In this document: positions 1 to 46,895 of the stretch, piece by piece | How the letters are laid out: every line of letters starts with the position of its first letter | How positions within the stretch are numbered: the first letter of the stretch is position 1 | Source of the DNA: a virus | IMG/VR virus record: IMGVR_UViG_3300006793_004190 | Span: 1-46,895 of that record | Strand: one strand, 5' to 3' | Length of the DNA: 46,895 bases | Translations under genes and position numbers: made by a program | Notes under the pieces: model-generated | The model's input: the letters and a program-made list of their open reading frames with translations, nothing else | Databases searched by the model: none | What the model was told of the DNA's origin: nothing

Positions 1-969
1 AATTGGACCTGTAAATCCAAACAACTCGCCTGCGCTAATAGCATCTTTTACACGTTGTGCTTCTGCTTGTACATCAGCTGGCATATTAGCAAATGGTGCC
101 ATTTGTACAGCACCTTCGTTCATATGTCCAAAGTAATCGCCTGTTTCCCATGTACCGTCTAGTACTTGTCCTACTTTCTTAATGTAGTAAGGACCCCAAT
201 TGTCAATAGTTGCTGTCAATTGTGCATTAGGAGCAAACTTCATTTGATCACTTGCTTGTCCAAATCCAAGTACGCCTGCTTGTTCTGCCGCTTGTAGCGG
301 AGCAGGTGAGTCAGTGTGTTGTGCTACAATGTCACAACCCTGTTGGATCATTGCTACTGCTGCATCTTTTTCTTTGCCTGGATCGTACCATGTGTATACC
401 CAAGTAATTTTTAGGTCTACATCTGGGTTCATTTTCTTTGCACCTAGATAAAATGTGTTAATTTCACGCATAACTTCTGGAATTGGGAATGAAGCAATAT
501 AACAAATTGTATTTGTTTTTGTCATCATGCCAGCAACAATACCTTGTACGTGTCTTGCTTGATATAGTTTCAAGCCATAGTTAGCAGCATTATCTAATTG
601 CTTATAACCTGTAGCATGTTCAAACTTTACGTTTGGAAATTTCTTTGCTACAGCCATCACTGGATCCATATATCCAAATGATGTGGCAAAGATAATGTCT
701 GCACCTTGTAGTGCCATTTGTGTTAGTACACGTTCTGCATCAGCACCTTCTGCTACACTTTCAACAAACGTAGTTTCAACACGATCTCCGTATGCTTCTT
801 CTACTTGTTGACGACCAATATCGTGTCGATATGTCCAGCCGTGGTCACCTGTTGGTCCAACGTAGATGAATCCAACAGTTACTTTATCTTTAGGAGTATC
901 TGCTTGTGCTGACACTGCTAAAGACCCCAACATTAATAATGCTGTGGTAAATATTTTTAATAATTTCAT
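1..969 (-). CDS. BMP-family ABC transporter substrate-binding protein (C-terminus cut by window edge)
   Basis: The 323 visible codons read as a periplasmic binding protein of the basic membrane protein family (PnrA/Med-like), whose members bind nucleosides or related small molecules and hand them to an ABC importer. The N-terminus is a Sec signal peptide (MKLLKIFTTALLMLGSLAVSAQA, shown here only as its first 23 residues in two halves: MKLLKIFTTALLM and LGSLAVSAQA) with an AxA cleavage site and no lipobox Cys. Family-like stretches follow: VGFIYVGPTGDHGWTY near residue 31, and later GADIIFATSFGY and GCDIVAQHTDSPAP. The gene lies downstream of the tmRNA on the same strand with an AAGGAA stretch before the ATG. 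No permease or ATPase is visible, so it would have to serve host ABC subunits. Phages carry PstS-like binding proteins in the sea; a BMP protein is unusual. Ligand is unknown. Confidence 0.85.
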   Translation of the reverse strand, partial: MKLLKIFTTALLMLGSLAVSAQADTPKDKVTVGFIYVGPTGDHGWTYRHDIGRQQVEEAYGDRVETTFVESVAEGADAERVLTQMALQGADIIFATSFGYMDPVMAVAKKFPNVKFEHATGYKQLDNAANYGLKLYQARHVQGIVAGMMTKTNTICYIASFPIPEVMREINTFYLGAKKMNPDVDLKITWVYTWYDPGKEKDAAVAMIQQGCDIVAQHTDSPAPLQAAEQAGVLGFGQASDQMKFAPNAQLTATIDNWGPYYIKKVGQVLDGTWETGDYFGHMNEGAVQMAPFANMPADVQAEAQRVKDAISAGELFGFTGPI

Positions 970-1004
970 TAATAAGGTTTCCTTTGTATTGGCTGTACTT
1001 TAAC

Positions 1005-1315
1005 CTCTATGTTTCAGCCTGCATAGTGTAACGCTTCTGTTGCTAGGTGCGTTACAAACCCCCACTTACCTAATTAGGCAGCTAATGCCATTTCTGGCGC
1101 ATAATTGTTATTTGCAATTATAAAGTTTGTTCGCGGTAACGGCGCTTACATCCCGGTAACTCCATTCATCTATCTTGTCAGTCGATCCTATTTCAGCCCC
1201 ATCATAAGCACACCCTTCAACCTGTGACCAACCTGCTCTTCCAGGATGTGCTTATGGTGGAGCTGCTGGGTACCGCCCCCAGGTCCTGTCCAATCATCAA
1301 ATCACTTCAACGTTA
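1005..1315 (-). ncRNA. ssrA: Circularly permuted two-piece tmRNA (ssrA, alphaproteobacterial type)
   Basis: tmRNA rescues stalled ribosomes and adds a degradation tag. Read on the minus strand, an acceptor piece ends at 1255 with CAGCTCC-A-CCA (1265-1255), preceded by a T-arm (CTGGG...CCCAG, about 1266-1283). A removable loop follows, closed by TAAGCACA/TGTGCTTA. The coding piece starts at 1200 with GGGGCTG, which pairs perfectly (one G-U) with CAGCTCC to rebuild the acceptor stem across the permutation. The tag frame (1115-1074) encodes ANNNYAPEMALAA then TAA, ending in the ALAA expected of ssrA tags. Hairpins GTAACGC/GCGTTAC and CTATG/CATAG close the 3' part. Exact mature ends are estimated. 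A TATAAATA late promoter sits immediately upstream. The permuted form is typical of alphaproteobacteria. Confidence 0.9.
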
Positions 1316-1320
1316 CAGTC

Positions 1321-1328
1321 TATTTATA
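1321..1328 (-). promoter_or_regulatory. T4-type late promoter TATAAATA for the tmRNA
   Basis: Perfect TATAAATA on the minus strand. T4 late promoters place this word at -13 to -6, so transcription would start near 1315, just ahead of the tmRNA acceptor piece. Confidence 0.65.
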
Positions 1329-1408
1329 ACATAGATATGATACTATGTCAATAACTTAATTTTTTTTAAGAAAGACTAAATAGAAACAGTTTACGATATA
1401 ACGATACG
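1329..1408 (+). promoter_or_regulatory. Presumed leader of the synthetase-like gene
   Basis: This divergent gap contains a small hairpin (ACATAG 1329-1334 with CTATGT 1343-1348), a T-rich inverted repeat (CTTAA...TTAAG) and only a weak promoter candidate (TTACAG 1313-1318, 17-nt spacer, TATGAT 1336-1341) overlapping the divergent late promoter. No SD-preceded leader peptide is seen. Confidence 0.3.
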
Positions 1409-1438
1409 ATTTTGTTGCTTCTGCGGCAAAATTTTTTT
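1409..1438 (+). terminator. Intrinsic terminator in front of the synthetase-like gene (possible attenuator)
   Basis: A 10-bp stem (1409-1418 with 1423-1432, two G-U pairs) with loop TTCT is followed by a T run to 1438. It ends about 20 nt before the start codon of the downstream gene, and there is no plus-strand gene upstream needing a terminator, so it may attenuate the synthetase-tRNA transcript. Confidence 0.7.
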
Positions 1439-1459
1439 AGGTTGAAAAAGGAAAAAACA

Positions 1460-2302
1460 ATGACTCAACTCATAAACCCACAAAAATTTACAGACACAGT
1501 TGGCCTTTTAAGGTCATTTTTTTTGGCTAAAGGATTCTTAGAAGTCCACACCCAAAACAGACTAAGCATATTAGCGGCTTGCGAAGATCCGTTTAATGTA
1601 GCAACTTACAATTATGCAGACCAAGTTTGGCCACTACCGCAAACAGGCCAGATGTGGTTAGAACATGAATTATTAAGCAAGCCCGATAGTAAGGGCTTTT
1701 TTTGTGTGTCAACGAGTTATAGACAAGAACCAAATGCTATACCAGGTAGACACGATATTATCTTCCCTATGTTTGAGTTTGAGATGCCTGGCGATGTTAA
1801 CGACCTTAAAGCAATGGAGTATGAGCTGTGTGAATACTTGGGCTTTGATCCATTAACAGAAAAAACTTACAGAGAATGGCAACAACATTGGGGTGTAAGT
1901 GCTGATGTTGAAATGGATGACAGTCACGAAAAAGGTATGGAAATGAACTTTGGTAGTTGTTTAATTACAGACTTCCCAGAACTAACATCACCTTTCTGGA
2001 ATATGGCACGTAACGATGATGGCAACACTGCTAAAAAGATGGACGTTATACTAGGTGGTATGGAAACTATTGGATCAGCAGAGCGTAGTTGTGATGTTGA
2101 TATGATGCGTGATACATTCCACAGTATTGTAGACGGCGAGTATGCACAGTTACTATACAAACTGTTTGGTAAAGAACGTGTGGAAGCAGAACTAGAAGAG
2201 TTCCTAAAATTTGACTTCTTTCCTAGAGTAGGCGGCGGTATTGGTATGACAAGAATGATTGCGGCACTGGACAAACAAGGAAAGATTGCCCTGGCTGCAT
2301 AA
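1460..2302 (+). CDS. Class II synthetase core protein, AsnRS/AspRS/AsnA-like, without anticodon domain
   Basis: 280 aa from ATG 1460, preceded by GAAAAAGGAAAA; an earlier in-frame start lacks an SD and overlaps the terminator. The protein is a bare class II catalytic core of the Asp/Asn/Lys group. Motif 2 is SYRQEPN with R88 and E90 followed by FPMFEFE; DFPELTSPF is at 171-179, GGMETIGSAER at 199-209, and motif 3 GGGIGMTR at 258-265 carries the conserved Arg. The N-terminal OB-fold anticodon-binding domain of true AsnRS/AspRS is absent. Size and layout match the archaeal AsnRS-related asparagine synthetase (about 290 aa); EpmA is another anticodon-domain-free relative. A tRNA with an Asn anticodon begins 5 nt after the stop, so charging of that tRNA or asparagine production are both open. 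The C-terminus reads IALAA, like an ssrA degron. Confidence 0.85.
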   Translation: MTQLINPQKFTDTVGLLRSFFLAKGFLEVHTQNRLSILAACEDPFNVATYNYADQVWPLPQTGQMWLEHELLSKPDSKGFFCVSTSYRQEPNAIPGRHDIIFPMFEFEMPGDVNDLKAMEYELCEYLGFDPLTEKTYREWQQHWGVSADVEMDDSHEKGMEMNFGSCLITDFPELTSPFWNMARNDDGNTAKKMDVILGGMETIGSAERSCDVDMMRDTFHSIVDGEYAQLLYKLFGKERVEAELEEFLKFDFFPRVGGGIGMTRMIAALDKQGKIALAA

Positions 2303-2307
2303 ATTGA

Positions 2308-2409
2308 TCCAGGGTGGTGAAATTGGTAGACACGCACGACTGTTTATCGTGTGGTTAATAGCTCGCAAAGTATTTAACCGTGGAGGTTCGAATCCTCCCC
2401 CTGGAGCCA
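2308..2409 (+). tRNA. Unusual tRNA: leucine-type body, anticodon GUU (Asn), long variable arm
   Basis: 102 nt including an encoded CCA. Acceptor TCCAGGG (2308-2314) pairs with CCCTGGA (2399-2405). D-arm GTG/CAC with AAATTGGTAGA matches tRNA-Leu. Anticodon stem CACGA/TCGTG (2335-2339/2347-2351) encloses loop CTGTTTA, giving anticodon GTT (2342-2344) and an unusual U37. A variable region of about 30 nt contains a 6-bp stem GGTTAA/TTAACC. T-arm GGAGG-TTCGAAT-CCTCC is canonical. The discriminator is G73, as in tRNA-Asn and unlike tRNA-Leu (A73). Long variable arms normally mark Leu, Ser and Tyr tRNAs, so this is a Leu scaffold with Asn identity elements, directly after a synthetase-like gene. Confidence 0.85.
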
Positions 2410-2451
2410 AAAAAAGTAAAAAAAGTGCTTGACTTACTGAAAAGATTACTG

Positions 2452-2459
2452 TATAAATA
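2452..2459 (+). promoter_or_regulatory. Late promoter TATAAATA for the Trp peptide/tRNA unit
   Basis: Perfect plus-strand TATAAATA, predicting a start near 2465, about 17 nt ahead of the AUG of the 18-aa peptide. Confidence 0.6.
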
Positions 2460-2481
2460 TAAGTATAACAAAGGAGTTAAT

Positions 2482-2538
2482 ATGTTACAAGGAATGTACA
2501 AACCAAGTTGGTGTCCAGGAAACTGGGGTATGCCTTGA
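2482..2538 (+). CDS. 18-aa peptide with two Trp codons (possible leader peptide)
   Basis: ATG at 2482 is preceded at good spacing by a consensus AAGGAG. The product is MLQGMYKPSWCPGNWGMP. Two of 18 residues are Trp, with three Pro, three Gly and one Cys. A strong terminator begins 29 nt after the stop, and tRNA-Trp(CCA) lies about 155 nt downstream. This resembles a transcription-attenuation leader peptide, although the Trp codons are not adjacent. A small structural or signalling peptide is the alternative. The late promoter and good SD argue that it is translated. Confidence 0.65.
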   Translation: MLQGMYKPSWCPGNWGMP

Positions 2539-2567
2539 TGTGACTTCTTAACGAACTTACTCATTGC

Positions 2568-2602
2568 AAGCCCTGTAGTAGAAATGTTACGGGGCTTTTT
2601 TT
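2568..2602 (+). terminator. Strong intrinsic terminator between the 18-aa ORF and tRNA-Trp
   Basis: Ten base pairs (2568-2577 with 2588-2597, one G-U) enclose a 10-nt loop and are followed by a T run to 2602. Full termination here would shut off the downstream RNAs unless they have their own promoter or are reached by readthrough. Confidence 0.8.
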
Positions 2603-2605
2603 ATG

Positions 2606-2679
2606 ACTACACTACGCCTTACTGCAATAAGGTGTCTTTGCAGAGACAGAGACCTCGAAAGGGTCAAAGATAGTGTAGT
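2606..2679 (+). ncRNA. Cloverleaf-like structured RNA of unknown class
   Basis: Closing stem ACTACACTA/TAGTGTAGT (9 bp, 2606-2614/2671-2679). Three perfect hairpins sit inside: CCTTA-CTGCAA-TAAGG (2617-2632), TGTCT-TTGCAG-AGACA (2633-2648) and GACC-TCGAAAG-GGTC (2651-2665), the last resembling a T-arm with a 7-nt loop. An alternative pairing TCTTTG/CAAAGA (2635-2640/2665-2670) is mutually exclusive with two of them. It sits between a terminator and tRNA-Trp. No encoded CCA and no normal anticodon loop are present. It may be a degenerate tRNA, a tRNA-like processing substrate or a regulatory RNA. Confidence 0.55.
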
Positions 2680-2694
2680 TTTAAAAAAAGTTAT

Positions 2695-2768
2695 GTCGGT
2701 GAAGTGTTATGGTAGCACGGCGGTCTCCAAAACCGCAAGCCGGGGTTCGACTCCCTGCACCGATGCCA
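2695..2768 (+). tRNA. trnW: tRNA-Trp (CCA), CCA end encoded
   Basis: Acceptor GTCGGTG pairs with CACCGAT (one G-U). D-arm is GTG...CAC. Anticodon arm GCGGT-CTCCAAA-ACCGC gives anticodon CCA. T-arm is CGGGG-TTCGACT-CCCTG with discriminator G and genomic CCA. Confidence 0.92.
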
Positions 2769-2772
2769 ATTA

Positions 2773-2849
2773 CGGAGTATAGCACAGCCTGGTAGTGCGT
2801 TCGCTTTGGGAGCGAAAGGTCGTAGGTTCGAATCCTACTACTCCGACCA
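2773..2849 (+). tRNA. trnP: tRNA-Pro (UGG), CCA end encoded
   Basis: Acceptor CGGAGTA pairs with TACTCCG. Anticodon arm TTCGC-TTTGGGA-GCGAA gives anticodon TGG. T-arm is GTAGG-TTCGAAT-CCTAC, followed by A and genomic CCA. It starts 4 nt after tRNA-Trp, so the two are processed from one transcript. Confidence 0.92.
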
Positions 2850-2850
2850 A

Positions 2851-3069
2851 TTACCACTTAGTAGCTAGTGTCTTTTTAAGTTGCGTTTGGCTACGGATTG
2901 CACTTAAACAAGATAGTATTCTATTTTGTTTTGCATATGGAAGTTGATAATGGTTTTTTGTTTGCCAAGTTTTGGCTTTTTCAGTTTCTTTACTAAACTC
3001 TTTTAGTAATAAATCTTCCATAAATTTTAGTTCATCTTCAGTTAGATCTGCTATTTTGGTTGCAACCAT
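2851..3069 (-). CDS. Small hypothetical protein (72 aa)
   Basis: ATG is preceded by GGAGTGTCCAA. The sequence begins MVATKIADLTEDELKFME, is charged and predicted helical, with a basic C-terminus (KKTLATKW). The stop lies 1 nt from the end of tRNA-Pro on the opposite strand, so this and the tRNA island are convergent. No family recognised. Confidence 0.6.
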   Translation of the reverse strand: MVATKIADLTEDELKFMEDLLLKEFSKETEKAKTWQTKNHYQLPYAKQNRILSCLSAIRSQTQLKKTLATKW

Positions 3070-3113
3070 TTGGACACTCCTTTATTGTGCAATGTCTTAT
3101 TTACACATAAAGA

Positions 3114-3134
3114 AAATGTTAAACGCTAACATTT
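3114..3134 (-). terminator. Hairpin at the 3' end of the yqgE-like gene
   Basis: AAATGTTA-GCGTT-TAACATTT on the minus strand, ending in a short T-rich run and overlapping the stop codon of the AlgH/YqgE gene. Probable weak intrinsic terminator. Confidence 0.5.
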
Positions 3135-3687
3135 ATGTTTTTTGTGTGTTTAGGATATTGCTTGTCATATTCTCAGCGGAGATCTCAATACTACGTTCCC
3201 ACTGATTGCTTGGCATAGTTTGCCACATTAATTGATCACTATAATCAACAGTCATCCAACTACTGATACCGTTACTACGACTGCCAAGTATTTCACTTTC
3301 CAGTTGTCCAGCACCCCATGAACTTCTACCAACAATTACTCTCCAGTATTCAGGAAACTGTCCAATATTCATTACATTGACAATGCTTTTGTCTTTTGTA
3401 ATGCTTAGTGTATCGTTTAGTTTTTTTGTACTAGGTAATTTTAAATCATTACTGTGTATAACAACTGCATTGTTTACATCTACTGGACCACCAAAGTACA
3501 ATGGTATATCACGATGTAAATTCATACCTTTACGTAAACGTTGTGTTATTTTATCATCTAGTTGCTTATTAACTATCCAGCCATGTGCACCGTCACCTGT
3601 GTGGTCGCTCATGAGTACAACACTACGATTAAACGTTCCAGTATTAATACTGGGTATACTAACTAGAAAATTACCAGTTGTATTCAT
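3133..3687 (-). CDS. YqgE/AlgH family protein (UPF0301)
   Basis: 184 aa, the usual family length. It opens with GNFLVSIPSINTGTFNRSVV, the family N-terminus, and carries DGAHGWIVNK (family DGAxGxxxNK), PLYFGGPVD (LxxGGPV) and RSSWGAGQLESEI (GWGAGQLExEI). AlgH/YqgE is widespread in proteobacteria, has been tied to regulation of alginate genes in Pseudomonas, and its biochemical role is still unclear. Its start overlaps the stop of the gene at 3684-3902, so it is translated from that late transcript. A phage copy may interfere with the host protein. Confidence 0.85.
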   Translation of the reverse strand: MNTTGNFLVSIPSINTGTFNRSVVLMSDHTGDGAHGWIVNKQLDDKITQRLRKGMNLHRDIPLYFGGPVDVNNAVVIHSNDLKLPSTKKLNDTLSITKDKSIVNVMNIGQFPEYWRVIVGRSSWGAGQLESEILGSRSNGISSWMTVDYSDQLMWQTMPSNQWERSIEISAENMTSNILNTQKT

Positions 3688-3902
3688 TTATATTCCATCT
3701 CAGTAATAATATCAGTACCCTCTTTGTCCATTGCAATACTTAATGCCATTGCTTGTATATCGTCAATAATATTTTGACAGGCTGCTTTATCATAATTTTT
3801 ATATGATATTTCACTAAATTCATTCCGTACACGATGTAACAGAATCGCTTTGTCTTTCATTACTTCAAGTCTTCTTAAAAGATCCTCAATAGAATGTTGC
3901 AT
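3684..3902 (-). CDS. Hypothetical protein, helical (72 aa)
   Basis: Starts MQHSIEDLLRRLEVMKDKA after a GGAGG Shine-Dalgarno in the short leader. It is predicted all-helical and contains one Cys. It is the first gene of a late unit with the AlgH/YqgE gene (4-nt overlap). No family recognised. Confidence 0.7.
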   Translation of the reverse strand: MQHSIEDLLRRLEVMKDKAILLHRVRNEFSEISYKNYDKAACQNIIDDIQAMALSIAMDKEGTDIITEMEYK

Positions 3903-3923
3903 ATAGCCTCCGTGTGTTAACTA

Positions 3924-3931
3924 TATTTATA
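3924..3931 (-). promoter_or_regulatory. Late promoter TATAAATA for the 3902-3133 unit
   Basis: Perfect TATAAATA on the minus strand, 21 nt before the ATG at 3902, leaving a leader that contains GGAGG. Confidence 0.7.
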
Positions 3932-3952
3932 GCACTGATAGTTAATTAGTCA

Positions 3953-3977
3953 AGAAAAAAGCACCATGCGGTGCTTT
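3953..3977 (-). terminator. Intrinsic terminator of the DUF1127 cassette
   Basis: AAAGCACC-GCAT-GGTGCTTT stem followed by a T6 run on the minus strand, 18 nt after the stop of the 20-aa gene. Confidence 0.85.
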
Positions 3978-3995
3978 ACTCTGTTGTAATATGGC

Positions 3996-4058
3996 TTACT
4001 TGCCGCCTTTTTTCTTCTCGCCCTTGGGCCGTGTGTAAGTGTGATCTGGGTCTAACAT
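3996..4058 (-). CDS. 20-aa lysine-rich micro-protein
   Basis: MLDPDHTYTRPKGEKKKGGK. Its ATG overlaps the stop of the preceding gene as TAATG, the same coupling used by the two genes before it, which is the main reason to accept so short a frame. The C-terminus is strongly basic, fitting an RNA- or nucleic-acid-binding tail. It ends just before a terminator. Confidence 0.6.
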   Translation of the reverse strand: MLDPDHTYTRPKGEKKKGGK

Positions 4059-4192
4059 TAGTAGCTCGGATACATCTTGTGTTTGAACTCAGATATCTCA
4101 TCAGCTTTTCTATAGTAGCCTCTGTTTCTTAGTTCACGGATTGCCATACAGTAACTTCTGTATTCCATTGCTTTAATAAATTTCTTAAACAT
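4058..4192 (-). CDS. Small basic protein (44 aa)
   Basis: The start MFKKFIKAMEYRS (4192) is chosen because GGAGAAC precedes it and TAATG couples it to the upstream gene. The protein is rich in Arg, Lys and Tyr (AIRELRNRGYYRKADEI). No firm family; the small Arg-rich character recalls DUF1127-like proteins. Confidence 0.6.
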   Translation of the reverse strand: MFKKFIKAMEYRSYCMAIRELRNRGYYRKADEISEFKHKMYPSY

Positions 4193-4380
4193 TATTTGTT
4201 CTCCAACATTAAACGTTTTGCTTCTTCGTGGAAACCTTCTCTCCAAAGTGCTTCAGCGGCTCTTGCTCTGCCTGCTGATTCACCAAAAGCCCATACGCCC
4301 ATAGCAATTGCAACAAGGTATTTTCCAAGTGTTTTGATAAACTTTGGTGTTGATACTGGTGTATTTCCTACTGCTTCCAT
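4192..4380 (-). CDS. Small protein with one membrane segment (62 aa)
   Basis: Starts MEAVGNTPVSTPKFIKTLG at 4380, coupled to the DUF1127 gene by TAATG with GAGAGG upstream. A hydrophobic stretch (YLVAIAMGVWAFGES) is followed by an Ala/Arg/Glu-rich helix (ARAAEALWREGFHEEAKRL). Possibly a single-pass membrane peptide. No family recognised. Confidence 0.6.
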   Translation of the reverse strand: MEAVGNTPVSTPKFIKTLGKYLVAIAMGVWAFGESAGRARAAEALWREGFHEEAKRLMLENK

Positions 4381-4640
4381 TATACCCAACCTCTCAAGTT
4401 GCGGTTTGCTTCTACAGCTTCGCCACCTAGTGCTCTTGGATATGACGAATGTGCAATATGATAAATGTCACCACGTGCAATACCAATGTCATTTAGCTCA
4501 TGGTTTGTAAGTTTTGAAAGTTCATTTATTGTGTGACGAATGTTTTTACGTCTGTGTAACTCGGTGCCTAATTTTTTAAACCAGTTGGCGGCACCCATAA
4601 AGCCAAACCAGTTAAATGTATTTGCTACTAAAGCTGTCAT
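4380..4640 (-). CDS. DUF1127 family protein
   Basis: 86 aa. The C-terminal part carries the DUF1127 signature: an Arg/His-rich helix, then INELSKLTNHELNDIGIARGDI (quoted here as INELSKLTNHEL plus NDIGIARGDI), matching the family pattern LxxLxDxxLxDIGIxRxDI. DUF1127 proteins are small, abundant in alphaproteobacteria, and some (for example CcaF1 in Rhodobacter) bind RNA and affect sRNA-based regulation and phosphate or stress physiology. It heads a four-gene cassette linked by TAATG overlaps. Such a gene in a phage points to interference with host post-transcriptional regulation. Confidence 0.8.
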   Translation of the reverse strand: MTALVANTFNWFGFMGAANWFKKLGTELHRRKNIRHTINELSKLTNHELNDIGIARGDIYHIAHSSYPRALGGEAVEANRNLRGWV

Positions 4641-4674
4641 TTTCTTATATTCCTATGTATATGTATATGTGTAT

Positions 4675-4770
4675 AGTGTGAGCATTATTTTTGCTCACAC
4701 TTTTATTTAACATGAATTCTTATGAATTACTACTGTGTTCTAGTTGAACACGATATGCGCCTAACGCATA
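4675..4770. other. Run of three perfect hairpins
   Basis: AGTGTGAGCA/TGCTCACACT (4675-4684/4692-4701), GTGTTC/GAACAC (4735-4740/4746-4751) and TATGCG/CGCATA (4754-4759/4765-4770) lie between the stop of the 63-aa gene and the DUF1127 gene. On the minus strand none is followed by a T run, so they look more like processing or stability elements than terminators. Confidence 0.5.
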
Positions 4771-4772
4771 CC

Positions 4773-4964
4773 TTAAACGATGTTACGTCTATCTAGTGGA
4801 AAGCCACTACGCATACATTCTAAGACGTATGCCTGATCACCTTTGTTAAATTCTGTCTTAACATAAGTTTCAAGATTTTGATTGATATTTTTCAATCCTG
4901 TTGTTCTTTTTGGTAGTCTGACCGCAGTCATTACACTACCAAGCATATCTGCTATAGTTATCAT
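4773..4964 (-). CDS. Small hypothetical protein (63 aa)
   Basis: Start MITIADMLGSVMTAV (4964) is chosen because GGAG lies 6 nt upstream; an upstream TTG is less likely. The middle is basic (RLPKRTTGLKNINQN) and the C-terminus reads GFPLDRRNIV. No family recognised. It is followed by hairpins and then by the DUF1127 cassette. Confidence 0.6.
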   Translation of the reverse strand: MITIADMLGSVMTAVRLPKRTTGLKNINQNLETYVKTEFNKGDQAYVLECMRSGFPLDRRNIV

Positions 4965-5132
4965 TGTTTTCTCCAATATGTAATGATGCTTGATAAGGCG
5001 AGCGCCCGTTGTCTTTTCAACGTGTCAGGTTTGATTCTTGATGTAATCTCGTTTCTGGCCGTCAATATTTATCATAGTATATAACAAAATGGCAATGCAT
5101 TTCACAAATACTCGTTATGCGTTTAGTGCATA
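4965..5132 (-). promoter_or_regulatory. Leader and promoter region upstream of the 63-aa gene
   Basis: Contains GATAAATA (one mismatch to the late word) near 5066-5073, a candidate TTGCCA element near 5091, a GTTG/CAAC hairpin, and just after the stop of the next gene a TATGCG-TTTAG-TGCATA hairpin (5116-5132) resembling that at 4754-4770. No gene is seen. Confidence 0.35.
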
Positions 5133-5945
5133 TTACTGATTAAATAATGTACGGATACTTTCAGGATCATCAAGGCTGAAAGGTGATTTGTTTTTAGTAG
5201 ATATTTTTCCACTACATGCTAAATCAACTTTTCTATATTCAGCTTCTCTGCCAATTTGATTGCTTACACGCTTACTAATTGAGCCAGTTGAATCACCAGC
5301 CGCTTTTAAACGTATCTCAATCTTTACTTCGCCTTCATACGGCGGCACACCTAGATTATAGATATCTTTTCCCATGTAAAATAATCCAGCACCGCCTACT
5401 TGCATATAGTAGACTTGTTTACTGTTGTATAGATTATTAATGAAACTTGAACTTGCAGTTACCATTTGTTGAATAGCCTTTTGGTAACCATCTTGTACCA
5501 TAGCGAGTCTAACGTCATAATCTGCAATAAAAGGAATGTTACCTTTTGCTAACTGGTGTAGTTGTACTGGCTCACGTGTTGACAGTTCGTCTAGATATGC
5601 ATCAATTGCAGGCTTGCGTTCTTCAAGAGCCTCAAGTGCAGTTTCTAAATCTTCTTCTTCAACTTTCATTAGAGCTTTACTACTAGGAATAAAATTTCCG
5701 TCACGGTAGATCATAAGAAAGCTACCCATAGTATCTGTTGTACTACTTTTACATTCTACTAAAAATGGCTTACCATTTAACGATGCTTCAATATCGGCTG
5801 CATCGTGACTACTAAACGCCGCACCGCCAGCTTTGGTTAATTGTAAAAAATCTAAATTAGCATCAGTAATTGCCTGTGCTACACGGTTTTCATAATCAAC
5901 GCCTGCTTGCCCAACGCCTTCATCTAATAATTCTGTTGCTCTCAT
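5133..5945 (-). CDS. PD-(D/E)XK nuclease-like protein with capsid-targeting-like N-terminus
   Basis: 270 aa. Residues E20, D51 (ADIEASLNGKPF) and ECK at 64-66 fit the E...D...ExK core of the PD-(D/E)XK nuclease fold, so a DNA endonuclease or Holliday-type activity is plausible but unproven. The rest (FINNLYNSKQVYYMQVGGAG, then a KIEIRLKAAG strand) matches no family I recognise. The first ten residues, MRATELLDEG, resemble T4 capsid-targeting sequences (Alt begins MELITELFDED), with a possible gp21-type cleavage after LDE. That would make it a head-packaged, injected nuclease. An AATAAATA word precedes the SD. Confidence 0.6.
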   Translation of the reverse strand: MRATELLDEGVGQAGVDYENRVAQAITDANLDFLQLTKAGGAAFSSHDAADIEASLNGKPFLVECKSSTTDTMGSFLMIYRDGNFIPSSKALMKVEEEDLETALEALEERKPAIDAYLDELSTREPVQLHQLAKGNIPFIADYDVRLAMVQDGYQKAIQQMVTASSSFINNLYNSKQVYYMQVGGAGLFYMGKDIYNLGVPPYEGEVKIEIRLKAAGDSTGSISKRVSNQIGREAEYRKVDLACSGKISTKNKSPFSLDDPESIRTLFNQ

Positions 5946-5969
5946 AATACTATCCTGTTCCAGTGTTAG

Positions 5970-5977
5970 TATTTATT
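5970..5977 (-). promoter_or_regulatory. Late promoter variant AATAAATA
   Basis: One mismatch to TATAAATA, overlapping the stop of the GMP reductase gene and 24 nt before the ATG of the PD-(D/E)XK gene, with AGGA in between. Confidence 0.45.
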
Positions 5978-7115
5978 ACATCTTAGTTGTTGTAGACTCG
6001 TATGTTCGATTAAACTGATTGTTTACACGAATAAAAGTTGTACACTTACTAAGTTGCTTTAGTGTATTGGCTCCAACATAAGTACAAGTACTACGCACGC
6101 CACCCAATATATTTTGAGCAGTGGTAGCCACTGAGCCTCTGTAAGGAACAAGAACTTCTCTTCCTTCGCTTGATCGGTATTCTTTAAGTCCACCGAAGTG
6201 TTTTGTGTTTGCTGCATCTGAACTCATCCCGTAGAACTGTATAAACTGCTTTTCTTCATAAACAGACTCAAAGAATTCATCATCTGTTTTAGTCACTTCA
6301 TTAGTTTCGTAAATCTTAGTAATTACTTCGCCGCCGCCTTCATCATGGCCAGCAAGCATACCACCGAGCATAACAAAATCTGCTCCACCTGCAAAGGCCT
6401 TAGCGACATCTCCAGGGCAAGTACACCCACCGTCAGCAATGATGTGACCACCAAGTCCGTGTGCTGCATCAGCGCACTCGATGACCGCAGATAGTTGCGG
6501 GTATCCCACACCAGTTTGAATCCTAGTAGTGCAAACAGACCCGGGACCAATGCCCACTTTAACAATATCTGCTCCATTTAGTATTAACTCCTGTGTTTGA
6601 TCTGCGGTAACTACGTTACCTGCTATAATTACTACTTTGGGGAAGCGGAATTTAAATTCTCCCACAAACTCCACAAAACGTTGACTATATCCGTTTGCTA
6701 CATCAATACAAACGTATTTTAAATTTTCTTTACACTCCGCATATACTTGTTCAAATTTGTTTAAGTCACGGTCCTGAATACCGATACTCATAGCAACAAA
6801 GTCACTACGCTCAGGTAAATCAGATGTAAAGTATTTGATTAAATCTTTTTCACTATATGTTTTAACTAGACACGTAAAGATGTGTCCTTCAGCAAGTTTG
6901 TCTGCCATTTCAAATGTACCAACACCATCCATGTTACTTGCCATAATTGGAACACCTTTCCAATCATATTCTCCAACCATAACGTCTTGGTTATTATAGT
7001 TGCGGAACATAAATTCACGTTCTAAATTTACTTCTTTGCGTGAACCTAATGTGCTACGCTTTGGACGAATCAAGACATCGCTGTAGTCCAAAAGGATTTC
7101 GTTTTCAATTCTCAT
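5976..7115 (-). CDS. guaC: GMP reductase (IMPDH/GMPR family)
   Basis: 379 aa TIM-barrel enzyme converting GMP to IMP with NADPH, a purine salvage step. Family features: [16 protein letters not shown] at 11-26, [12 protein letters not shown] at 60-71, IDVANGY at 137-143, [11 protein letters not shown] with catalytic C195, [15 protein letters not shown], then FYGMSS. The C-terminus [21 protein letters not shown] is the GMP-reductase ending rather than that of IMPDH, and no CBS domains are present. It starts 1 nt after the clpS stop, so the two are co-translated. Likely role: rebalancing host purine nucleotides for phage synthesis, together with NrdAB. Confidence 0.9.
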
Positions 7116-7116
7116 T

Positions 7117-7416
7117 TTATTCTTCTTCTAATTTAAGTGATAGCGGAAAACCTGCGTTTCTGCTAATATTAGTAGCTTCATGAGCTTTCTGCTCTGCTAC
7201 TTCATAATTGAATATACCAGCAATGCCCGAACCATTATGGTGCACTGCATACGTAATCTCTTGTGCCTCGGTTGAACTTTTGTTGAAAATACCAATAAGT
7301 ATTTCAATTACAAACTCCATGGGAGTTAAATCATCATTCATCAAAATGACTTTGTACTTTTTAGGCCGTTTAAATATAAACGTTGTATCAATCTTCGATG
7401 CTAATTCTGTGCTCAT
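7117..7416 (-). CDS. clpS: ClpS adaptor protein
   Basis: 99 aa. ClpS delivers N-degron substrates to ClpAP and blocks other substrates. The core [21 protein letters not shown] is nearly the family consensus (NDDxTPMEFV), followed by an [22 protein letters not shown] helix-loop and [12 protein letters not shown]. The disordered N-terminal tail of normal ClpS is present but short. It is first in an operon with GMP reductase. A phage ClpS could redirect host ClpAP; the tmRNA, whose tags are also Clp substrates, and Hsp20 are nearby. Confidence 0.9.
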
Positions 7417-7451
7417 TACTTTACCTAAACTATACTAAATTGTTGAGAGTA

Positions 7452-7476
7452 AAAAGGGGTAGGTTACCACCCCTTT
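7452..7476 (-). terminator. Intrinsic terminator after hsp20
   Basis: AAAAGGGGT...ACCCCTTTT stem immediately downstream of the Hsp20 stop, with T residues on the minus strand. The stem is nearly symmetric and may also act on the plus strand. Confidence 0.8.
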
Positions 7477-7489
7477 TATATTTGTTGTA

Positions 7490-7933
7490 TTAACCTGCGT
7501 ATGAAATTTCTATTTTCCTAGGTTTCTTTTCTTCTGGGATGATACGCTCAAGTTCTATGTATAACATGCCGTTTTCCATCCTCGCACCCTGTACCACTAC
7601 ATCATCTGCAAGGGTAAAGCTACGGTCAAACTTACGTTGTGCAATACCTTTGTGCACCCATCTAACAGCAGATTCAGGTTTGTCTGTAATTTCTACTGGG
7701 TCATGAGTAACGGTTAATACTCCATCAGCGACTTCAATATTAACGTCATCCATTTGTACACCAGCAAGGGCCATTTCAATTTGGAAACGTTCACCGTCCT
7801 GCACAATATTATATGGTGGGTATCCAGCGTTTTGCGGATGTTCAACATATCTAAACATGTCGTTAAACATTCTTTCTAGTCCAACACTGTGGGGGGTGAG
7901 TTTATTTAAGTCAATCGTTGTTAATCTATTCAT
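7490..7933 (-). CDS. Small heat shock protein, Hsp20/IbpA-like
   Basis: 147 aa ATP-independent holdase. The alpha-crystallin domain spans about residues 38-140: YNIVQDGERFQIEMALAG (strand pair), VEVADGVLTVTH-type segment, HKGIAQRKFDRSFTLADDV (family GIAxRxFxRxFxLPD) and ENGMLYIELER. The tail KIEI supplies the I-x-I oligomerisation motif. The gene has its own sigma70 promoter, a 187-nt leader ending in a ROSE-like thermosensor over the SD, and its own terminator, so it is an independently heat-controlled unit. Hsp20 genes are known in cyanophages. Confidence 0.93.
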   Translation of the reverse strand: MNRLTTIDLNKLTPHSVGLERMFNDMFRYVEHPQNAGYPPYNIVQDGERFQIEMALAGVQMDDVNIEVADGVLTVTHDPVEITDKPESAVRWVHKGIAQRKFDRSFTLADDVVVQGARMENGMLYIELERIIPEEKKPRKIEISYAG

Positions 7934-8121
7934 CTTATATCTCCTTTGTTAAGCAAGATGTTAATTTGCGGACCCATAATTGGCATCCACTGTTATTTAT
8001 GTGTCGGTAGGCTAACCATTGCCTACCACGTGCTTATTTCGTAGCAACCCGTAGTTCTGTATTTGTATTTCTTATCATGCTCACTTGACGCTTTTGCGCA
8101 TTGAGTGGCAGTTCTTATCGT
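7934..8121 (-). promoter_or_regulatory. Long structured 5' leader of hsp20
   Basis: From the predicted start (about 8121) the leader folds into CACT..GCGC-AAAA-GCGU..AGTG (about 8076-8106), the perfect hairpin GGTAGGC/GCCTACC (8006-8012/8021-8027) and the SD-masking hairpin at 7939-7959. A CATAAATA late-type word (7994-8001) could start a shorter transcript holding only the last hairpin. Confidence 0.6.
7939..7959 (-). promoter_or_regulatory. ROSE-like RNA thermometer hairpin over the hsp20 Shine-Dalgarno
   Basis: AUCUUGCUU pairs with AAGGAGAU around a 4-nt AACA loop, leaving a single bulged G opposite the SD. The UUGCU segment with bulged G facing AAGGA is the defining feature of ROSE elements, which open on heating to expose the SD of small heat shock genes in alphaproteobacteria. 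The ATG lies 7 nt beyond GGAG. Confidence 0.7.
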
Positions 8122-8127
8122 AATACT

Positions 8128-8156
8128 AATATAATACATACGGTACTGTTTGTCAA
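8128..8156 (-). promoter_or_regulatory. Sigma70-type promoter of hsp20
   Basis: TTGACA (8156-8151), 17-nt spacer, TATATT (8133-8128). Predicted start near 8121. Confidence 0.8.
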
Positions 8157-8157
8157 G

Positions 8158-8406
8158 CTATCTATTGGTATTTTTTTCTTGTTGTTTTAACCACCGCTTA
8201 CGGGCAGCCGCCTTTGCTTTCTTGCGCTTTAGACTGGGCTTCTCGTAGTATTCACGATCACGTAGCTCTTTAAGTAAGCCATCGTTGTTAACCATTTTCT
8301 TTAGTTTACGCAGTGCACGACTAACATCATTGTTGTGTACTTCTACGTGTAGGCCTTTAGCCTCAAATTTATTATTATTATTAAATCTTTTTTGTCGTCT
8401 ATCCAT
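8158..8406 (-). CDS. rpsU: Ribosomal protein bS21
   Basis: 82 aa. bS21 sits on the 30S platform beside the anti-Shine-Dalgarno region. Typical features: HVEVHNNDVSRALRKLKKMVNNDGLLKELRDREYYEKPSLKRKKAKAAARKR, i.e. EVxxNDxxxAL, a KPS-(L/E)-KRK segment and a basic C-terminal helix (here quoted in short pieces: HVEVHNNDVSRALRKLKK and YYEKPSLKRKKAKAAARKR). The ATG overlaps the IF3 stop by 8 nt, so both are translated together. bS21 is one of the ribosomal proteins known in phages, including pelagiphage; it can exchange on ribosomes and may favour phage messages. Confidence 0.93.
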   Translation of the reverse strand: MDRRQKRFNNNNKFEAKGLHVEVHNNDVSRALRKLKKMVNNDGLLKELRDREYYEKPSLKRKKAKAAARKRWLKQQEKNTNR

Positions 8407-8932
8407 TTTTACCTCGTTTCAATATCCCTATAAGTCGGTTTCCGTTTAAGCTAGGCTTTGCATCCCATTCTACTTCCTCAAGTGTCTCTGCTACACGATT
8501 AAGTATATCAAAGCCCAAGTGCTTATTGGCATTTTCCCGACCTTTGAAACGTACCATAAGTTTAACTTTGTTTCCCTTTGAAAGAAACTTTTCAATGTTT
8601 TTTAATTTTGTATCGAAGTCATGATCACCAATACCAGGTCTGAATTGGATCTCTTTGATCTCAATGCGGCTTTCACGTTGCTTTCTAGCTTGTTCTTTTT
8701 CACGCCGCTTTTGTTCATAGAGATATTTATTCGCATCTAAAATCTTAGCGACAGGAGGTCTTGCAGATTCAGTTATTACTACTAAATCTAATCCTCTACT
8801 CTCGGCAATTTTAATTGCTTGATTTTTGTGCATTACACCCAGTTGACCTTTTTCGTCAACTACTCTCAGTTCGTTATAACGTATCTGAGCGTTAATGGGG
8901 GTTCGTGGTTCTGGTTTGTTAAACTTTCTCAT
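8399..8932 (-). CDS. infC: Translation initiation factor IF-3
   Basis: 177 aa, full length. The N domain starts with NKPEPRTPINAQIRYNELRVV (given as NKPEPRTPINAQIRY), then GVMHKNQAIKIAESRGLDLV and the linker KYLYEQKRREKEQARKQ. The C domain contains KEIQFRPGIGDHDFDTKLKN, KVKLMVRFKGREN and LIGILKRGK. Start MRKFNK (8932) is chosen because CAGGA precedes it at 5 nt; an upstream ATG lacks an SD. IF3 dissociates 70S ribosomes and polices start-codon and initiator-tRNA choice. A complete IF3 next to bS21 in a phage is rare. Confidence 0.92.
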   Translation of the reverse strand: MRKFNKPEPRTPINAQIRYNELRVVDEKGQLGVMHKNQAIKIAESRGLDLVVITESARPPVAKILDANKYLYEQKRREKEQARKQRESRIEIKEIQFRPGIGDHDFDTKLKNIEKFLSKGNKVKLMVRFKGRENANKHLGFDILNRVAETLEEVEWDAKPSLNGNRLIGILKRGKNG

Positions 8933-8949
8933 ATGTTCCTGCATATTGA

Positions 8950-9387
8950 TTAGTAATCATTATTCCTCCTATTTGAATATTCATGTTGTGCCATCATGGA
9001 AAACTGATCAGTATTTTCGTATACTGTATATCCTTCCCTAGTATTGAATAGTTTCAATATGTCAGGCTGGCGGTTTTTGTAGCTGAAGTAAGTCACGTTA
9101 GATTCGTTCATTAAACTTGCAACTAGTTCTGTTTGTGTAACTGTGTCTAGATCGACAAAAACGTTATCGCTAAGTCGCATAACACTTACCATCCAAGCAA
9201 TGTTGTTATCATTGATGGGGCCGTTAGCGTGATATATAACCACAGGTACACTTTTATACATATTTTCATGTAGTCTTTCAATGTCATCTAAAAATTGGTT
9301 ATCATGTGTTAGTACTGTAATAATTGGTCCCGCATCTAATAATTTCATATCAGGTGGGGTGATATGGTATATACTGTTTTCCCTCAT
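8950..9387 (-). CDS. Hypothetical protein, alpha/beta (145 aa)
   Basis: Starts MRENSIYHITPPDMKLLDA and alternates strands and helices (GPIITVLTHDNQFLDDIERL, VPVVIYHANG, NVFVDLDTVTQTELVASL), suggesting a small Rossmann-like or response-regulator-like fold. It contains no catalytic motif I can name. It lies between the large membrane protein gene and infC in a tight minus-strand run. Confidence 0.7.
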   Translation of the reverse strand: MRENSIYHITPPDMKLLDAGPIITVLTHDNQFLDDIERLHENMYKSVPVVIYHANGPINDNNIAWMVSVMRLSDNVFVDLDTVTQTELVASLMNESNVTYFSYKNRQPDILKLFNTREGYTVYENTDQFSMMAQHEYSNRRNNDY

Positions 9388-9396
9388 AGGGTATAC

Positions 9397-11544
9397 TTAA
9401 TCCTCTTTAAACGGTTTAGGTGGAACAAGTTTCCCATCATAACCTTCTGGCCATGCTGTATCACGAATAGTTTGTTCCTCTTTGTTTAGTTCTTTAGTTG
9501 GTCTTGTATCAGTATACGGGTTATATTCTATTTTGTCAAGTTTATTTTTGCCTGGATTTGGCATGCCACTTGACCCTGCGGCAGTTTTTTCCCAACCCTC
9601 TAGTTCTTTTGCTACTTGCTCTAGTACTTCGGGTTCTGCTTTTTCTAAGAGAGTGGCCAATTCGTCTGATGCACTGTCAAGAACTGGTTCTTTAACTGTC
9701 TCCACTGTGCTCCGTTTTGGAACACTTGCCTCATCATTGGCTTTTCCATTTCGTTCATTAGGTTCCACATTGTCATCTTGTACACTGCGATTTGTAGGTT
9801 TAGTAGTTCTACCATTTCGTTCTTCCCTTCGCCATTCAAATATATACTGTGCCGCAATAAGTAATGCAACTGCCAGTGGATCAAATACAAATATAATAAT
9901 AAGTATTACCCAACGTACAGCATCTTCTAGTGTTGTACGGTCTGCATCTTCATATATAAACTCTGCCAAATACTTAACAGGTCCTACTTCTGCTTCTAGT
10001 TTTCTAGCTTCTGCTTGTAGTGCAAACTTTTGATTGGTAATACGATCAATATTATCGTTTGCTGTTTTAATTCTAGCTAACTGTGCGTCAGTTAATACGT
10101 CTAAATCTACATCATCGCCTATTTGTATTTCGTTTCTTAGACGTTCAATAACACTTTGTGACTGTGCGATTTCTGCTTCTGCCAGTTCACGTAGTCTAGC
10201 CATTTCTGCTTGTGCATTTTCAATTTTACGATCTGGTGAATTACGTAACTGTGTGATACTTTCTTGTGCTAGTTTGCGTTGATCTCTAACAGCAGGTATA
10301 TCTGTATCCAGTACTAAATCTATCTTTGTTTGTATATTACTACGTGCAGTTTGTAAATTACTAGCCGCATCTGTTCGTATTGTGTCAATTGTGTCTAATA
10401 ACCCTTGCTTACGTTGTTGTACACTTTCAGTTTGTGTTCCACGTAATCCAGTAACTAGTCCAGTTAAACGAGTTCGCTCAGTACTAATAACTAATTGTGC
10501 TTGTGCTCTTAGTTCTGTTTCTTGTGACTGTAAGTCTGCAATACGAGCTTGTTGTGCTGTTACCCAAGCATTTAATGCACGAGTTGTATTACTACCAAAT
10601 AATCCATCACTAGTAACACCTATTACAGCTTGTCCTTCTTTGACTTTAGCTCGTTCTGTACTTTGTAATTTATTTGTAGTTACAACTATACTTTGTTCAA
10701 TTGCAGTAATCTGATCTTTAAGTGTATCAACTGCACTGTAATCTGGTACTAGATCACTAATACGAACTTCATATGATGCTGCTTGTTCATCCAATCTAGC
10801 AATGTCAGAATCAAGTTGTGTTATTTGATCACGATAAGGTTGTATTTGTTCTTCAACACTAGCAACACTTGTATTAGAAAGTTCAGTTCTGTATTCAGAA
10901 ACTAGACCATTTAGCCTGCTTATTTCTGTATCTAAACTAGTAATCTCATCTTCAAATACTGCAACTCTTTCATCAAGTGCAAGTTCCTGTGCTTCAATGA
11001 TATCTAATTGTTCAAGTATACTAGGCTGGCGTCTTGTGTATGCACTATCAATACGCTGTTGTTCTTTGTCTATTTTTTCTTGTATACCGACATCTTCAGC
11101 AGTTGCATCAGTTTCTGCTTTAGCAATACGTTGTTCTGCTCTGGCAATAATTTCTTGCTCTCTGCCAATCTCATCATTGTATCTTTGTATTGTAGCAACT
11201 TGCTCAGTTGCCGCACTAGTTTGTTCAATATGTGCTTTTGATAGGAAGCCAAAGATGCCCATACTTGTAATAAACATGAGTACAAGTACTGCAACAGCTA
11301 GATATAATCTTAACCACCAACGTGCTTTATCCCAATAACGGTGTAACCAAACAGCCGCTACCAATTTACCTATTTCCAGTGCACCACCCATAATTATAAT
11401 AGGTATAGCGGCGGCGGCAAAGATTGCTACCAATCCTGCAACTGAATAATATATAGCGACACCACTGATGGTGAGAGCTACCAATAATGTTAAAATTCCA
11501 AATAGCATAGTTTTAATCTCCGTATCGTGCGGCGAGGCCTTCAC
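9397..11544 (-). CDS. Large membrane protein with long coiled coil
   Basis: 715 aa. Three hydrophobic segments at roughly 13-31, 34-56 and 79-100 are followed by about 400 residues of coiled coil (many Q/E/R heptads such as EQVATIQRYNDEIGREQEII). A further membrane segment lies near 545-567 (WVILIIIFVFDPLAVALLIA), with a charged cytosolic tail. A GVTSDGLFGSNTTRALNAWV stretch inside the coil resembles a peptidoglycan-binding-type repeat. It is not a tape measure by context. It could remodel or seal the host inner membrane, for example against superinfection. Its start overlaps the SNase gene by 32 nt. Confidence 0.75.
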   Translation of the reverse strand: MKASPHDTEIKTMLFGILTLLVALTISGVAIYYSVAGLVAIFAAAAIPIIIMGGALEIGKLVAAVWLHRYWDKARWWLRLYLAVAVLVLMFITSMGIFGFLSKAHIEQTSAATEQVATIQRYNDEIGREQEIIARAEQRIAKAETDATAEDVGIQEKIDKEQQRIDSAYTRRQPSILEQLDIIEAQELALDERVAVFEDEITSLDTEISRLNGLVSEYRTELSNTSVASVEEQIQPYRDQITQLDSDIARLDEQAASYEVRISDLVPDYSAVDTLKDQITAIEQSIVVTTNKLQSTERAKVKEGQAVIGVTSDGLFGSNTTRALNAWVTAQQARIADLQSQETELRAQAQLVISTERTRLTGLVTGLRGTQTESVQQRKQGLLDTIDTIRTDAASNLQTARSNIQTKIDLVLDTDIPAVRDQRKLAQESITQLRNSPDRKIENAQAEMARLRELAEAEIAQSQSVIERLRNEIQIGDDVDLDVLTDAQLARIKTANDNIDRITNQKFALQAEARKLEAEVGPVKYLAEFIYEDADRTTLEDAVRWVILIIIFVFDPLAVALLIAAQYIFEWRREERNGRTTKPTNRSVQDDNVEPNERNGKANDEASVPKRSTVETVKEPVLDSASDELATLLEKAEPEVLEQVAKELEGWEKTAAGSSGMPNPGKNKLDKIEYNPYTDTRPTKELNKEEQTIRDTAWPEGYDGKLVPPKPFKED

Positions 11545-11860
11545 TAATAAGTGTTTGATTTATATCGATACGATTTTCATTTGCGTCTATAACATATACA
11601 TGCCCAAGTGTTCTGCCTGCCTTGCCACGTTTGTTCATTATTGTATTGCAATAGAACTCTTTTCCTATAAGCTCACTAAGTCTTGTTCTTGCTTGTTGCG
11701 CTTTTATTTTTACGGCTGGGTCAGCACTTCTGACATCAGGAGCATTTACACCATGTAATTTAATACGTTGACGTACTAATACATTAAATCCTAAATCTAC
11801 TTCGGCATCGATTGTACTGCCATCAATAACCCGTATTGTTATACACTTGTATTCGTACAT
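11513..11860 (-). CDS. Staphylococcal-nuclease-like (SNase/TNase) protein, altered active site
   Basis: 115 aa OB-fold nuclease domain: ITIRVIDGSTIDAEVDLGF, VRQRIKLHGVNAPD and GRTLGHVYV align with the SNase core. In the classical site the segment after RL is GIDAPE; here it reads GVNAPD, so the Ca-binding Asp is Asn39 and the general-base Glu is Asp42. The Arg residues (R30/R32 and the GRT Arg) remain. Activity may be reduced or changed. No signal peptide. It lies between the membrane protein and the kinase gene. Confidence 0.8.
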   Translation of the reverse strand: MYEYKCITIRVIDGSTIDAEVDLGFNVLVRQRIKLHGVNAPDVRSADPAVKIKAQQARTRLSELIGKEFYCNTIMNKRGKAGRTLGHVYVIDANENRIDINQTLISEGLAARYGD

Positions 11861-11861
11861 A

Positions 11862-12557
11862 TTACTTGTCCTGGCCTGGTTTCATACTGGCCAGCCACGC
11901 TTGAGCTGTTCTTGAACGTGGTGGACTATTTAAAAACTTTTGTACATTTGTGAATACTTGATTAAAGTTTTGCTCACGGTCTGGGTTTTCTTGACCCCCA
12001 CTGTTATCAACTACGTGGAAGTTTGCTGCACCAAAAACTTGCTGAAATTGCATTAAGTTATCTTGAACTTGCTTCCACATATTGGAAACCATTTCAGCTG
12101 GAATACTTCTAGCACGTTGCTTATTACGTTCTTGTGCTACTTCTTGACTTGTGTTTACCATAATCATCATTGTTTCGTATCCCAATGACTTTAATCTGTC
12201 GCTATCTTTTTTTACTTTAGCAACATCTTTACCTGTACCATCAATAATAACACCTAGTCTTCCGTGCAGATAACCAGTAAGTCTTTTGTTTGTAAGATCT
12301 TTAGCTCTGTTACGTACTGCTTGTCCATCTGGACTACCAACAACAGCTGGATCTCCAAGATCCAATTCTTTTTTATTTGCTAGGTATTCATAAATCTCAT
12401 CACTATTGACAGGTTTAAGGCCAGTAGCGGCAAGCATCTTTCTAGCCACATAAGACTTTCCAGATCCTGGTCCACCGGCCATAAACACCGCTTTAAAAAT
12501 ATGAGGGTCATTTGGACCCTCATCAAGTGGTATTGATATAACTTCGTTTATTTTCAT
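11862..12557 (-). CDS. P-loop kinase, zeta-toxin-like, with possible capsid-targeting N-terminus
   Basis: 231 aa. Walker A is AGGPGSGKSYVA, with VNSDEIYEYL and GVIIDGTGKDVAKV following, the layout of zeta-toxin/AAA_33 kinases; R-rich lid ERNKQRARS. Similar proteins occur in marine T4-like phages. It begins MKINEVISIPLDEG, in which LDE-G matches the T4 prohead protease cleavage pattern. The TATAAATA promoter lies exactly 5 nt before the ATG, predicting a leaderless message. Substrate is unknown. Confidence 0.8.
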   Translation of the reverse strand: MKINEVISIPLDEGPNDPHIFKAVFMAGGPGSGKSYVARKMLAATGLKPVNSDEIYEYLANKKELDLGDPAVVGSPDGQAVRNRAKDLTNKRLTGYLHGRLGVIIDGTGKDVAKVKKDSDRLKSLGYETMMIMVNTSQEVAQERNKQRARSIPAEMVSNMWKQVQDNLMQFQQVFGAANFHVVDNSGGQENPDREQNFNQVFTNVQKFLNSPPRSRTAQAWLASMKPGQDK

Positions 12558-12562
12558 ACATA

Positions 12563-12570
12563 TATTTATA
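12563..12570 (-). promoter_or_regulatory. Late promoter TATAAATA giving a leaderless kinase mRNA
   Basis: Perfect word 5 nt upstream of the ATG. With the T4 geometry (-13 to -6), +1 is the A of the start codon. Confidence 0.75.
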
Positions 12571-12575
12571 CATTC

Positions 12576-13073
12576 TTACTCCCAACGATAAAAGATATGC
12601 GCACCAATACGTCCTACCAACTGTAATGATGATGCCCACTGCGGTTCTACATATGTAGCATGATAATGTGTGGCACCTTCTGTAATACCTCTAAACTTAT
12701 AAAACTCATACATGTTCCAAGCAATCATTTGTGCTTCTGCCCAACGATCTTCATCCTGTGGCCTGTCATGTTTTCCGTCACAATACCAACTGAACTGACA
12801 CTTGTTTCGACGCATGTTTCCGTTAGCATCTTGTAAACCTTGCTTGACTACACCACAAACTGTGTCTGGATAACGTGAGTCATTTACACGATTAATTACT
12901 ACATCTGCCACTCCTGCTTTATCTGCTAGGTTACTACCACGTGCCTCGTAGTAAACATTAAGTGCCAAACAATGCACTTCAGGAAATTCGTCAATTAGAT
13001 CAAAGTCTGTTGCTAATGCTGGTGCTGGAGTAGCCGCAAAAAACAACATAGCTGCCATGATAAGTTTTTTCAT
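12576..13073 (-). CDS. Cell wall hydrolase, SleB family, with signal peptide
   Basis: 165 aa. A Sec signal peptide (MKKLIMAAMLFFAATPAPALA) precedes a SleB/Hydrolase_2 domain: LALNVYYEARG with likely catalytic E43, AGVADVVINRVNDSRYPDTVCGVV (as AGVADVVINRV and RYPDTVCGVV), CQFSWYCDG and THYHATYVEPQWA. The family cleaves peptidoglycan. As a secreted endolysin it could reach the periplasm without a holin. It lies next to the kinase gene and upstream of several small early-promoter genes. Confidence 0.88.
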   Translation of the reverse strand: MKKLIMAAMLFFAATPAPALATDFDLIDEFPEVHCLALNVYYEARGSNLADKAGVADVVINRVNDSRYPDTVCGVVKQGLQDANGNMRRNKCQFSWYCDGKHDRPQDEDRWAEAQMIAWNMYEFYKFRGITEGATHYHATYVEPQWASSLQLVGRIGAHIFYRWE

Positions 13074-13091
13074 TCTGCTTGCCTCTTAAGG

Positions 13092-13316
13092 TTAAAGTAA
13101 CTGTCCGAATTTAATTTCCTGTCGAACAGTTCCTCGTTCATCTAAAAGTTTAACTTCGCCGTCTTTAATCTCACCTCGTTGTAGTAAGCCGTGACGATCT
13201 TTAATTTTCTTTCTCATGTGATTGATAGCTTCTTTTTTACTACCAAATAGTTCACACTCTTTTTTAACACTTCCATGTTTGTTGTATTCAATTGTTTCAA
13301 TTTCAAACGTAGCCAT
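13092..13316 (-). CDS. Small hypothetical protein (74 aa)
   Basis: Start MATFEIETIEYNKHG (13316) is chosen for the AAGGAG 8 nt upstream; a GTG three codons earlier is less likely. Strand-rich N-terminus, then a Lys-rich helix (SKKEAINHMRKKIKDRHG). Own sigma70 promoter. No family recognised. Confidence 0.65.
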   Translation of the reverse strand: MATFEIETIEYNKHGSVKKECELFGSKKEAINHMRKKIKDRHGLLQRGEIKDGEVKLLDERGTVRQEIKFGQLL

Positions 13317-13338
13317 AATAAACACTCCTTACTCAACA

Positions 13339-13367
13339 ATATATAGATTATAACTACATTTGTCAAG
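13339..13367 (-). promoter_or_regulatory. Sigma70-type promoter
   Basis: TTGACA (13367-13362), 17-nt spacer, TATATT (13344-13339); leader of about 15 nt containing AAGGAG. Confidence 0.8.
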
Positions 13368-13374
13368 TAATAAA

Positions 13375-13638
13375 TTACCACTCTTTAAACATACCGGCAT
13401 CTTCATTATCATTATAGCCTTTAGTATAAGCAGTAATATCTAGTGGAGTCATGTCTTTCATTTCAACACGTACCCCCACTCCAGTTCCTTCTGGCCAGTA
13501 ATGTGGATCAAACTCTCGTCCATAGTAACTGTCAGCACCACCACGATCATATGGATAACCATGTGTTTGGTCATACGTAACGTTTTCTCCAAGCTCATTA
13601 ACAATATCTATTGGTAACTGTTCATCTATATTACTCAT
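13375..13638 (-). CDS. Acidic hypothetical protein (87 aa)
   Basis: Acidic, Tyr/Gly/Asp-rich (THGYPYDRGGADSYYGREFD), ending AGMFKEW. Preceded by GGAGT. No family recognised; one of a run of small genes at 13-15 kb. Confidence 0.65.
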   Translation of the reverse strand: MSNIDEQLPIDIVNELGENVTYDQTHGYPYDRGGADSYYGREFDPHYWPEGTGVGVRVEMKDMTPLDITAYTKGYNDNEDAGMFKEW

Positions 13639-13647
13639 CGTTTACTC

Positions 13648-13845
13648 CTAATCCAAATCACATTGCCAATAAGTGCCGTCATACCAAGCACGAAGACCAC
13701 CCAATGGATAATCTTTATGCTCAAAGAATATAAAAGGACGGCCCCTTGCATCTATTTTTTGTTCTATAATACTGGCTTCTTCTAAAGGTATTAGACGTTC
13801 TGCACCAGTATCTGTATAGTATGCACTGTTAAAAATTCTAAGCAT
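13648..13845 (-). CDS. Small hypothetical protein (65 aa)
   Basis: MLRIFNSAYYTDTGAERLIP..., ending AWYDGTYWQCDLD. Aromatic and strand-rich. It shares one base with the stop of the next gene upstream (coupled). No family recognised. Confidence 0.65.
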   Translation of the reverse strand: MLRIFNSAYYTDTGAERLIPLEEASIIEQKIDARGRPFIFFEHKDYPLGGLRAWYDGTYWQCDLD

Positions 13846-14165
13846 TAAGCTACCTCTTCAAAGCCGCACATTGCGACTTCATATTTCTTATTGCCAACAA
13901 GCATCTGGTCGCCCATTGATGTTGAACGTAATCCCATACCACCTTCATGTAGTGGTGCCATACGTGTAACATTTTCATTAAAGTCGCCGTTTGCTTCTCC
14001 GTTTGAGAAAGTTTCTTCTTTAATTGACCACGAACCCATTACATTGTTAGTCCAACGGTATGCATACTCTAATGCTTCTTCATGAACTGTTCCATCAGGA
14101 ACCGTAACAAATGCTACTGTACGTGGGGTATCTTCGAACGCTTTGTGGATAACTGCTACTTGCAT
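13845..14165 (-). CDS. Hypothetical protein (106 aa)
   Basis: Mixed alpha/beta (MQVAVIHKAFEDTPRTVAFV), with MGDQMLVGNKKYEVAMCGFEEV at the C-terminus. Leader of about 25 nt with AGGAG behind a strong promoter carrying the ACACCAA/TTGGTGT operator. No family recognised. Confidence 0.7.
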   Translation of the reverse strand: MQVAVIHKAFEDTPRTVAFVTVPDGTVHEEALEYAYRWTNNVMGSWSIKEETFSNGEANGDFNENVTRMAPLHEGGMGLRSTSMGDQMLVGNKKYEVAMCGFEEVA

Positions 14166-14197
14166 AATTGACTCCTGTTTTGTTAACTTATACTGCT

Positions 14198-14226
14198 ATT
14201 TTAACACCAATACGTCTTGGTGTCAA
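14198..14226 (-). promoter_or_regulatory. Sigma70-type promoter with palindromic operator in its spacer (copy 1)
   Basis: TTGACA (14226-14221), 17-nt spacer, TAAAAT (14203-14198). The spacer and the end of the -35 form ACACCAA-GACGTA-TTGGTGT (14223-14204), a 7-bp inverted repeat placed where a repressor would block RNA polymerase. The same palindrome recurs at 14741-14722. Confidence 0.8.
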
Positions 14227-14230
14227 GCCT

Positions 14231-14425
14231 TTATTTGTAAATTTCTACAGTAACAGCCCAATAAGGTTCTTCTTGTTCTTGAAAGTCATACTTTGGAACA
14301 CCGTCACGATAAAATGGTCCACCTACATATACGTCTGCACTTGGATCATATGGTACACGTCTTTCATCTGCAAATGTTTGTGCATCTGATTCATTGTCGA
14401 ATACATATTCTTTTTTAGTATGCAT
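14231..14425 (-). CDS. Small hypothetical protein (64 aa)
   Basis: MHTKKEYVFDNESDAQTFAD..., a short strand-helix-strand protein with acidic composition. Preceded by GGAGAATAG-type leader. It ends 5 nt before the -35 of the next promoter. No family recognised. Confidence 0.65.
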   Translation of the reverse strand: MHTKKEYVFDNESDAQTFADERRVPYDPSADVYVGGPFYRDGVPKYDFQEQEEPYWAVTVEIYK

Positions 14426-14441
14426 AGTACCTATTCTCCTA

Positions 14442-14684
14442 TTAAGAAGTTGCTATTTCAAAACGTGCTTCTGCGTCTGCTTCTTCACGCATTTCAGCAA
14501 TTATACTGTTTACGATTTCATTAAAGTCATTGTAAAATGCTTCAGTGTTTTTATACATATCAAAACAATCAGCATATGCATCTGCATCAACAAAACTCCA
14601 GTTAATGCTACCATCAGCATTCCAGTTGTCTGAATCGAAAGTTGCAGTGTTAATTGATTCTGTTAATGTTGCATAATTTGACAT
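14442..14684 (-). CDS. Acidic hypothetical protein (80 aa)
   Basis: MSNYATLTESINTATFDSDN..., rich in Asp, Glu and Ala, ending EEADAEARFEIATS. AAGGAA leader behind the second operator-bearing promoter. Strong negative charge could suit a DNA-mimic or inhibitor, but this is only a guess. No family recognised. Confidence 0.65.
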   Translation of the reverse strand: MSNYATLTESINTATFDSDNWNADGSINWSFVDADAYADCFDMYKNTEAFYNDFNEIVNSIIAEMREEADAEARFEIATS

Positions 14685-14715
14685 GTATAGTTCCTTTTGT
14701 TTAACTTATACATAC

Positions 14716-14744
14716 AATATAGCACCAATACGTCTTGGTGTCAA
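14716..14744 (-). promoter_or_regulatory. Sigma70-type promoter with palindromic operator (copy 2)
   Basis: TTGACA (14744-14739), 17-nt spacer, TATATT (14721-14716). The spacer carries the same inverted repeat as copy 1 with one changed final base. Confidence 0.8.
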
Positions 14745-14746
14745 GC

Positions 14747-14775
14747 AAAAACGCAGAAAAGGTTTCCTGCGTTTT
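14747..14775 (-). terminator. Bidirectional terminator after the membrane protein gene
   Basis: AAAACGCAG/CTGCGTTTT stem with T residues on both strands, between the stop of the 76-aa gene and the next promoter. The adjoining 14771-14788 (GTTTTCAATAGGTTATAA) is repeated exactly at 44772-44789. Confidence 0.75.
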
Positions 14776-14810
14776 CAATAGGTTATAATTTTTTTTAAAT
14801 TAAAGCCTGC

Positions 14811-15041
14811 CTATTTTCTATTCCAAATAGCATATAGTACCCAGATAGCAATCAAGCCCATTAGGCCTTCTGCGCTTAGTGTGCCTAGCATCGCCGATAC
14901 GTTTGCTACTACACTTGTTTCTGGGAAGAACGGAATTGCTCCCAATCCTAGTAGTTCAACAACTAGCAATAATGCTACAATTGAAAGACCTACATCTGTT
15001 AGGCCAGCAGCCCATCCTTTAATCTTTTTAAGAATATCCAT
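14811..15041 (-). CDS. Two-helix membrane protein, holin-like size (76 aa)
   Basis: Two hydrophobic segments (about 16-36, LSIVALLLVVELLGLGAIPF, and about 58-73, GLMGLIAIWVLYAIW) with a basic N-terminus (MDILKKIKGW) and C-terminus NRK. Size and topology fit a holin and a SleB lysin is encoded about 2 kb away, but this position behind an early-type promoter is not diagnostic. Leader of about 60 nt contains a GTGTGA/TCACAC hairpin. Confidence 0.65.
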   Translation of the reverse strand: MDILKKIKGWAAGLTDVGLSIVALLLVVELLGLGAIPFFPETSVVANVSAMLGTLSAEGLMGLIAIWVLYAIWNRK

Positions 15042-15108
15042 AGTTTTATCTCCTTTTAGGTTTTACGGGTTATGTCTCCCGGTGTGTGAACAGTCACACA
15101 ACTTCACC

Positions 15109-15137
15109 ATACTAACATAAATGTTATAAGTTGTCAA
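15109..15137 (-). promoter_or_regulatory. Sigma70-type promoter of the 76-aa membrane protein
   Basis: TTGACA (15137-15132), 17-nt spacer, TAGTAT (15114-15109). Confidence 0.75.
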
Positions 15138-15144
15138 GAAGTTT

Positions 15145-15675
15145 TTAAGTATTTTGTAAATCAAGCCACTGATACCAGCTTGGATGTCGCACTGCAAAAT
15201 CTAATTGCTTACGTTTACGTACAAGTTCGTAATATCCTGGTTGGTAAGGTTTATATAGTGGGCGCCAATTTGGTCCTACTTTATCACTTTTACTCCAGTT
15301 ACAGGATTTACATGCTGTAATACAATTGGTCCAGGATGTCCTGCCGCCTTTTGATACAGGCGTGACATGGTCCATTGTAAGTTCACTTTTCAGATGTCTT
15401 TCACCACAGTAGCCACACTCATATAAATCTCGCAAATACAAATTGTTTTTGCTAAATCGGGGTCTACGTGTTTTGTGCATAAAATCTTTCAGCATAATAA
15501 CTGCTGGCACTCTTGTTTCCCAACTAGGAGATCGGACAACCCAATCATCATACCAGTCGAGTACTGTGCATTTATCGTGGTACATATACATTACTGCTTC
15601 TTTCCATTGTACCACACTTAATGGTAAGAAACTAACAGGCTGTGCATCTGCATTTAAAACAAGCGTATCGCCCAT
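15145..15675 (-). CDS. HNH endonuclease
   Basis: 176 aa. The HNH module is at about 85-135: CGYCGERHLKSELTMDHVTP (two Cys of a zinc knuckle and the catalytic DH), SKGGRTSWTNCITACKSCN and SK. The N-terminal NADAQPVSFLPLSVVQWKEAV is the usual partner region of this free-standing HNH family in bacteria and phages. It is not inside an interrupted gene, so it is probably a free homing or host-DNA-cutting enzyme. Confidence 0.88.
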   Translation of the reverse strand: MGDTLVLNADAQPVSFLPLSVVQWKEAVMYMYHDKCTVLDWYDDWVVRSPSWETRVPAVIMLKDFMHKTRRPRFSKNNLYLRDLYECGYCGERHLKSELTMDHVTPVSKGGRTSWTNCITACKSCNWSKSDKVGPNWRPLYKPYQPGYYELVRKRKQLDFAVRHPSWYQWLDLQNT

Positions 15676-15706
15676 TCTAGCTATTCCATTTCTACTTTAT
15701 AGGTAT

Positions 15707-15934
15707 TTAGTCAGTAAGATCTTTAAGATCTTTTAATAGCTTATCAAGTGCATCCTGTGTCCAAGTATGCTCTATTTCAAGTTCACCAGAGACGCTAAAC
15801 CAGTCTCCGTGTTCGCCTATATCACTAGGGTCAAGCGGATCGAATCCGTCAGCTATCATTTGCTTTGCAAGTTCTCTAGATATACCTCGTTGACGTACAG
15901 CTTTTTCAACCACAAAGTCTATTACATTACTCAT
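15707..15934 (-). CDS. Hypothetical protein (75 aa)
   Basis: MSNVIDFVVEKAVRQRGIS...; helical N-terminus with an acidic C-terminus (LDKLLKDLKDLTD). Its start overlaps the stop of the 96-aa gene by one base. No family recognised. Confidence 0.65.
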   Translation of the reverse strand: MSNVIDFVVEKAVRQRGISRELAKQMIADGFDPLDPSDIGEHGDWFSVSGELEIEHTWTQDALDKLLKDLKDLTD

Positions 15935-16224
15935 TAATCACATTCCGGAAATTTATAATCTACAATTTTTCGTATTACTTTTACTTGTCCATTAAGTTTT
16001 TGTGTAACATAATTTTTGGGTTCATTTGCTCCATGCAAAAATATTGCACGTTTTGCATATCCAAATATTTCACGCTTGTTACTGGATAATATTGTTTCTC
16101 GTGGATCGTTGTCGCCAATCTCAGCAAGATATCTTAATGCGTATAATGTAATGTCATCCACCCCTAAGGGTACTTCTACTTTTGCCATAATTTTACGGCC
16201 ATTGCCAGTGTCTTTTGATCTCAT
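15934..16224 (-). CDS. Hypothetical protein (96 aa)
   Basis: MRSKDTGNGRKIMAKVEVPL...; AAAGG lies upstream of the chosen ATG, and an internal Met13 is the alternative start. Basic, with KREIFGYAKRAIFLHG and VKVIRKIVDYKF. Driven by a sigma70 promoter at 16306-16334. No family recognised. Confidence 0.65.
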   Translation of the reverse strand: MRSKDTGNGRKIMAKVEVPLGVDDITLYALRYLAEIGDNDPRETILSSNKREIFGYAKRAIFLHGANEPKNYVTQKLNGQVKVIRKIVDYKFPECD

Positions 16225-16305
16225 AATTTTTTGCCTTTCGTTTGCCTATCGTTAAGTTACAGTGTTTTTTGCCATGACGTCTTACCATAACCTATTACTT
16301 TGTAT

Positions 16306-16334
16306 AATATACGGCAAAACGACTCACTTGTCAA
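16306..16334 (-). promoter_or_regulatory. Sigma70-type promoter
   Basis: TTGACA (16334-16329), 17-nt spacer, TATATT (16311-16306), leader of about 75 nt to the 96-aa gene. Confidence 0.75.
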
Positions 16335-16349
16335 GTGTTTTCTTACATT

Positions 16350-16357
16350 TATTTATA
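16350..16357 (-). promoter_or_regulatory. TATAAATA word at the end of the fibre gene
   Basis: Perfect late word overlapping the stop of the 847-aa gene, about 125 nt before the 96-aa gene. It could give late expression in addition to the early promoter just downstream. Confidence 0.4.
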
Positions 16358-18896
16358 ATTCAACATATTCTAGTTTAATACTCCAGTCTACAGCAAGTGA
16401 ATCACCACGTACTCTAATAGACATAGCATTACTATTAATAATTACACTGGCATTCCAGCCAGCGTCTGTTACAGTCCAATCTCCATTGCTGTCTGGTGAA
16501 GTGTAGCTACTAGTACTTCCACTAGAAATAATTGTGTTTGATTCATAGATAATCAAATCGTGTTCTACTTGTGTTGCAACAGGATATCCAGAACCTGAGT
16601 TCCAAGGTGTTATAAATGCTTCGCCAGTATTACGTTGATAATCAATACGTCTTACATCACCAACAAAATCGTCAGTAATACTATCGTTTTGTACCACTCC
16701 CTGAAGTTGCCAGGCTCGCTTAGTTGTGCCACGACCTGCTAGTACATATATTTTAAAGAACCAGGATTTATTTGTGTCTGGAGATAATTCTGATCCGTTG
16801 AATGTAACTGGAGTGGACGAATTATTAGTAGTTGTTAATGTTGATCTAGCAACACCTGGTATGTTTAAATCAATGTCGTTTGTGTCTTGTGTTATTGTTA
16901 CTCCACCACCACTTGATTTTAGTGTACGTAATTCAAAGTCATTGGCGGTTCGTTGTTTAAACACTTGTGCACCAGTTGCTTGATTACTCATTGTAATTAC
17001 ATCACCAATAGTAATATCATCAGCATTTTGTGTAACTGTTACACCGCCACTGGCATTTAATTTTCTAAACTCTTGCTCGTTATTGGTGTTCTTTTGTTTG
17101 TAAACTTCTGCACCAGACCCAATATTGATATTGACGCCAGTTTGCACTGTAACATCATTAATCGTTGCAATGTCTCTCCACATTCCTATGTCAGCATAGT
17201 ATACTTCTATTTCATGTGAGTCATTATTATAACGTACCATACCTCCTTGAGGTAAATTAGATCTTTCAGAACCGTTACCATTTGGAACACGAACACTTCC
17301 TTGTCCAGGCAGTTGCGGATTATCTGCAATTCCAATAATTGGATTGCCACCAGCACCATTTCCATTGAACACTGTTATTTGGTTAGCTGTGCCTTGTATA
17401 CTTCTTGCAACTGCTACAGTACCGTCTTTTGCTACAAATCCAGCACCAGTTAATTCGTTTACATTTTTACCAAATGCAGTAAATGTTACACTACTCTGTT
17501 GGTAATCTAGCATAGTACCAAGATTGTATACACTGGTATCTAAACGTGTAAATATAGTTAAGATATCTGTTCTTACAACCAAGTCATTTGTATTTGTCTG
17601 TAATGCTAACTGTGCTTGTTCACTATTGACCAAATAGACATTTGCACCACTTCCTTGGTTAACAGTAATACTACCTTGTGCTACTGTTTCTGAATTAGTT
17701 GCATTGTTACCGTCACTAGTGTTTAATCCACCTGCCAAGTAGCCTGGGCTATTGGGTATTGTTGGATCACTGCCTGCACTTTGTTGTGCTTCTCGTTGTA
17801 CTACATTTGTGGTATAACCAATAATTGTACCACAATAATCGTATACTGGTATCTGATTATCTACATTACTTTGTGGGTCATCTGCTTGATCTAATAACGT
17901 TAAGAAGTCATCGTCAAACAGTAGTTTAAATATATTTTCATATTCAATTGGTTGTGAACTATCTGCATCGAGGTTACTTGCACTAATTGGTACACTGCCG
18001 TTTGATCCACCAAGAGAAGTTCCTGGTCTATATGTAACTGGATATCCAGCAAGTTTATCATATAAACCTTTCATACTTGATGCTAATCTTGCATTAGCAG
18101 CAATACTGCCGTTTTGCGGGTTATGCATAACACCAACGCCACTATTACAACTTGGATCAGGTGTAGCAAACTGGCTTCCGCCTAAACTATATGATCCATT
18201 AATGTTATTCTCAAAATTAATTAAATTTGATATGCCTTCACTAACACCTTGAATATCTTGTCTGATACTGTCTAAGACGCTCTGACCAAGCGATCCTGCG
18301 TTGATGTTATCAATGTTATTAGCAATGTTGCCTAAGATGCCGCCATTAAATACATTACCATTAAATCCACCTGTGCCTATACAAGCACACACTTGACCAG
18401 GCACAATACTGCCAACTTGGTCAATTAAGTTTTTACCAGCACCAAGAAAACTACCCATTGCTCGTTCCAACATATTTGGAATAGCAATAGGATCAACAGG
18501 TGCACTACAAAAATTAATCATGTTAGCAACGTTTTGTGCTTCTGCTAATACACCATTAAGACGTCCAAGTACACTGTCTAACTTGGTGTGATCCATAAAG
18601 TCGTTCATTGCACCATCTAGTTGTGTTAGTGCATCGAAAAGTTCAGCTTGTAAATTTGGGATGCCAAGTAGTGCATTGATATTTGCACTCATACATATTT
18701 GAATGTTTGGAAGTTTTATTCCATTGCCGCCTAGCACACCACATAGTAATTCACGTAGTGTAAAACTATATTCTGCTTGTGCTACTGCTCGTAGATTACT
18801 ATTGCCCAGTGCTGATGTGCCACTAAGATGGTGTTTAGTATCTAGATACTCATTAGCATCTTGTAATCCATTTTTAAAATCAGTAAAGTCTACCAT
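16353..18896 (-). CDS. Virion structural protein, fibre/baseplate type (847 aa)
   Basis: The N-terminal 300 residues are helical and Asn/Gly/Ala-rich with several Cys (VPGQVCACIGTGGFNG). The rest is Gly/Thr/Asn-rich beta sequence with repeats of GVNINIGSGAEVYKQ / GGVTVTQNADDITIGDV / GGGVTITQDTNDIDLN, typical of tail-fibre shafts. The C-terminal domain (from about 700) looks like a beta-sandwich receptor-binding tip. It is followed in order by a PAAR-like gene upstream. Host recognition or baseplate attachment is likely; exact T4 counterpart is not clear. Confidence 0.8.
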   Translation of the reverse strand: MVDFTDFKNGLQDANEYLDTKHHLSGTSALGNSNLRAVAQAEYSFTLRELLCGVLGGNGIKLPNIQICMSANINALLGIPNLQAELFDALTQLDGAMNDFMDHTKLDSVLGRLNGVLAEAQNVANMINFCSAPVDPIAIPNMLERAMGSFLGAGKNLIDQVGSIVPGQVCACIGTGGFNGNVFNGGILGNIANNIDNINAGSLGQSVLDSIRQDIQGVSEGISNLINFENNINGSYSLGGSQFATPDPSCNSGVGVMHNPQNGSIAANARLASSMKGLYDKLAGYPVTYRPGTSLGGSNGSVPISASNLDADSSQPIEYENIFKLLFDDDFLTLLDQADDPQSNVDNQIPVYDYCGTIIGYTTNVVQREAQQSAGSDPTIPNSPGYLAGGLNTSDGNNATNSETVAQGSITVNQGSGANVYLVNSEQAQLALQTNTNDLVVRTDILTIFTRLDTSVYNLGTMLDYQQSSVTFTAFGKNVNELTGAGFVAKDGTVAVARSIQGTANQITVFNGNGAGGNPIIGIADNPQLPGQGSVRVPNGNGSERSNLPQGGMVRYNNDSHEIEVYYADIGMWRDIATINDVTVQTGVNINIGSGAEVYKQKNTNNEQEFRKLNASGGVTVTQNADDITIGDVITMSNQATGAQVFKQRTANDFELRTLKSSGGGVTITQDTNDIDLNIPGVARSTLTTTNNSSTPVTFNGSELSPDTNKSWFFKIYVLAGRGTTKRAWQLQGVVQNDSITDDFVGDVRRIDYQRNTGEAFITPWNSGSGYPVATQVEHDLIIYESNTIISSGSTSSYTSPDSNGDWTVTDAGWNASVIINSNAMSIRVRGDSLAVDWSIKLEYVEL

Positions 18897-18897
18897 G

Positions 18898-19197
18898 TTA
18901 CCCTCCGGCTCTTACATCGCCGCTTGCACTTGTTGCTGATGGTCCACAGTGTTCAGGACCATAACCTGGTCGTCCGCAATAACTATCACGTGATGCAGGA
19001 TCATTTAAAATGATAATAGGTTTGCCGCCAGCACGAGTTCTACCACTAGTTGCAGTGGCTTGAAGAGCGCCCCCTCCATGTGTGTTGGGGTCGCCCTCTG
19101 TACTAATAAATTGATTGTTTACTCTAACATTATTGACTGTGGCTCTAGTTGATGCTCCACATAGTCTCTTGTCATTATTTCTGTGTACAAAGTTCAT
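18898..19197 (-). CDS. PAAR-like tail spike tip protein
   Basis: 99 aa, Gly/Ala/Arg-rich beta sequence with Cys/His pairs placed as in PAAR proteins (CGASTRAT, GDPNTHGGGAL, SRDSYCG, GPEHCGPSATSASGDVRAGG). PAAR proteins (T4 gp5.4) cap the spike and bind a metal. An AATAAATA word 5 nt before the ATG predicts a leaderless late mRNA. It is upstream of and adjacent to the 847-aa virion gene. Confidence 0.75.
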   Translation of the reverse strand: MNFVHRNNDKRLCGASTRATVNNVRVNNQFISTEGDPNTHGGGALQATATSGRTRAGGKPIIILNDPASRDSYCGRPGYGPEHCGPSATSASGDVRAGG

Positions 19198-19202
19198 ACA
19201 CG

Positions 19203-19210
19203 TATTTATT
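19203..19210 (-). promoter_or_regulatory. Late promoter variant AATAAATA giving a leaderless PAAR mRNA
   Basis: One mismatch to the consensus; gap to the ATG is exactly 5 nt, as in the other leaderless late genes. Confidence 0.6.
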
Positions 19211-19214
19211 GCAA

Positions 19215-19484
19215 CTAAAGTGCCAATTGGATACCAGTAGTGCTTTGTATATATCCGTCAGCCAAGCTCTTCTCAGTTTTTGTAATAGCCAGTACTTGTG
19301 TTTTAGAAACAATAACTGGTTCATTTGTTTTTGTATCAATACTCATAAGCCAAGGAATGAGCATTGCTTTGCCATCATTTGGATTAATCGTAAGTACTGT
19401 TGGTTTAACTACTTTTAGTTCGTTATCATTATCTGAATCAAATCTAGTAACGACTTCTTCGCCAGTACTACATTTAATAGTCAT
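19215..19484 (-). CDS. Small beta protein, Sm-like (89 aa)
   Basis: Start MTIKCSTGEEVVTRF (19484) is chosen because AAGGTGA lies 6 nt upstream. It reads as short strands (KCSTGEEVVTRFDSDN, KPTVLTINPNDGKAMLIPWL, EPVIVSKTQVLAITKT), like an Sm/KOW-type barrel. Similar small proteins are common in marine myoviruses. Function unknown. Confidence 0.65.
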   Translation of the reverse strand: MTIKCSTGEEVVTRFDSDNDNELKVVKPTVLTINPNDGKAMLIPWLMSIDTKTNEPVIVSKTQVLAITKTEKSLADGYIQSTTGIQLAL

Positions 19485-19497
19485 AATGTCACCTTTT

Positions 19498-19776
19498 TTA
19501 AAGTTTGAAATTACTAACATTTAAGTCTACTTCTCCTATGAGTTCACGTACAGTTTGGGGTTGTAATCTTACTAACGCCATACCTCCGCCTTCTACTAAT
19601 AATTTGCCATCATGATAAATCTGTGGCATTGTTCTATGACCTTCTGTAATTAGAAACTCACGTGCATCTGGATTCGATTCTACATTAATTTCCTCAAACT
19701 CAAATCCGTTCTTTTTGAGGTAATCCTTGGCCATATCGCAATAGCCGCATAAATTTTTACTATATACTGTGATCAT
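19498..19776 (-). CDS. grx: Glutaredoxin
   Basis: 92 aa thioredoxin-fold reductant. Active site C10-G-Y-C13, the cis-Pro segment RTMPQIYHDGKLLVEGG and the GSH-binding GGMAL segment are present. CGYC replaces the usual CPYC. Its start shares one base with the nrdB stop, so it is the electron donor co-translated with ribonucleotide reductase. Confidence 0.93.
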   Translation of the reverse strand: MITVYSKNLCGYCDMAKDYLKKNGFEFEEINVESNPDAREFLITEGHRTMPQIYHDGKLLVEGGGMALVRLQPQTVRELIGEVDLNVSNFKL

Positions 19777-20903
19777 TATAAACTAAATCCTTTAAACGTA
19801 TCTTCGTTTACATCTTGTTTTGTACCACCATTAATGTAACTGGTAATCTCTGTTTCCTGCGGTGCAACTTGTACATCGCCTCCTGCAATCCATTTTTGTG
19901 TCCATGGTAATGGGTTACTTGTTTGGTTATAAATTTTTGGTAGCCCTGCATTGTTCATGCGTTTCATTGCAATGTGCTCAATATACTGACTTAGTAGTTC
20001 TTTGTTTAAGCCAAGCATACTACCATCTTTAAACAAATACTCAGCCCATGCTTTTTCTTGATCTACCGCATCAACAAACATTTGAATACATTCGGCTTCT
20101 GTTTCACGAGCAATTCGTTCAAATGCTGGATCATCTTTTTTCAGTGTTTTAAGTAATAGCTGTGTTGATCCTAAATGTAGGTTTTCATCACGAGCAATAA
20201 ACTTAATAATCTTAGCATTGCCTTCCATCTTTTTAAGTTCAGCAAATGCCCAACTACATGCAAATGATACATAGAAGCGAACACCTTCCAAAATGTTTAC
20301 ACTCATTAGTGCAAGCCATAGTTTCTTTTTAAGTTCATACATATCAACTACAACTTTCTTGCCGTTTACTGTATGTGTACCTTCGCCCAATAGATTGTAA
20401 TAACTAGCGTTTTCAATCAAGTCATCATAGTACTTGGAAATATCTCCAGCACAATCTATAATCTCTGGAATGTCCATTAGCTCGTCAAAAATAATGCTGG
20501 GATCATTATACACATTACGAATAATATGTGTGTAACTGCGGCTGTGAATTGTTTCACTAAATGTCCAAGTAATAATCCAGTTTTCTAGTTCTGGCAAACT
20601 TACAATACTGCCAAAACTTTCAGCAGGTGCACGACCCTGTACACTGTCCAACAAGATTTGTCTTTTAAGATTACTTGTAAAGATGTGTTGTTCGTGATCA
20701 GTCAACTGTTTGAAGTCTTTACCATCACGATAAGTATCAACTTCTTCAGGACGCCAAAAGAATCCTAATTGCTTGTCAGTAAACTTATCAAAGCTAGGAT
20801 ACTTCATTGTATCATATCGTTGAATAGTTACACCACCTGACGGGTCAAGGAATGCCAAGTTTTTTGTATGGTCACTTCTATTTTTTATATTAAAAACACT
20901 CAT
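19776..20903 (-). CDS. nrdB: Ribonucleotide reductase class Ia, beta subunit
   Basis: 375 aa. The diiron/tyrosyl-radical site is intact: ETIHSRSYTHIIRN holds E117, H120 and radical Y124, matching E115/H118/Y122 of E. coli NrdB. A later ExxH (RDENLHLGSTQ) supplies the second iron ligands. The C-terminal tail (DEDTFKGFSL-type) would bind NrdA. It lies between nrdA and grx as in T4-like phages and makes dNTPs from host NDPs. Confidence 0.95.
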   Translation of the reverse strand: MSVFNIKNRSDHTKNLAFLDPSGGVTIQRYDTMKYPSFDKFTDKQLGFFWRPEEVDTYRDGKDFKQLTDHEQHIFTSNLKRQILLDSVQGRAPAESFGSIVSLPELENWIITWTFSETIHSRSYTHIIRNVYNDPSIIFDELMDIPEIIDCAGDISKYYDDLIENASYYNLLGEGTHTVNGKKVVVDMYELKKKLWLALMSVNILEGVRFYVSFACSWAFAELKKMEGNAKIIKFIARDENLHLGSTQLLLKTLKKDDPAFERIARETEAECIQMFVDAVDQEKAWAEYLFKDGSMLGLNKELLSQYIEHIAMKRMNNAGLPKIYNQTSNPLPWTQKWIAGGDVQVAPQETEITSYINGGTKQDVNEDTFKGFSL

Positions 20904-20916
20904 ATTATCTCTCTCT

Positions 20917-23235
20917 TTAAATTACACAGCTTTCGCAGTAGTCGTCATATTCTTCTTGTGTTTCAAAGTCGTCCTGACTTTTATCCACTATACTTGATTG
21001 TTCTAGTTTGTCAATATCTATTTCACCAGCACCGTCATAAGTGTTGAAGTAATACAACTGCTTACCGCCATACTTATAGAACATCATTAAGTGCTGTAAC
21101 ATGCTACTCATTGGAATCTTTTCATCTGGAAAGTGCTGTGGATTATAACTTGTATTAACACTAATTCCTTGATCGATATATTTTTGTAGCACTGCCATAA
21201 TTTGTAAGTATCCCTCTGGAGATTCTTGATCCCACAACAGTTCATACTTGTTTTTAAGATGATGGATACCAGGCACAACTTGTTTTAGTACACCATGTTT
21301 ACTTTGCTTAACACTTACTAAACTACGTGGTGGTTCAATACCGTTTGTAGCATTTGAAATCTGTGCTGATGTTTCAGCAGGCATAAGAGCCATTAGTGTT
21401 GAGTTACGTATACCTGTTGATGCTAACTGTGTTCTTAGCTCTGCCCATGGCATACGTTCTTGATGTGCTACTAGTTCATCTACATCTTTCTTGTATGTAT
21501 CAATAGGTAGGATACCATCACTGTATTTTGTTTGGTCGTTCCACAAACATGCACCTTGATCTTGTGCTAAGTCAGCACTTGCTTTAATTAAACTATAACT
21601 CCATGCTTCTGCATATTCATCAATTAGTGCTAGATTAGGGTTACTGTATGTCATATTGTTACGTGCCATCCAATATGCAAGGTTGATAATACCTACACCC
21701 AGTGGACGTCTGCCCATGGTTGCCATTTCAGCGGCAATTACTGGATAGTTCTGATAACTGAGTAGTGCATCAAGTCCACGTACTGCTAGTTTACCAATAC
21801 GGATAAAGTCAGTTGGTTTACGTACATTGCCCCAATTAACAGCACTTAGTGTACATAGTGCAATCTCACCATCTGGATCATTAAAGTCATTCAATGGTTT
21901 CGTTGGCAAATTAATCTCACAACACAAGTTACTTTGTTTAATAGGTGCATGTTGTGGTTTAAAACTACCATGTTCATTACTGTGATCAACATTTTGCAAG
22001 TAGATACGACCAGTGTCTTTACGCTCTCCCATAAACTTGCTAAACAAGTCAATAGCTTTCATAGTCTTTTTACGTAGTCTAGTATTGCGCTCTGCTGTTT
22101 CATACAGACGTTTAAACTCGTCTTGATCTGCAAAAAACGCATCATATAGGCCTGGAACATCACTAGGTGAAAACAGTGTGATATCTCCGCCTTGAATTAG
22201 ACGCTCATACATTAATTTGTTAAACTGCACACCATAATCCATATGACGTACACGATTGTCTTCTACACCTTTGTTGTTTTTAAGAACTAGTAAATCTTCT
22301 GCTTCGAGATGCCAAATCGGGTAATATAATGTTGCTGCTCCGTTTCGCACGCCGCCTTGGCTACATGATCTGGTAGCAGCCTGGAACATTTTGTAGAAAG
22401 GAACGACCCCGGTATGATATGCGTCACCTTTACGTATGGGGGAGCCGAGAGCACGAATACTTCCTGCTCCAACACCAATACCTGCTTTTTGTGATACGTA
22501 CTTGACAATACTACTAGTAGTTGCGTTAATGCTATCAAGGCTATCGCCAGTTTCAATAAGAACGCATGAACTAAATTGTCTCTGTGGAGTACGGACGCCC
22601 GCCATAACAGGAGTAGGTAAACTAATATCGAAGTTACTAATAGCATCGTAATAATCCTTAACCCATTTTAATCTTGTGTCTTTGTCGTATGAAGCAAATA
22701 GTGTAGCCGCAATTAGCATATATGCCATTTGTGGAGTTTCTAGTTTTACATCTGTTACACGGTTTTGTACAAGGTACTTGCCACGCCATTGTTCCATGGC
22801 GGCATATGTAAAGTCTTGATCACGATCGTGTTTAATATAGTTATTAAGTTCGTCCCATTCCGATTCAGTATAATCAGTGAGCAATGCTGGATCATACCAT
22901 CCTTCATCTACGTTACGGGTAATTAGTTTTAAGATATGCCAGGGTTCAAAGCTACCATATACTTGTTTACGTAAATGATATACAATAAGGCGTCCTGCGA
23001 CCCATTGATAGTTTGGTGTGTCTTCTTCAATTAACTCTGAGGCACTTTTAATAAGTGTCTCTTGGATGTCGCCAGTAGTAATACCATTGTAAAAATGTAA
23101 ATTACTTTTCATTTCTACCTGACTAGGGCTTACGCCGTTAATGCCTTCACATGCATAAAATACTACTTTGTGTAGCTTTTCGAGGTCAATTGCCTCTTTA
23201 CTTCCATCTCTTTTTGTTACTTGAATGTTGCTCAT
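20917..23235 (-). CDS. nrdA: Ribonucleotide reductase class Ia, alpha subunit
   Basis: 772 aa from MSNIQVTKRDGSK (23235), preferred over a Met 18 codons upstream because AAGGAC precedes it. Has an N-terminal ATP-cone (VTKRDGSKEAIDLEKLHKVV), SSCVLIETGDSLDSI, NLCCEINLPTKPL (the active-site NxCxE loop), ALMPAETSAQISNATNGIEP and YFNTYDG. The C-terminus ends YDDYCESCVI, keeping the CxxC shuttle cysteines. Operon with nrdB and grx. Confidence 0.95.
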   Translation of the reverse strand: MSNIQVTKRDGSKEAIDLEKLHKVVFYACEGINGVSPSQVEMKSNLHFYNGITTGDIQETLIKSASELIEEDTPNYQWVAGRLIVYHLRKQVYGSFEPWHILKLITRNVDEGWYDPALLTDYTESEWDELNNYIKHDRDQDFTYAAMEQWRGKYLVQNRVTDVKLETPQMAYMLIAATLFASYDKDTRLKWVKDYYDAISNFDISLPTPVMAGVRTPQRQFSSCVLIETGDSLDSINATTSSIVKYVSQKAGIGVGAGSIRALGSPIRKGDAYHTGVVPFYKMFQAATRSCSQGGVRNGAATLYYPIWHLEAEDLLVLKNNKGVEDNRVRHMDYGVQFNKLMYERLIQGGDITLFSPSDVPGLYDAFFADQDEFKRLYETAERNTRLRKKTMKAIDLFSKFMGERKDTGRIYLQNVDHSNEHGSFKPQHAPIKQSNLCCEINLPTKPLNDFNDPDGEIALCTLSAVNWGNVRKPTDFIRIGKLAVRGLDALLSYQNYPVIAAEMATMGRRPLGVGIINLAYWMARNNMTYSNPNLALIDEYAEAWSYSLIKASADLAQDQGACLWNDQTKYSDGILPIDTYKKDVDELVAHQERMPWAELRTQLASTGIRNSTLMALMPAETSAQISNATNGIEPPRSLVSVKQSKHGVLKQVVPGIHHLKNKYELLWDQESPEGYLQIMAVLQKYIDQGISVNTSYNPQHFPDEKIPMSSMLQHLMMFYKYGGKQLYYFNTYDGAGEIDIDKLEQSSIVDKSQDDFETQEEYDDYCESCVI

Positions 23236-23296
23236 ATTATTTGCGTCCTTACGATTATATCTATGTGTCGACTCCTCGAAAGTCATCACTTTATTA

Positions 23297-23749
23297 TTAT
23301 TTGACTATGTTTTTAACTTTAGATCGGTAACTGATGAAACACTTTTTTTCATCAGGTAATGTACTTATACGGCCATGATCAAAGTTAAGCAAGTGTTTAT
23401 TGTCTATTAATGCACAAAGTTTTTGCACACTTGTATCAGGACAAGTAATGTAAACTAGTTCATTTTCAATATCTGGATTGGCATAGTATATAGTGTATGC
23501 CATTCCTAGTGCTAAACTATTGTTACAAAAGTCTCCCTGATGTAACATTTCCCACGGTGTTGGCCACTGATCACTATTGACAGGATCAATGGCAATATTT
23601 ACTAAGGGTGCACTAATCCACCATTTAATGACAGTTTCGCACACCTCAACGGTATTTTTTGTATCTAAGCCATTTCTGAACTCACGCCACATGCTCAATC
23701 GCTTGCTAGGTGATTCATACCAGGCTCGATGGTTTAATTGCTGTTCCAA
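23297..23749 (-). CDS. Hypothetical protein (150 aa)
   Basis: The longest frame starts at TTG 23749, inside the 3' end of the upstream gene and without a clear SD; ATG at 23692 (MWREFRNGL) is an alternative. Contains KWWISAPLVNIAIDPVNSDQWPTPWEML-like Trp-rich segment and NELVYITCPDTSVQKLCALID. It resembles unnamed proteins of marine T4-like phages next to nrdA. Function unknown. Confidence 0.65.
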   Translation of the reverse strand: MEQQLNHRAWYESPSKRLSMWREFRNGLDTKNTVEVCETVIKWWISAPLVNIAIDPVNSDQWPTPWEMLHQGDFCNNSLALGMAYTIYYANPDIENELVYITCPDTSVQKLCALIDNKHLLNFDHGRISTLPDEKKCFISYRSKVKNIVK

Positions 23750-24396
23750 AGTTGATATGTATACTTAAATTTTGTTATAATATTTGCGTTATCAGTGTAC
23801 ATCAACCGAAGTTTATTTGCTACACTAATATCCGCACCGAAAACTATATCCACTGTTGCTGTTTCAGTATAGTTGTCATCAATTGCACTAGTACTTGCAC
23901 TAGTATCTGTTGCCATTCTGATTTGGCCAACACGTACACCGTTTGCACTTTCCAGTGTGTAATCAATTATTACAACATTGTATTGTAACGTATCAATACT
24001 AAACCCAGTTGCGGCATTTGAGCCGTTTGCAGATAAGGAAATACTACGTGGAAATGTTTCATGACGGTCTAACACGATTTCACTATTAAAGTTTACAGTG
24101 ATAACACCAGTTGGTGCTGATGCAAACGTTAGTGTGGTTCCTATAATGTCATAATCAGCGGCATTTACTTGTACATCGTCAACAAATACTGCTAGTACGC
24201 CATTTGGATAGGGTAACGTGTTTGGAACAACAAACTGTGTAAGTGCACCATTACCTGTACCTACATTAATAGTTGTGTTTCCAATAAACAAACGCTGGTC
24301 GTCTGTTGCGTATCCTACTTCGCCAGGATCAAGCATAGGCAAATCTGCAAAGTTGCCTTGCCTTACTTTAATTTTACTAATTCGTGTGTCTGCCAT
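23734..24396 (-). CDS. Virion protein, tail-fibre/collar type (220 aa)
   Basis: Opens MADTRISKIKVRQGNFADLP then MLDPGEVGYATDDQRLFIGN, the phage structural signature (IxxRxGxxxxLPxLxxGExxxxTDxxRLFIGN) of fibre-attachment or neck proteins. The rest is beta-rich (NVVIIDYTLESANGVRVGQI). SD AGAGGAAA, with a CATAAATA late word upstream. Confidence 0.8.
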   Translation of the reverse strand: MADTRISKIKVRQGNFADLPMLDPGEVGYATDDQRLFIGNTTINVGTGNGALTQFVVPNTLPYPNGVLAVFVDDVQVNAADYDIIGTTLTFASAPTGVITVNFNSEIVLDRHETFPRSISLSANGSNAATGFSIDTLQYNVVIIDYTLESANGVRVGQIRMATDTSASTSAIDDNYTETATVDIVFGADISVANKLRLMYTDNANIITKFKYTYQLWNSN

Positions 24397-24416
24397 GGGT
24401 TGTTTCCTCTATAATG

Positions 24417-24424
24417 TATTTATG
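24417..24424 (-). promoter_or_regulatory. Late promoter variant CATAAATA
   Basis: One mismatch to TATAAATA, 20 nt before the ATG at 24396, with an SD in the leader. Confidence 0.5.
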
Positions 24425-25094
24425 ACAGGTTATAAAACTCAGCAACTCGTTGTGCCCATTTTTCTTCCCATTCTTTAAACTCTTCTGGGCCTACCTCCCA
24501 TAGTTGCCATTCACATTCTCTACTACACATAAAGATTGCAGCGTGTTCAATTTTAGTCTCAAACATTTCATTATGTGCCATACCATATGCGGCCGCTTGA
24601 AGGAAGTAATCGTCGATCCATTCACGTTTCTTGGGCCGGTTAGTTTGTTTAAAGTCCATGATTGTAGGACGTCCTTTATACATACCAACCAAATCAGTAG
24701 TACCTGCATATAAGCCAGGGTAACACAAGTTAACTTCACTACCCCATACTTCATTTACATCAGATTCAATGTTTTTAATAACTGTTTCAGCCATCATTTT
24801 GGCTTGCAGTAAGGTTTTGCCTGTGTATTCCTCATTGAGGCTCCAGGCTTCCAACATTTCATGCATAACAGTACCTACGCCAGCGGCTTCGGTTGTTATC
24901 TGTTGTGCTTTCGCTTCTCCAACTCGTTTTTTCCAGTTGTTGAGTGCTTGACGCTTTTCCCATGGCTTTGTTTTGTCCAGTATAGTTGTTACACTAGGCA
25001 CTGGCTCGCCATATGGGTTCTCGTATAAACGTTTACCGTTTACACTCTTGCGTTTAAATTCTTTGTAAGGATAAGGTGTGGTAATATTTAACAT
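24420..25094 (-). CDS. RecB/Cas4-like PD-(D/E)XK exonuclease
   Basis: 224 aa. Motifs: GTVMHEMLEAW (the GxxxH of RecB nucleases), YAGTTDLVGMYKGRPTIMDFKQ (D...DxK catalytic core) and FLQAAAYGMAHNE (QxxxY). Such exonucleases serve phage recombination or host DNA breakdown. A consensus promoter places +1 exactly on the A of the ATG, so the message is predicted leaderless. Confidence 0.85.
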   Translation of the reverse strand: MLNITTPYPYKEFKRKSVNGKRLYENPYGEPVPSVTTILDKTKPWEKRQALNNWKKRVGEAKAQQITTEAAGVGTVMHEMLEAWSLNEEYTGKTLLQAKMMAETVIKNIESDVNEVWGSEVNLCYPGLYAGTTDLVGMYKGRPTIMDFKQTNRPKKREWIDDYFLQAAAYGMAHNEMFETKIEHAAIFMCSRECEWQLWEVGPEEFKEWEEKWAQRVAEFYNLS

Positions 25095-25100
25095 TTGTAC

Positions 25101-25129
25101 AGTGTAACACTAATTGGTCACAATGTCAA
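25101..25129 (-). promoter_or_regulatory. Sigma70-type promoter giving a leaderless exonuclease mRNA
   Basis: TTGACA (25129-25124), 17-nt spacer, TACACT (25106-25101). Seven nt past the -10 is 25094, the A of the start codon. Confidence 0.75.
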
Positions 25130-25467
25130 TAGTCGATTACCCATTTAAATGTAGTATTTGTGCCAGTATTTGTTTGGCGTGATATAGTATATCCTAAACG
25201 CTCAAAATAGGCCAACACTTGCTTCATTTGATCCAATTTGGCAGTATTACTAAGTGCACCTTGCCATACACTGAAAAATGCCTGTGCATCAGCAGTTGGT
25301 GTTGGGTCACTCTCAGTCATCGTTGTACCATCACTAATAATAGTTTGGTACAATCCATTTCCAGCATCCTGGATAATCTGATTCATGATTGCTGAACACT
25401 CATTAAAAATAGTAAGGTCAGCTCTTGCTAAATTTCTGGCTTGTTGTGCATTAAAATTTAAGCTCAT
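25126..25467 (-). CDS. Hypothetical protein, probable virion component (113 aa)
   Basis: MSLNFNAQQARNLARADLTI..., helical then mixed, ending TFKWVIDY. First in an overlapping run (stop-start ATGA with the 104-aa gene) that leads into structural-like genes. Function unknown. Confidence 0.65.
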   Translation of the reverse strand: MSLNFNAQQARNLARADLTIFNECSAIMNQIIQDAGNGLYQTIISDGTTMTESDPTPTADAQAFFSVWQGALSNTAKLDQMKQVLAYFERLGYTISRQTNTGTNTTFKWVIDY

Positions 25468-25778
25468 AGTTTCTTCTCTTTTCTAGCAAGTTGTTTTGAT
25501 GCCATTTTACTAACTGTGTCGTCATCTTTTTCAGCGTCAACGGGTAGAGCTGAGTCTAATTTAATTTCTTCACGGTTAGCACTGCCAACGGCATCAATAC
25601 TGTTTAACATACGTACTAGTGATTTTATATCTACAAAATAACCACTAGCTTCTAGTTTTGCCTGTACGACTGGTGTTTTTAGTGAAGTCATACCACGTGC
25701 TTTGGCACGAACAATAAGTTCTTCAATGCCATTGAGTACAAAATCCTGTCCCTCTGTGATAACTTCACTAATAACCAT
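25464..25778 (-). CDS. Hypothetical protein with capsid-targeting-like N-terminus (104 aa)
   Basis: Begins MVISEVITEG, which fits the T4 capsid-targeting pattern with a possible cleavage after ITE. The body has a helical core (GIEELIVRAKARGMTSLKTP) and a very basic C-terminus (KQLARKEKKL). Overlaps neighbours by 1 and 4 nt. Possibly an internal head protein. Confidence 0.65.
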   Translation of the reverse strand: MVISEVITEGQDFVLNGIEELIVRAKARGMTSLKTPVVQAKLEASGYFVDIKSLVRMLNSIDAVGSANREEIKLDSALPVDAEKDDDTVSKMASKQLARKEKKL

Positions 25779-26851
25779 TACTTGGCATTCCTCATACGAT
25801 TAATCATACCCATTGTGGCACTGTGTCCTGCATCACCTGGTCTCAATTCCATTGTTTGTAAACCGCCTGCACTTCTTGGTTTCTTCATTGCAGGCATTCC
25901 TACTTTAGGTTTTTGTTTTGGCATTGGATTGTACGGCATAGTCCTATAGTCTTTGCCAGTGTTACCATATTCACTTGGATCTTGATCAATACGTACACTT
26001 GGTGTACCACTACTTAATTCATTAATGATATTAATAAACTGATCATGTGACATAGTTCCGCTTTCGACCATTTTAAAGAGCTTGTCTTTACTCTCTAGAA
26101 ACTTTTTTTCGGCTAACGCACCCTTCTCCATATTAGCTAGAGCACTTTCACCTTTTAGTTCTCTACCAAGTTGGTTGTCGTCACCTGCAGCAGCATCGTC
26201 ACCACCAAATTCGTCGTCACCCATGTCTACATCAGTGCCGTCTAGTTCTGGTGCTGGTGCCATGTCTGTTGGCATTGGTGCAGCAGCTGGTGCTTCACCA
26301 CGTGCCGCCATTGTTGCATTTTCAACAGCGTCTTTTGTTGCTTTTGAAGCGTCTAGTAAAGTGCCTAGTGCCGCATCTACATTAGCATTATATGCTTCAG
26401 CTTGTTCAAAACCTACTTGCTCTTTCATTGCATCTACAATTGGCATAAGTTTTTGTACTTGCATTCCTGCTAAGTTTTCAACCATTTTTTGTAGCTCATC
26501 AACTAACTCTTGTGCAGCTAGCATTACTTCTGCTTGCTCTAGTTCTGCTGATTCTTTAACTTTAACTTTAGCTTTCATTTTCTTACCATCGTTACGTGTT
26601 GGTGCAACTTCATTGATGTATGTGCGCAATGAATGTTGGATTAAGTTTAGTTTGTTGTACGTTGGGTTTTCCCAATACGCACTGTTGCTTTCTTTAATTT
26701 GTGTAATTTTTGCATTAGTTGCTGTTAGCATACGTCCTAATGCATCTGTGCTCATTTCAGAAATATTAACACTATGTCCAAACGTATTCGCTAGAACCTT
26801 GTTAATTTTTTCTACATTATGGGCAGCTGAGTTTAAATCGTTTAAATACAT
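25778..26851 (-). CDS. Probable head/core protein (357 aa)
   Basis: The N-terminal half is helical and coiled. A central low-complexity region is Ala/Pro/Asp-rich (APAAAPMPTDMAPAPELDG, DDEFGGDDAAAGDDNQ), with a basic Pro/Lys/Gly C-terminus (PKQKPKVGMPAMKKPRSAGG). Such composition suits a scaffold or internal head protein. CATAAATA upstream marks late expression. No named homolog recalled. Confidence 0.65.
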   Translation of the reverse strand: MYLNDLNSAAHNVEKINKVLANTFGHSVNISEMSTDALGRMLTATNAKITQIKESNSAYWENPTYNKLNLIQHSLRTYINEVAPTRNDGKKMKAKVKVKESAELEQAEVMLAAQELVDELQKMVENLAGMQVQKLMPIVDAMKEQVGFEQAEAYNANVDAALGTLLDASKATKDAVENATMAARGEAPAAAPMPTDMAPAPELDGTDVDMGDDEFGGDDAAAGDDNQLGRELKGESALANMEKGALAEKKFLESKDKLFKMVESGTMSHDQFINIINELSSGTPSVRIDQDPSEYGNTGKDYRTMPYNPMPKQKPKVGMPAMKKPRSAGGLQTMELRPGDAGHSATMGMINRMRNAK

Positions 26852-26875
26852 TGTATAATTCCCCGTTGTTTATTA

Positions 26876-26883
26876 TATTTATG
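26876..26883 (-). promoter_or_regulatory. Late promoter variant CATAAATA
   Basis: One mismatch to TATAAATA, 24 nt before the ATG at 26851, with GGGGAA as SD. Confidence 0.5.
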
Positions 26884-26891
26884 CACATCTG

Positions 26892-27359
26892 TTATAGACG
26901 TGATAAAATTCTTTGCTTTGCTTCTTGTACTTTTTGCTTTGCCCTACTGGCTTTAGCAATGGCAATATCTTCATTAATACCGCCCTTATTTGCTCTAGAC
27001 TGTTGTGCCCAAGTTTCATATAGTGAATTACTATAATCATTGTCATACTGTTCTAGTTCTTTAATTCCTGATGTTTTATTAGTGATATATTTTTTAACAA
27101 TACCCATTGCTGTTTCAAACAATGCTAAGTCACTGTGTATTACTTGTTTGCCTTCAACTATATTGTAAAAGTTTTTCTGTCTGCCAGCAAACTCTTCTTT
27201 AACAATGTCAATACGATAGTTTTGTACTGTGATTGATTGTTCTGTTATAGTTTGTGTCATAGCAACTTTTAAATCGACGTCAGTTTCTGCCGCCTCATGT
27301 AGTAATGCAGATGTTTGTTCTACCTGATGTGTAAGGATATCTTTGAGTGATCTAGCCAT
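26892..27359 (-). CDS. Hypothetical helical protein (155 aa)
   Basis: MARSLKDILTHQVEQTSALL..., all-helical, with a basic C-terminal helix (KASRAKQKVQEAKQRILSRL). Shares one base with the next gene. Common gene type in marine T4-like phages; function unknown. Confidence 0.65.
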   Translation of the reverse strand: MARSLKDILTHQVEQTSALLHEAAETDVDLKVAMTQTITEQSITVQNYRIDIVKEEFAGRQKNFYNIVEGKQVIHSDLALFETAMGIVKKYITNKTSGIKELEQYDNDYSNSLYETWAQQSRANKGGINEDIAIAKASRAKQKVQEAKQRILSRL

Positions 27360-27586
27360 TATAATTTACCGTAATTGTTAATATTAAGTTTATAACCTGC
27401 TGTTTTGCCGTCAACTACTTTATCTAGTACGCCACGACTAACTAGGTTTTGAGCAACATACTGCTCACGTTCACTTAGTGATTTTTTTTCTAAGATAATA
27501 TCTTGTGGAAAATGTTTATCTAAAAAATCACTTTCACGAATATTGATAAATGTTGGGAACCCGCCCTTTGTTACAAATGCTCTCAT
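27359..27586 (-). CDS. Small protein, winged-helix-like (75 aa)
   Basis: MRAFVTKGGFPTFINIRESD..., with EREQYVAQNLVSRGVLDKVV and KTAGYKLN, which looks like a helix-turn-helix plus wing. Coupled to both neighbours by one-base overlaps. Function unproven. Confidence 0.6.
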   Translation of the reverse strand: MRAFVTKGGFPTFINIRESDFLDKHFPQDIILEKKSLSEREQYVAQNLVSRGVLDKVVDGKTAGYKLNINNYGKL

Positions 27587-27945
27587 TAAACTAGTCCTTG
27601 TTGTGGTGCTGGTCTATTTGGAATACCAGTTGCAACACGTTTTGCACTACGCTTTTCTTTATTATACTGTTGTTGTGCTTTAATACCAGCTTCACGGTTT
27701 TGGTCGGCTACTTTGGCGTTATAACGGTTGGTAGTATTCTTTTGACTGGATCCCATTTTAGCGGCACCTGCGTTGCCCTTCTGAAGACCATATCTTTCAT
27801 TTAACTTGTAACAATCACAATGCTTGCAATCTGGACCGCATTCACATTCAGTAATAGGTTGACCGCAACAGTCTTTGCTGCACATTTCAACGCCGTCTTT
27901 CATCCATGTTTTTTTGTCTTCTGTGACAATATCAAATATCTTCAT
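27586..27945 (-). CDS. Cys-rich protein with capsid-targeting-like N-terminus (119 aa)
   Basis: Begins MKIFDIVTEDKKTW, then holds nine Cys within about 25 residues (MCSKDCCGQPITECECGPDC, KHCDCY), a likely zinc or other metal cluster. The C-terminal half is basic, Gln/Asn-rich and disordered (QQQYNKEKRSAKRVATGIPN). Possible nucleic-acid-binding internal protein. Confidence 0.65.
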   Translation of the reverse strand: MKIFDIVTEDKKTWMKDGVEMCSKDCCGQPITECECGPDCKHCDCYKLNERYGLQKGNAGAAKMGSSQKNTTNRYNAKVADQNREAGIKAQQQYNKEKRSAKRVATGIPNRPAPQQGLV

Positions 27946-27946
27946 G

Positions 27947-28234
27947 TTACTTTACCTTGTTCAGTCGTTGTACTGCTTTACTTGCTGGGTTCATACGTTT
28001 TGTACGCTGTGCTTTTCTTGCAAGTCTTCCGCCCATTCTTGCTTTTGTTTTACGTAATGTTATACGCTTTTTAATATCGATAGGTTTGGAACATTGTGCA
28101 GGGTCGCTCACAACTCTACCTTTTCGCTGTCCTACACTACAACGAAATTTACGTACAATTTTTTTACCTTTGCGAGCCCAGACTAGTTGTGCTTCAACAA
28201 CAGGTTCTTCTGATGTGAGTTCATTTAAGTTCAT
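27947..28234 (-). CDS. Very basic small protein with capsid-targeting-like N-terminus (95 aa)
   Basis: Starts MNLNELTSEEPVVEAQ, then is dominated by Lys/Arg (VWARKGKKIVRKFRC, KKRITLRKTKARMGGRLARK). Two Cys (KFRCSVG, PAQCSKP) may bind metal. An internal DNA-condensing head protein is plausible. An AATAAATA word 5 nt before the ATG predicts a leaderless late mRNA. Confidence 0.65.
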   Translation of the reverse strand: MNLNELTSEEPVVEAQLVWARKGKKIVRKFRCSVGQRKGRVVSDPAQCSKPIDIKKRITLRKTKARMGGRLARKAQRTKRMNPASKAVQRLNKVK

Positions 28235-28239
28235 ATAGT

Positions 28240-28247
28240 TATTTATT
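28240..28247 (-). promoter_or_regulatory. Late promoter variant AATAAATA giving a leaderless mRNA
   Basis: Gap to the ATG at 28234 is exactly 5 nt. Confidence 0.6.
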
Positions 28248-28253
28248 AGATTT

Positions 28254-28550
28254 TTATGACATTAATAATGTTGCTACTAGTGTTAGTAGACCTGCAAGAA
28301 CTGTACCGCCAGTTCCCATCATTATTTTATTTGTTGTTGCGTTGGCTTTGATCATTTCTTCACGCATCTTGGCAAACTCACGTATGCCTTCTTCACGCAT
28401 TTGAAAGACGCCCTTTTCGATATTGTTTAAGCGAGTATCAATATTATTAACTTTTTCTTCCAAGACACGATACCTCTCAGCGCACAGGTCAACGTGCGCT
28501 TCTAAATTCTGTTTCTCTAACTGGGTTGTCCCAATTGTCGCTATAGACAT
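28254..28550 (-). CDS. Coiled-coil protein with C-terminal membrane anchor (98 aa)
   Basis: Start MSIATIGTTQLEKQN (28550) follows GTGAGA. A heptad region (YRVLEEKVNNIDTRLNNIEK) and a helix rich in Arg/Glu precede a C-terminal hydrophobic segment (GTGGTVLAGLLTLVATLLMS). This is the layout of XhlA-type hemolysin/holin accessory proteins. Function is inferred only from architecture. Confidence 0.65.
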   Translation of the reverse strand: MSIATIGTTQLEKQNLEAHVDLCAERYRVLEEKVNNIDTRLNNIEKGVFQMREEGIREFAKMREEMIKANATTNKIMMGTGGTVLAGLLTLVATLLMS

Positions 28551-28714
28551 AATTCTCACTCAACTGCGTCTTTAGTACATCGTTGTACCTTGTTAACAGT
28601 AGCCTTTTATGTAGCCTTTTGATTTCGGAGGCTTGTGGCGAACTCCGTATTCTTGTGCCTATGTTAGTGCCTGTGTTGTTATTGTGCCTTTTTCACACTA
28701 TTATTTATTAGATT
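28551..28714 (-). repeat. Intergenic stretch with short direct repeats
   Basis: On the minus strand AGGCACA-type words occur three times and AAAAGGCTAC twice in close succession, plus a CGGAG/CTCCG hairpin and an AATAAATA-like word. No gene is seen. Confidence 0.4.
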
Positions 28715-29119
28715 CTAACGCATCTGAAAGTATATGTTTAATGTTTTTTCATCGTATGTTTCAAATGTACTATCAATAAAGTTTACTGTTTCATTAAGAT
28801 AAGGGATAAATGGTACTTGGTCAAAGTCGTTCTCTAAAAAATGCACTGGATTATCATTATGAGTATAAACATCGCTATGCTCTACACTAAACTCAATTTT
28901 CCACACACGATGTAGTCCTTTATACTGCTTTCCAAAGCGGAATCCAACTAGATCTTGTGCTTCTATTTCAGTCACTACAAAAGATAACGGTTGGGATCGC
29001 AGACCAGCCAGCTGTATGAATGTGTTTAGATTTTGTTTTTGATTATACGATGGCGTATTACTAGGCTTGTTAATGTCTGTAATGTCAACTAACGTATAGG
29101 CTATATAGTTGTTGTGCAA
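28715..29119 (-). CDS. Hypothetical protein, TTG start (134 aa)
   Basis: The likely start is TTG at 29119, because AAGGTGA is 3-4 nt upstream and no ATG is near. Sequence LHNNYIAYTLVDITDINKPS... with SFVVTEIEAQDLVGFRFGKQ and EKTLNIYFQMR, strand-rich. Typical unnamed gene of marine T4-like phages. Confidence 0.6.
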   Translation of the reverse strand: MHNNYIAYTLVDITDINKPSNTPSYNQKQNLNTFIQLAGLRSQPLSFVVTEIEAQDLVGFRFGKQYKGLHRVWKIEFSVEHSDVYTHNDNPVHFLENDFDQVPFIPYLNETVNFIDSTFETYDEKTLNIYFQMR

Positions 29120-29127
29120 GTGTCACC

Positions 29128-29913
29128 TTATACTAGACTGCGGCCAAATTTCCTACCTACAGCAAAACCACCTACTGCTGCAGCTGTGCCTGCCGCCGCT
29201 CTAGTTGCAATTTTACGTGCCGTAATACCTTTTTCCGCATTGTCGATTGCAGGATCAATAAATCCACCAGCTGATGAAAACCTTTTAAACGGATTATATA
29301 ACTCACCACGTATAGCATTAGCTCTGTAATACTGTAACATACGAGTTGCTAAAAGTGATTTTTGTCCTGCTGGTAAATTATTCCAGTTTACAGCTAAACG
29401 CCTCATTGCTTTATAGTTGGCCTCAGTAATATCAAGACCTCTTTCCATACGCATAAACAATCCACTAGTACCTGGTATTTTTTGTCCAGTTGCCATTGCT
29501 CTCAAATATTGTTTTAATTGTGTTTCTGGAACAGCCAATTTGGCCGCTTGAATTCGAGAACGTTTGTCACTATTAGATGCATTAGATGTAATTTTATGCA
29601 GTGCATGATATAAGTCTGTTCCGTCTCTGCGATAGTTTTTAAAGTTACCGCCGCCTACTAGTGTTCTTTTTGCGTAGTCTTGTGCAATCGGTGCAGTGTT
29701 ATAGTCACTGTAAAGTATCTGCATTGTTAATAAATTAATAAAAGCAAAATTCAGTGTGTCACGAATGTCTGCTGTATCTACCATTTGTTTGGTACGATAC
29801 ATTTTACTTGCTTCATTAAGGTCACTAATAAATCCAAAAGCTGGTTGCTTTTCTTCACTCATTGTGTGTCCACCTTCAATTTCTGCCCATTGTTTTGCTG
29901 TATATTTTTCCAT
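29128..29913 (-). CDS. Hypothetical protein, probable virion component (261 aa)
   Basis: Helical, with an Ala/Gly-rich C-terminal segment (TRAAAGTAAAVGGFAVGRKF) that may interact with membrane. A TATAAATA word 5 nt before the ATG predicts a leaderless late mRNA, and no SD is present, so an internal start at Met18 (MSEEKQPAFG) is the alternative. Function unknown. Confidence 0.65.
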   Translation of the reverse strand: MEKYTAKQWAEIEGGHTMSEEKQPAFGFISDLNEASKMYRTKQMVDTADIRDTLNFAFINLLTMQILYSDYNTAPIAQDYAKRTLVGGGNFKNYRRDGTDLYHALHKITSNASNSDKRSRIQAAKLAVPETQLKQYLRAMATGQKIPGTSGLFMRMERGLDITEANYKAMRRLAVNWNNLPAGQKSLLATRMLQYYRANAIRGELYNPFKRFSSAGGFIDPAIDNAEKGITARKIATRAAAGTAAAVGGFAVGRKFGRSLV

Positions 29914-29918
29914 GCTAG

Positions 29919-29926
29919 TATTTATA
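29919..29926 (-). promoter_or_regulatory. Late promoter TATAAATA giving a leaderless mRNA
   Basis: Perfect word, gap to the ATG 5 nt; it overlaps the stop region of the ligase-like gene. Confidence 0.75.
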
Positions 29927-30998
29927 AGTTTGGTGTCCAGCGATGTCTTGGCACAAGTTTAATCTTGTCTCTACCCACAACATATCCTTCTCCGCCGCTT
30001 TGTCCTTTTGTCGTTGCTGTTACATCAGCAGGTGCATTATCAAGTTGATCAATAATCTCATTTTTTACTGTCATGATTTGTACAACTAATCCAAGTATGG
30101 CGTTTAAGCCTTTACTATCTCCGGCCATCAATTTTGCTTGTTGACCAGTACTTACTTTACTAGTTTTTAACCAATCGAAAAAACCTTTTTGTAATTGATT
30201 TAGTTTGCCCTGCTTTACCATTTGATTTACATAAGTGTAAATGATGCCGCCTTTGTTGCTAAGTCCCTTTTCAGGTGTTAGCCAGTTGTCAATTAATTGT
30301 GCATTAGACTTGGCATTTTGAATAATGTCTTGTACATGGCTAGTATCTACTTTTGCTTGATGTGGAACATATGTTTGCCCCATTACTACAACTTCATTAG
30401 TGTTTAATCGTTTTGTGTCACCAATACTTGTACCATTTTTGTCACCAAAAGCATCAAAATAACTGTGTGCTGCAATACCAATACTACTGGTACCAACACG
30501 TTGCCCCAGTTCACTATCAGCATTTACTGTATATAATACATTGTTTGGCTCAAACTGATAAGCACCGTCCTTGCCAACATACGGCTTGCTGGGAGAATAT
30601 AATAAATCTCCGTATACAAAGCCACGCATGTCATTTGGTGTATTACGTTGCATGATGTCAAATACATCACCCATATTATTAGCAAAGTCCTGTCTCCAGT
30701 CCTCACCTTTACCAGTACTCATAACAAATGCTTTTAGATCATCACTACTAGTACTTTTGTTTTTACCCCAGCCATTTTTACCAGTTAGTACAAACTGTCC
30801 GTCTGTATCTCTTCCCCAATAGATAGTAGGGTTCCCATCCCATTTGATAGCTACATCATTTGAATCTTGTCCGAGCCTTTGTAATATACTCGCCGCTCGT
30901 AGGGCGCCGGCACTGCCTTCCGCAAACACCAAATCTTCTAGGTGCTGATACTCACGACCTACTTTGGCGGCTTCTGCTAAAAATTGACGGGCTCTCAT
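29922..30998 (-). CDS. Nucleic-acid-ligase-like adenylation protein with capsid-targeting-like N-terminus
   Basis: 358 aa. IKWDGNPTIYWGRD at 51-64 contains KxDG (K52, D54, G55), motif I of covalent nucleotidyltransferases such as DNA and RNA ligases, followed by DGQFVLTGKNGWGK. A second conserved segment is GFVYGDLLYS, a plausible motif IIIa/IV region. Similar proteins occur in marine T4-like phages without assigned function. The N-terminus MRARQFLAEA is nearly a T4 capsid-targeting sequence with LAE-A. Overlaps the next gene by 4 nt. Confidence 0.7.
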   Translation of the reverse strand: MRARQFLAEAAKVGREYQHLEDLVFAEGSAGALRAASILQRLGQDSNDVAIKWDGNPTIYWGRDTDGQFVLTGKNGWGKNKSTSSDDLKAFVMSTGKGEDWRQDFANNMGDVFDIMQRNTPNDMRGFVYGDLLYSPSKPYVGKDGAYQFEPNNVLYTVNADSELGQRVGTSSIGIAAHSYFDAFGDKNGTSIGDTKRLNTNEVVVMGQTYVPHQAKVDTSHVQDIIQNAKSNAQLIDNWLTPEKGLSNKGGIIYTYVNQMVKQGKLNQLQKGFFDWLKTSKVSTGQQAKLMAGDSKGLNAILGLVVQIMTVKNEIIDQLDNAPADVTATTKGQSGGEGYVVGRDKIKLVPRHRWTPNL

Positions 30999-31783
30999 TC
31001 TAGTTCTTTCCAGTTTGGATCACTGCGTAGATCTGCAAGTAGTGCATCGCCTGCTTCTGTACCCAATGCAGCCATAATTTGTTCTACACTGCCAATATCT
31101 TGTCCTGTGGCATTTGGGCCTAATAATACTTGTGCTACTTTATCAATGTTGTCTGTTACTAATCCATTTGGATCTTTTTTACCATTTTCTAAACGCTTAA
31201 ACAAGCCTTGGTATGGCGACCATAATAAATTCTTCTTTTTAGCTAAATTAGCTAGTGCAATCTGTTTGTTTACACCTTTCCACTTACTACCTTGTGGAAT
31301 ACTGTGTGTATGAAACTTTGCGGCATTACCAGCATTTGGCACAACCATAATATCTACTTGGTGTGTTTTATCGTCCAATGGTATTTCAACATGCACACTA
31401 GTACCACTTTGTCCTGTATTAAGTCCAGTTAAGTCAAATACTTGACGTAGTTTTTTACGGATTTCAGCATCTTTGGCATCTTCCATATTGAAATGTTGTT
31501 TCAGTTGATCTACGTCTACAATCATATCCAAGTCGCCGCTTACTTTACCTGGCGTAGGTGTAGCACCACTACCAATTGGAATAGCAGTACTTCCAGTTTT
31601 TTGTAGCACACTATTAACAGTTTTCATGATAGCTGGAATTTGACTGTGATCAAAACTCACGCTATCAGGAAAAACATTACCACCTTCTTTAATGTGGAAA
31701 TTTTCCTGTCTTAATCTTTTGATGCGGCTACCACGACGTAGTTTACGTTTACTTGTACCGCCTATAATGTCCCGAACCTTCAC
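30995..31783 (-). CDS. Pol-beta-superfamily nucleotidyltransferase-like protein
   Basis: 262 aa. GSGATPTPGKVSGDLDMIVD at 71-90 gives the GS...DxD signature (D84, D86), and HQVDIMVV supplies a third acid (D144). The N-terminus is very basic (RDIIGGTSKRKLRRGSRIKR) and may bind nucleic acid. It pairs with the KxDG protein downstream by a 4-nt overlap. Nucleotidyl addition to RNA, tRNA or protein are all possible. Confidence 0.7.
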   Translation of the reverse strand: MKVRDIIGGTSKRKLRRGSRIKRLRQENFHIKEGGNVFPDSVSFDHSQIPAIMKTVNSVLQKTGSTAIPIGSGATPTPGKVSGDLDMIVDVDQLKQHFNMEDAKDAEIRKKLRQVFDLTGLNTGQSGTSVHVEIPLDDKTHQVDIMVVPNAGNAAKFHTHSIPQGSKWKGVNKQIALANLAKKKNLLWSPYQGLFKRLENGKKDPNGLVTDNIDKVAQVLLGPNATGQDIGSVEQIMAALGTEAGDALLADLRSDPNWKELE

Positions 31784-32016
31784 AGCTTTGATACCCCTCT
31801 TTTAAATTTTCGAGGATCTTTAGTGCGAATTGAATTGATCAAGCGTTTGTTTAAATCTGCCGCTGTTTCAACATCAAATGTTTCATTAATCATTTCAATA
31901 AGGTTAATTGCTGTAACAATTACTTGTTCAGCATTAGCCTCAACTAGTTGCCTTCTATCACGCTTTGGTGACATAGCATTAATTTCTTCTAATATAGATC
32001 TCGTTTTACGTTTCAT
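31780..32016 (-). CDS. Small helical protein (78 aa)
   Basis: MKRKTRSILEEINAMSPKRD... then a helix (AEQVIVTAINLIEMINETF) and a basic end (DPRKFKRGVSKL). Overlaps the nucleotidyltransferase start by 4 nt. TATAAATA lies 8 nt before the ATG with no SD, so the leader is at most a few nt. Confidence 0.6.
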   Translation of the reverse strand: MKRKTRSILEEINAMSPKRDRRQLVEANAEQVIVTAINLIEMINETFDVETAADLNKRLINSIRTKDPRKFKRGVSKL

Positions 32017-32024
32017 ATCACTAC

Positions 32025-32036
32025 TATTTATAAATA
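32025..32036. promoter_or_regulatory. Two overlapping opposed late promoters
   Basis: TATAAATA occurs on the minus strand (32032-32025) and on the plus strand (32029-32036), sharing four bases. The minus copy serves 32016-29922; the plus copy would transcribe the 21-aa frame and the structured gap beyond it. Confidence 0.55.
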
Positions 32037-32050
32037 TTGTTGTTAAACCA

Positions 32051-32116
32051 ATGATGGATAGTACTTATGGCAACTTTGCATTTCCTGATAGTGAACTTAG
32101 GATCCATAGGCAATAA
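32051..32116 (+). CDS. Possible 21-aa plus-strand peptide
   Basis: Starts with two adjacent ATG codons 14 nt after a perfect plus-strand TATAAATA; the product contains STYGNFAFPDSEL and ends RIHRQ. No SD is visible. The only support is the promoter position and an open frame, so it may instead be the 5' part of a non-coding transcript. Confidence 0.3.
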   Translation: MMDSTYGNFAFPDSELRIHRQ

Positions 32117-32212
32117 GAATTATTACCAACTATGGGATGCGGGCAACATTCAGGCCTATATCTTCGCCCGTTGTTCGTACATCATATTTAGATACACATA
32201 AGGTCAACGGCA
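32090..32212 (+). other. Structured gap after the plus-strand promoter
   Basis: TCCATAG/CTATGGGA with inner AATAA/TTATT, followed by CGGGC/GCCCG. It converges with the 3' end of the radical SAM gene. Could be a small RNA or a read-through 3' region. Confidence 0.3.
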
Positions 32213-33358
32213 TCATTGGTTTAACACCTTAATTAAATTATACATTTCAGGATTAACACTTTCAAAAGTGCAACCATGATATGTGTCGATAATGCTTGTA
32301 GATTGTAAGAACGATCCAAACATTTGTTTTGCTTCTACTGTAGACATTAATTCTGCATTATACATTGTCCCTACTTTAAGTTTGTCGGCTTTGATTTGCC
32401 ATTTTTTTCTTATCTCTGATGGTATTTGGTATACTGACAAATACTGTGGTCCCGACAGGAATTGCCATGTCCAAGAACGCAGTTGTAAATTTTCTTTATA
32501 ATCATATAGTTCTTGTATACGGTTAACATTTAACAGGCTAATAACACTGTGTATTCTAATTTTGTCTTTTCCAAAATATGAAATAAACTTTTGTATATTA
32601 CTATCAATAGTATTCCAGTCTATGCCATGTCTAGTTACTGTTGCTAAGTCACCAATAGAATCGATACTAAAATCAATGCATAGGTCTTTAGCTCTAGATA
32701 ATATATCCAGTACTTTATCCTTTGGAAAAATACTTCCATTGGTGTTAAATCCTAATGTAATATTTTCAATGCCTGCTTGACTATCAAGAAGTTCAAGTAA
32801 CGGTAATAAATTCTTACTATAAAAAGGCTCACCGCCCACTATGTTTATTGCATTTATATGACTTAGATCAGTATTATTAAGCACACGCATAATGTCATTA
32901 TGATTAGTAGGATTGAGTTTTTCTTGGTTATATCGATCACCATAATGACGTTCTAGTTTGTCTAGTTTTTTTAATACATCTGTTGCACTGGCCCACTTAG
33001 AGCTTTGTGATGGTTGACACATTCTACACATCATATTACAAGTTGTATCCAATGCTATTTCTAAGTCTTCAATAACATACGGAGTGTTAACAGGCTTTTC
33101 GTTTGACCACATTCGTTTACTGTGTCCGCCTGTATTTTCTACACGCCAGCAATTATTACATGCTTCATTGTCGCCAGTTTTTATATCTTCTCTGAGCGTT
33201 TTCCAATAATTCGAGTTTAATATTCCATCCAGTGATTCTATGTTTGATAAATTAAATTCTACTTCTTCGTTATGAACAGAGATATGGCAACAAGGCACAA
33301 CATTTCCAGATTTATTCACTTGTGCAAGATGATTGAATGTATGATTACAGGTTTTCAT
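32213..33358 (-). CDS. Radical SAM protein with N-terminal auxiliary Cys cluster
   Basis: 381 aa. C107-NMM-C111-RM-C114 is the CxxxCxxC site for the SAM-binding 4Fe-4S cluster, and VGGEPF is the SAM-contact GGE motif; later TLGFNTNGS and CIDFSIDS match radical-SAM barrel strands. N-terminal Cys residues C4, C23, C24, C67 and C70 look like a SPASM/twitch-type auxiliary cluster moved to the N-terminus. Such proteins recur in marine phages with unknown substrate. It shares one base with the helicase gene. Confidence 0.85.
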   Translation of the reverse strand: MKTCNHTFNHLAQVNKSGNVVPCCHISVHNEEVEFNLSNIESLDGILNSNYWKTLREDIKTGDNEACNNCWRVENTGGHSKRMWSNEKPVNTPYVIEDLEIALDTTCNMMCRMCQPSQSSKWASATDVLKKLDKLERHYGDRYNQEKLNPTNHNDIMRVLNNTDLSHINAINIVGGEPFYSKNLLPLLELLDSQAGIENITLGFNTNGSIFPKDKVLDILSRAKDLCIDFSIDSIGDLATVTRHGIDWNTIDSNIQKFISYFGKDKIRIHSVISLLNVNRIQELYDYKENLQLRSWTWQFLSGPQYLSVYQIPSEIRKKWQIKADKLKVGTMYNAELMSTVEAKQMFGSFLQSTSIIDTYHGCTFESVNPEMYNLIKVLNQ

Positions 33359-34743
33359 TATTCTCTTCTTTTAAGTAAACTTTGTAATCGCTCAGCATTA
33401 TTAACTGCTTGTGTTGTGGGCTGTGCACTATCTTGACCTGCTGGACTAACTGTTGCTTTATTTTTCAAGCTCTGATAAATGCTTGCTACTTGTCCATCTT
33501 CACCTTGTTCATCTTCATCTAAATCTGTAATACGTAGTGTTTCCATGTTATAGCCCAAGTCTAGTTTACTGCCAACACCACTACTACTACGTGTTTTCAT
33601 AAACTGGATCTGTACTCTACCACGCTCACGCATTGCACGGCTACTAAAAATACCAATCAAGTTATCTGCTGTATTAATCTTACTAATACCACCTGCAATG
33701 TGACTGTGATCAAACTCTACTTCATCAACAGCACCACGATTTAACTGTGAGGCTGTAACAAACAATATGTTAAGCTCAATAGCCAAGTTACGTAGTTCTT
33801 CACTTACATACTTGTCTTTAATAAACTGGTCGCTTGGATTAACTTTAACACTAACAGGCATCATAAGATCCAAATAGTCTACAAATAATGCATCAATCTT
33901 AATGTCGTTTTGTATTTGATATTCTTTAATATATGCCTTGATGTCATTGATAGTTGCGCCGTTAGGCATCTGTATCATTTGTAGTATGCCTGCTTTTTTG
34001 CTAGACATTTTAACTTTAAGTGCTGTATCATCAGCATTACGCATAACATCTTTAGTACTTTGGTTTGTAAGCATAGCATCAATACGCATACTACATAGTT
34101 CTTCACTAAGCTCTAAACTAACATACACTACGTTCTTGCCAGCCAAACTCCAGTTGAGTGCCATGTTTTGCATAAACAAACTCTTACCACTACCACTACC
34201 ACCAGCAAAGATGTTTAGTTCTCCTGGATTAAATCCACCATACAATACTTTATCAAGGCTTTCCCAACCAGTACTGTTTTGTCCACGATTGTCTTTAATT
34301 GCTTGTATACGTCCTGCTGGATCGTCCCAGTAGTTAAGCCCAAAGTCTTTTGCTAGTCCAATACCAACAGCATCTTTAATCAGTTGCTCAACACTTCCGT
34401 ACTCATGCCGTTCTAATTTATCAGCACTTTCCAAGATAGCACCTTCAAGTGCCTTGTGTCTACAAAACTTTTCGTATTCATCCATAAACCATTTTTTATG
34501 GTCATCAGTAATCTTATCTCTGACATTGTCAAATTCAATTCTTACTTTGGCTTTAATTTGTTCATGTGTTGGCAAATCACCATAACCATCAACATGTTCT
34601 TGTATAAAGTCCATAACAGGCTGATACTTACGTACAAAGTATTTGCTATTTGTAATCGCATTACAGCGCACAAACAAATCTTTGTCAGCAAGTAAAAACT
34701 CTAGATATAACTTTTGTAAATCTTCTGTGTACTCTTCACTCAT
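33358..34743 (-). CDS. Replicative DNA helicase, DnaB/T4 gp41-like
   Basis: 461 aa RecA-fold helicase. Walker A GGSGSGKS at 181-188, followed by VVYVSLELSEE; Walker B IDALFVDYLDLM; SQLNRGAVDE and a C-terminal Arg-finger region (QIQFMKTRSSSGVG). Unwinds the lagging-strand template with the primase encoded just upstream. Acidic disordered C-terminus (DLDEDEQGEDG). Confidence 0.93.
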   Translation of the reverse strand: MSEEYTEDLQKLYLEFLLADKDLFVRCNAITNSKYFVRKYQPVMDFIQEHVDGYGDLPTHEQIKAKVRIEFDNVRDKITDDHKKWFMDEYEKFCRHKALEGAILESADKLERHEYGSVEQLIKDAVGIGLAKDFGLNYWDDPAGRIQAIKDNRGQNSTGWESLDKVLYGGFNPGELNIFAGGSGSGKSLFMQNMALNWSLAGKNVVYVSLELSEELCSMRIDAMLTNQSTKDVMRNADDTALKVKMSSKKAGILQMIQMPNGATINDIKAYIKEYQIQNDIKIDALFVDYLDLMMPVSVKVNPSDQFIKDKYVSEELRNLAIELNILFVTASQLNRGAVDEVEFDHSHIAGGISKINTADNLIGIFSSRAMRERGRVQIQFMKTRSSSGVGSKLDLGYNMETLRITDLDEDEQGEDGQVASIYQSLKNKATVSPAGQDSAQPTTQAVNNAERLQSLLKRRE

Positions 34744-35062
34744 TATTTGTTAACTTCTTCAATATATATTCCTCTCGAGTGTAGATCATTCGCCAGGCGT
34801 CACCCTTGAGTGGTACTTTACCATGCATATCCATAGTTATAGCGTATTCCCAATAACTTGTCAACCAGATAAACTTTCCGCTGTGATCACTACGAGTTGG
34901 CCACCAAGCAAAATGCTTGGTCCAATAATTGTGTAAATTAGTGTACGCACTAATATGTTTCATCTTATCTACTTGTCTCCAAAAATTTTCATCTCTTATA
35001 TTATAATCATCTACAATAGGATTTTGCAAGTAGTTGTATTTTCGTGGTATTTGTCTCGGCAC
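34736..35062 (-). CDS. Hypothetical protein (108 aa), overlapping the primase gene
   Basis: Longest frame starts at GTG 35062, inside the last 56 nt of the primase gene; a later Met34 is the fallback. Trp/Tyr-rich (FWRQVDKMKHISAYTNLHNY, LTSYWEYAITMDMHGKVPLK). Lies between primase and helicase, both of which it overlaps, so a replisome accessory role is possible. Confidence 0.6.
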   Translation of the reverse strand: MPRQIPRKYNYLQNPIVDDYNIRDENFWRQVDKMKHISAYTNLHNYWTKHFAWWPTRSDHSGKFIWLTSYWEYAITMDMHGKVPLKGDAWRMIYTREEYILKKLTNNE

Positions 35063-36026
35063 TATCTAATATACTCCTCACTGTGAATAATCTACCATAT
35101 TTTAATGCCGCATCTGCGGCGTCTTTGCATCCTTCCCAAGGAGGAAAACTAACACTCCATCCTCTGCGAATAGCTGCATTTACTAAGTCCATGCCTGCAC
35201 TATCTGCATCAGGCACAACTATAACTTTCTTTTTTAAATCGTCAATAATGTCACACTGCACATTACTAGGAGTATTACCCCCAACACTGACACCATTTAT
35301 TAACAATGCGTCCATTTGCCCCTCTGTAACGATCGTATACTTATGTTTACGTTGTGTGTCCAATCCATATATAAAGTTTTTAGGCATCTGATGATAGTAT
35401 TTTGGTGTAGCTTTATCTGGAGGTGTGCCCACCCAACGAGCAGTATACCCAACTACCTTATTTTTATAATAAAACGGCAGTATGATACGATTCTTAAAAT
35501 GGCTTTCTGGTGTCCAACGCCATTCACTATAAAAACTCATACCACGATCTTCAACGTATTGTACTGCTTTCACAAAACTTTCCAGTTGTCCTGGATTAAG
35601 ATGGTGTGTTTGTACATTTTTAAATGTATTTGAATTTTTGGGCAACTTCATACCCAGCCAATTAACTTTAGTTTTATGCTTAACTTCACTTGCTTTTATA
35701 AACTGTTGTGCTACTTGGTCTTTTTCATTCTCTTTAAGTAGCTCAAAGTTAACACGCTGTACTTGTGCAGGATCTGCACCAAATGCAACTAACAAATCGT
35801 TTAGTGTTTTGTTGATACGTTTACCAGGGCTCCAGCCTGTTGTGTAACCACAGTTAAAACAGTTGTATCGTACACGGTCTATATCAAATTCCAAACCGCC
35901 ACGGCCACGAGTATCTCTACCGTGTCCACGAGTGTTACACATTGGACAATTACCACTTATCCATCCACTTGGGGACTGTTTCCAGCCACCAGGAATACTC
36001 TGGCGTACAAAATCTAAAACTATCAT
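35007..36026 (-). CDS. DNA primase, T4 gp61-like
   Basis: 339 aa. N-terminal zinc finger C27-PM-C30 ... C56-FN-C59 (CPMCNTRGHG, YNCFNCGYTTGW). A Toprim domain follows with the catalytic Glu in IVTEGQMDALL and the DxD-type VVPDADSAGMD. Makes RNA primers with the gp41-like helicase encoded downstream. Confidence 0.92.
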   Translation of the reverse strand: MIVLDFVRQSIPGGWKQSPSGWISGNCPMCNTRGHGRDTRGRGGLEFDIDRVRYNCFNCGYTTGWSPGKRINKTLNDLLVAFGADPAQVQRVNFELLKENEKDQVAQQFIKASEVKHKTKVNWLGMKLPKNSNTFKNVQTHHLNPGQLESFVKAVQYVEDRGMSFYSEWRWTPESHFKNRIILPFYYKNKVVGYTARWVGTPPDKATPKYYHQMPKNFIYGLDTQRKHKYTIVTEGQMDALLINGVSVGGNTPSNVQCDIIDDLKKKVIVVPDADSAGMDLVNAAIRRGWSVSFPPWEGCKDAADAALKYGRLFTVRSILDSAETNTTKIQLLAKSYCR

Positions 36027-36035
36027 ATATACAGT

Positions 36036-36827
36036 TTAACTTCTAAATAGCACTTTGTCAAGTGTTCCTTGGTTTCCTGCGTCTGCTTCGTACTTAAAAC
36101 GTACCCACATAAACATTCCGTCAAAGGTAAAAGGTTCTAGTCCACTTGCATTGTCAAATGTCCAGTAATCTTCTGCATCACCTGCATTTAACTGAATGGT
36201 AAACCAATCACTTGATGCTGTTGGATTTAATTCTAGTGATCCTTCTGCATAAAATTTACCACTAAAGTTTGTGGTATACGCTACAGCGGTATTTGTACCA
36301 TCACTATTCTTGTTTTGTGCTGTGCCAGTAAATGCGTCACTATATGCAGGCGATCCTGAAAAGCTATCATCTTCTTGACTTGATTTGATTTGGCTACTAG
36401 GGTTGGCTTTTACTTCTAGCACATATGTTAAACGTGCATTTTGATCACTGTATAATCCAAAAACTAGTGCATCTTGATTTGTATAAGTAATAGTAACATC
36501 ATACAAAGCAGGAGACAATTTACCAAGATCGGACTCAGTTAACCGCAGTAGTACACTACCTGTATCAGGATCAACCTTAATAAGATTTTTAATAATTACA
36601 GACGACTTAGTTGTTCTGTCAACTATAGTAGCTTTAAATGTTTTGTCAGTTAAACTGACAGGTTTACGGCTGTTATCAATTACAAAGAACTCAAAGTCGT
36701 TGTTGACACCCTCATATGCTATAAGTGGCTTATGATTTTGTGCACCGTAATAAGTTGTACCTCTACGATTAGGTATAACAATTTCACTTCGTTGGTTGTA
36801 ACTGTATGCTTTACTCTGATAATTCAT
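36036..36827 (-). CDS. Virion/baseplate protein, BppU-like N-terminus (263 aa)
   Basis: The N-terminal half (IAYEGVNNDFEFFVIDNSRK, TFKATIVDRTTKSSVIIKNL, TGSVLLRLTESDLGKLSPAL) reads as an immunoglobulin-like domain of baseplate or fibre-holder proteins. The C-terminal half is beta-rich with a carbohydrate-binding flavour (FYAEGSLELNPTASSDWFTI). Late promoter TATAAATA and GGAGA SD precede it. Confidence 0.75.
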   Translation of the reverse strand: MNYQSKAYSYNQRSEIVIPNRRGTTYYGAQNHKPLIAYEGVNNDFEFFVIDNSRKPVSLTDKTFKATIVDRTTKSSVIIKNLIKVDPDTGSVLLRLTESDLGKLSPALYDVTITYTNQDALVFGLYSDQNARLTYVLEVKANPSSQIKSSQEDDSFSGSPAYSDAFTGTAQNKNSDGTNTAVAYTTNFSGKFYAEGSLELNPTASSDWFTIQLNAGDAEDYWTFDNASGLEPFTFDGMFMWVRFKYEADAGNQGTLDKVLFRS

Positions 36828-36844
36828 GTTTCGGTCTCCATGAC

Positions 36845-36852
36845 TATTTATA
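36845..36852 (-). promoter_or_regulatory. Late promoter TATAAATA
   Basis: Perfect word 17 nt before the ATG at 36827; the leader carries GGAGA. Confidence 0.7.
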
Positions 36853-36871
36853 GTGATAAGTAATATTTAAT

Positions 36872-37255
36872 ATGACACATATACCACAAAAATATCAAAA
36901 ACTCTTAGAAAACTTTCCTTTTCTGACATTAGTTTCGTACGGCGGTAACGAGTACGTTGGTATCATGCAAAATCAAGATCATCAAATGGCTAGCATGTAT
37001 TGTTTTGATAATATCAAAAACGATCATGACAAAGCTGAATTTATTGAACTTGGTGAAGAATGGTGGTGGGGAACAAATAGAATGATCCCTATCAACATTA
37101 TCTTCAAAACCAGATGGGAGAAATACAGACCCACCATGGTTATTTTTAGTCTTAAGGACTTTAATGTAGTGCATGGCCCAACAATTAGCCTAAGTAACAT
37201 TTGCCAGAAAAGAATAAAAAGACGAAACATACAGCTAGTACGTAAAGTTAACTAG
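36872..37255 (+). CDS. Hypothetical plus-strand protein (127 aa)
   Basis: One of very few plus-strand genes. MTHIPQKYQKLLENFPFLTL..., with GEEWWWGTNRMIPINIIFKT and a basic C-terminus (KRIKRRNIQLVRKVN). Good codon pattern and a TAATATTTAATATG start region without a strong SD. Its stop overlaps the stop of the 2OG oxygenase gene. It resembles unnamed marine-phage proteins. Confidence 0.65.
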   Translation: MTHIPQKYQKLLENFPFLTLVSYGGNEYVGIMQNQDHQMASMYCFDNIKNDHDKAEFIELGEEWWWGTNRMIPINIIFKTRWEKYRPTMVIFSLKDFNVVHGPTISLSNICQKRIKRRNIQLVRKVN

Positions 37256-38003
37256 TTCGTAGTATCGCATTCTTTTGCGGATCTATTGTTCTGAGTCTTC
37301 TTGCCGTTGTTTTTTCAGCCGCATGTAATAACAAACCACGCCTAATTTCATTACTGTGATTTGGCATTGTACTGTGCATAACTTTTGGATGCCAGCATAC
37401 AAAGCTACCTTTCGGTCCTTGGTGCTGTTTATAATTGTCCATAAAGAATAAATCAAACACACTTTTATCAGCATACATATTTTGATAATAATCATAAATG
37501 TATTTGTGAGAGCCAGGAACATATCCTGTTGCTCCGTTAGTTTCATCAAAATCACACAGCATTACCATAAACTGCAATCCCAATAAACCTTCTGTATACT
37601 TAAACTCTTTAAATCTATATGGTGTATCAATATGTGGACGTACAAAATTCATACCAGGATGTAGAACAATAAAGTCACACATATACCATTCCCAATTACC
37701 AGCACCAAATGCCGCATCAGCACACCTTCCCAAGTCTGGTTTAATAATGTTATCAATGAAATGGTTACCTTTTGGTTCATCAGTCCAGTAGTATGCCCAG
37801 TCAACTTCTGCAATCTCTTCTGGTTTCATATCTTTGATAGTTTCCCATCCATACCATTTCATATCTTTGGCGTGTCCACGCTCAGGTGGGTAGTTTTCTT
37901 CTGCCCACTGATTTAGTTCCTCAATACACTTGGGGTCAAATCTCGCCTCCCACTTTGTAAAACCAATGTCATTGATTTCTTGTACAAATTTCTCTTCGTC
38001 CAT
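37248..38003 (-). CDS. 2-oxoglutarate/Fe(II) dioxygenase, PhyH-like
   Basis: 251 aa. The metal triad is H124-x-D126 (RPHIDTPYRF) and H210 (KVMHSTMPN), with R221/R222 placed to bind 2-oxoglutarate. Surrounding segments GATGYVPGSHKY and GSFVCWHPKVMH are PhyH/PHYHD-like. Phages from the sea often carry such oxygenases; the substrate (nucleic acid, lipid or small molecule) cannot be read from sequence. Confidence 0.85.
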   Translation of the reverse strand: MDEEKFVQEINDIGFTKWEARFDPKCIEELNQWAEENYPPERGHAKDMKWYGWETIKDMKPEEIAEVDWAYYWTDEPKGNHFIDNIIKPDLGRCADAAFGAGNWEWYMCDFIVLHPGMNFVRPHIDTPYRFKEFKYTEGLLGLQFMVMLCDFDETNGATGYVPGSHKYIYDYYQNMYADKSVFDLFFMDNYKQHQGPKGSFVCWHPKVMHSTMPNHSNEIRRGLLLHAAEKTTARRLRTIDPQKNAILRTS

Positions 38004-38007
38004 CTTA

Positions 38008-38562
38008 CTATCCTATCTTGTCACATATCAAGTTAATGTGCACTACACAAGCCACTGCATAACTGATAGCATGTGCTTTTTTAAAGTAGTATTCATTACT
38101 AGTTGGCTTTAGCCAAACTTCTTGATTTATTTTTTCCCAACTTTGATTTGCTAAATGCCGCTTGGCAGGCCTTATAATTGCAAGGGTAGCAGCCAATTGT
38201 TCTACACTTGTGGGCTTCAATTGTTGCAATAGTTTATCGTGTCCTGATAGATGAAAAACTTTGTCTACGAAGTCTTTGTGCTCTAATAGTTGCCACATTG
38301 GCTCTTTATTCATTAGTTGGATAAGATGTTCGTCATCTCTTATATCTTTATATATGCTAACATTAAGTATATCTAACTTAAAGTAACCAGTTTCGTCAGC
38401 TTCTTTATGGTCTATTGTGCAGTATCCATTTAATGGATCAACTGGTACACGGTGTGTATATACACCAGTGTTGTGCTTCTTCTTTTTAATTCTTGCTGGC
38501 ACATGGTGTAATAAATTAAGTGCTTTTTGTCTATCAGCAAAGTCTAAATCAATATCTGGCAT
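38008..38562 (-). CDS. Miniature DnaE-like (Pol III alpha, C-family) protein
   Basis: 184 aa. MPDIDLDFADRQKAL at the start matches the C-family catalytic PDxDxDF (D5, D7), GYFKLDIL holds the third palm Asp (D64) as in GxxKxDFLG, QLKPTSVEQLAATLAIIRPA matches KPxxFxDLxAxxALxRPG, and FKKAHAISYAV matches FxKSHAxxYA. The PHP domain, most of the palm insertions and the C-terminal domains are missing, so it is about one sixth of DnaE. It may be a tiny polymerase/terminal transferase or a clamp or tau decoy. Confidence 0.8.
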   Translation of the reverse strand: MPDIDLDFADRQKALNLLHHVPARIKKKKHNTGVYTHRVPVDPLNGYCTIDHKEADETGYFKLDILNVSIYKDIRDDEHLIQLMNKEPMWQLLEHKDFVDKVFHLSGHDKLLQQLKPTSVEQLAATLAIIRPAKRHLANQSWEKINQEVWLKPTSNEYYFKKAHAISYAVACVVHINLICDKIG

Positions 38563-38565
38563 GCG

Positions 38566-38856
38566 TTATCCTATCCAAAATAATTGCACCATAGCAATGC
38601 TGTTCATAATCACAAACCATACTGTTAGCACAATAGCAAAGCCTGCACGTCTAATCCATGTACTGATCACACCAAGTATACTGCCTACCAAGTACATAGG
38701 AATAAAAATCTTAGTTGCTGGATCCAATACTGTGTATGTTAATACTGCACTAGCACCTATTAGCATTACAGCTTCAATTAGTTCGCAGTAAAATGCAAAC
38801 GGAGATAGTCTATAACTATCTTTAAAAAACTTCATTACTCCGTTATATAATTTCAT
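38566..38856 (-). CDS. Small membrane protein (96 aa)
   Basis: Start MKLYNGVMKFFKD (38856) with GGAG 9 nt upstream; Met five codons earlier is the alternative. Three hydrophobic segments (FAFYCELIEAVMLIGASAVL, FIPMYLVGSILGVIS, FAIVLTVWFVIMNSIAMVQL). No family recognised. Confidence 0.7.
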   Translation of the reverse strand: MKLYNGVMKFFKDSYRLSPFAFYCELIEAVMLIGASAVLTYTVLDPATKIFIPMYLVGSILGVISTWIRRAGFAIVLTVWFVIMNSIAMVQLFWIG

Positions 38857-39505
38857 CCTTGCTTTCTCCATCTATTATTTCTCTAACCCAATCTACATCA
38901 TGTGGATTTTGTTCAATTTTTTTACCCCAGTATCCAGCATCAACACTATTTGCTATTCTTGCAAAACATTCATCTGGCATATTACTCAATGCTCTTTGTG
39001 CACGTTTACTGCCCAATAGTATCCAGGGAGATATTTTACCACTCTCAACCCAGTCTGCAATTAAGTAACCACTTGCCATTTCCCAGAACAACTGAAAGTA
39101 AGACGTCTTACCTGCCTGTTCTACAAAACGTTCTAGTGCTCTATCTACTGTTTCTTTCTTTAAGTGATCTCTAACAAACAACATATACATGCTGTCTGTT
39201 GCCCAATCTTTGAGCTTTGCTTGTTTGCGTATTAGCCAACGTGTATATGCTTCACTGTCAATAACGTTGGAGTTTATACAATAACTGCCATACTTTACAA
39301 ATGCACTAAAATACTGACTATCTACAAATTGCTGATATGTCTTGGGCTTGCTTTGCATACCCAAACGATAAAACAAATCATATGCACCAAAGCCATGTAG
39401 TGTTTCTGGAAAGTCTTTTTGTAACCAACGTCTTTTCTTTTCACAAATATGTGACATAAGTGTGCTTTCACGTTTAAAAACTTTGCCACAATAGTCACAC
39501 TTCAT
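38843..39505 (-). CDS. Zinc-finger protein (220 aa)
   Basis: N-terminal CDYCGKVFKRESTLMSHIC is a C2HC/C2H2-type finger. The rest is helical and Trp/Tyr-rich (SKPKTYQQFVDSQYFSAFVK, SYFQLFWEMASGYLIADWV). It lies in the replication/recombination block between the mini-DnaE and UvsW genes and overlaps neighbours by 4-14 nt. Such proteins recur in marine T4-like phages; role unknown. Confidence 0.75.
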   Translation of the reverse strand: MKCDYCGKVFKRESTLMSHICEKKRRWLQKDFPETLHGFGAYDLFYRLGMQSKPKTYQQFVDSQYFSAFVKYGSYCINSNVIDSEAYTRWLIRKQAKLKDWATDSMYMLFVRDHLKKETVDRALERFVEQAGKTSYFQLFWEMASGYLIADWVESGKISPWILLGSKRAQRALSNMPDECFARIANSVDAGYWGKKIEQNPHDVDWVREIIDGESKDEII

Positions 39506-39984
39506 TTTAACAACTCTTTAATTTCTTTGGGCTTCATACCTTGCTGTTCCATCATGTCTTTCCAAACACCTTTATCAGTTGTGTTCTGAATTATATCAAG
39601 CTCATCATTATTGTATTGTGGATACTGATCTGCTAGCCACGCTCCTAGTTTATTCTTTTTGTCTCTTTTGCCAGGCGGTATCCATTCATGATACTGTGAC
39701 TTACCAGCACCAGCAAGTTGTAATAACTGATGCTGTAGTTGTGGATGATGCCTTAGTGTATTGAAATGTAAATTTGTAAATTCATTAACCAACATCAAAT
39801 ATTGTGCCGCATTGCCGCCTTTAACACTGCTTGCCCAACGCATTTGTGTCCACATACTTTTGCTCATGGTCTCAGCTTCTTCTTCAGTTAGATCAGCCCA
39901 CCATGTTCTATCTCTAGTATCCAGCACCCGCATTTCATTTTTAATGTTTAGTTTATCAGTCAATTGAGATTTCTTCTTCTTCAT
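39502..39984 (-). CDS. Hypothetical helical protein (160 aa)
   Basis: Start MKKKKSQLTDKLNIK (39984) is preferred because upstream frame overlaps another coding frame; Met11-12 codons earlier are alternatives. Rich in Trp/Gln (WWADLTEEEAETMSKSMWTQ, HHPQLQHQLLQL). Overlaps the 3' end of the 54-aa gene by 29 nt. Function unknown. Confidence 0.65.
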   Translation of the reverse strand: MKKKKSQLTDKLNIKNEMRVLDTRDRTWWADLTEEEAETMSKSMWTQMRWASSVKGGNAAQYLMLVNEFTNLHFNTLRHHPQLQHQLLQLAGAGKSQYHEWIPPGKRDKKNKLGAWLADQYPQYNNDELDIIQNTTDKGVWKDMMEQQGMKPKEIKELLK

Positions 39985-40120
39985 ACTGTACAAATAATTT
40001 AAGTGTACGCTCATCATCCTGAAGTTGTAGCTCTACATTATTAACGTCCCATTTAGTATAAGCACGACCTTTATTGTCAATTACTTCAACTCGGGTTACT
40101 TTCGAAAAATCTATTACCAT
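39956..40120 (-). CDS. Small hypothetical protein (54 aa)
   Basis: MVIDFSKVTRVEVIDNKGRA, then WDVNNVELQLQDDERTLKLF and an acidic end (YEEEEISID). Its ATG overlaps the stop of the preceding membrane-protein gene (ATGGTAA) and AAGGAC lies upstream. It fills an otherwise empty gap of about 100 nt and has a coding-like composition (beta-strands, acidic tail). Confidence 0.7.
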   Translation of the reverse strand: MVIDFSKVTRVEVIDNKGRAYTKWDVNNVELQLQDDERTLKLFVQYEEEEISID

Positions 40121-40323
40121 ATTTCAAGTGTCCTTCCATTACCTGCTATAATAGCACAACATGTTATAATATGCAAGACAATCCAGAAAGTTCTGAATGC
40201 CAATGCACGTTTAACATCTGTTTGTGTGATAGGCAAAAACTCAGGCTTGTCTTCATCAGTAACACCAATTGGCATACCTACAGTTCTAGCCCATGTTTTT
40301 AACCAACGTCTTTGTCCGCTCAT
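40114..40323 (-). CDS. Small membrane protein (69 aa)
   Basis: Start MSGQRRWLKTWARTVG (40323), directly after the stop of the upstream gene; Met five codons earlier is the alternative. Conserved-looking cytosolic part (GVTDEDKPEFLPITQTDVKR) and one membrane helix (FRTFWIVLHIITCCAIIAG). The same arrangement is familiar from marine T4-like phages near uvsW. Confidence 0.7.
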   Translation of the reverse strand: MSGQRRWLKTWARTVGMPIGVTDEDKPEFLPITQTDVKRALAFRTFWIVLHIITCCAIIAGNGRTLEIW

Positions 40324-40324
40324 C

Positions 40325-40825
40325 TTACCACAAATCATCCGTGTCTAATACATCTGGTATCTTGTTTGTTTCTTTAACAAAATATGCACACTTTGGTTTT
40401 GGACCTTCTTCAAGTGGTACACATAATATATGTCCATATTTAAGTTTAGGGAAATACCATTTCATATCCTGATAGATATTTACTATCTCTACTTCTGTAA
40501 ACTCTGGCATAAAGCCGTTAATTGGATTAATAATAAATGCTTTAAATCCACGATCGTTTAAACTTGTAATTGGTAATACTTCTGGATCTCCCACCATGGG
40601 ATCACAGACTACCAAGTGCCAATCAAGTGGTACACTTACAGTATACTTTCCAATTTTTAATACTGCTGCTGGACAACTAAAACTTTCCAAGAATACCAGT
40701 GGTACAAATATATAATCTGCGTTGTCTTTATCACTGTAATCTAATACGCAATAGCGTATGTCTTGAATCTCATCTGGAACAAAATCTAAATCATATGCTT
40801 CATTTTCTACTGTTAATACTTTCAT
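40325..40825 (-). CDS. Hypothetical protein (166 aa)
   Basis: MKVLTVENEAYDLDFVPDEI..., strand-rich with four to five Cys and CVPLEEGPKPKCAYFVKETN. It follows uvsW with a 4-nt overlap and is probably expressed with it. Recurrent in marine T4-like phages; role unknown. Confidence 0.7.
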   Translation of the reverse strand: MKVLTVENEAYDLDFVPDEIQDIRYCVLDYSDKDNADYIFVPLVFLESFSCPAAVLKIGKYTVSVPLDWHLVVCDPMVGDPEVLPITSLNDRGFKAFIINPINGFMPEFTEVEIVNIYQDMKWYFPKLKYGHILCVPLEEGPKPKCAYFVKETNKIPDVLDTDDLW

Positions 40826-42276
40826 TTGTAATTTACCTTTTCTACCTTAAAGGGGTAGTTTGCTTCTTTATAAAATCGCTTTCGTTCAGTTAAGTGGCGT
40901 TTACTGAACTTAGCACTACTCGTTACATCCCATATTTGTACACTATCTTTGTCTTGTGCTTTACGTATTCCACGTCCAATACTTTGGATAACCCTTACAA
41001 AGGATTTGCCAGGCTCCAGGAGAACCAAGTTAAAAATACGAGGAATGTTAATACCCACGGCAGCCACACCATAGGTTGCAACGATAACCTTGTTATTTGC
41101 TTCACTAATTTCGTCATACTCTTCCTTTCGGTCTTTTGTTTTCATACTGCCGCTAATAAACACAGTGTCTCCACCAAGTCGTTCCAGTAGCCCTTCGCCT
41201 GCTTTAATACGATCTACTAGCACTAGTGTATTGCCAGTTTCTGCTAAATTTGCAATTACGTCTCCCAAGTAATCTAAACGATTTTTATCAGTTGTCAAGT
41301 ATGTTAACTCACTCTGATAATTGCCGTAATTGACATCATCTTGTAACTGTAAGATATTAACATCACACTGTGCTAGTACACCCTGCTCTTGTAGTTCGCT
41401 TGCCGCCAACTGATGTACAACTTCACCTAAACTTACTTCTAAACTTAAACGTTCATGATCTGCTTTGGGTATTGTGCCTGTTAGTCCCCAACGAATAGGA
41501 ACATTACGGAAAGGACCTGTAAGTAATTTCTTTAGTACATCTGCTTTGGCTTGGTGTACTTCGTCTACCATAACGCATACTACATCTTCTGCAAATTCGT
41601 CCAGTCCCCAGTCTTGCTCGCCATCACGGAAACGTTTTTCCATGATGTTTAAACTTTGCCATGTACATATAGTATGTGTTTTACCAAACTCTTTTCTATC
41701 ACCAAAGTATACGCCAACATCAAGACCCAAGTTAATGTAGTCTGCTTCTGTTTGTGTTACTAAGTCTTTGTTTGGTACAATAACAATACTACGCCCATAT
41801 GGTTCTATTAGATTACTAAGTGCGGCAGTCATTAATGTCTTGCCTGCACCAGTGGCAATTTCCTGAATACTTTGTGTATTGTTAATAAATTTATTAATGA
41901 TGTCTACTTGATAATCACGCAACACTACAGGCTCACCTGCGGCTGGATGTTTATCTGGCCATACTCGATCACTGAAATGATCTTCAGTTATTTCTGAAAA
42001 CTTTAAGTCCCATGTATTGCGGTTATCTTGTAGCTCAACATCGTAATTTTGTTCCTGCAAAATAGGCAGTACATGGTTGAGAGCATTAACAAATGTATTA
42101 CCGCCCATAGTAAAATACCCAACGCAACCATCCCATCTTCCTAGTTTATAGGCAGGTACATGTCTTGCATAGGGTAAAAAGAACTTTAACTTTTGTTCAC
42201 ATTTTCGACGAGTTTGTAAATCGAGACCTTCAACTTTACAATTAACCTCATCTTTAAGAATAATTTTACATTTCAT
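40822..42276 (-). CDS. uvsW: UvsW-like SF2 DNA helicase
   Basis: 484 aa. Motif I ATGAGKT, motif II VDEVH, motif III LTGTIP, motif V VATYGVAAVGINIP and motif VI QSIGRGIRKA are in order, with an N-terminal DNA-binding region (RYARHVPAYKLGRWDGCVGY-like). UvsW unwinds R-loops and branched DNA and helps switch T4 from origin- to recombination-dependent replication. The promoter places +1 on the A of the ATG. Confidence 0.92.
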   Translation of the reverse strand: MKCKIILKDEVNCKVEGLDLQTRRKCEQKLKFFLPYARHVPAYKLGRWDGCVGYFTMGGNTFVNALNHVLPILQEQNYDVELQDNRNTWDLKFSEITEDHFSDRVWPDKHPAAGEPVVLRDYQVDIINKFINNTQSIQEIATGAGKTLMTAALSNLIEPYGRSIVIVPNKDLVTQTEADYINLGLDVGVYFGDRKEFGKTHTICTWQSLNIMEKRFRDGEQDWGLDEFAEDVVCVMVDEVHQAKADVLKKLLTGPFRNVPIRWGLTGTIPKADHERLSLEVSLGEVVHQLAASELQEQGVLAQCDVNILQLQDDVNYGNYQSELTYLTTDKNRLDYLGDVIANLAETGNTLVLVDRIKAGEGLLERLGGDTVFISGSMKTKDRKEEYDEISEANNKVIVATYGVAAVGINIPRIFNLVLLEPGKSFVRVIQSIGRGIRKAQDKDSVQIWDVTSSAKFSKRHLTERKRFYKEANYPFKVEKVNYK

Positions 42277-42282
42277 ATTAGT

Positions 42283-42311
42283 ATAGTATACTATCTTTCC
42301 GAGGTTGTCAA
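42283..42311 (-). promoter_or_regulatory. Sigma70-type promoter giving a leaderless uvsW mRNA
   Basis: TTGACA (42311-42306), 17-nt spacer, TACTAT (42288-42283). Seven nt past the -10 is 42276, the A of the start codon. Confidence 0.75.
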
Positions 42312-42319
42312 TGATACTT

Positions 42320-42357
42320 ATAAAAATAAGGGCTCAGTAAGATGTCTTACCGAGCCC
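42320..42357 (-). terminator. Intrinsic terminator after the AAA ATPase gene
   Basis: GGGCTC-x-GTAAGA/TCTTAC-x-GAGCCC stem followed by TTATTTTTAT on the minus strand. Confidence 0.85.
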
Positions 42358-42366
42358 CCAGGTTTT

Positions 42367-42418
42367 GTGTAGTGGCGTGAGTGAGAGTGACGCAGACAGA
42401 GGAGGTCCACCACTACAC
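42367..42418 (-). ncRNA. Structured 3' RNA element before the terminator
   Basis: GTGTAGTGG/CCACTACAC (9 bp, 42410-42418/42367-42375) closes a purine/pyrimidine-biased 34-nt interior with a short CGT/ACG stem. It sits between the AAA gene stop and its terminator and could be a stable 3' fragment or small RNA. Confidence 0.4.
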
Positions 42419-42426
42419 CGTCTATA

Positions 42427-43434
42427 TTAGGAACGCCGCATACAAGTCATTTCTACGTAGCGTTTCCATTTATCACCGTTCATCTTCTTGAGATCGGCAA
42501 TCTTTAAAACCATACGCAAGCTCATTTCACGTAGCTTGTTACGGTTTTCGTGAATATAACCTAGTAAATCTTCTTGTTGAGCTTTATCAAAGTTATATTC
42601 GTTTAGCATACCGTCACTGACGATCTGCTTACAACGCAACCATTTTTCGTGCATTGTATCCAGTGTAAGGTCCAAATAGTGACACCGTGACATAATAGCG
42701 TCTAGGTGATCTTTAATCTTACCACGTGTCTTTTCAAACTTGAGGTTAGTAATAAAGATAATTGAACCTTTAAACTCGAATTTGTCTGGAATGCCTTCGT
42801 TGTGAAGCACACGGCTTTCACTACGCCAGCTCAGGAACCGCTTTGGGCTACTGTCTAGTGCTGCTTTAAGCAAGTTAAGTGATGTCTCATCGTACAATAC
42901 ACTATCACAGTCATCTAGTACAAGCACACTGCCTTCGTTAGCATACTCAAATAGTAGCTTGTACAAACCAATGGCACTTGCGGCACCTTTTTCCATTCCA
43001 TATTTGCGTCCAGTACCTGTGGTACCTCCGCCCATTTTGTTCATCATTTCCGCTTCATTCATTACCTTCTCTACACCGTAGGATTTACCTACACCTGGAG
43101 GACCAGTAACAACCATACCACGGACAACACCATCACATGATGCGTATGTCATATCTTCTAATACTTGAAAACGTTCACGCAAACGTTCAATTATTTGATC
43201 ATCTGTTTCAGTTTTTTCTGGTGCTTCTACTTCACCATTTGACATAAACGAGAAACAACCTTTCCCTTTTACGTTAATACGAACATTACGATCTGGCATA
43301 TCACTATGCTCTTTGCCACACACTGTAATATAAGGGCCGCTTGCGCCTTCCTTAAATTCTTTAGTCATTTTAAAGACTTTATCTGTTACTGGCATATTTC
43401 GGTATGTTCCGTTATGTACTATCACTTGTTGCAT
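42427..43434 (-). CDS. AAA ATPase
   Basis: 335 aa. Walker A VVTGPPGVGKSYG, Walker B GSVLVLDDCDSVL, sensor-1 IIFITNLKFEK and a downstream Arg (SRCHYLDL). The first 80 residues (YITVCGKEHSD, VRINVKGKGCFSFM) are a separate beta domain. Such single-AAA proteins are common in marine myoviruses, without known substrate. It has GAGGAGTGAG as SD, a sigma70 promoter and its own terminator. Confidence 0.85.
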   Translation of the reverse strand: MQQVIVHNGTYRNMPVTDKVFKMTKEFKEGASGPYITVCGKEHSDMPDRNVRINVKGKGCFSFMSNGEVEAPEKTETDDQIIERLRERFQVLEDMTYASCDGVVRGMVVTGPPGVGKSYGVEKVMNEAEMMNKMGGGTTGTGRKYGMEKGAASAIGLYKLLFEYANEGSVLVLDDCDSVLYDETSLNLLKAALDSSPKRFLSWRSESRVLHNEGIPDKFEFKGSIIFITNLKFEKTRGKIKDHLDAIMSRCHYLDLTLDTMHEKWLRCKQIVSDGMLNEYNFDKAQQEDLLGYIHENRNKLREMSLRMVLKIADLKKMNGDKWKRYVEMTCMRRS

Positions 43435-43469
43435 CGGTTCTCACTCCTCTATTAACAACTTATATATAC

Positions 43470-43497
43470 ATTTTAACATCATCGTTCAAGATGTCAA
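43470..43497 (-). promoter_or_regulatory. Sigma70-type promoter of the AAA gene
   Basis: TTGACA (43497-43492), 16-nt spacer, TAAAAT (43475-43470). The -35 lies inside the 3' end of the upstream gene. Confidence 0.7.
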
Positions 43498-44189
43498 GTA
43501 CTTTCTTCTACTCTTACGTAATTAATTACAGTTTCTTTGCAGTTGGAAAACTTACTAATGTCATGTTGTTTAACTTTACCAGTAAGCATAACGTTACGGC
43601 CTTCAAGCAATCCTGCAATATCAGGCTCTTTACTAAAGAAGAACTTCACAATGTTTTCATCTTTATCAACACAAGTTACCAAGTGAATACCATATTTGGC
43701 GATAAACTTTACATCACGTACATATACACCAAAACGTAGACGCTCACCACGTTTACCGATAAATTCACTTTTATCACGTAGATTGTCAAACCAATCGTCT
43801 AGGTCATCACGTTTTTTGCTAATACGCAAACTGTTGGGTAAACTAGCAATAACACTAATTCCAAAACTATTAGTTTCGTCATTACCAATTGATTTCATGA
43901 CGCCATCTTCAAAACTGTTAAGTGTACCCATGAGCTTCTTTGCTACTAGTGTACCCTTAAAGTATTCACGAATTTCAGCGGCACGTTCTTTTTGCTTGTT
44001 GGTAATTTTTGGCATCTTTTCTGTGCCATTCATATAATGGAATATCGCAGTTTTATTATCTTTGGTTTCTTTACCACGATCACTGTCGTAAAAGCCAAAA
44101 CCGCTTTTAATAAAACCTTGCTGATCATCAACATATACAGACAATGACAAGGCTTGCTCTACATTATAAACTGTTTCTGACTTTTTCAT
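43494..44189 (-). CDS. Hypothetical protein, possible OB-fold (231 aa)
   Basis: N-terminal helical/acidic part, then a Lys-rich beta region (GERLRFGVYVRDVKFIAKYG, NVMLTGKVKQHDISKFSNCK) suggestive of an OB-fold, ending VRVEEST. Linked to the 69-aa gene by a 4-nt overlap. Could bind nucleic acid; no family assigned. Confidence 0.65.
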   Translation of the reverse strand: MKKSETVYNVEQALSLSVYVDDQQGFIKSGFGFYDSDRGKETKDNKTAIFHYMNGTEKMPKITNKQKERAAEIREYFKGTLVAKKLMGTLNSFEDGVMKSIGNDETNSFGISVIASLPNSLRISKKRDDLDDWFDNLRDKSEFIGKRGERLRFGVYVRDVKFIAKYGIHLVTCVDKDENIVKFFFSKEPDIAGLLEGRNVMLTGKVKQHDISKFSNCKETVINYVRVEEST

Positions 44190-44395
44190 ACTGACGACTT
44201 CCCACCAAATTTACGAATACGTTCGTTAGCTTCTTCTTGCTTCCATTCAGCAACTTTATCCCAAGCACGACAGCTGGCCCAGTTGCCACTGTTTGACATT
44301 TTTGCGATCATACGGTGAGCTTCTTTCATTGTCAGTCCTGACTGATAAAAGTAATCTTTTTTCTCACCGAAATTTCTTGCTTCAATTGCCCACAT
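44186..44395 (-). CDS. Small hypothetical protein (69 aa)
   Basis: MWAIEARNFGEKKDYFYQSG..., helical with many aromatic and Lys residues (HRMIAKMSNSGNWASCRAWD), ending FGGKSSV. Second gene of the 44681 unit. Confidence 0.65.
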   Translation of the reverse strand: MWAIEARNFGEKKDYFYQSGLTMKEAHRMIAKMSNSGNWASCRAWDKVAEWKQEEANERIRKFGGKSSV

Positions 44396-44396
44396 A

Positions 44397-44681
44397 TTAG
44401 GCTCCTATGCTAAGTGGTGTTAACATTGATGCAGTAACTTTCCACTGTGTATTACTATTATTGTCTAGTACAACAACTGTCTTTTGGTTAACTTTTGTAA
44501 CACGACCTGTTACTGTAGCATTACGGCGTCCTGTAAATGATACAATGTCACCTACCATAAACGAACGTGATGCTTGACGAGCAAGATATGTTTGACGCAG
44601 TTTAACTGCTGCAATAATCTGATTTAATTCATCACGGTCACTGTTTTGAATTGCTTGAATTGCTGTGTTTAACATTACCAT
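44397..44681 (-). CDS. KOW-like small protein (94 aa)
   Basis: A helical N-terminus (QAIQNSDRDELNQIIAAVKL) is followed by a beta-barrel segment, MVGDIVSFTGRRNATVTGRV then VNQKTVVVLDNN, reminiscent of KOW/Tudor-like RNA- or DNA-binding modules. AGGAA SD behind a sigma70 promoter. Recurrent in marine T4-like phages; function unknown. Confidence 0.7.
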   Translation of the reverse strand: MVMLNTAIQAIQNSDRDELNQIIAAVKLRQTYLARQASRSFMVGDIVSFTGRRNATVTGRVTKVNQKTVVVLDNNSNTQWKVTASMLTPLSIGA

Positions 44682-44716
44682 TTTGTATTCCTCGCTTTTG
44701 TTTAACTTATGCCATT

Positions 44717-44745
44717 ATTTTAGCAGTTCTAGAATAGTAAGTCAA
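44717..44745 (-). promoter_or_regulatory. Sigma70-type promoter
   Basis: TTGACT (44745-44740), 17-nt spacer with a TTCTAGAA palindrome, TAAAAT (44722-44717). Downstream leader AAGTTAAACAAAA resembles those after the two operator promoters. Confidence 0.75.
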
Positions 44746-44795
44746 CAGAAAACAGAAGAAAAGTTTCTAATGTTTTCAATAGGTTATAAAATAGT
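44746..44795 (-). repeat. Spacer paralogous to the one at 14.7 kb
   Basis: GTTTTCAATAGGTTATAA at 44772-44789 is identical to 14771-14788, with similar flanks (a CAGAAAA...GTTTC element on one side, TTTAAATT on the other). Confidence 0.7.
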
Positions 44796-45452
44796 TTAAA
44801 TTATTTGTATTTTTTCATGCCCAACATGAGCTCTTGGATTTACATATATGTCAATATCTGCGTCTTTAGCGTCTAAACACCAAGCGACATCTTCACTACA
44901 CATATCGTAATACTCGCCAACTTTCATACGTTTAGGGGCAAACCAAGGATACTTCATCTTTTCAAACACACCTTGTTTGATTAGTACCCAACCAAATCCA
45001 ATGTAGTCTGCTTTAAACTCGAACTTGCGTTGTGACATCGCCTGGCCACTAATAAACTCATATGTACCGTGTTCTTGAAAGTATTCACTATCCATTTTTT
45101 CAACTACTGGAGTACTACCGCCAGGTTGTTGATACCAACCACTTGCTACATCACAATCCATGTTTACTAACTGGTCAAATTCCTGATTACTGAATACAAT
45201 ATCGCTATCAATCCACATCATATAATCGTATGGCTGACCACCAAATGGCTCTTGATCTGGTCCACGAGTTACATCTGCTCCTGCTACTTTACAACGAGCA
45301 AAGTTTACCATACTACTATACTGTTGACTAACAATAGCTTGACCGCCTTGTCTATTAATATGGAATACTAACTCTAATAAACTTGTCATAAACTTACCGC
45401 TGTAAGTATTACCTGGCAAGCATAGTATAATAGTTTTACCTTTAAGGCTCAT
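44796..45452 (-). CDS. Glycosyltransferase, GT-A type
   Basis: 218 aa. DYMMWIDSDIVFS carries the D82-x-D84 metal/nucleotide-sugar motif, QQYSSMVNFARCK precedes it, and FIGFGWVLIKQGVFEKMKYP and HVGHEKI fit a GT-A fold. Substrate unknown; phage GTs modify DNA, capsid or host surface. Overlaps the 71-aa gene by 4 nt. Confidence 0.8.
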   Translation of the reverse strand: MSLKGKTIILCLPGNTYSGKFMTSLLELVFHINRQGGQAIVSQQYSSMVNFARCKVAGADVTRGPDQEPFGGQPYDYMMWIDSDIVFSNQEFDQLVNMDCDVASGWYQQPGGSTPVVEKMDSEYFQEHGTYEFISGQAMSQRKFEFKADYIGFGWVLIKQGVFEKMKYPWFAPKRMKVGEYYDMCSEDVAWCLDAKDADIDIYVNPRAHVGHEKIQII

Positions 45453-45664
45453 AATGCACTACTGTATTGTTTGATTGTATCTCTGGTGAGAATACCATTT
45501 ATCCAATTGGATGCAGCATCTTTGACATAGCTAATGTGCTTGTTTGGATATTCGATACCACCTACCCATTTATCGTTCTCATAAAATGCTACACTAAACA
45601 CTTCGTCTTGTAGCATAATTACACTGAGCTTTTCTTCTTTAGTATACGATTCGATCACATTCAT
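45449..45664 (-). CDS. Small hypothetical protein (71 aa)
   Basis: MNVIESYTKEEKLSVIMLQD..., strand-rich (EVFSVAFYENDKWVGGIEYP). Sits between the glycosyltransferase and the 272-aa gene. No family recognised. Confidence 0.65.
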   Translation of the reverse strand: MNVIESYTKEEKLSVIMLQDEVFSVAFYENDKWVGGIEYPNKHISYVKDAASNWINGILTRDTIKQYSSAL

Positions 45665-45667
45665 TTA

Positions 45668-46486
45668 TTATTCCTCGGTTAGTGTTATTAAACATATATA
45701 CGGCAAATTAGATAATGTTTCGTATGCTTCACCTGGACTAGTAATTAACTCTCCAATAACAAGCCACTGATGTGCCATAATATTAACAATTGCCTGTTCA
45801 TTATATCCTTTGTCTTTAAGTATATCCGAGTGACGCATAGCATACTCTGCTTTGGCAGGATGTAATTCATTAATTTTATTAAGTTTTAACTTTGTTCCGT
45901 GTTTACGACTACGTGAAGTAAGTTCATAATCATTTGTAAACATAATAGGCATCTCAAGATTAGAGTCAAAATTTGGAATTAGATCGATGTCGGGATCTTT
46001 AGGTTTGCCATTTTCTATATTGCCAGCGTTTTGTAACGTAGTTGGAATTTCATTAAAATTTAGTATTTGGTTTACACTTGTCCCAAGTGCTCCCCACGGC
46101 AATTCAGAAGTTAACCCACAGTCTTGTGATAAGTCAATACTCATATCTAATTGCGCTTTTGGATCTGATGGTATAAGTGGTACTGTTTCCATAAACCTAC
46201 GCATATCCAAATAATTAGGATCCATATCAAATTCAGTGTGCATATGACACATCATTTTTAAATGCGGTTTACGAATAGCTTTTTCCCACGCATTGATTAC
46301 TTTTACAACATACGGATTATCCATATTGAGTCGCCAGCTTATTTTTTCTTTTGCTGAATCTGGATCAAGTAATTTAAGATTATATAATGATTCTATACCT
46401 TCGTGTATGTTTGGACTGTTTACGCCCCATTTTTCATCAAACTTGTCTGTTAAGCCGATGGTTAAAATTAATGATTTATCTGACAT
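45668..46486 (-). CDS. Hypothetical protein (272 aa)
   Basis: Start MSDKSLILTIGLTDKFD (46486) overlaps the end of the upstream gene and has AGG nearby; an upstream Met is inside that gene. Met/Pro/Asp-rich (MMCHMHTEFDMDPNYLDMRR, PDIDLIPNFDSNLEMPIMFT) with a helical C-terminus. Role unknown; context suggests a glycosylation-linked or virion protein. Confidence 0.65.
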   Translation of the reverse strand: MSDKSLILTIGLTDKFDEKWGVNSPNIHEGIESLYNLKLLDPDSAKEKISWRLNMDNPYVVKVINAWEKAIRKPHLKMMCHMHTEFDMDPNYLDMRRFMETVPLIPSDPKAQLDMSIDLSQDCGLTSELPWGALGTSVNQILNFNEIPTTLQNAGNIENGKPKDPDIDLIPNFDSNLEMPIMFTNDYELTSRSRKHGTKLKLNKINELHPAKAEYAMRHSDILKDKGYNEQAIVNIMAHQWLVIGELITSPGEAYETLSNLPYICLITLTEE

Positions 46487-46718
46487 TTTTATCCCTGTTA
46501 ACTGTTTTAAAGAAGCCTTCATGGCTTTGAAATGATAATATTAGTTCTTCCCACATTTGTGGACTTAATGCAATTGACTGTGGCATTGGCTTATCATCTT
46601 CAAATTGTCTAATATATACTATATCATCAAAGCTATTAATAATAAGGTCAGAGTAATTACCGTGATCGTCCATAACTGTGATCGTAATCTCATCATGTTC
46701 CATCTCTACGCTATACAT
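46476..46718 (-). CDS. Small hypothetical protein (80 aa)
   Basis: MYSVEMEHDEITITVMDDHG..., beta-rich and acidic, ending KTVNRDKNVR. AAGGTCAG directly before the ATG. No family recognised. Confidence 0.65.
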   Translation of the reverse strand: MYSVEMEHDEITITVMDDHGNYSDLIINSFDDIVYIRQFEDDKPMPQSIALSPQMWEELILSFQSHEGFFKTVNRDKNVR

Positions 46719-46769
46719 CTGACCTTATACTCCTGTCCACTGTGTTCTTATTTAAGGGATTCAGGTTCA

Positions 46770-46895
46770 TTAACTAAAATGAGTGTTTAACATTTCAATA
46801 CGATCAGTTGCAGCCGCCATTTTATCAAGTTCTTCCTGAATAGCTTCTACAATGTCGCTGTGTTCGCCAATACCAACACTCTGATGCATATACAC
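46770..46895 (-). CDS. Hypothetical protein, partial at right edge
   Basis: Frame open to the window end; the C-terminus reads GIGEHSDIVEAIQEELDKMA then ATDRIEMLNTHFS. A Met at 46889 could make it a complete 39-aa gene instead. Helical, acidic. No family recognised. Confidence 0.5.
   Translation of the reverse strand: MYMHQSVGIGEHSDIVEAIQEELDKMAAATDRIEMLNTHFS

Follow-up and report, generated by a model that had tools for sequence, protein, structure and literature searches.

Which polymerase transcribes a tmRNA gene that is carried by a phage, and at which phase of the infection, is the question raised by the left end of the IMG/VR record IMGVR_UViG_3300006793_004190, a stretch of 46,895 nucleotides that we analysed as a whole and refer to as the window (features in Table 1). 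The gene is a permuted tmRNA of alphaproteobacterial type on the minus strand, with a precursor running from about 1316 to 1025. The Rfam model RF01849 (alpha_tmRNA) matches over its full length at 1355-1025 (-) with 134.3 bits (E=1.3e-36; gathering cut-off 50), RF04321 (tmRNA_permuted) gives 118.2 bits (cut-off 47), and ARAGORN calls a permuted tmRNA at 983-1347 (-) with the tag ANNNYAPEMALAA. The order of the parts is permuted, the acceptor piece with its CCA coming first, followed by the excisable segment and then by the coding piece. The T-arm (CUGGG-GGCGGUA-CCCAG) and the 3' strand of the acceptor stem (CAGCUCC, then ACCA) occupy 1286-1255 (-) up to the encoded CCA, the coding piece begins with GGGGCUG at 1200 (-), and the acceptor stem GGGGCUG/CAGCUCC includes G3-U70, the alanine identity pair; the tag frame has a stop and a hydrophobic end of the LAA type. 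As far as can be read from the sequence, every testable hallmark of function is present. A preliminary description of this DNA had listed acceptor stem, T-arm, removable loop, tag and CCA as parts of a working-looking two-piece tmRNA, with which Rfam and ARAGORN agree, and the search with the permuted alphaproteobacterial covariance model that it proposed is the RF01849 match given above.

Table 1. Features of the tmRNA locus and its two neighbours in the window
Feature	Position	Strand	Basis and remarks
TTGACA, -35 box of the hybrid promoter	1346..1351	-	sequence, pattern search
TGT immediately ahead of the box (TG of the extended -10 type)	1329..1331	-	sequence
TATAAATA, both a T4-type late box and a sigma70-type -10 (TATAAA)	1321..1328	-	sequence; ATAAATA, the late-type motif, over-represented before ORFs of the phage group
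Acceptor piece of the tmRNA, with T-arm, 3' strand of the acceptor stem and CCA	1255..1316	-	5' end 1315/1316 predicted; Rfam and sequence
Excisable intervening segment, 12-bp closing stem	1201..1254	-	fold and Rfam alignment
Coding piece of the tmRNA	1025..1200	-	3' end approximate, taken from the Rfam match
Tag reading frame ANNNYAPEMALAA and stop	1074..1115	-	ARAGORN and sequence
BMP/PnrA-like substrate-binding protein gene	1..969	-	PF02608, E=1.7e-47; reaches the window's left end; downstream of the tmRNA
AsnRS-like class II synthetase core, divergent	1460..2299	+	PF00152, phrog_29758; conserved right neighbour of the tmRNA

The preliminary description also placed a T4-type late promoter at the start of the gene and tied the tmRNA to the late programme of the phage. 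The octamer TATAAATA does stand there, is an exact T4 consensus octamer and is a box of the late type in this phage group, but the tie to the late programme is unsupported, because TTGACA, missing from that account, stands at 1351-1346, exactly 17 nt upstream of TATAAATA, and together with the TG makes the box equally a host sigma70 promoter. TTGACA-N17-TATAAA agrees with 11 of the 12 sigma70 consensus bases at a spacing of 17 nt, and its sole mismatch is an A where TATAAT ends in T, as the T4 late box requires. The predicted starts are 1316 for sigma70 (-10 hexamer at -12 to -7) and 1315 for the late box (at -13 to -6), and TATAAATA lies 5-6 nt ahead of the predicted first base, about one helical turn. 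The octamer alone was rejected as evidence, since its nine copies in the window against 6.1 expected are not significant; what counts is its position, the -35 box and conservation.

Specificity was examined in phage DNA, 2.84 Mb in total, that had been collected for similarity to the tmRNA, BMP or AsnRS-like sequences and not by promoter. Of the 79 TTGACW-N17-TATAAATA copies in this DNA, 71 stand before a tmRNA (67 by scoring and four by eye, at L184, L192, L213 and L251), whereas a tmRNA lies behind only 3 of the 205 copies of TTGACW-N17-TATA[ACT]T, absolute fractions that are inflated by loci partly picked for their tmRNAs, although both -10 classes were compared within one and the same DNA. 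The hybrid is thus linked to tmRNAs near-exclusively here (71/8 vs 3/202; Fisher test, P = 1e-53, which like the other P values is nominal because the contigs share ancestry and sometimes sampling programmes). Among 132 distinct tmRNA upstream regions, 92 have NATAAATA at 24-48 nt before the T-arm and 40 are without the box. These 92 tmRNA boxes and 59 ORF late boxes (from the window and its relatives G155 and G156) were chosen alike, only by the seven bases ATAAATA; TTGACW stands at exactly N17 before 64 of the tmRNA boxes, being absent at 28, and before none of the 59 ORF late boxes, and the first base of the box is T in 87/92 vs 12/59. The box is preceded by TGT, TGG or TGC in 48 of the 92 phage tmRNA promoters. 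Because the 17-nt spacers average only 35% identity, it is evident that both boxes were held while the sequence between them drifted.

Nine tmRNA-bearing virus records together contain the hybrid (TTGACN form) 12 times, with 8 of the copies at the tmRNA, and the reversed pattern 0 times; eight of the nine records have the hybrid at the tmRNA, the exception being G157, with a tmRNA but no hybrid. In an unselected scan of IMG/VR a tmRNA was found behind 26 of 118 hybrid hits at spacing 17 (strict signature, 17/107) and behind 4 of 121 in the spacing-20 control (strict, 1/110), so that the hybrid is strongly linked to phage tmRNAs yet is found elsewhere too. In the same scan, L456, L465, L471, L474, L479, L483, L498, L527 and L547 have TTGACA-N17-TATAAATA with a short strong hairpin within about 10 nt, e.g. 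TGTAGATGCC...GGGGTCTACA.

The late half of the element has its own signal in these phages. In the 60 nt ahead of ORFs, ATAAATA ranks with the most over-represented heptamers, at 13.6-fold in the window and 15.9-fold in each of G156 and G155. In G156, a relative of 187 kb (loci L413-L422), just 2 of the 37 late-type boxes of ORFs read TATAAATA, GATAAATA being usual among the boxes printed, and the first base of the ORF boxes there is evidently lineage-specific; its tmRNA box is TATAAATA, unlike most of its ORF boxes. A gp55-like gene is present in G156 (36% over 89 aa) and was not found in the window or in G155, both of which are fragments. A search for TATAAATA upstream of core T4 genes located by P-SSM7 proteins was mostly negative, with starts too approximate, and the ORF-wide count was used instead.

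The main argument for dual use of the promoter is that the leading T suits sigma70 and the trailing ATA suits the late sigma. It is somewhat likelier than the contrary that many T4-like marine phages drive their tmRNA from an overlapping promoter, read by host sigma70 first and by the phage late sigma later, with nearly the same start, which would uncouple ribosome rescue from the early-late switch. For the window we think it reasonably probable that a complete two-piece tmRNA in a T4-like marine phage is transcribed early by the host enzyme and late by a gp55-type polymerase from the overlapping box, with host processing, charging and SmpB. Points on the other side are G157, whose tmRNA lacks the hybrid, the 28 boxed tmRNA upstream regions that have no TTGACW at N17, the 40 tmRNAs without the box, the low share of hybrid hits (26 of 118) leading into a tmRNA in the unselected scan, and the gp55 gene not found in the window. 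A conserved -10 variant could instead serve sigma70 alone, TATAAATA having been retained for its effect on strength or start site, with the tmRNA an early RNA and the match to the late box a coincidence. The -35 box, the 17-nt spacing and the TG extension are all sigma70 features, and the paper on the cultured phage Melnitz reports an early promoter there (PMC9004378). We nevertheless regard this reading as rather unlikely, since the sixth -10 base is T in 457 of 673 TTGACA-N17-TANNNNNN sites without a tmRNA (a set that includes promoter-selected loci) and A in the hybrids, and since the following bases TA are kept as well and with this A make up the late box, a motif that is over-represented ahead of ORFs of these genomes; the -10 form TATA[ACT]T, as shown above, rarely leads into a tmRNA.

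That the gene has a late promoter only, with TTGACA incidental, as the preliminary description held, agrees with the exact consensus octamer and with the late-type motif of the phage group. It is very improbable in view of the -35 box at exactly N17, which the ORF late boxes lack and which is not conserved in T4 late promoters (PMC2988020), and of the first-base T, for which the ORF late boxes show no bias.

If both sigma factors use the promoter, host polymerase would make the precursor early in infection from TTGACA-N17-TATAAA with its TG extension, and a gp55-type phage polymerase would initiate late at the overlapping TATAAATA, the two starts (1315/1316) being almost identical. Host RNases would then cut out the segment 1254-1201 to leave two pieces, host alanyl-tRNA synthetase would charge the tmRNA via G3-U70, and host SmpB would deliver it to ribosomes stalled on broken mRNA, where the LAA-ending tag would direct the tagged products to proteolysis. 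With a double promoter, rescue capacity would persist late in infection, while transcription of host genes, ssrA among them, is shut down. We infer that both promoter halves would be used and that the tmRNA would be processed, charged and functional. If this is true, the phage would need tmRNA throughout infection, including after host genes have fallen silent, which points to a lasting need for ribosome rescue on broken mRNA, and one site readable by two very different sigma factors would be a compact route to constant expression in a sigma-switching phage.

G3-U70 is present in 128/128 phage tmRNAs found by a T-arm and acceptor pattern, a set that takes in loci fetched by promoter too. Their T-stems occur in many matched versions, among them CCGGG/CCCGG, CUGGG/CCCAG and GAGGG/CCCUC, and so do their acceptor stems, among them GGGGGCG/CGCCUCC, GGGGUCG/CGACUCC and GGGCGAG/CUCGUCC; as the pattern demanded full T-stem pairing and 6/7 acceptor pairs, this is variety among matched stems and no test against unpaired ones. 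An ending L/I/M/V-A-A is found in 78 of 83 phage tags. The suggestion that the tag may differ from that of the host holds to the extent that ANNNYAPEMALAA is unlike all 23 distinct tags from 32 alphaproteobacterial tmRNAs, which may not include the host's. Identification of the host through the tag was dropped, there being no tag common to the 71 distinct phage tags and the 23 alphaproteobacterial tags. A tmRNA is present in 9 of the 11 virus records searched (47-316 kb), and SmpB was found in none of the 11, by which a phage-encoded SmpB was rejected. The tmRNA might be non-functional or a decoy, that is, a captured host fragment that is uncharged or titrates SmpB; the absence of SmpB from these records and the divergence of the phage RNA (134 bits vs about 260-310 for the best-scoring alphaproteobacterial copies) would fit, but the intact G3-U70 and CCA, the many matched stem versions, the LAA-type tag ends across divergent phages and the conserved dedicated promoter leave this little credence.

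BLAST of the tmRNA against phage isolates hit only distant roseobacter, rhodobacter and rhizobium phages and one unannotated faecal phage record. The permuted tmRNAs of L117, L118, L119, L120, L123 and L137 were missed by ARAGORN and found by Rfam RF01849/RF04321 at 70-132 bits; surveys of phage tmRNAs based on ARAGORN therefore undercount them.

The window, a genome fragment, is an IMG/VR record with nrdA/nrdB, a gp41-like helicase, a phage DNA primase and a uvsW-like helicase. The phages with a T4-type gp23 include G154, G156, G157, G163 and Melnitz, and the relative G155 has gp17-, gp18-, gp44- and uvsX-like genes. The order BMP - tmRNA - AsnRS-like is found again in contigs of other metagenomes (L012/L013, L014, L022, L127, L128 and L129), of which L013 and L128 derive from contigs of 133 and 134 kb, and also in L120, L123 and L137, whose tmRNAs were among those that ARAGORN misses; relatives of the AsnRS-like gene are found in P-SSM7 and P-SSM2. 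Because the gene order recurs in this way, the tmRNA is, on the evidence of synteny, phage-borne and no assembly artefact, in line with the view of the preliminary description that it is not stray host DNA, and the host-phage assembly junction named there as the finding that would speak against it is contradicted. That the left end of the contig is an assembly chimaera or stray host DNA, as the host-like BMP gene without PHROG match might suggest, is hardly credible and was rejected, the junction not being unique to this contig and the tmRNA of 12 BMP-bearing genomes, where found, not being reported at the BMP gene (contig identity not checked singly).

The BMP gene is probably co-transcribed with the tmRNA, because it lies on the same strand and no terminator-like site was found between the two on the minus strand. 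Its product is of the periplasmic type with a signal-peptide-like start, and the gene occurs in viral contigs of up to 316 kb; it may be an auxiliary gene for uptake that shares a transcript with the tmRNA. The closest BMP in the genome collection (83%) is from a Planktomarina MAG, merely a hint at the host.

The tmRNA belongs to an already published kind, and what is new is the conserved dual-code promoter. Two-piece tmRNAs are described in PMC9004378 for Methylophilales phage Melnitz and Pelagibacter phage Mosig, alongside a survey of isolates that counted 53 two-piece structures; as in the window, these two are T4-like marine phages with a permuted tmRNA of alphaproteobacterial type. In Melnitz the tmRNA is immediately preceded by TTGACA-N17-TATAAATA, the same element as in the window, and the phage has been cultured, so that the timing is directly testable. 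The Melnitz tmRNA lies upstream of a late-transcription coactivator gene, whereas that of the window has BMP behind, and the glutamine riboswitch reported by the Melnitz authors (PMC9004378) is a further difference. They placed an early promoter before the tmRNA and proposed early action, and the passages found contain no mention of an overlapping late box (PMC9004378). No report of the hybrid promoter, of an overlapping late box or of its conservation was found in the literature searched, of which coverage was partial.

With the two-piece tmRNA of alphaproteobacteria (RF01849; Caulobacter type) the window copy shares the permuted order, the T-arm type, G3-U70, the encoded CCA and an AN-initial tag with an LAA-type end; it differs by its divergence, by the lack of a common tag and by its promoter, since among 32 alphaproteobacterial tmRNA genes TATAAATA was found in none, a sigma70 match of at least 10/12 in none and the hybrid in none. 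To the T4 late promoter (gp55/gp33/gp45) it is linked by the exact octamer about one turn before the start and by the enrichment of the motif upstream of ORFs in relatives, and the conserved -35 box at 17 nt sets the phage tmRNA promoter apart from it. The six gp23-negative phage isolates MD18, DSS3_MAL1, DSS3P8, RcXuper, Cp1R7A-A1 and RcSimone-Hastad have a permuted tmRNA as here, but the hybrid promoter was found in 0/6.

Some further elements were observed to the right of the tmRNA. The AsnRS-like core (280 aa; the NCBIfam asnS match is weak and far below cut-off) lies within 1460-2409 (+), and 8 nt behind it is a 102-nt tRNA with a long variable arm, a Leu-like D-arm, the anticodon loop CTGTTTA (GUU, Asn) and G73, miscalled Asp(atc) by ARAGORN. 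A similar GUU tRNA of 83-113 nt follows the AsnRS-like gene in most loci that have this gene, and P-SSM7 and P-SSM2 also have such a tRNA, without encoded CCA; the gene and the tRNA look like a private synthetase/tRNA pair. A second element of this form, TTGACT-N17-TATAAATA, is located at 2429-2459 (+), ahead of a tiny ORF (MLQGMYKPSWCPGNWGMP) and a terminator-like hairpin. An Rfam search of 2410-2700 gave no known RNA above the gathering score. After the hairpin (window 2429-2690 +) there is an element closed by ACTACACTA/TAGTGTAGT, then tRNA-Trp and tRNA-Pro. The layout in L008 is as at 2429-2690, with a different -10 and with a closing stem that is changed but still matching (GCACACTA/TAGTGTGT).

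Follow-up and report, generated by a model that had tools for sequence, protein, structure and literature searches.

A stand-alone AsnRS-like core gene is paired with a long-arm tRNA(GUU) in many ocean phages and probably charges it

The window analyzed here, by which we mean the whole 46.9-kb fragment of a virus record, encodes an enzyme gene and a tRNA gene on the same strand (Table 1). The open reading frame of the enzyme specifies 280 amino acids and ends with TAA (2300-2302), its ATG being preceded by AAGGAA. The tRNA is 102 nt long and begins 5 nt past this stop codon.

Table 1. Positions of the enzyme gene, the partner tRNA and their diagnostic elements within the window
Feature	Position	Strand	Basis
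Miniature class II (AsnRS/AspRS/LysRS-type) synthetase core	1460-2302	+	PF00152, PHROG_29758, AlphaFold2, Foldseek
Amino-acid recognition motif QTGQMWLE (Q61-E68), with AsnRS-type Glu and not AspRS-type Lys	1640-1663	+	Alignments
Motif 2 and its loop, R88...E108: RQEPNAIPGRHDIIFPMFEFE	1721-1783	+	Alignments
Motif 3 GGGIGMTR, R265	2231-2254	+	Alignments
Class II (long variable arm) tRNA, GUU, U1-A72, G73, encoded CCA	2308-2409	+	RF00005 (Rfam) 49.2 bits, covariation, fold
Anticodon GUU; following base 2345 is U37	2342-2344	+	GUU in 97/97
Long variable region, 30 nt, with a 6-9 bp arm	2352-2381	+	Stem covaries
Discriminator G73	2406	+	G in 97/97

Several other features of the window were recorded. 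A two-piece (permuted) tmRNA lies just upstream of the pair on the minus strand (983-1355; Rfam alpha_tmRNA, 134 bits). Its tag reads ANNNYAPEMALAA, and homologues with the tags ANANRAPEMALAA, ANDNRAPAMALAA, ANDNYQAEMSLAA and ANANYQPEMAMAA occur in many related loci. The gene of a PnrA/Bmp-type ABC substrate-binding protein (1-969, minus strand; PF02608, E 1.7e-47) is likewise found in many related phage loci. On the other side of the pair, an 18-codon ORF with a ribosome-binding site (2482-2538; MLQGMYKPSWCPGNWGMP) is rich in Trp and Pro codons and precedes a terminator-like hairpin (2568-2597), after which genes for tRNA-Trp and tRNA-Pro follow; this ORF was found only in copies of the same stretch. 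A replicative helicase and a second phage protein (33358-34743 and 42427-43434, minus strand) are closest to those of PA5oct-type jumbo phages (approximately 47-52% identity), and the helicase is also close to that of Atu_ph07 (about 47-52% identity).

PF00152 matched the enzyme over nearly its entire length (E 6.6e-17), and PHROG_29758, a PHROG of unknown function, matched it at E 1e-131. It starts at the catalytic core. Since nothing lies N-terminal of this core, the N-terminal OB-fold anticodon-binding domain of AsnRS is absent, as an earlier sequence-only reading of the window had proposed. The protein falls outside all curated NCBIfam families: it scored 30.9 bits against TIGR00457 (asnS, cut-off 342.6), 22.4 bits against NF005055 (asparagine synthetase A, AS-AR/PRK06462, cut-off 389) and 14.1 bits against the EpmA/GenX lysine ligase model (cut-off 286.9), and the Pfam search revealed no match to AsnA (PF03590). 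When a profile of the enzyme family was compared with the PDB, AsnRS 2xgt was the best match (E 9.5e-12) and archaeal asparagine synthetase A (3p8t) followed far behind (E 7e-4). An AlphaFold2 model was obtained from a 63-row alignment with a mean pLDDT of 91.5; the single-sequence prediction (pLDDT 36) was not usable. Foldseek revealed that this model resembles AsnRS/AspRS cores, most at TM scores of 0.69-0.77, such as AsnRS 1x54 (0.77) and AsnRS 9sh8 (0.76). The closest predicted viral structure is that of a Pithovirus protein with 44% identity.

Class II motifs 1-3 are present together with their catalytic residues. Invariant in alignments of 40 and 63 sequences are Q61, T62, Q64, L67 and E68 of the recognition motif, R88, E90, G96, H98, F102, P103, E106 and E108 of motif 2, and G262 and R265 of motif 3; E202 and R209 are also among the invariant catalytic residues. 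The pocket was compared by sequence only. Its segment QMWLE fits the AsnRS pattern Q-L-x-[AVL]-E (QLxAE), whereas the AspRS counterpart is Q-L-[YF]-K (QLYKQ), with the lysine one place earlier. Judged by these alignments, the active site is intact and of AsnRS type. The segment SSQIYLE is found in two archaeal proteins whose highest NCBIfam score, a sub-threshold one, was with the model for asparagine synthetase A. Hence, the active-site glutamate distinguishes AsnRS from AspRS, whereas asparagine-synthetase-like proteins can have it as well.

The window tRNA has the acceptor stem TCCAGGG/CCCTGGA, followed by G73 and CCA, and an anticodon stem CACGA/TCGTG that closes the loop CTGTTTA. RNA folding alone produced the same cloverleaf (z -2.4). 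A tRNA-Asp(atc) called by ARAGORN was rejected, being in the wrong register; the 5-bp stem and the 7-nt CTGTTTA loop are kept in all relatives. Among 97 distinct tRNAs of this kind, U8, A14, A15, U48, U1-A72, GUU and G73 are invariant, the invariance of GUU resting on sets collected from the enzyme gene because the DNA pattern used to find the tRNA directly required this anticodon. G18G19 and the T-loop bases are intact. Of the 97 sequences, 84 have U at position 37, 12 have A and one has C. The modification t6A needs A37 and therefore cannot form in most of the partner tRNAs, that of the window included. C33 was observed in 7 of the 97, and at nine loci it replaces the near-universal U33. The variable region spans 11-38 nt in the relatives, unlike the short class I region of tRNA-Asn.

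In 39 distinct tRNAs, 99.4% of the pair cells were paired, compared with only about half when the pairing partners were slid as a control. Both sides had changed in 19 of the 25 base pairs, the covariation extending to the variable arm, and 119 double-change cells were counted versus 20.8 ± 3.8 in shuffles, none of which reached as high a number (0/500). The tRNA structure is under selection. A pseudogene was ruled out by covariation together with the invariant identity bases of the 97 sequences.

According to a review of tRNA identity (PMC9976931), asparagine identity resides in the anticodon and G73, and GatCAB selects U1-A72, the bacterial signal for amidation of Asp-tRNA(Asn). GUU, G73 and U1-A72 were each found in 97 of 97 partner tRNAs. 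The body is of tRNA-Leu type, with a class II outline, a Leu-type D arm and A15 and U48 in all 97; the earlier description of a leucine-type body with GUU and G73, 5 nt after the stop, was therefore accurate. Leucine identity depends crucially on A73, and bacterial Ser tRNAs retain G1-C72 and G2-C71 (PMC9976931). In place of these, the partner tRNAs have G73 and U1-A72 (97/97 each). By the same rules, the Leu and Ser acceptor signals are missing and the Asn signals are present. Charging by host LeuRS is ruled out by the missing A73. For host SerRS, G73 is present, yet other pairs stand in place of G1-C72 and G2-C71, making the tRNA a poor substrate. The tRNA is a chimera: its acceptor end and its anticodon loop are of asparagine type, and they are joined to a body whose D arm, A15-U48 and long arm are of leucine type.

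Linkage between the two genes was analyzed in both directions. A DNA pattern for the tRNA alone, without protein information, identified 80 phage loci. The enzyme gene lies just upstream in 78 of them, and the remaining two begin at the tRNA, on contigs of two loci (L076 and L079) with a known enzyme gene. Conversely, at least 598 IMG/VR stretches encode relatives of the enzyme. Among the best 80 of these that are of the window type, the tRNA is present at 76, usually 4-10 nt past the stop, a rate that holds for close relatives since these loci are the best matches. The 76 include one locus (L019) whose contig ends inside the tRNA and five tRNAs with a bulged T stem, which were recovered by covariance model or by eye. 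For the cyanophage type the tRNA was found at 74 of 80 loci, the other six being cut by the contig end (74/74 testable). IMG/VR contigs include near copies, and distinct sequences were counted where it matters. The tRNA is retained at six loci whose enzymes are only 57-60% identical to that of the window. The adjacency that the sequence-only reading had proposed to look for in other phage genomes is hence conserved.

Using tBLASTn, the enzyme gene was also detected in the Prochlorococcus phages P-SSM7, P-SSM2 and P-SSM5 and in two huge metagenomic phage genomes. A long-arm tRNA-Asn(GUU) is located directly 3' of the gene in all three P-SSM phages, and the 252-kb genome of P-SSM2 contains exactly one tRNA, the partner tRNA. 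The P-SSM2 tRNA-Asn is annotated at 164094-164179, and the sole tRNA that ARAGORN reported in our P-SSM2 stretch adjoins PSSM2_198. It follows this gene directly, at 3814-3899 of that stretch (L002), equivalent to 162083-162168 of AY939844.2. In a tree calculated by a quick method, with many weak forks, the tRNA label requires four changes versus 26 in shuffles. The pairing of gene and tRNA exceeds chance, and the pair is common in the ocean, where hundreds of phages carry it.

The family also has members without the tRNA. Proteins of Patescibacteria, Bacteroidota, Midichloriaceae, Pasteurella atlantica and others form a cellular branch with 50-60% identity to the window enzyme and retain the same invariant residues as the phage enzymes. 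No long-arm tRNA was found next to these cellular genes, and in a search of 13 whole cellular-branch genomes with the phage-tRNA covariance model, the highest-scoring matches, which were those inspected, were ordinary tRNA-Leu. Dihydroorotate dehydrogenase (pyrD) is encoded nearby in 18 cellular loci and a PyrE/PyrF-type gene in 21; tRNA-less loci of this kind include L141, L100, L093, L101 and L125. Genes resembling argH and PEPCK are also found near the cellular branch, and in ten Patescibacteria loci the enzyme gene lies between Dus-like and DnaX-like genes, all four of these names being derived from the sequences themselves. AsnA and AsnB are both present in 3 of 21 cellular-branch genomes, and several are without strong forms of both, a mixed content that does not decide on asparagine synthesis by the enzyme. 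Among phages, the tRNA is absent beside the gene in two lineages (L031/L047 and L083/L084), in four huge-phage members (L004, L005, L366 and L367) and at two loci (L090 and L092). At one locus (L091) the partner tRNA is reduced to its acceptor stem (TCCGGGGTCCCCCGGAGCCA), either by a clean internal deletion or through an assembly error or collapse.

We consider it probable, at roughly two chances in three, that the two genes form a dedicated cassette in which the miniature AsnRS-like enzyme charges its own class II tRNA-Asn without reading the anticodon. Linkage in both directions, the invariant bases, covariation, the AsnRS-type motifs, the profile match and the structural model support this reading, and a near-absolute partnership of one tRNA with one core is most simply accounted for if the core charges that tRNA. 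The aminoacylation pair suggested by the sequence-only reading is thus strengthened as regards adjacency, down to about 57% enzyme identity, and charging itself stays a probable activity. The stand-alone core would activate asparagine with ATP and attach it to the co-encoded tRNA; asparagine is expected from the pocket motif and the anticodon. An enzyme that has no anticodon domain must discriminate by the acceptor end and perhaps also by the class II outline. The motif 2 loop of class II enzymes usually contacts the acceptor end. Since this loop is conserved and U1-A72 and G73 are invariant, the enzyme most likely selects its tRNA by the acceptor end (U1-A72, G73), perhaps together with the class II outline. 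The earlier suggestion that it reads the long arm found no support at the sequence level, as the arms differ in length (11-38 nt) and have little sequence in common; hence only the presence of an arm could be recognized. GUU would be retained through decoding and not through charging.

The product of such a cassette would be an Asn-tRNA that reads AAC and AAU and is in part shielded from charging and modification by the host and from defences that target tRNAs. It could supply Asn-tRNA when host tRNA-Asn is cleaved, when the host's GatCAB-dependent supply runs short or when t6A is missing. The only tRNA of P-SSM2 is the partner tRNA, which is more in keeping with such a special role than with supplementation of codons in general. 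Several observations count against the cassette: the tRNA-less cellular branch with the same invariant residues, the tRNA-less phage members (including the huge phages), and the pyrimidine at position 37 and C33 in 7 of 97 tRNAs, which are unusual for an efficient decoding tRNA. In addition, GUU, G73 and U1-A72 would equally be required by host AsnRS or by ND-AspRS plus GatCAB.

This last route belongs to an alternative that the sequence-only reading had already raised and that keeps its standing because of the tRNA-less cellular branch. The enzyme could be an asparagine synthetase like AS-AR, producing free asparagine from aspartate and ammonia, with the tRNA charged by host AsnRS or ND-AspRS plus GatCAB, whose identity elements it all carries. 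The size and domain loss of AS-AR are shared by the enzyme, the glutamate motif of the archaeal SSQIYLE proteins is compatible with such an activity, and the pyrD, pyrE/F, argH-like and PEPCK genes near the cellular branch touch aspartate metabolism. However, the protein stayed below the cut-off of every curated asparagine-synthetase model (22.4 of 389 bits), the profile matches AsnRS much better than AS-AR, three cellular-branch genomes already have both AsnA and AsnB, and synthesis of free asparagine leaves the near-absolute linkage to one odd tRNA unexplained. We regard this alternative as unlikely, though it is the rival that deserves most weight.

It is considerably less probable that the enzyme produces Asp-tRNA, which host GatCAB would amidate to Asn-tRNA. 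AsnRS is absent from many alphaproteobacteria, which would suit this route. The amidation signal U1-A72 (PMC9976931) is invariant in the partner tRNAs, but it is simply normal for tRNA-Asn, and no member of the family has the AspRS lysine, all carrying Leu and then Glu instead. We give equally little credence to the loading of another amino acid, which would recode AAC/AAU, or to use of the aminoacyl-tRNA as an aminoacyl donor outside translation. A non-purine at position 37 and the occasional C33 suggest relaxed decoding constraints, and the enzyme belongs to none of the curated families; against this, the AsnRS-type pocket, invariant GUU and intact U8, A14, G18G19 and T-loop argue for ordinary elongator use, and Asn codons are not avoided in the window (509 of 8316). 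Phages often cluster tRNA genes with cargo, and tRNA-Trp and tRNA-Pro come next in the window, so an ordinary phage tRNA beside an unrelated hitchhiking gene might be imagined. This is highly improbable: at all 80 tRNA-first loci the gene lies upstream or the contig is cut at the tRNA, across enzymes differing by more than 40%, and the idea is already refuted by the reciprocal scans, barring a large number of unpaired tRNAs in sources other than IMG/VR.

A stronger form of the cassette reading would make it a self-contained and largely orthogonal channel, in which the anticodon-blind enzyme charges only its own tRNA, host synthetases do not charge it, and AAC/AAU decoding continues despite cleavage, missing modification or a shortage of host tRNA-Asn. 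We hold this only tentatively and would put it at somewhat below even odds. The pair is present in cultured Prochlorococcus phages and is hence open to testing now. If anticodon-blind charging is true, the cassette would show a synthetase losing its anticodon domain and moving to a new tRNA class, would bear on the question of why phages carry tRNAs, and would provide a compact pair that might be useful for engineering the genetic code. With an enzyme that ignores the anticodon, the pair could be re-aimed at other codons.

Among known systems, the cyanophage 'tRNA ligase' T4-GC 194 (P-SSM2, P-SSM7, P-SSM5) belongs to the same family, at 66-68% identity; where Sullivan et al. (2010; PMC3037559) list it, it stands as sporadic and without comment. 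Bacterial and archaeal AsnRS have the catalytic core fold, motifs 1-3 and the AsnRS-type glutamate in common with the phage enzyme. Their anticodon-binding domain is absent from the phage enzyme, however, and the phage partner tRNA is class II. AS-AR (PDB 3p8t) is likewise a stand-alone core of similar size without this domain, but it is a weak profile match (E 7e-4) and is not linked to a tRNA. In pairs of the PylRS and tRNA-Pyl type, too, an unusual tRNA is served by a dedicated class II enzyme that does not read the anticodon; here the enzyme subclass and the tRNA are different, and the phage pair is expected to use a standard amino acid. Huge phages carry synthetases and tRNAs, and these synthetases were proposed to charge phage tRNA variants (Al-Shayeb et al., 2020; PMC7162821). 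They are described as related to those of the hosts, and the passages of that paper that deal with them describe no one-to-one cassette of gene and tRNA. Phage tRNAs with altered anticodon loops have been proposed to escape tRNA-targeting defences (PMC10264068). As in the partner tRNA, their anticodon loop differs from that of the host; the cassette goes further, in that the entire body of the tRNA is exchanged and a synthetase of its own comes with it. Our search of the open-access literature revealed no published account of the enzyme-tRNA pair, of the chimeric tRNA or of an abundant phage cassette that locks one synthetase to one tRNA. Single phage synthetases were already known. Phage synthetases and phage tRNAs as such are thus familiar; new are the pairing into a one-to-one cassette, the change of tRNA class and the lack of an anticodon domain in the enzyme.
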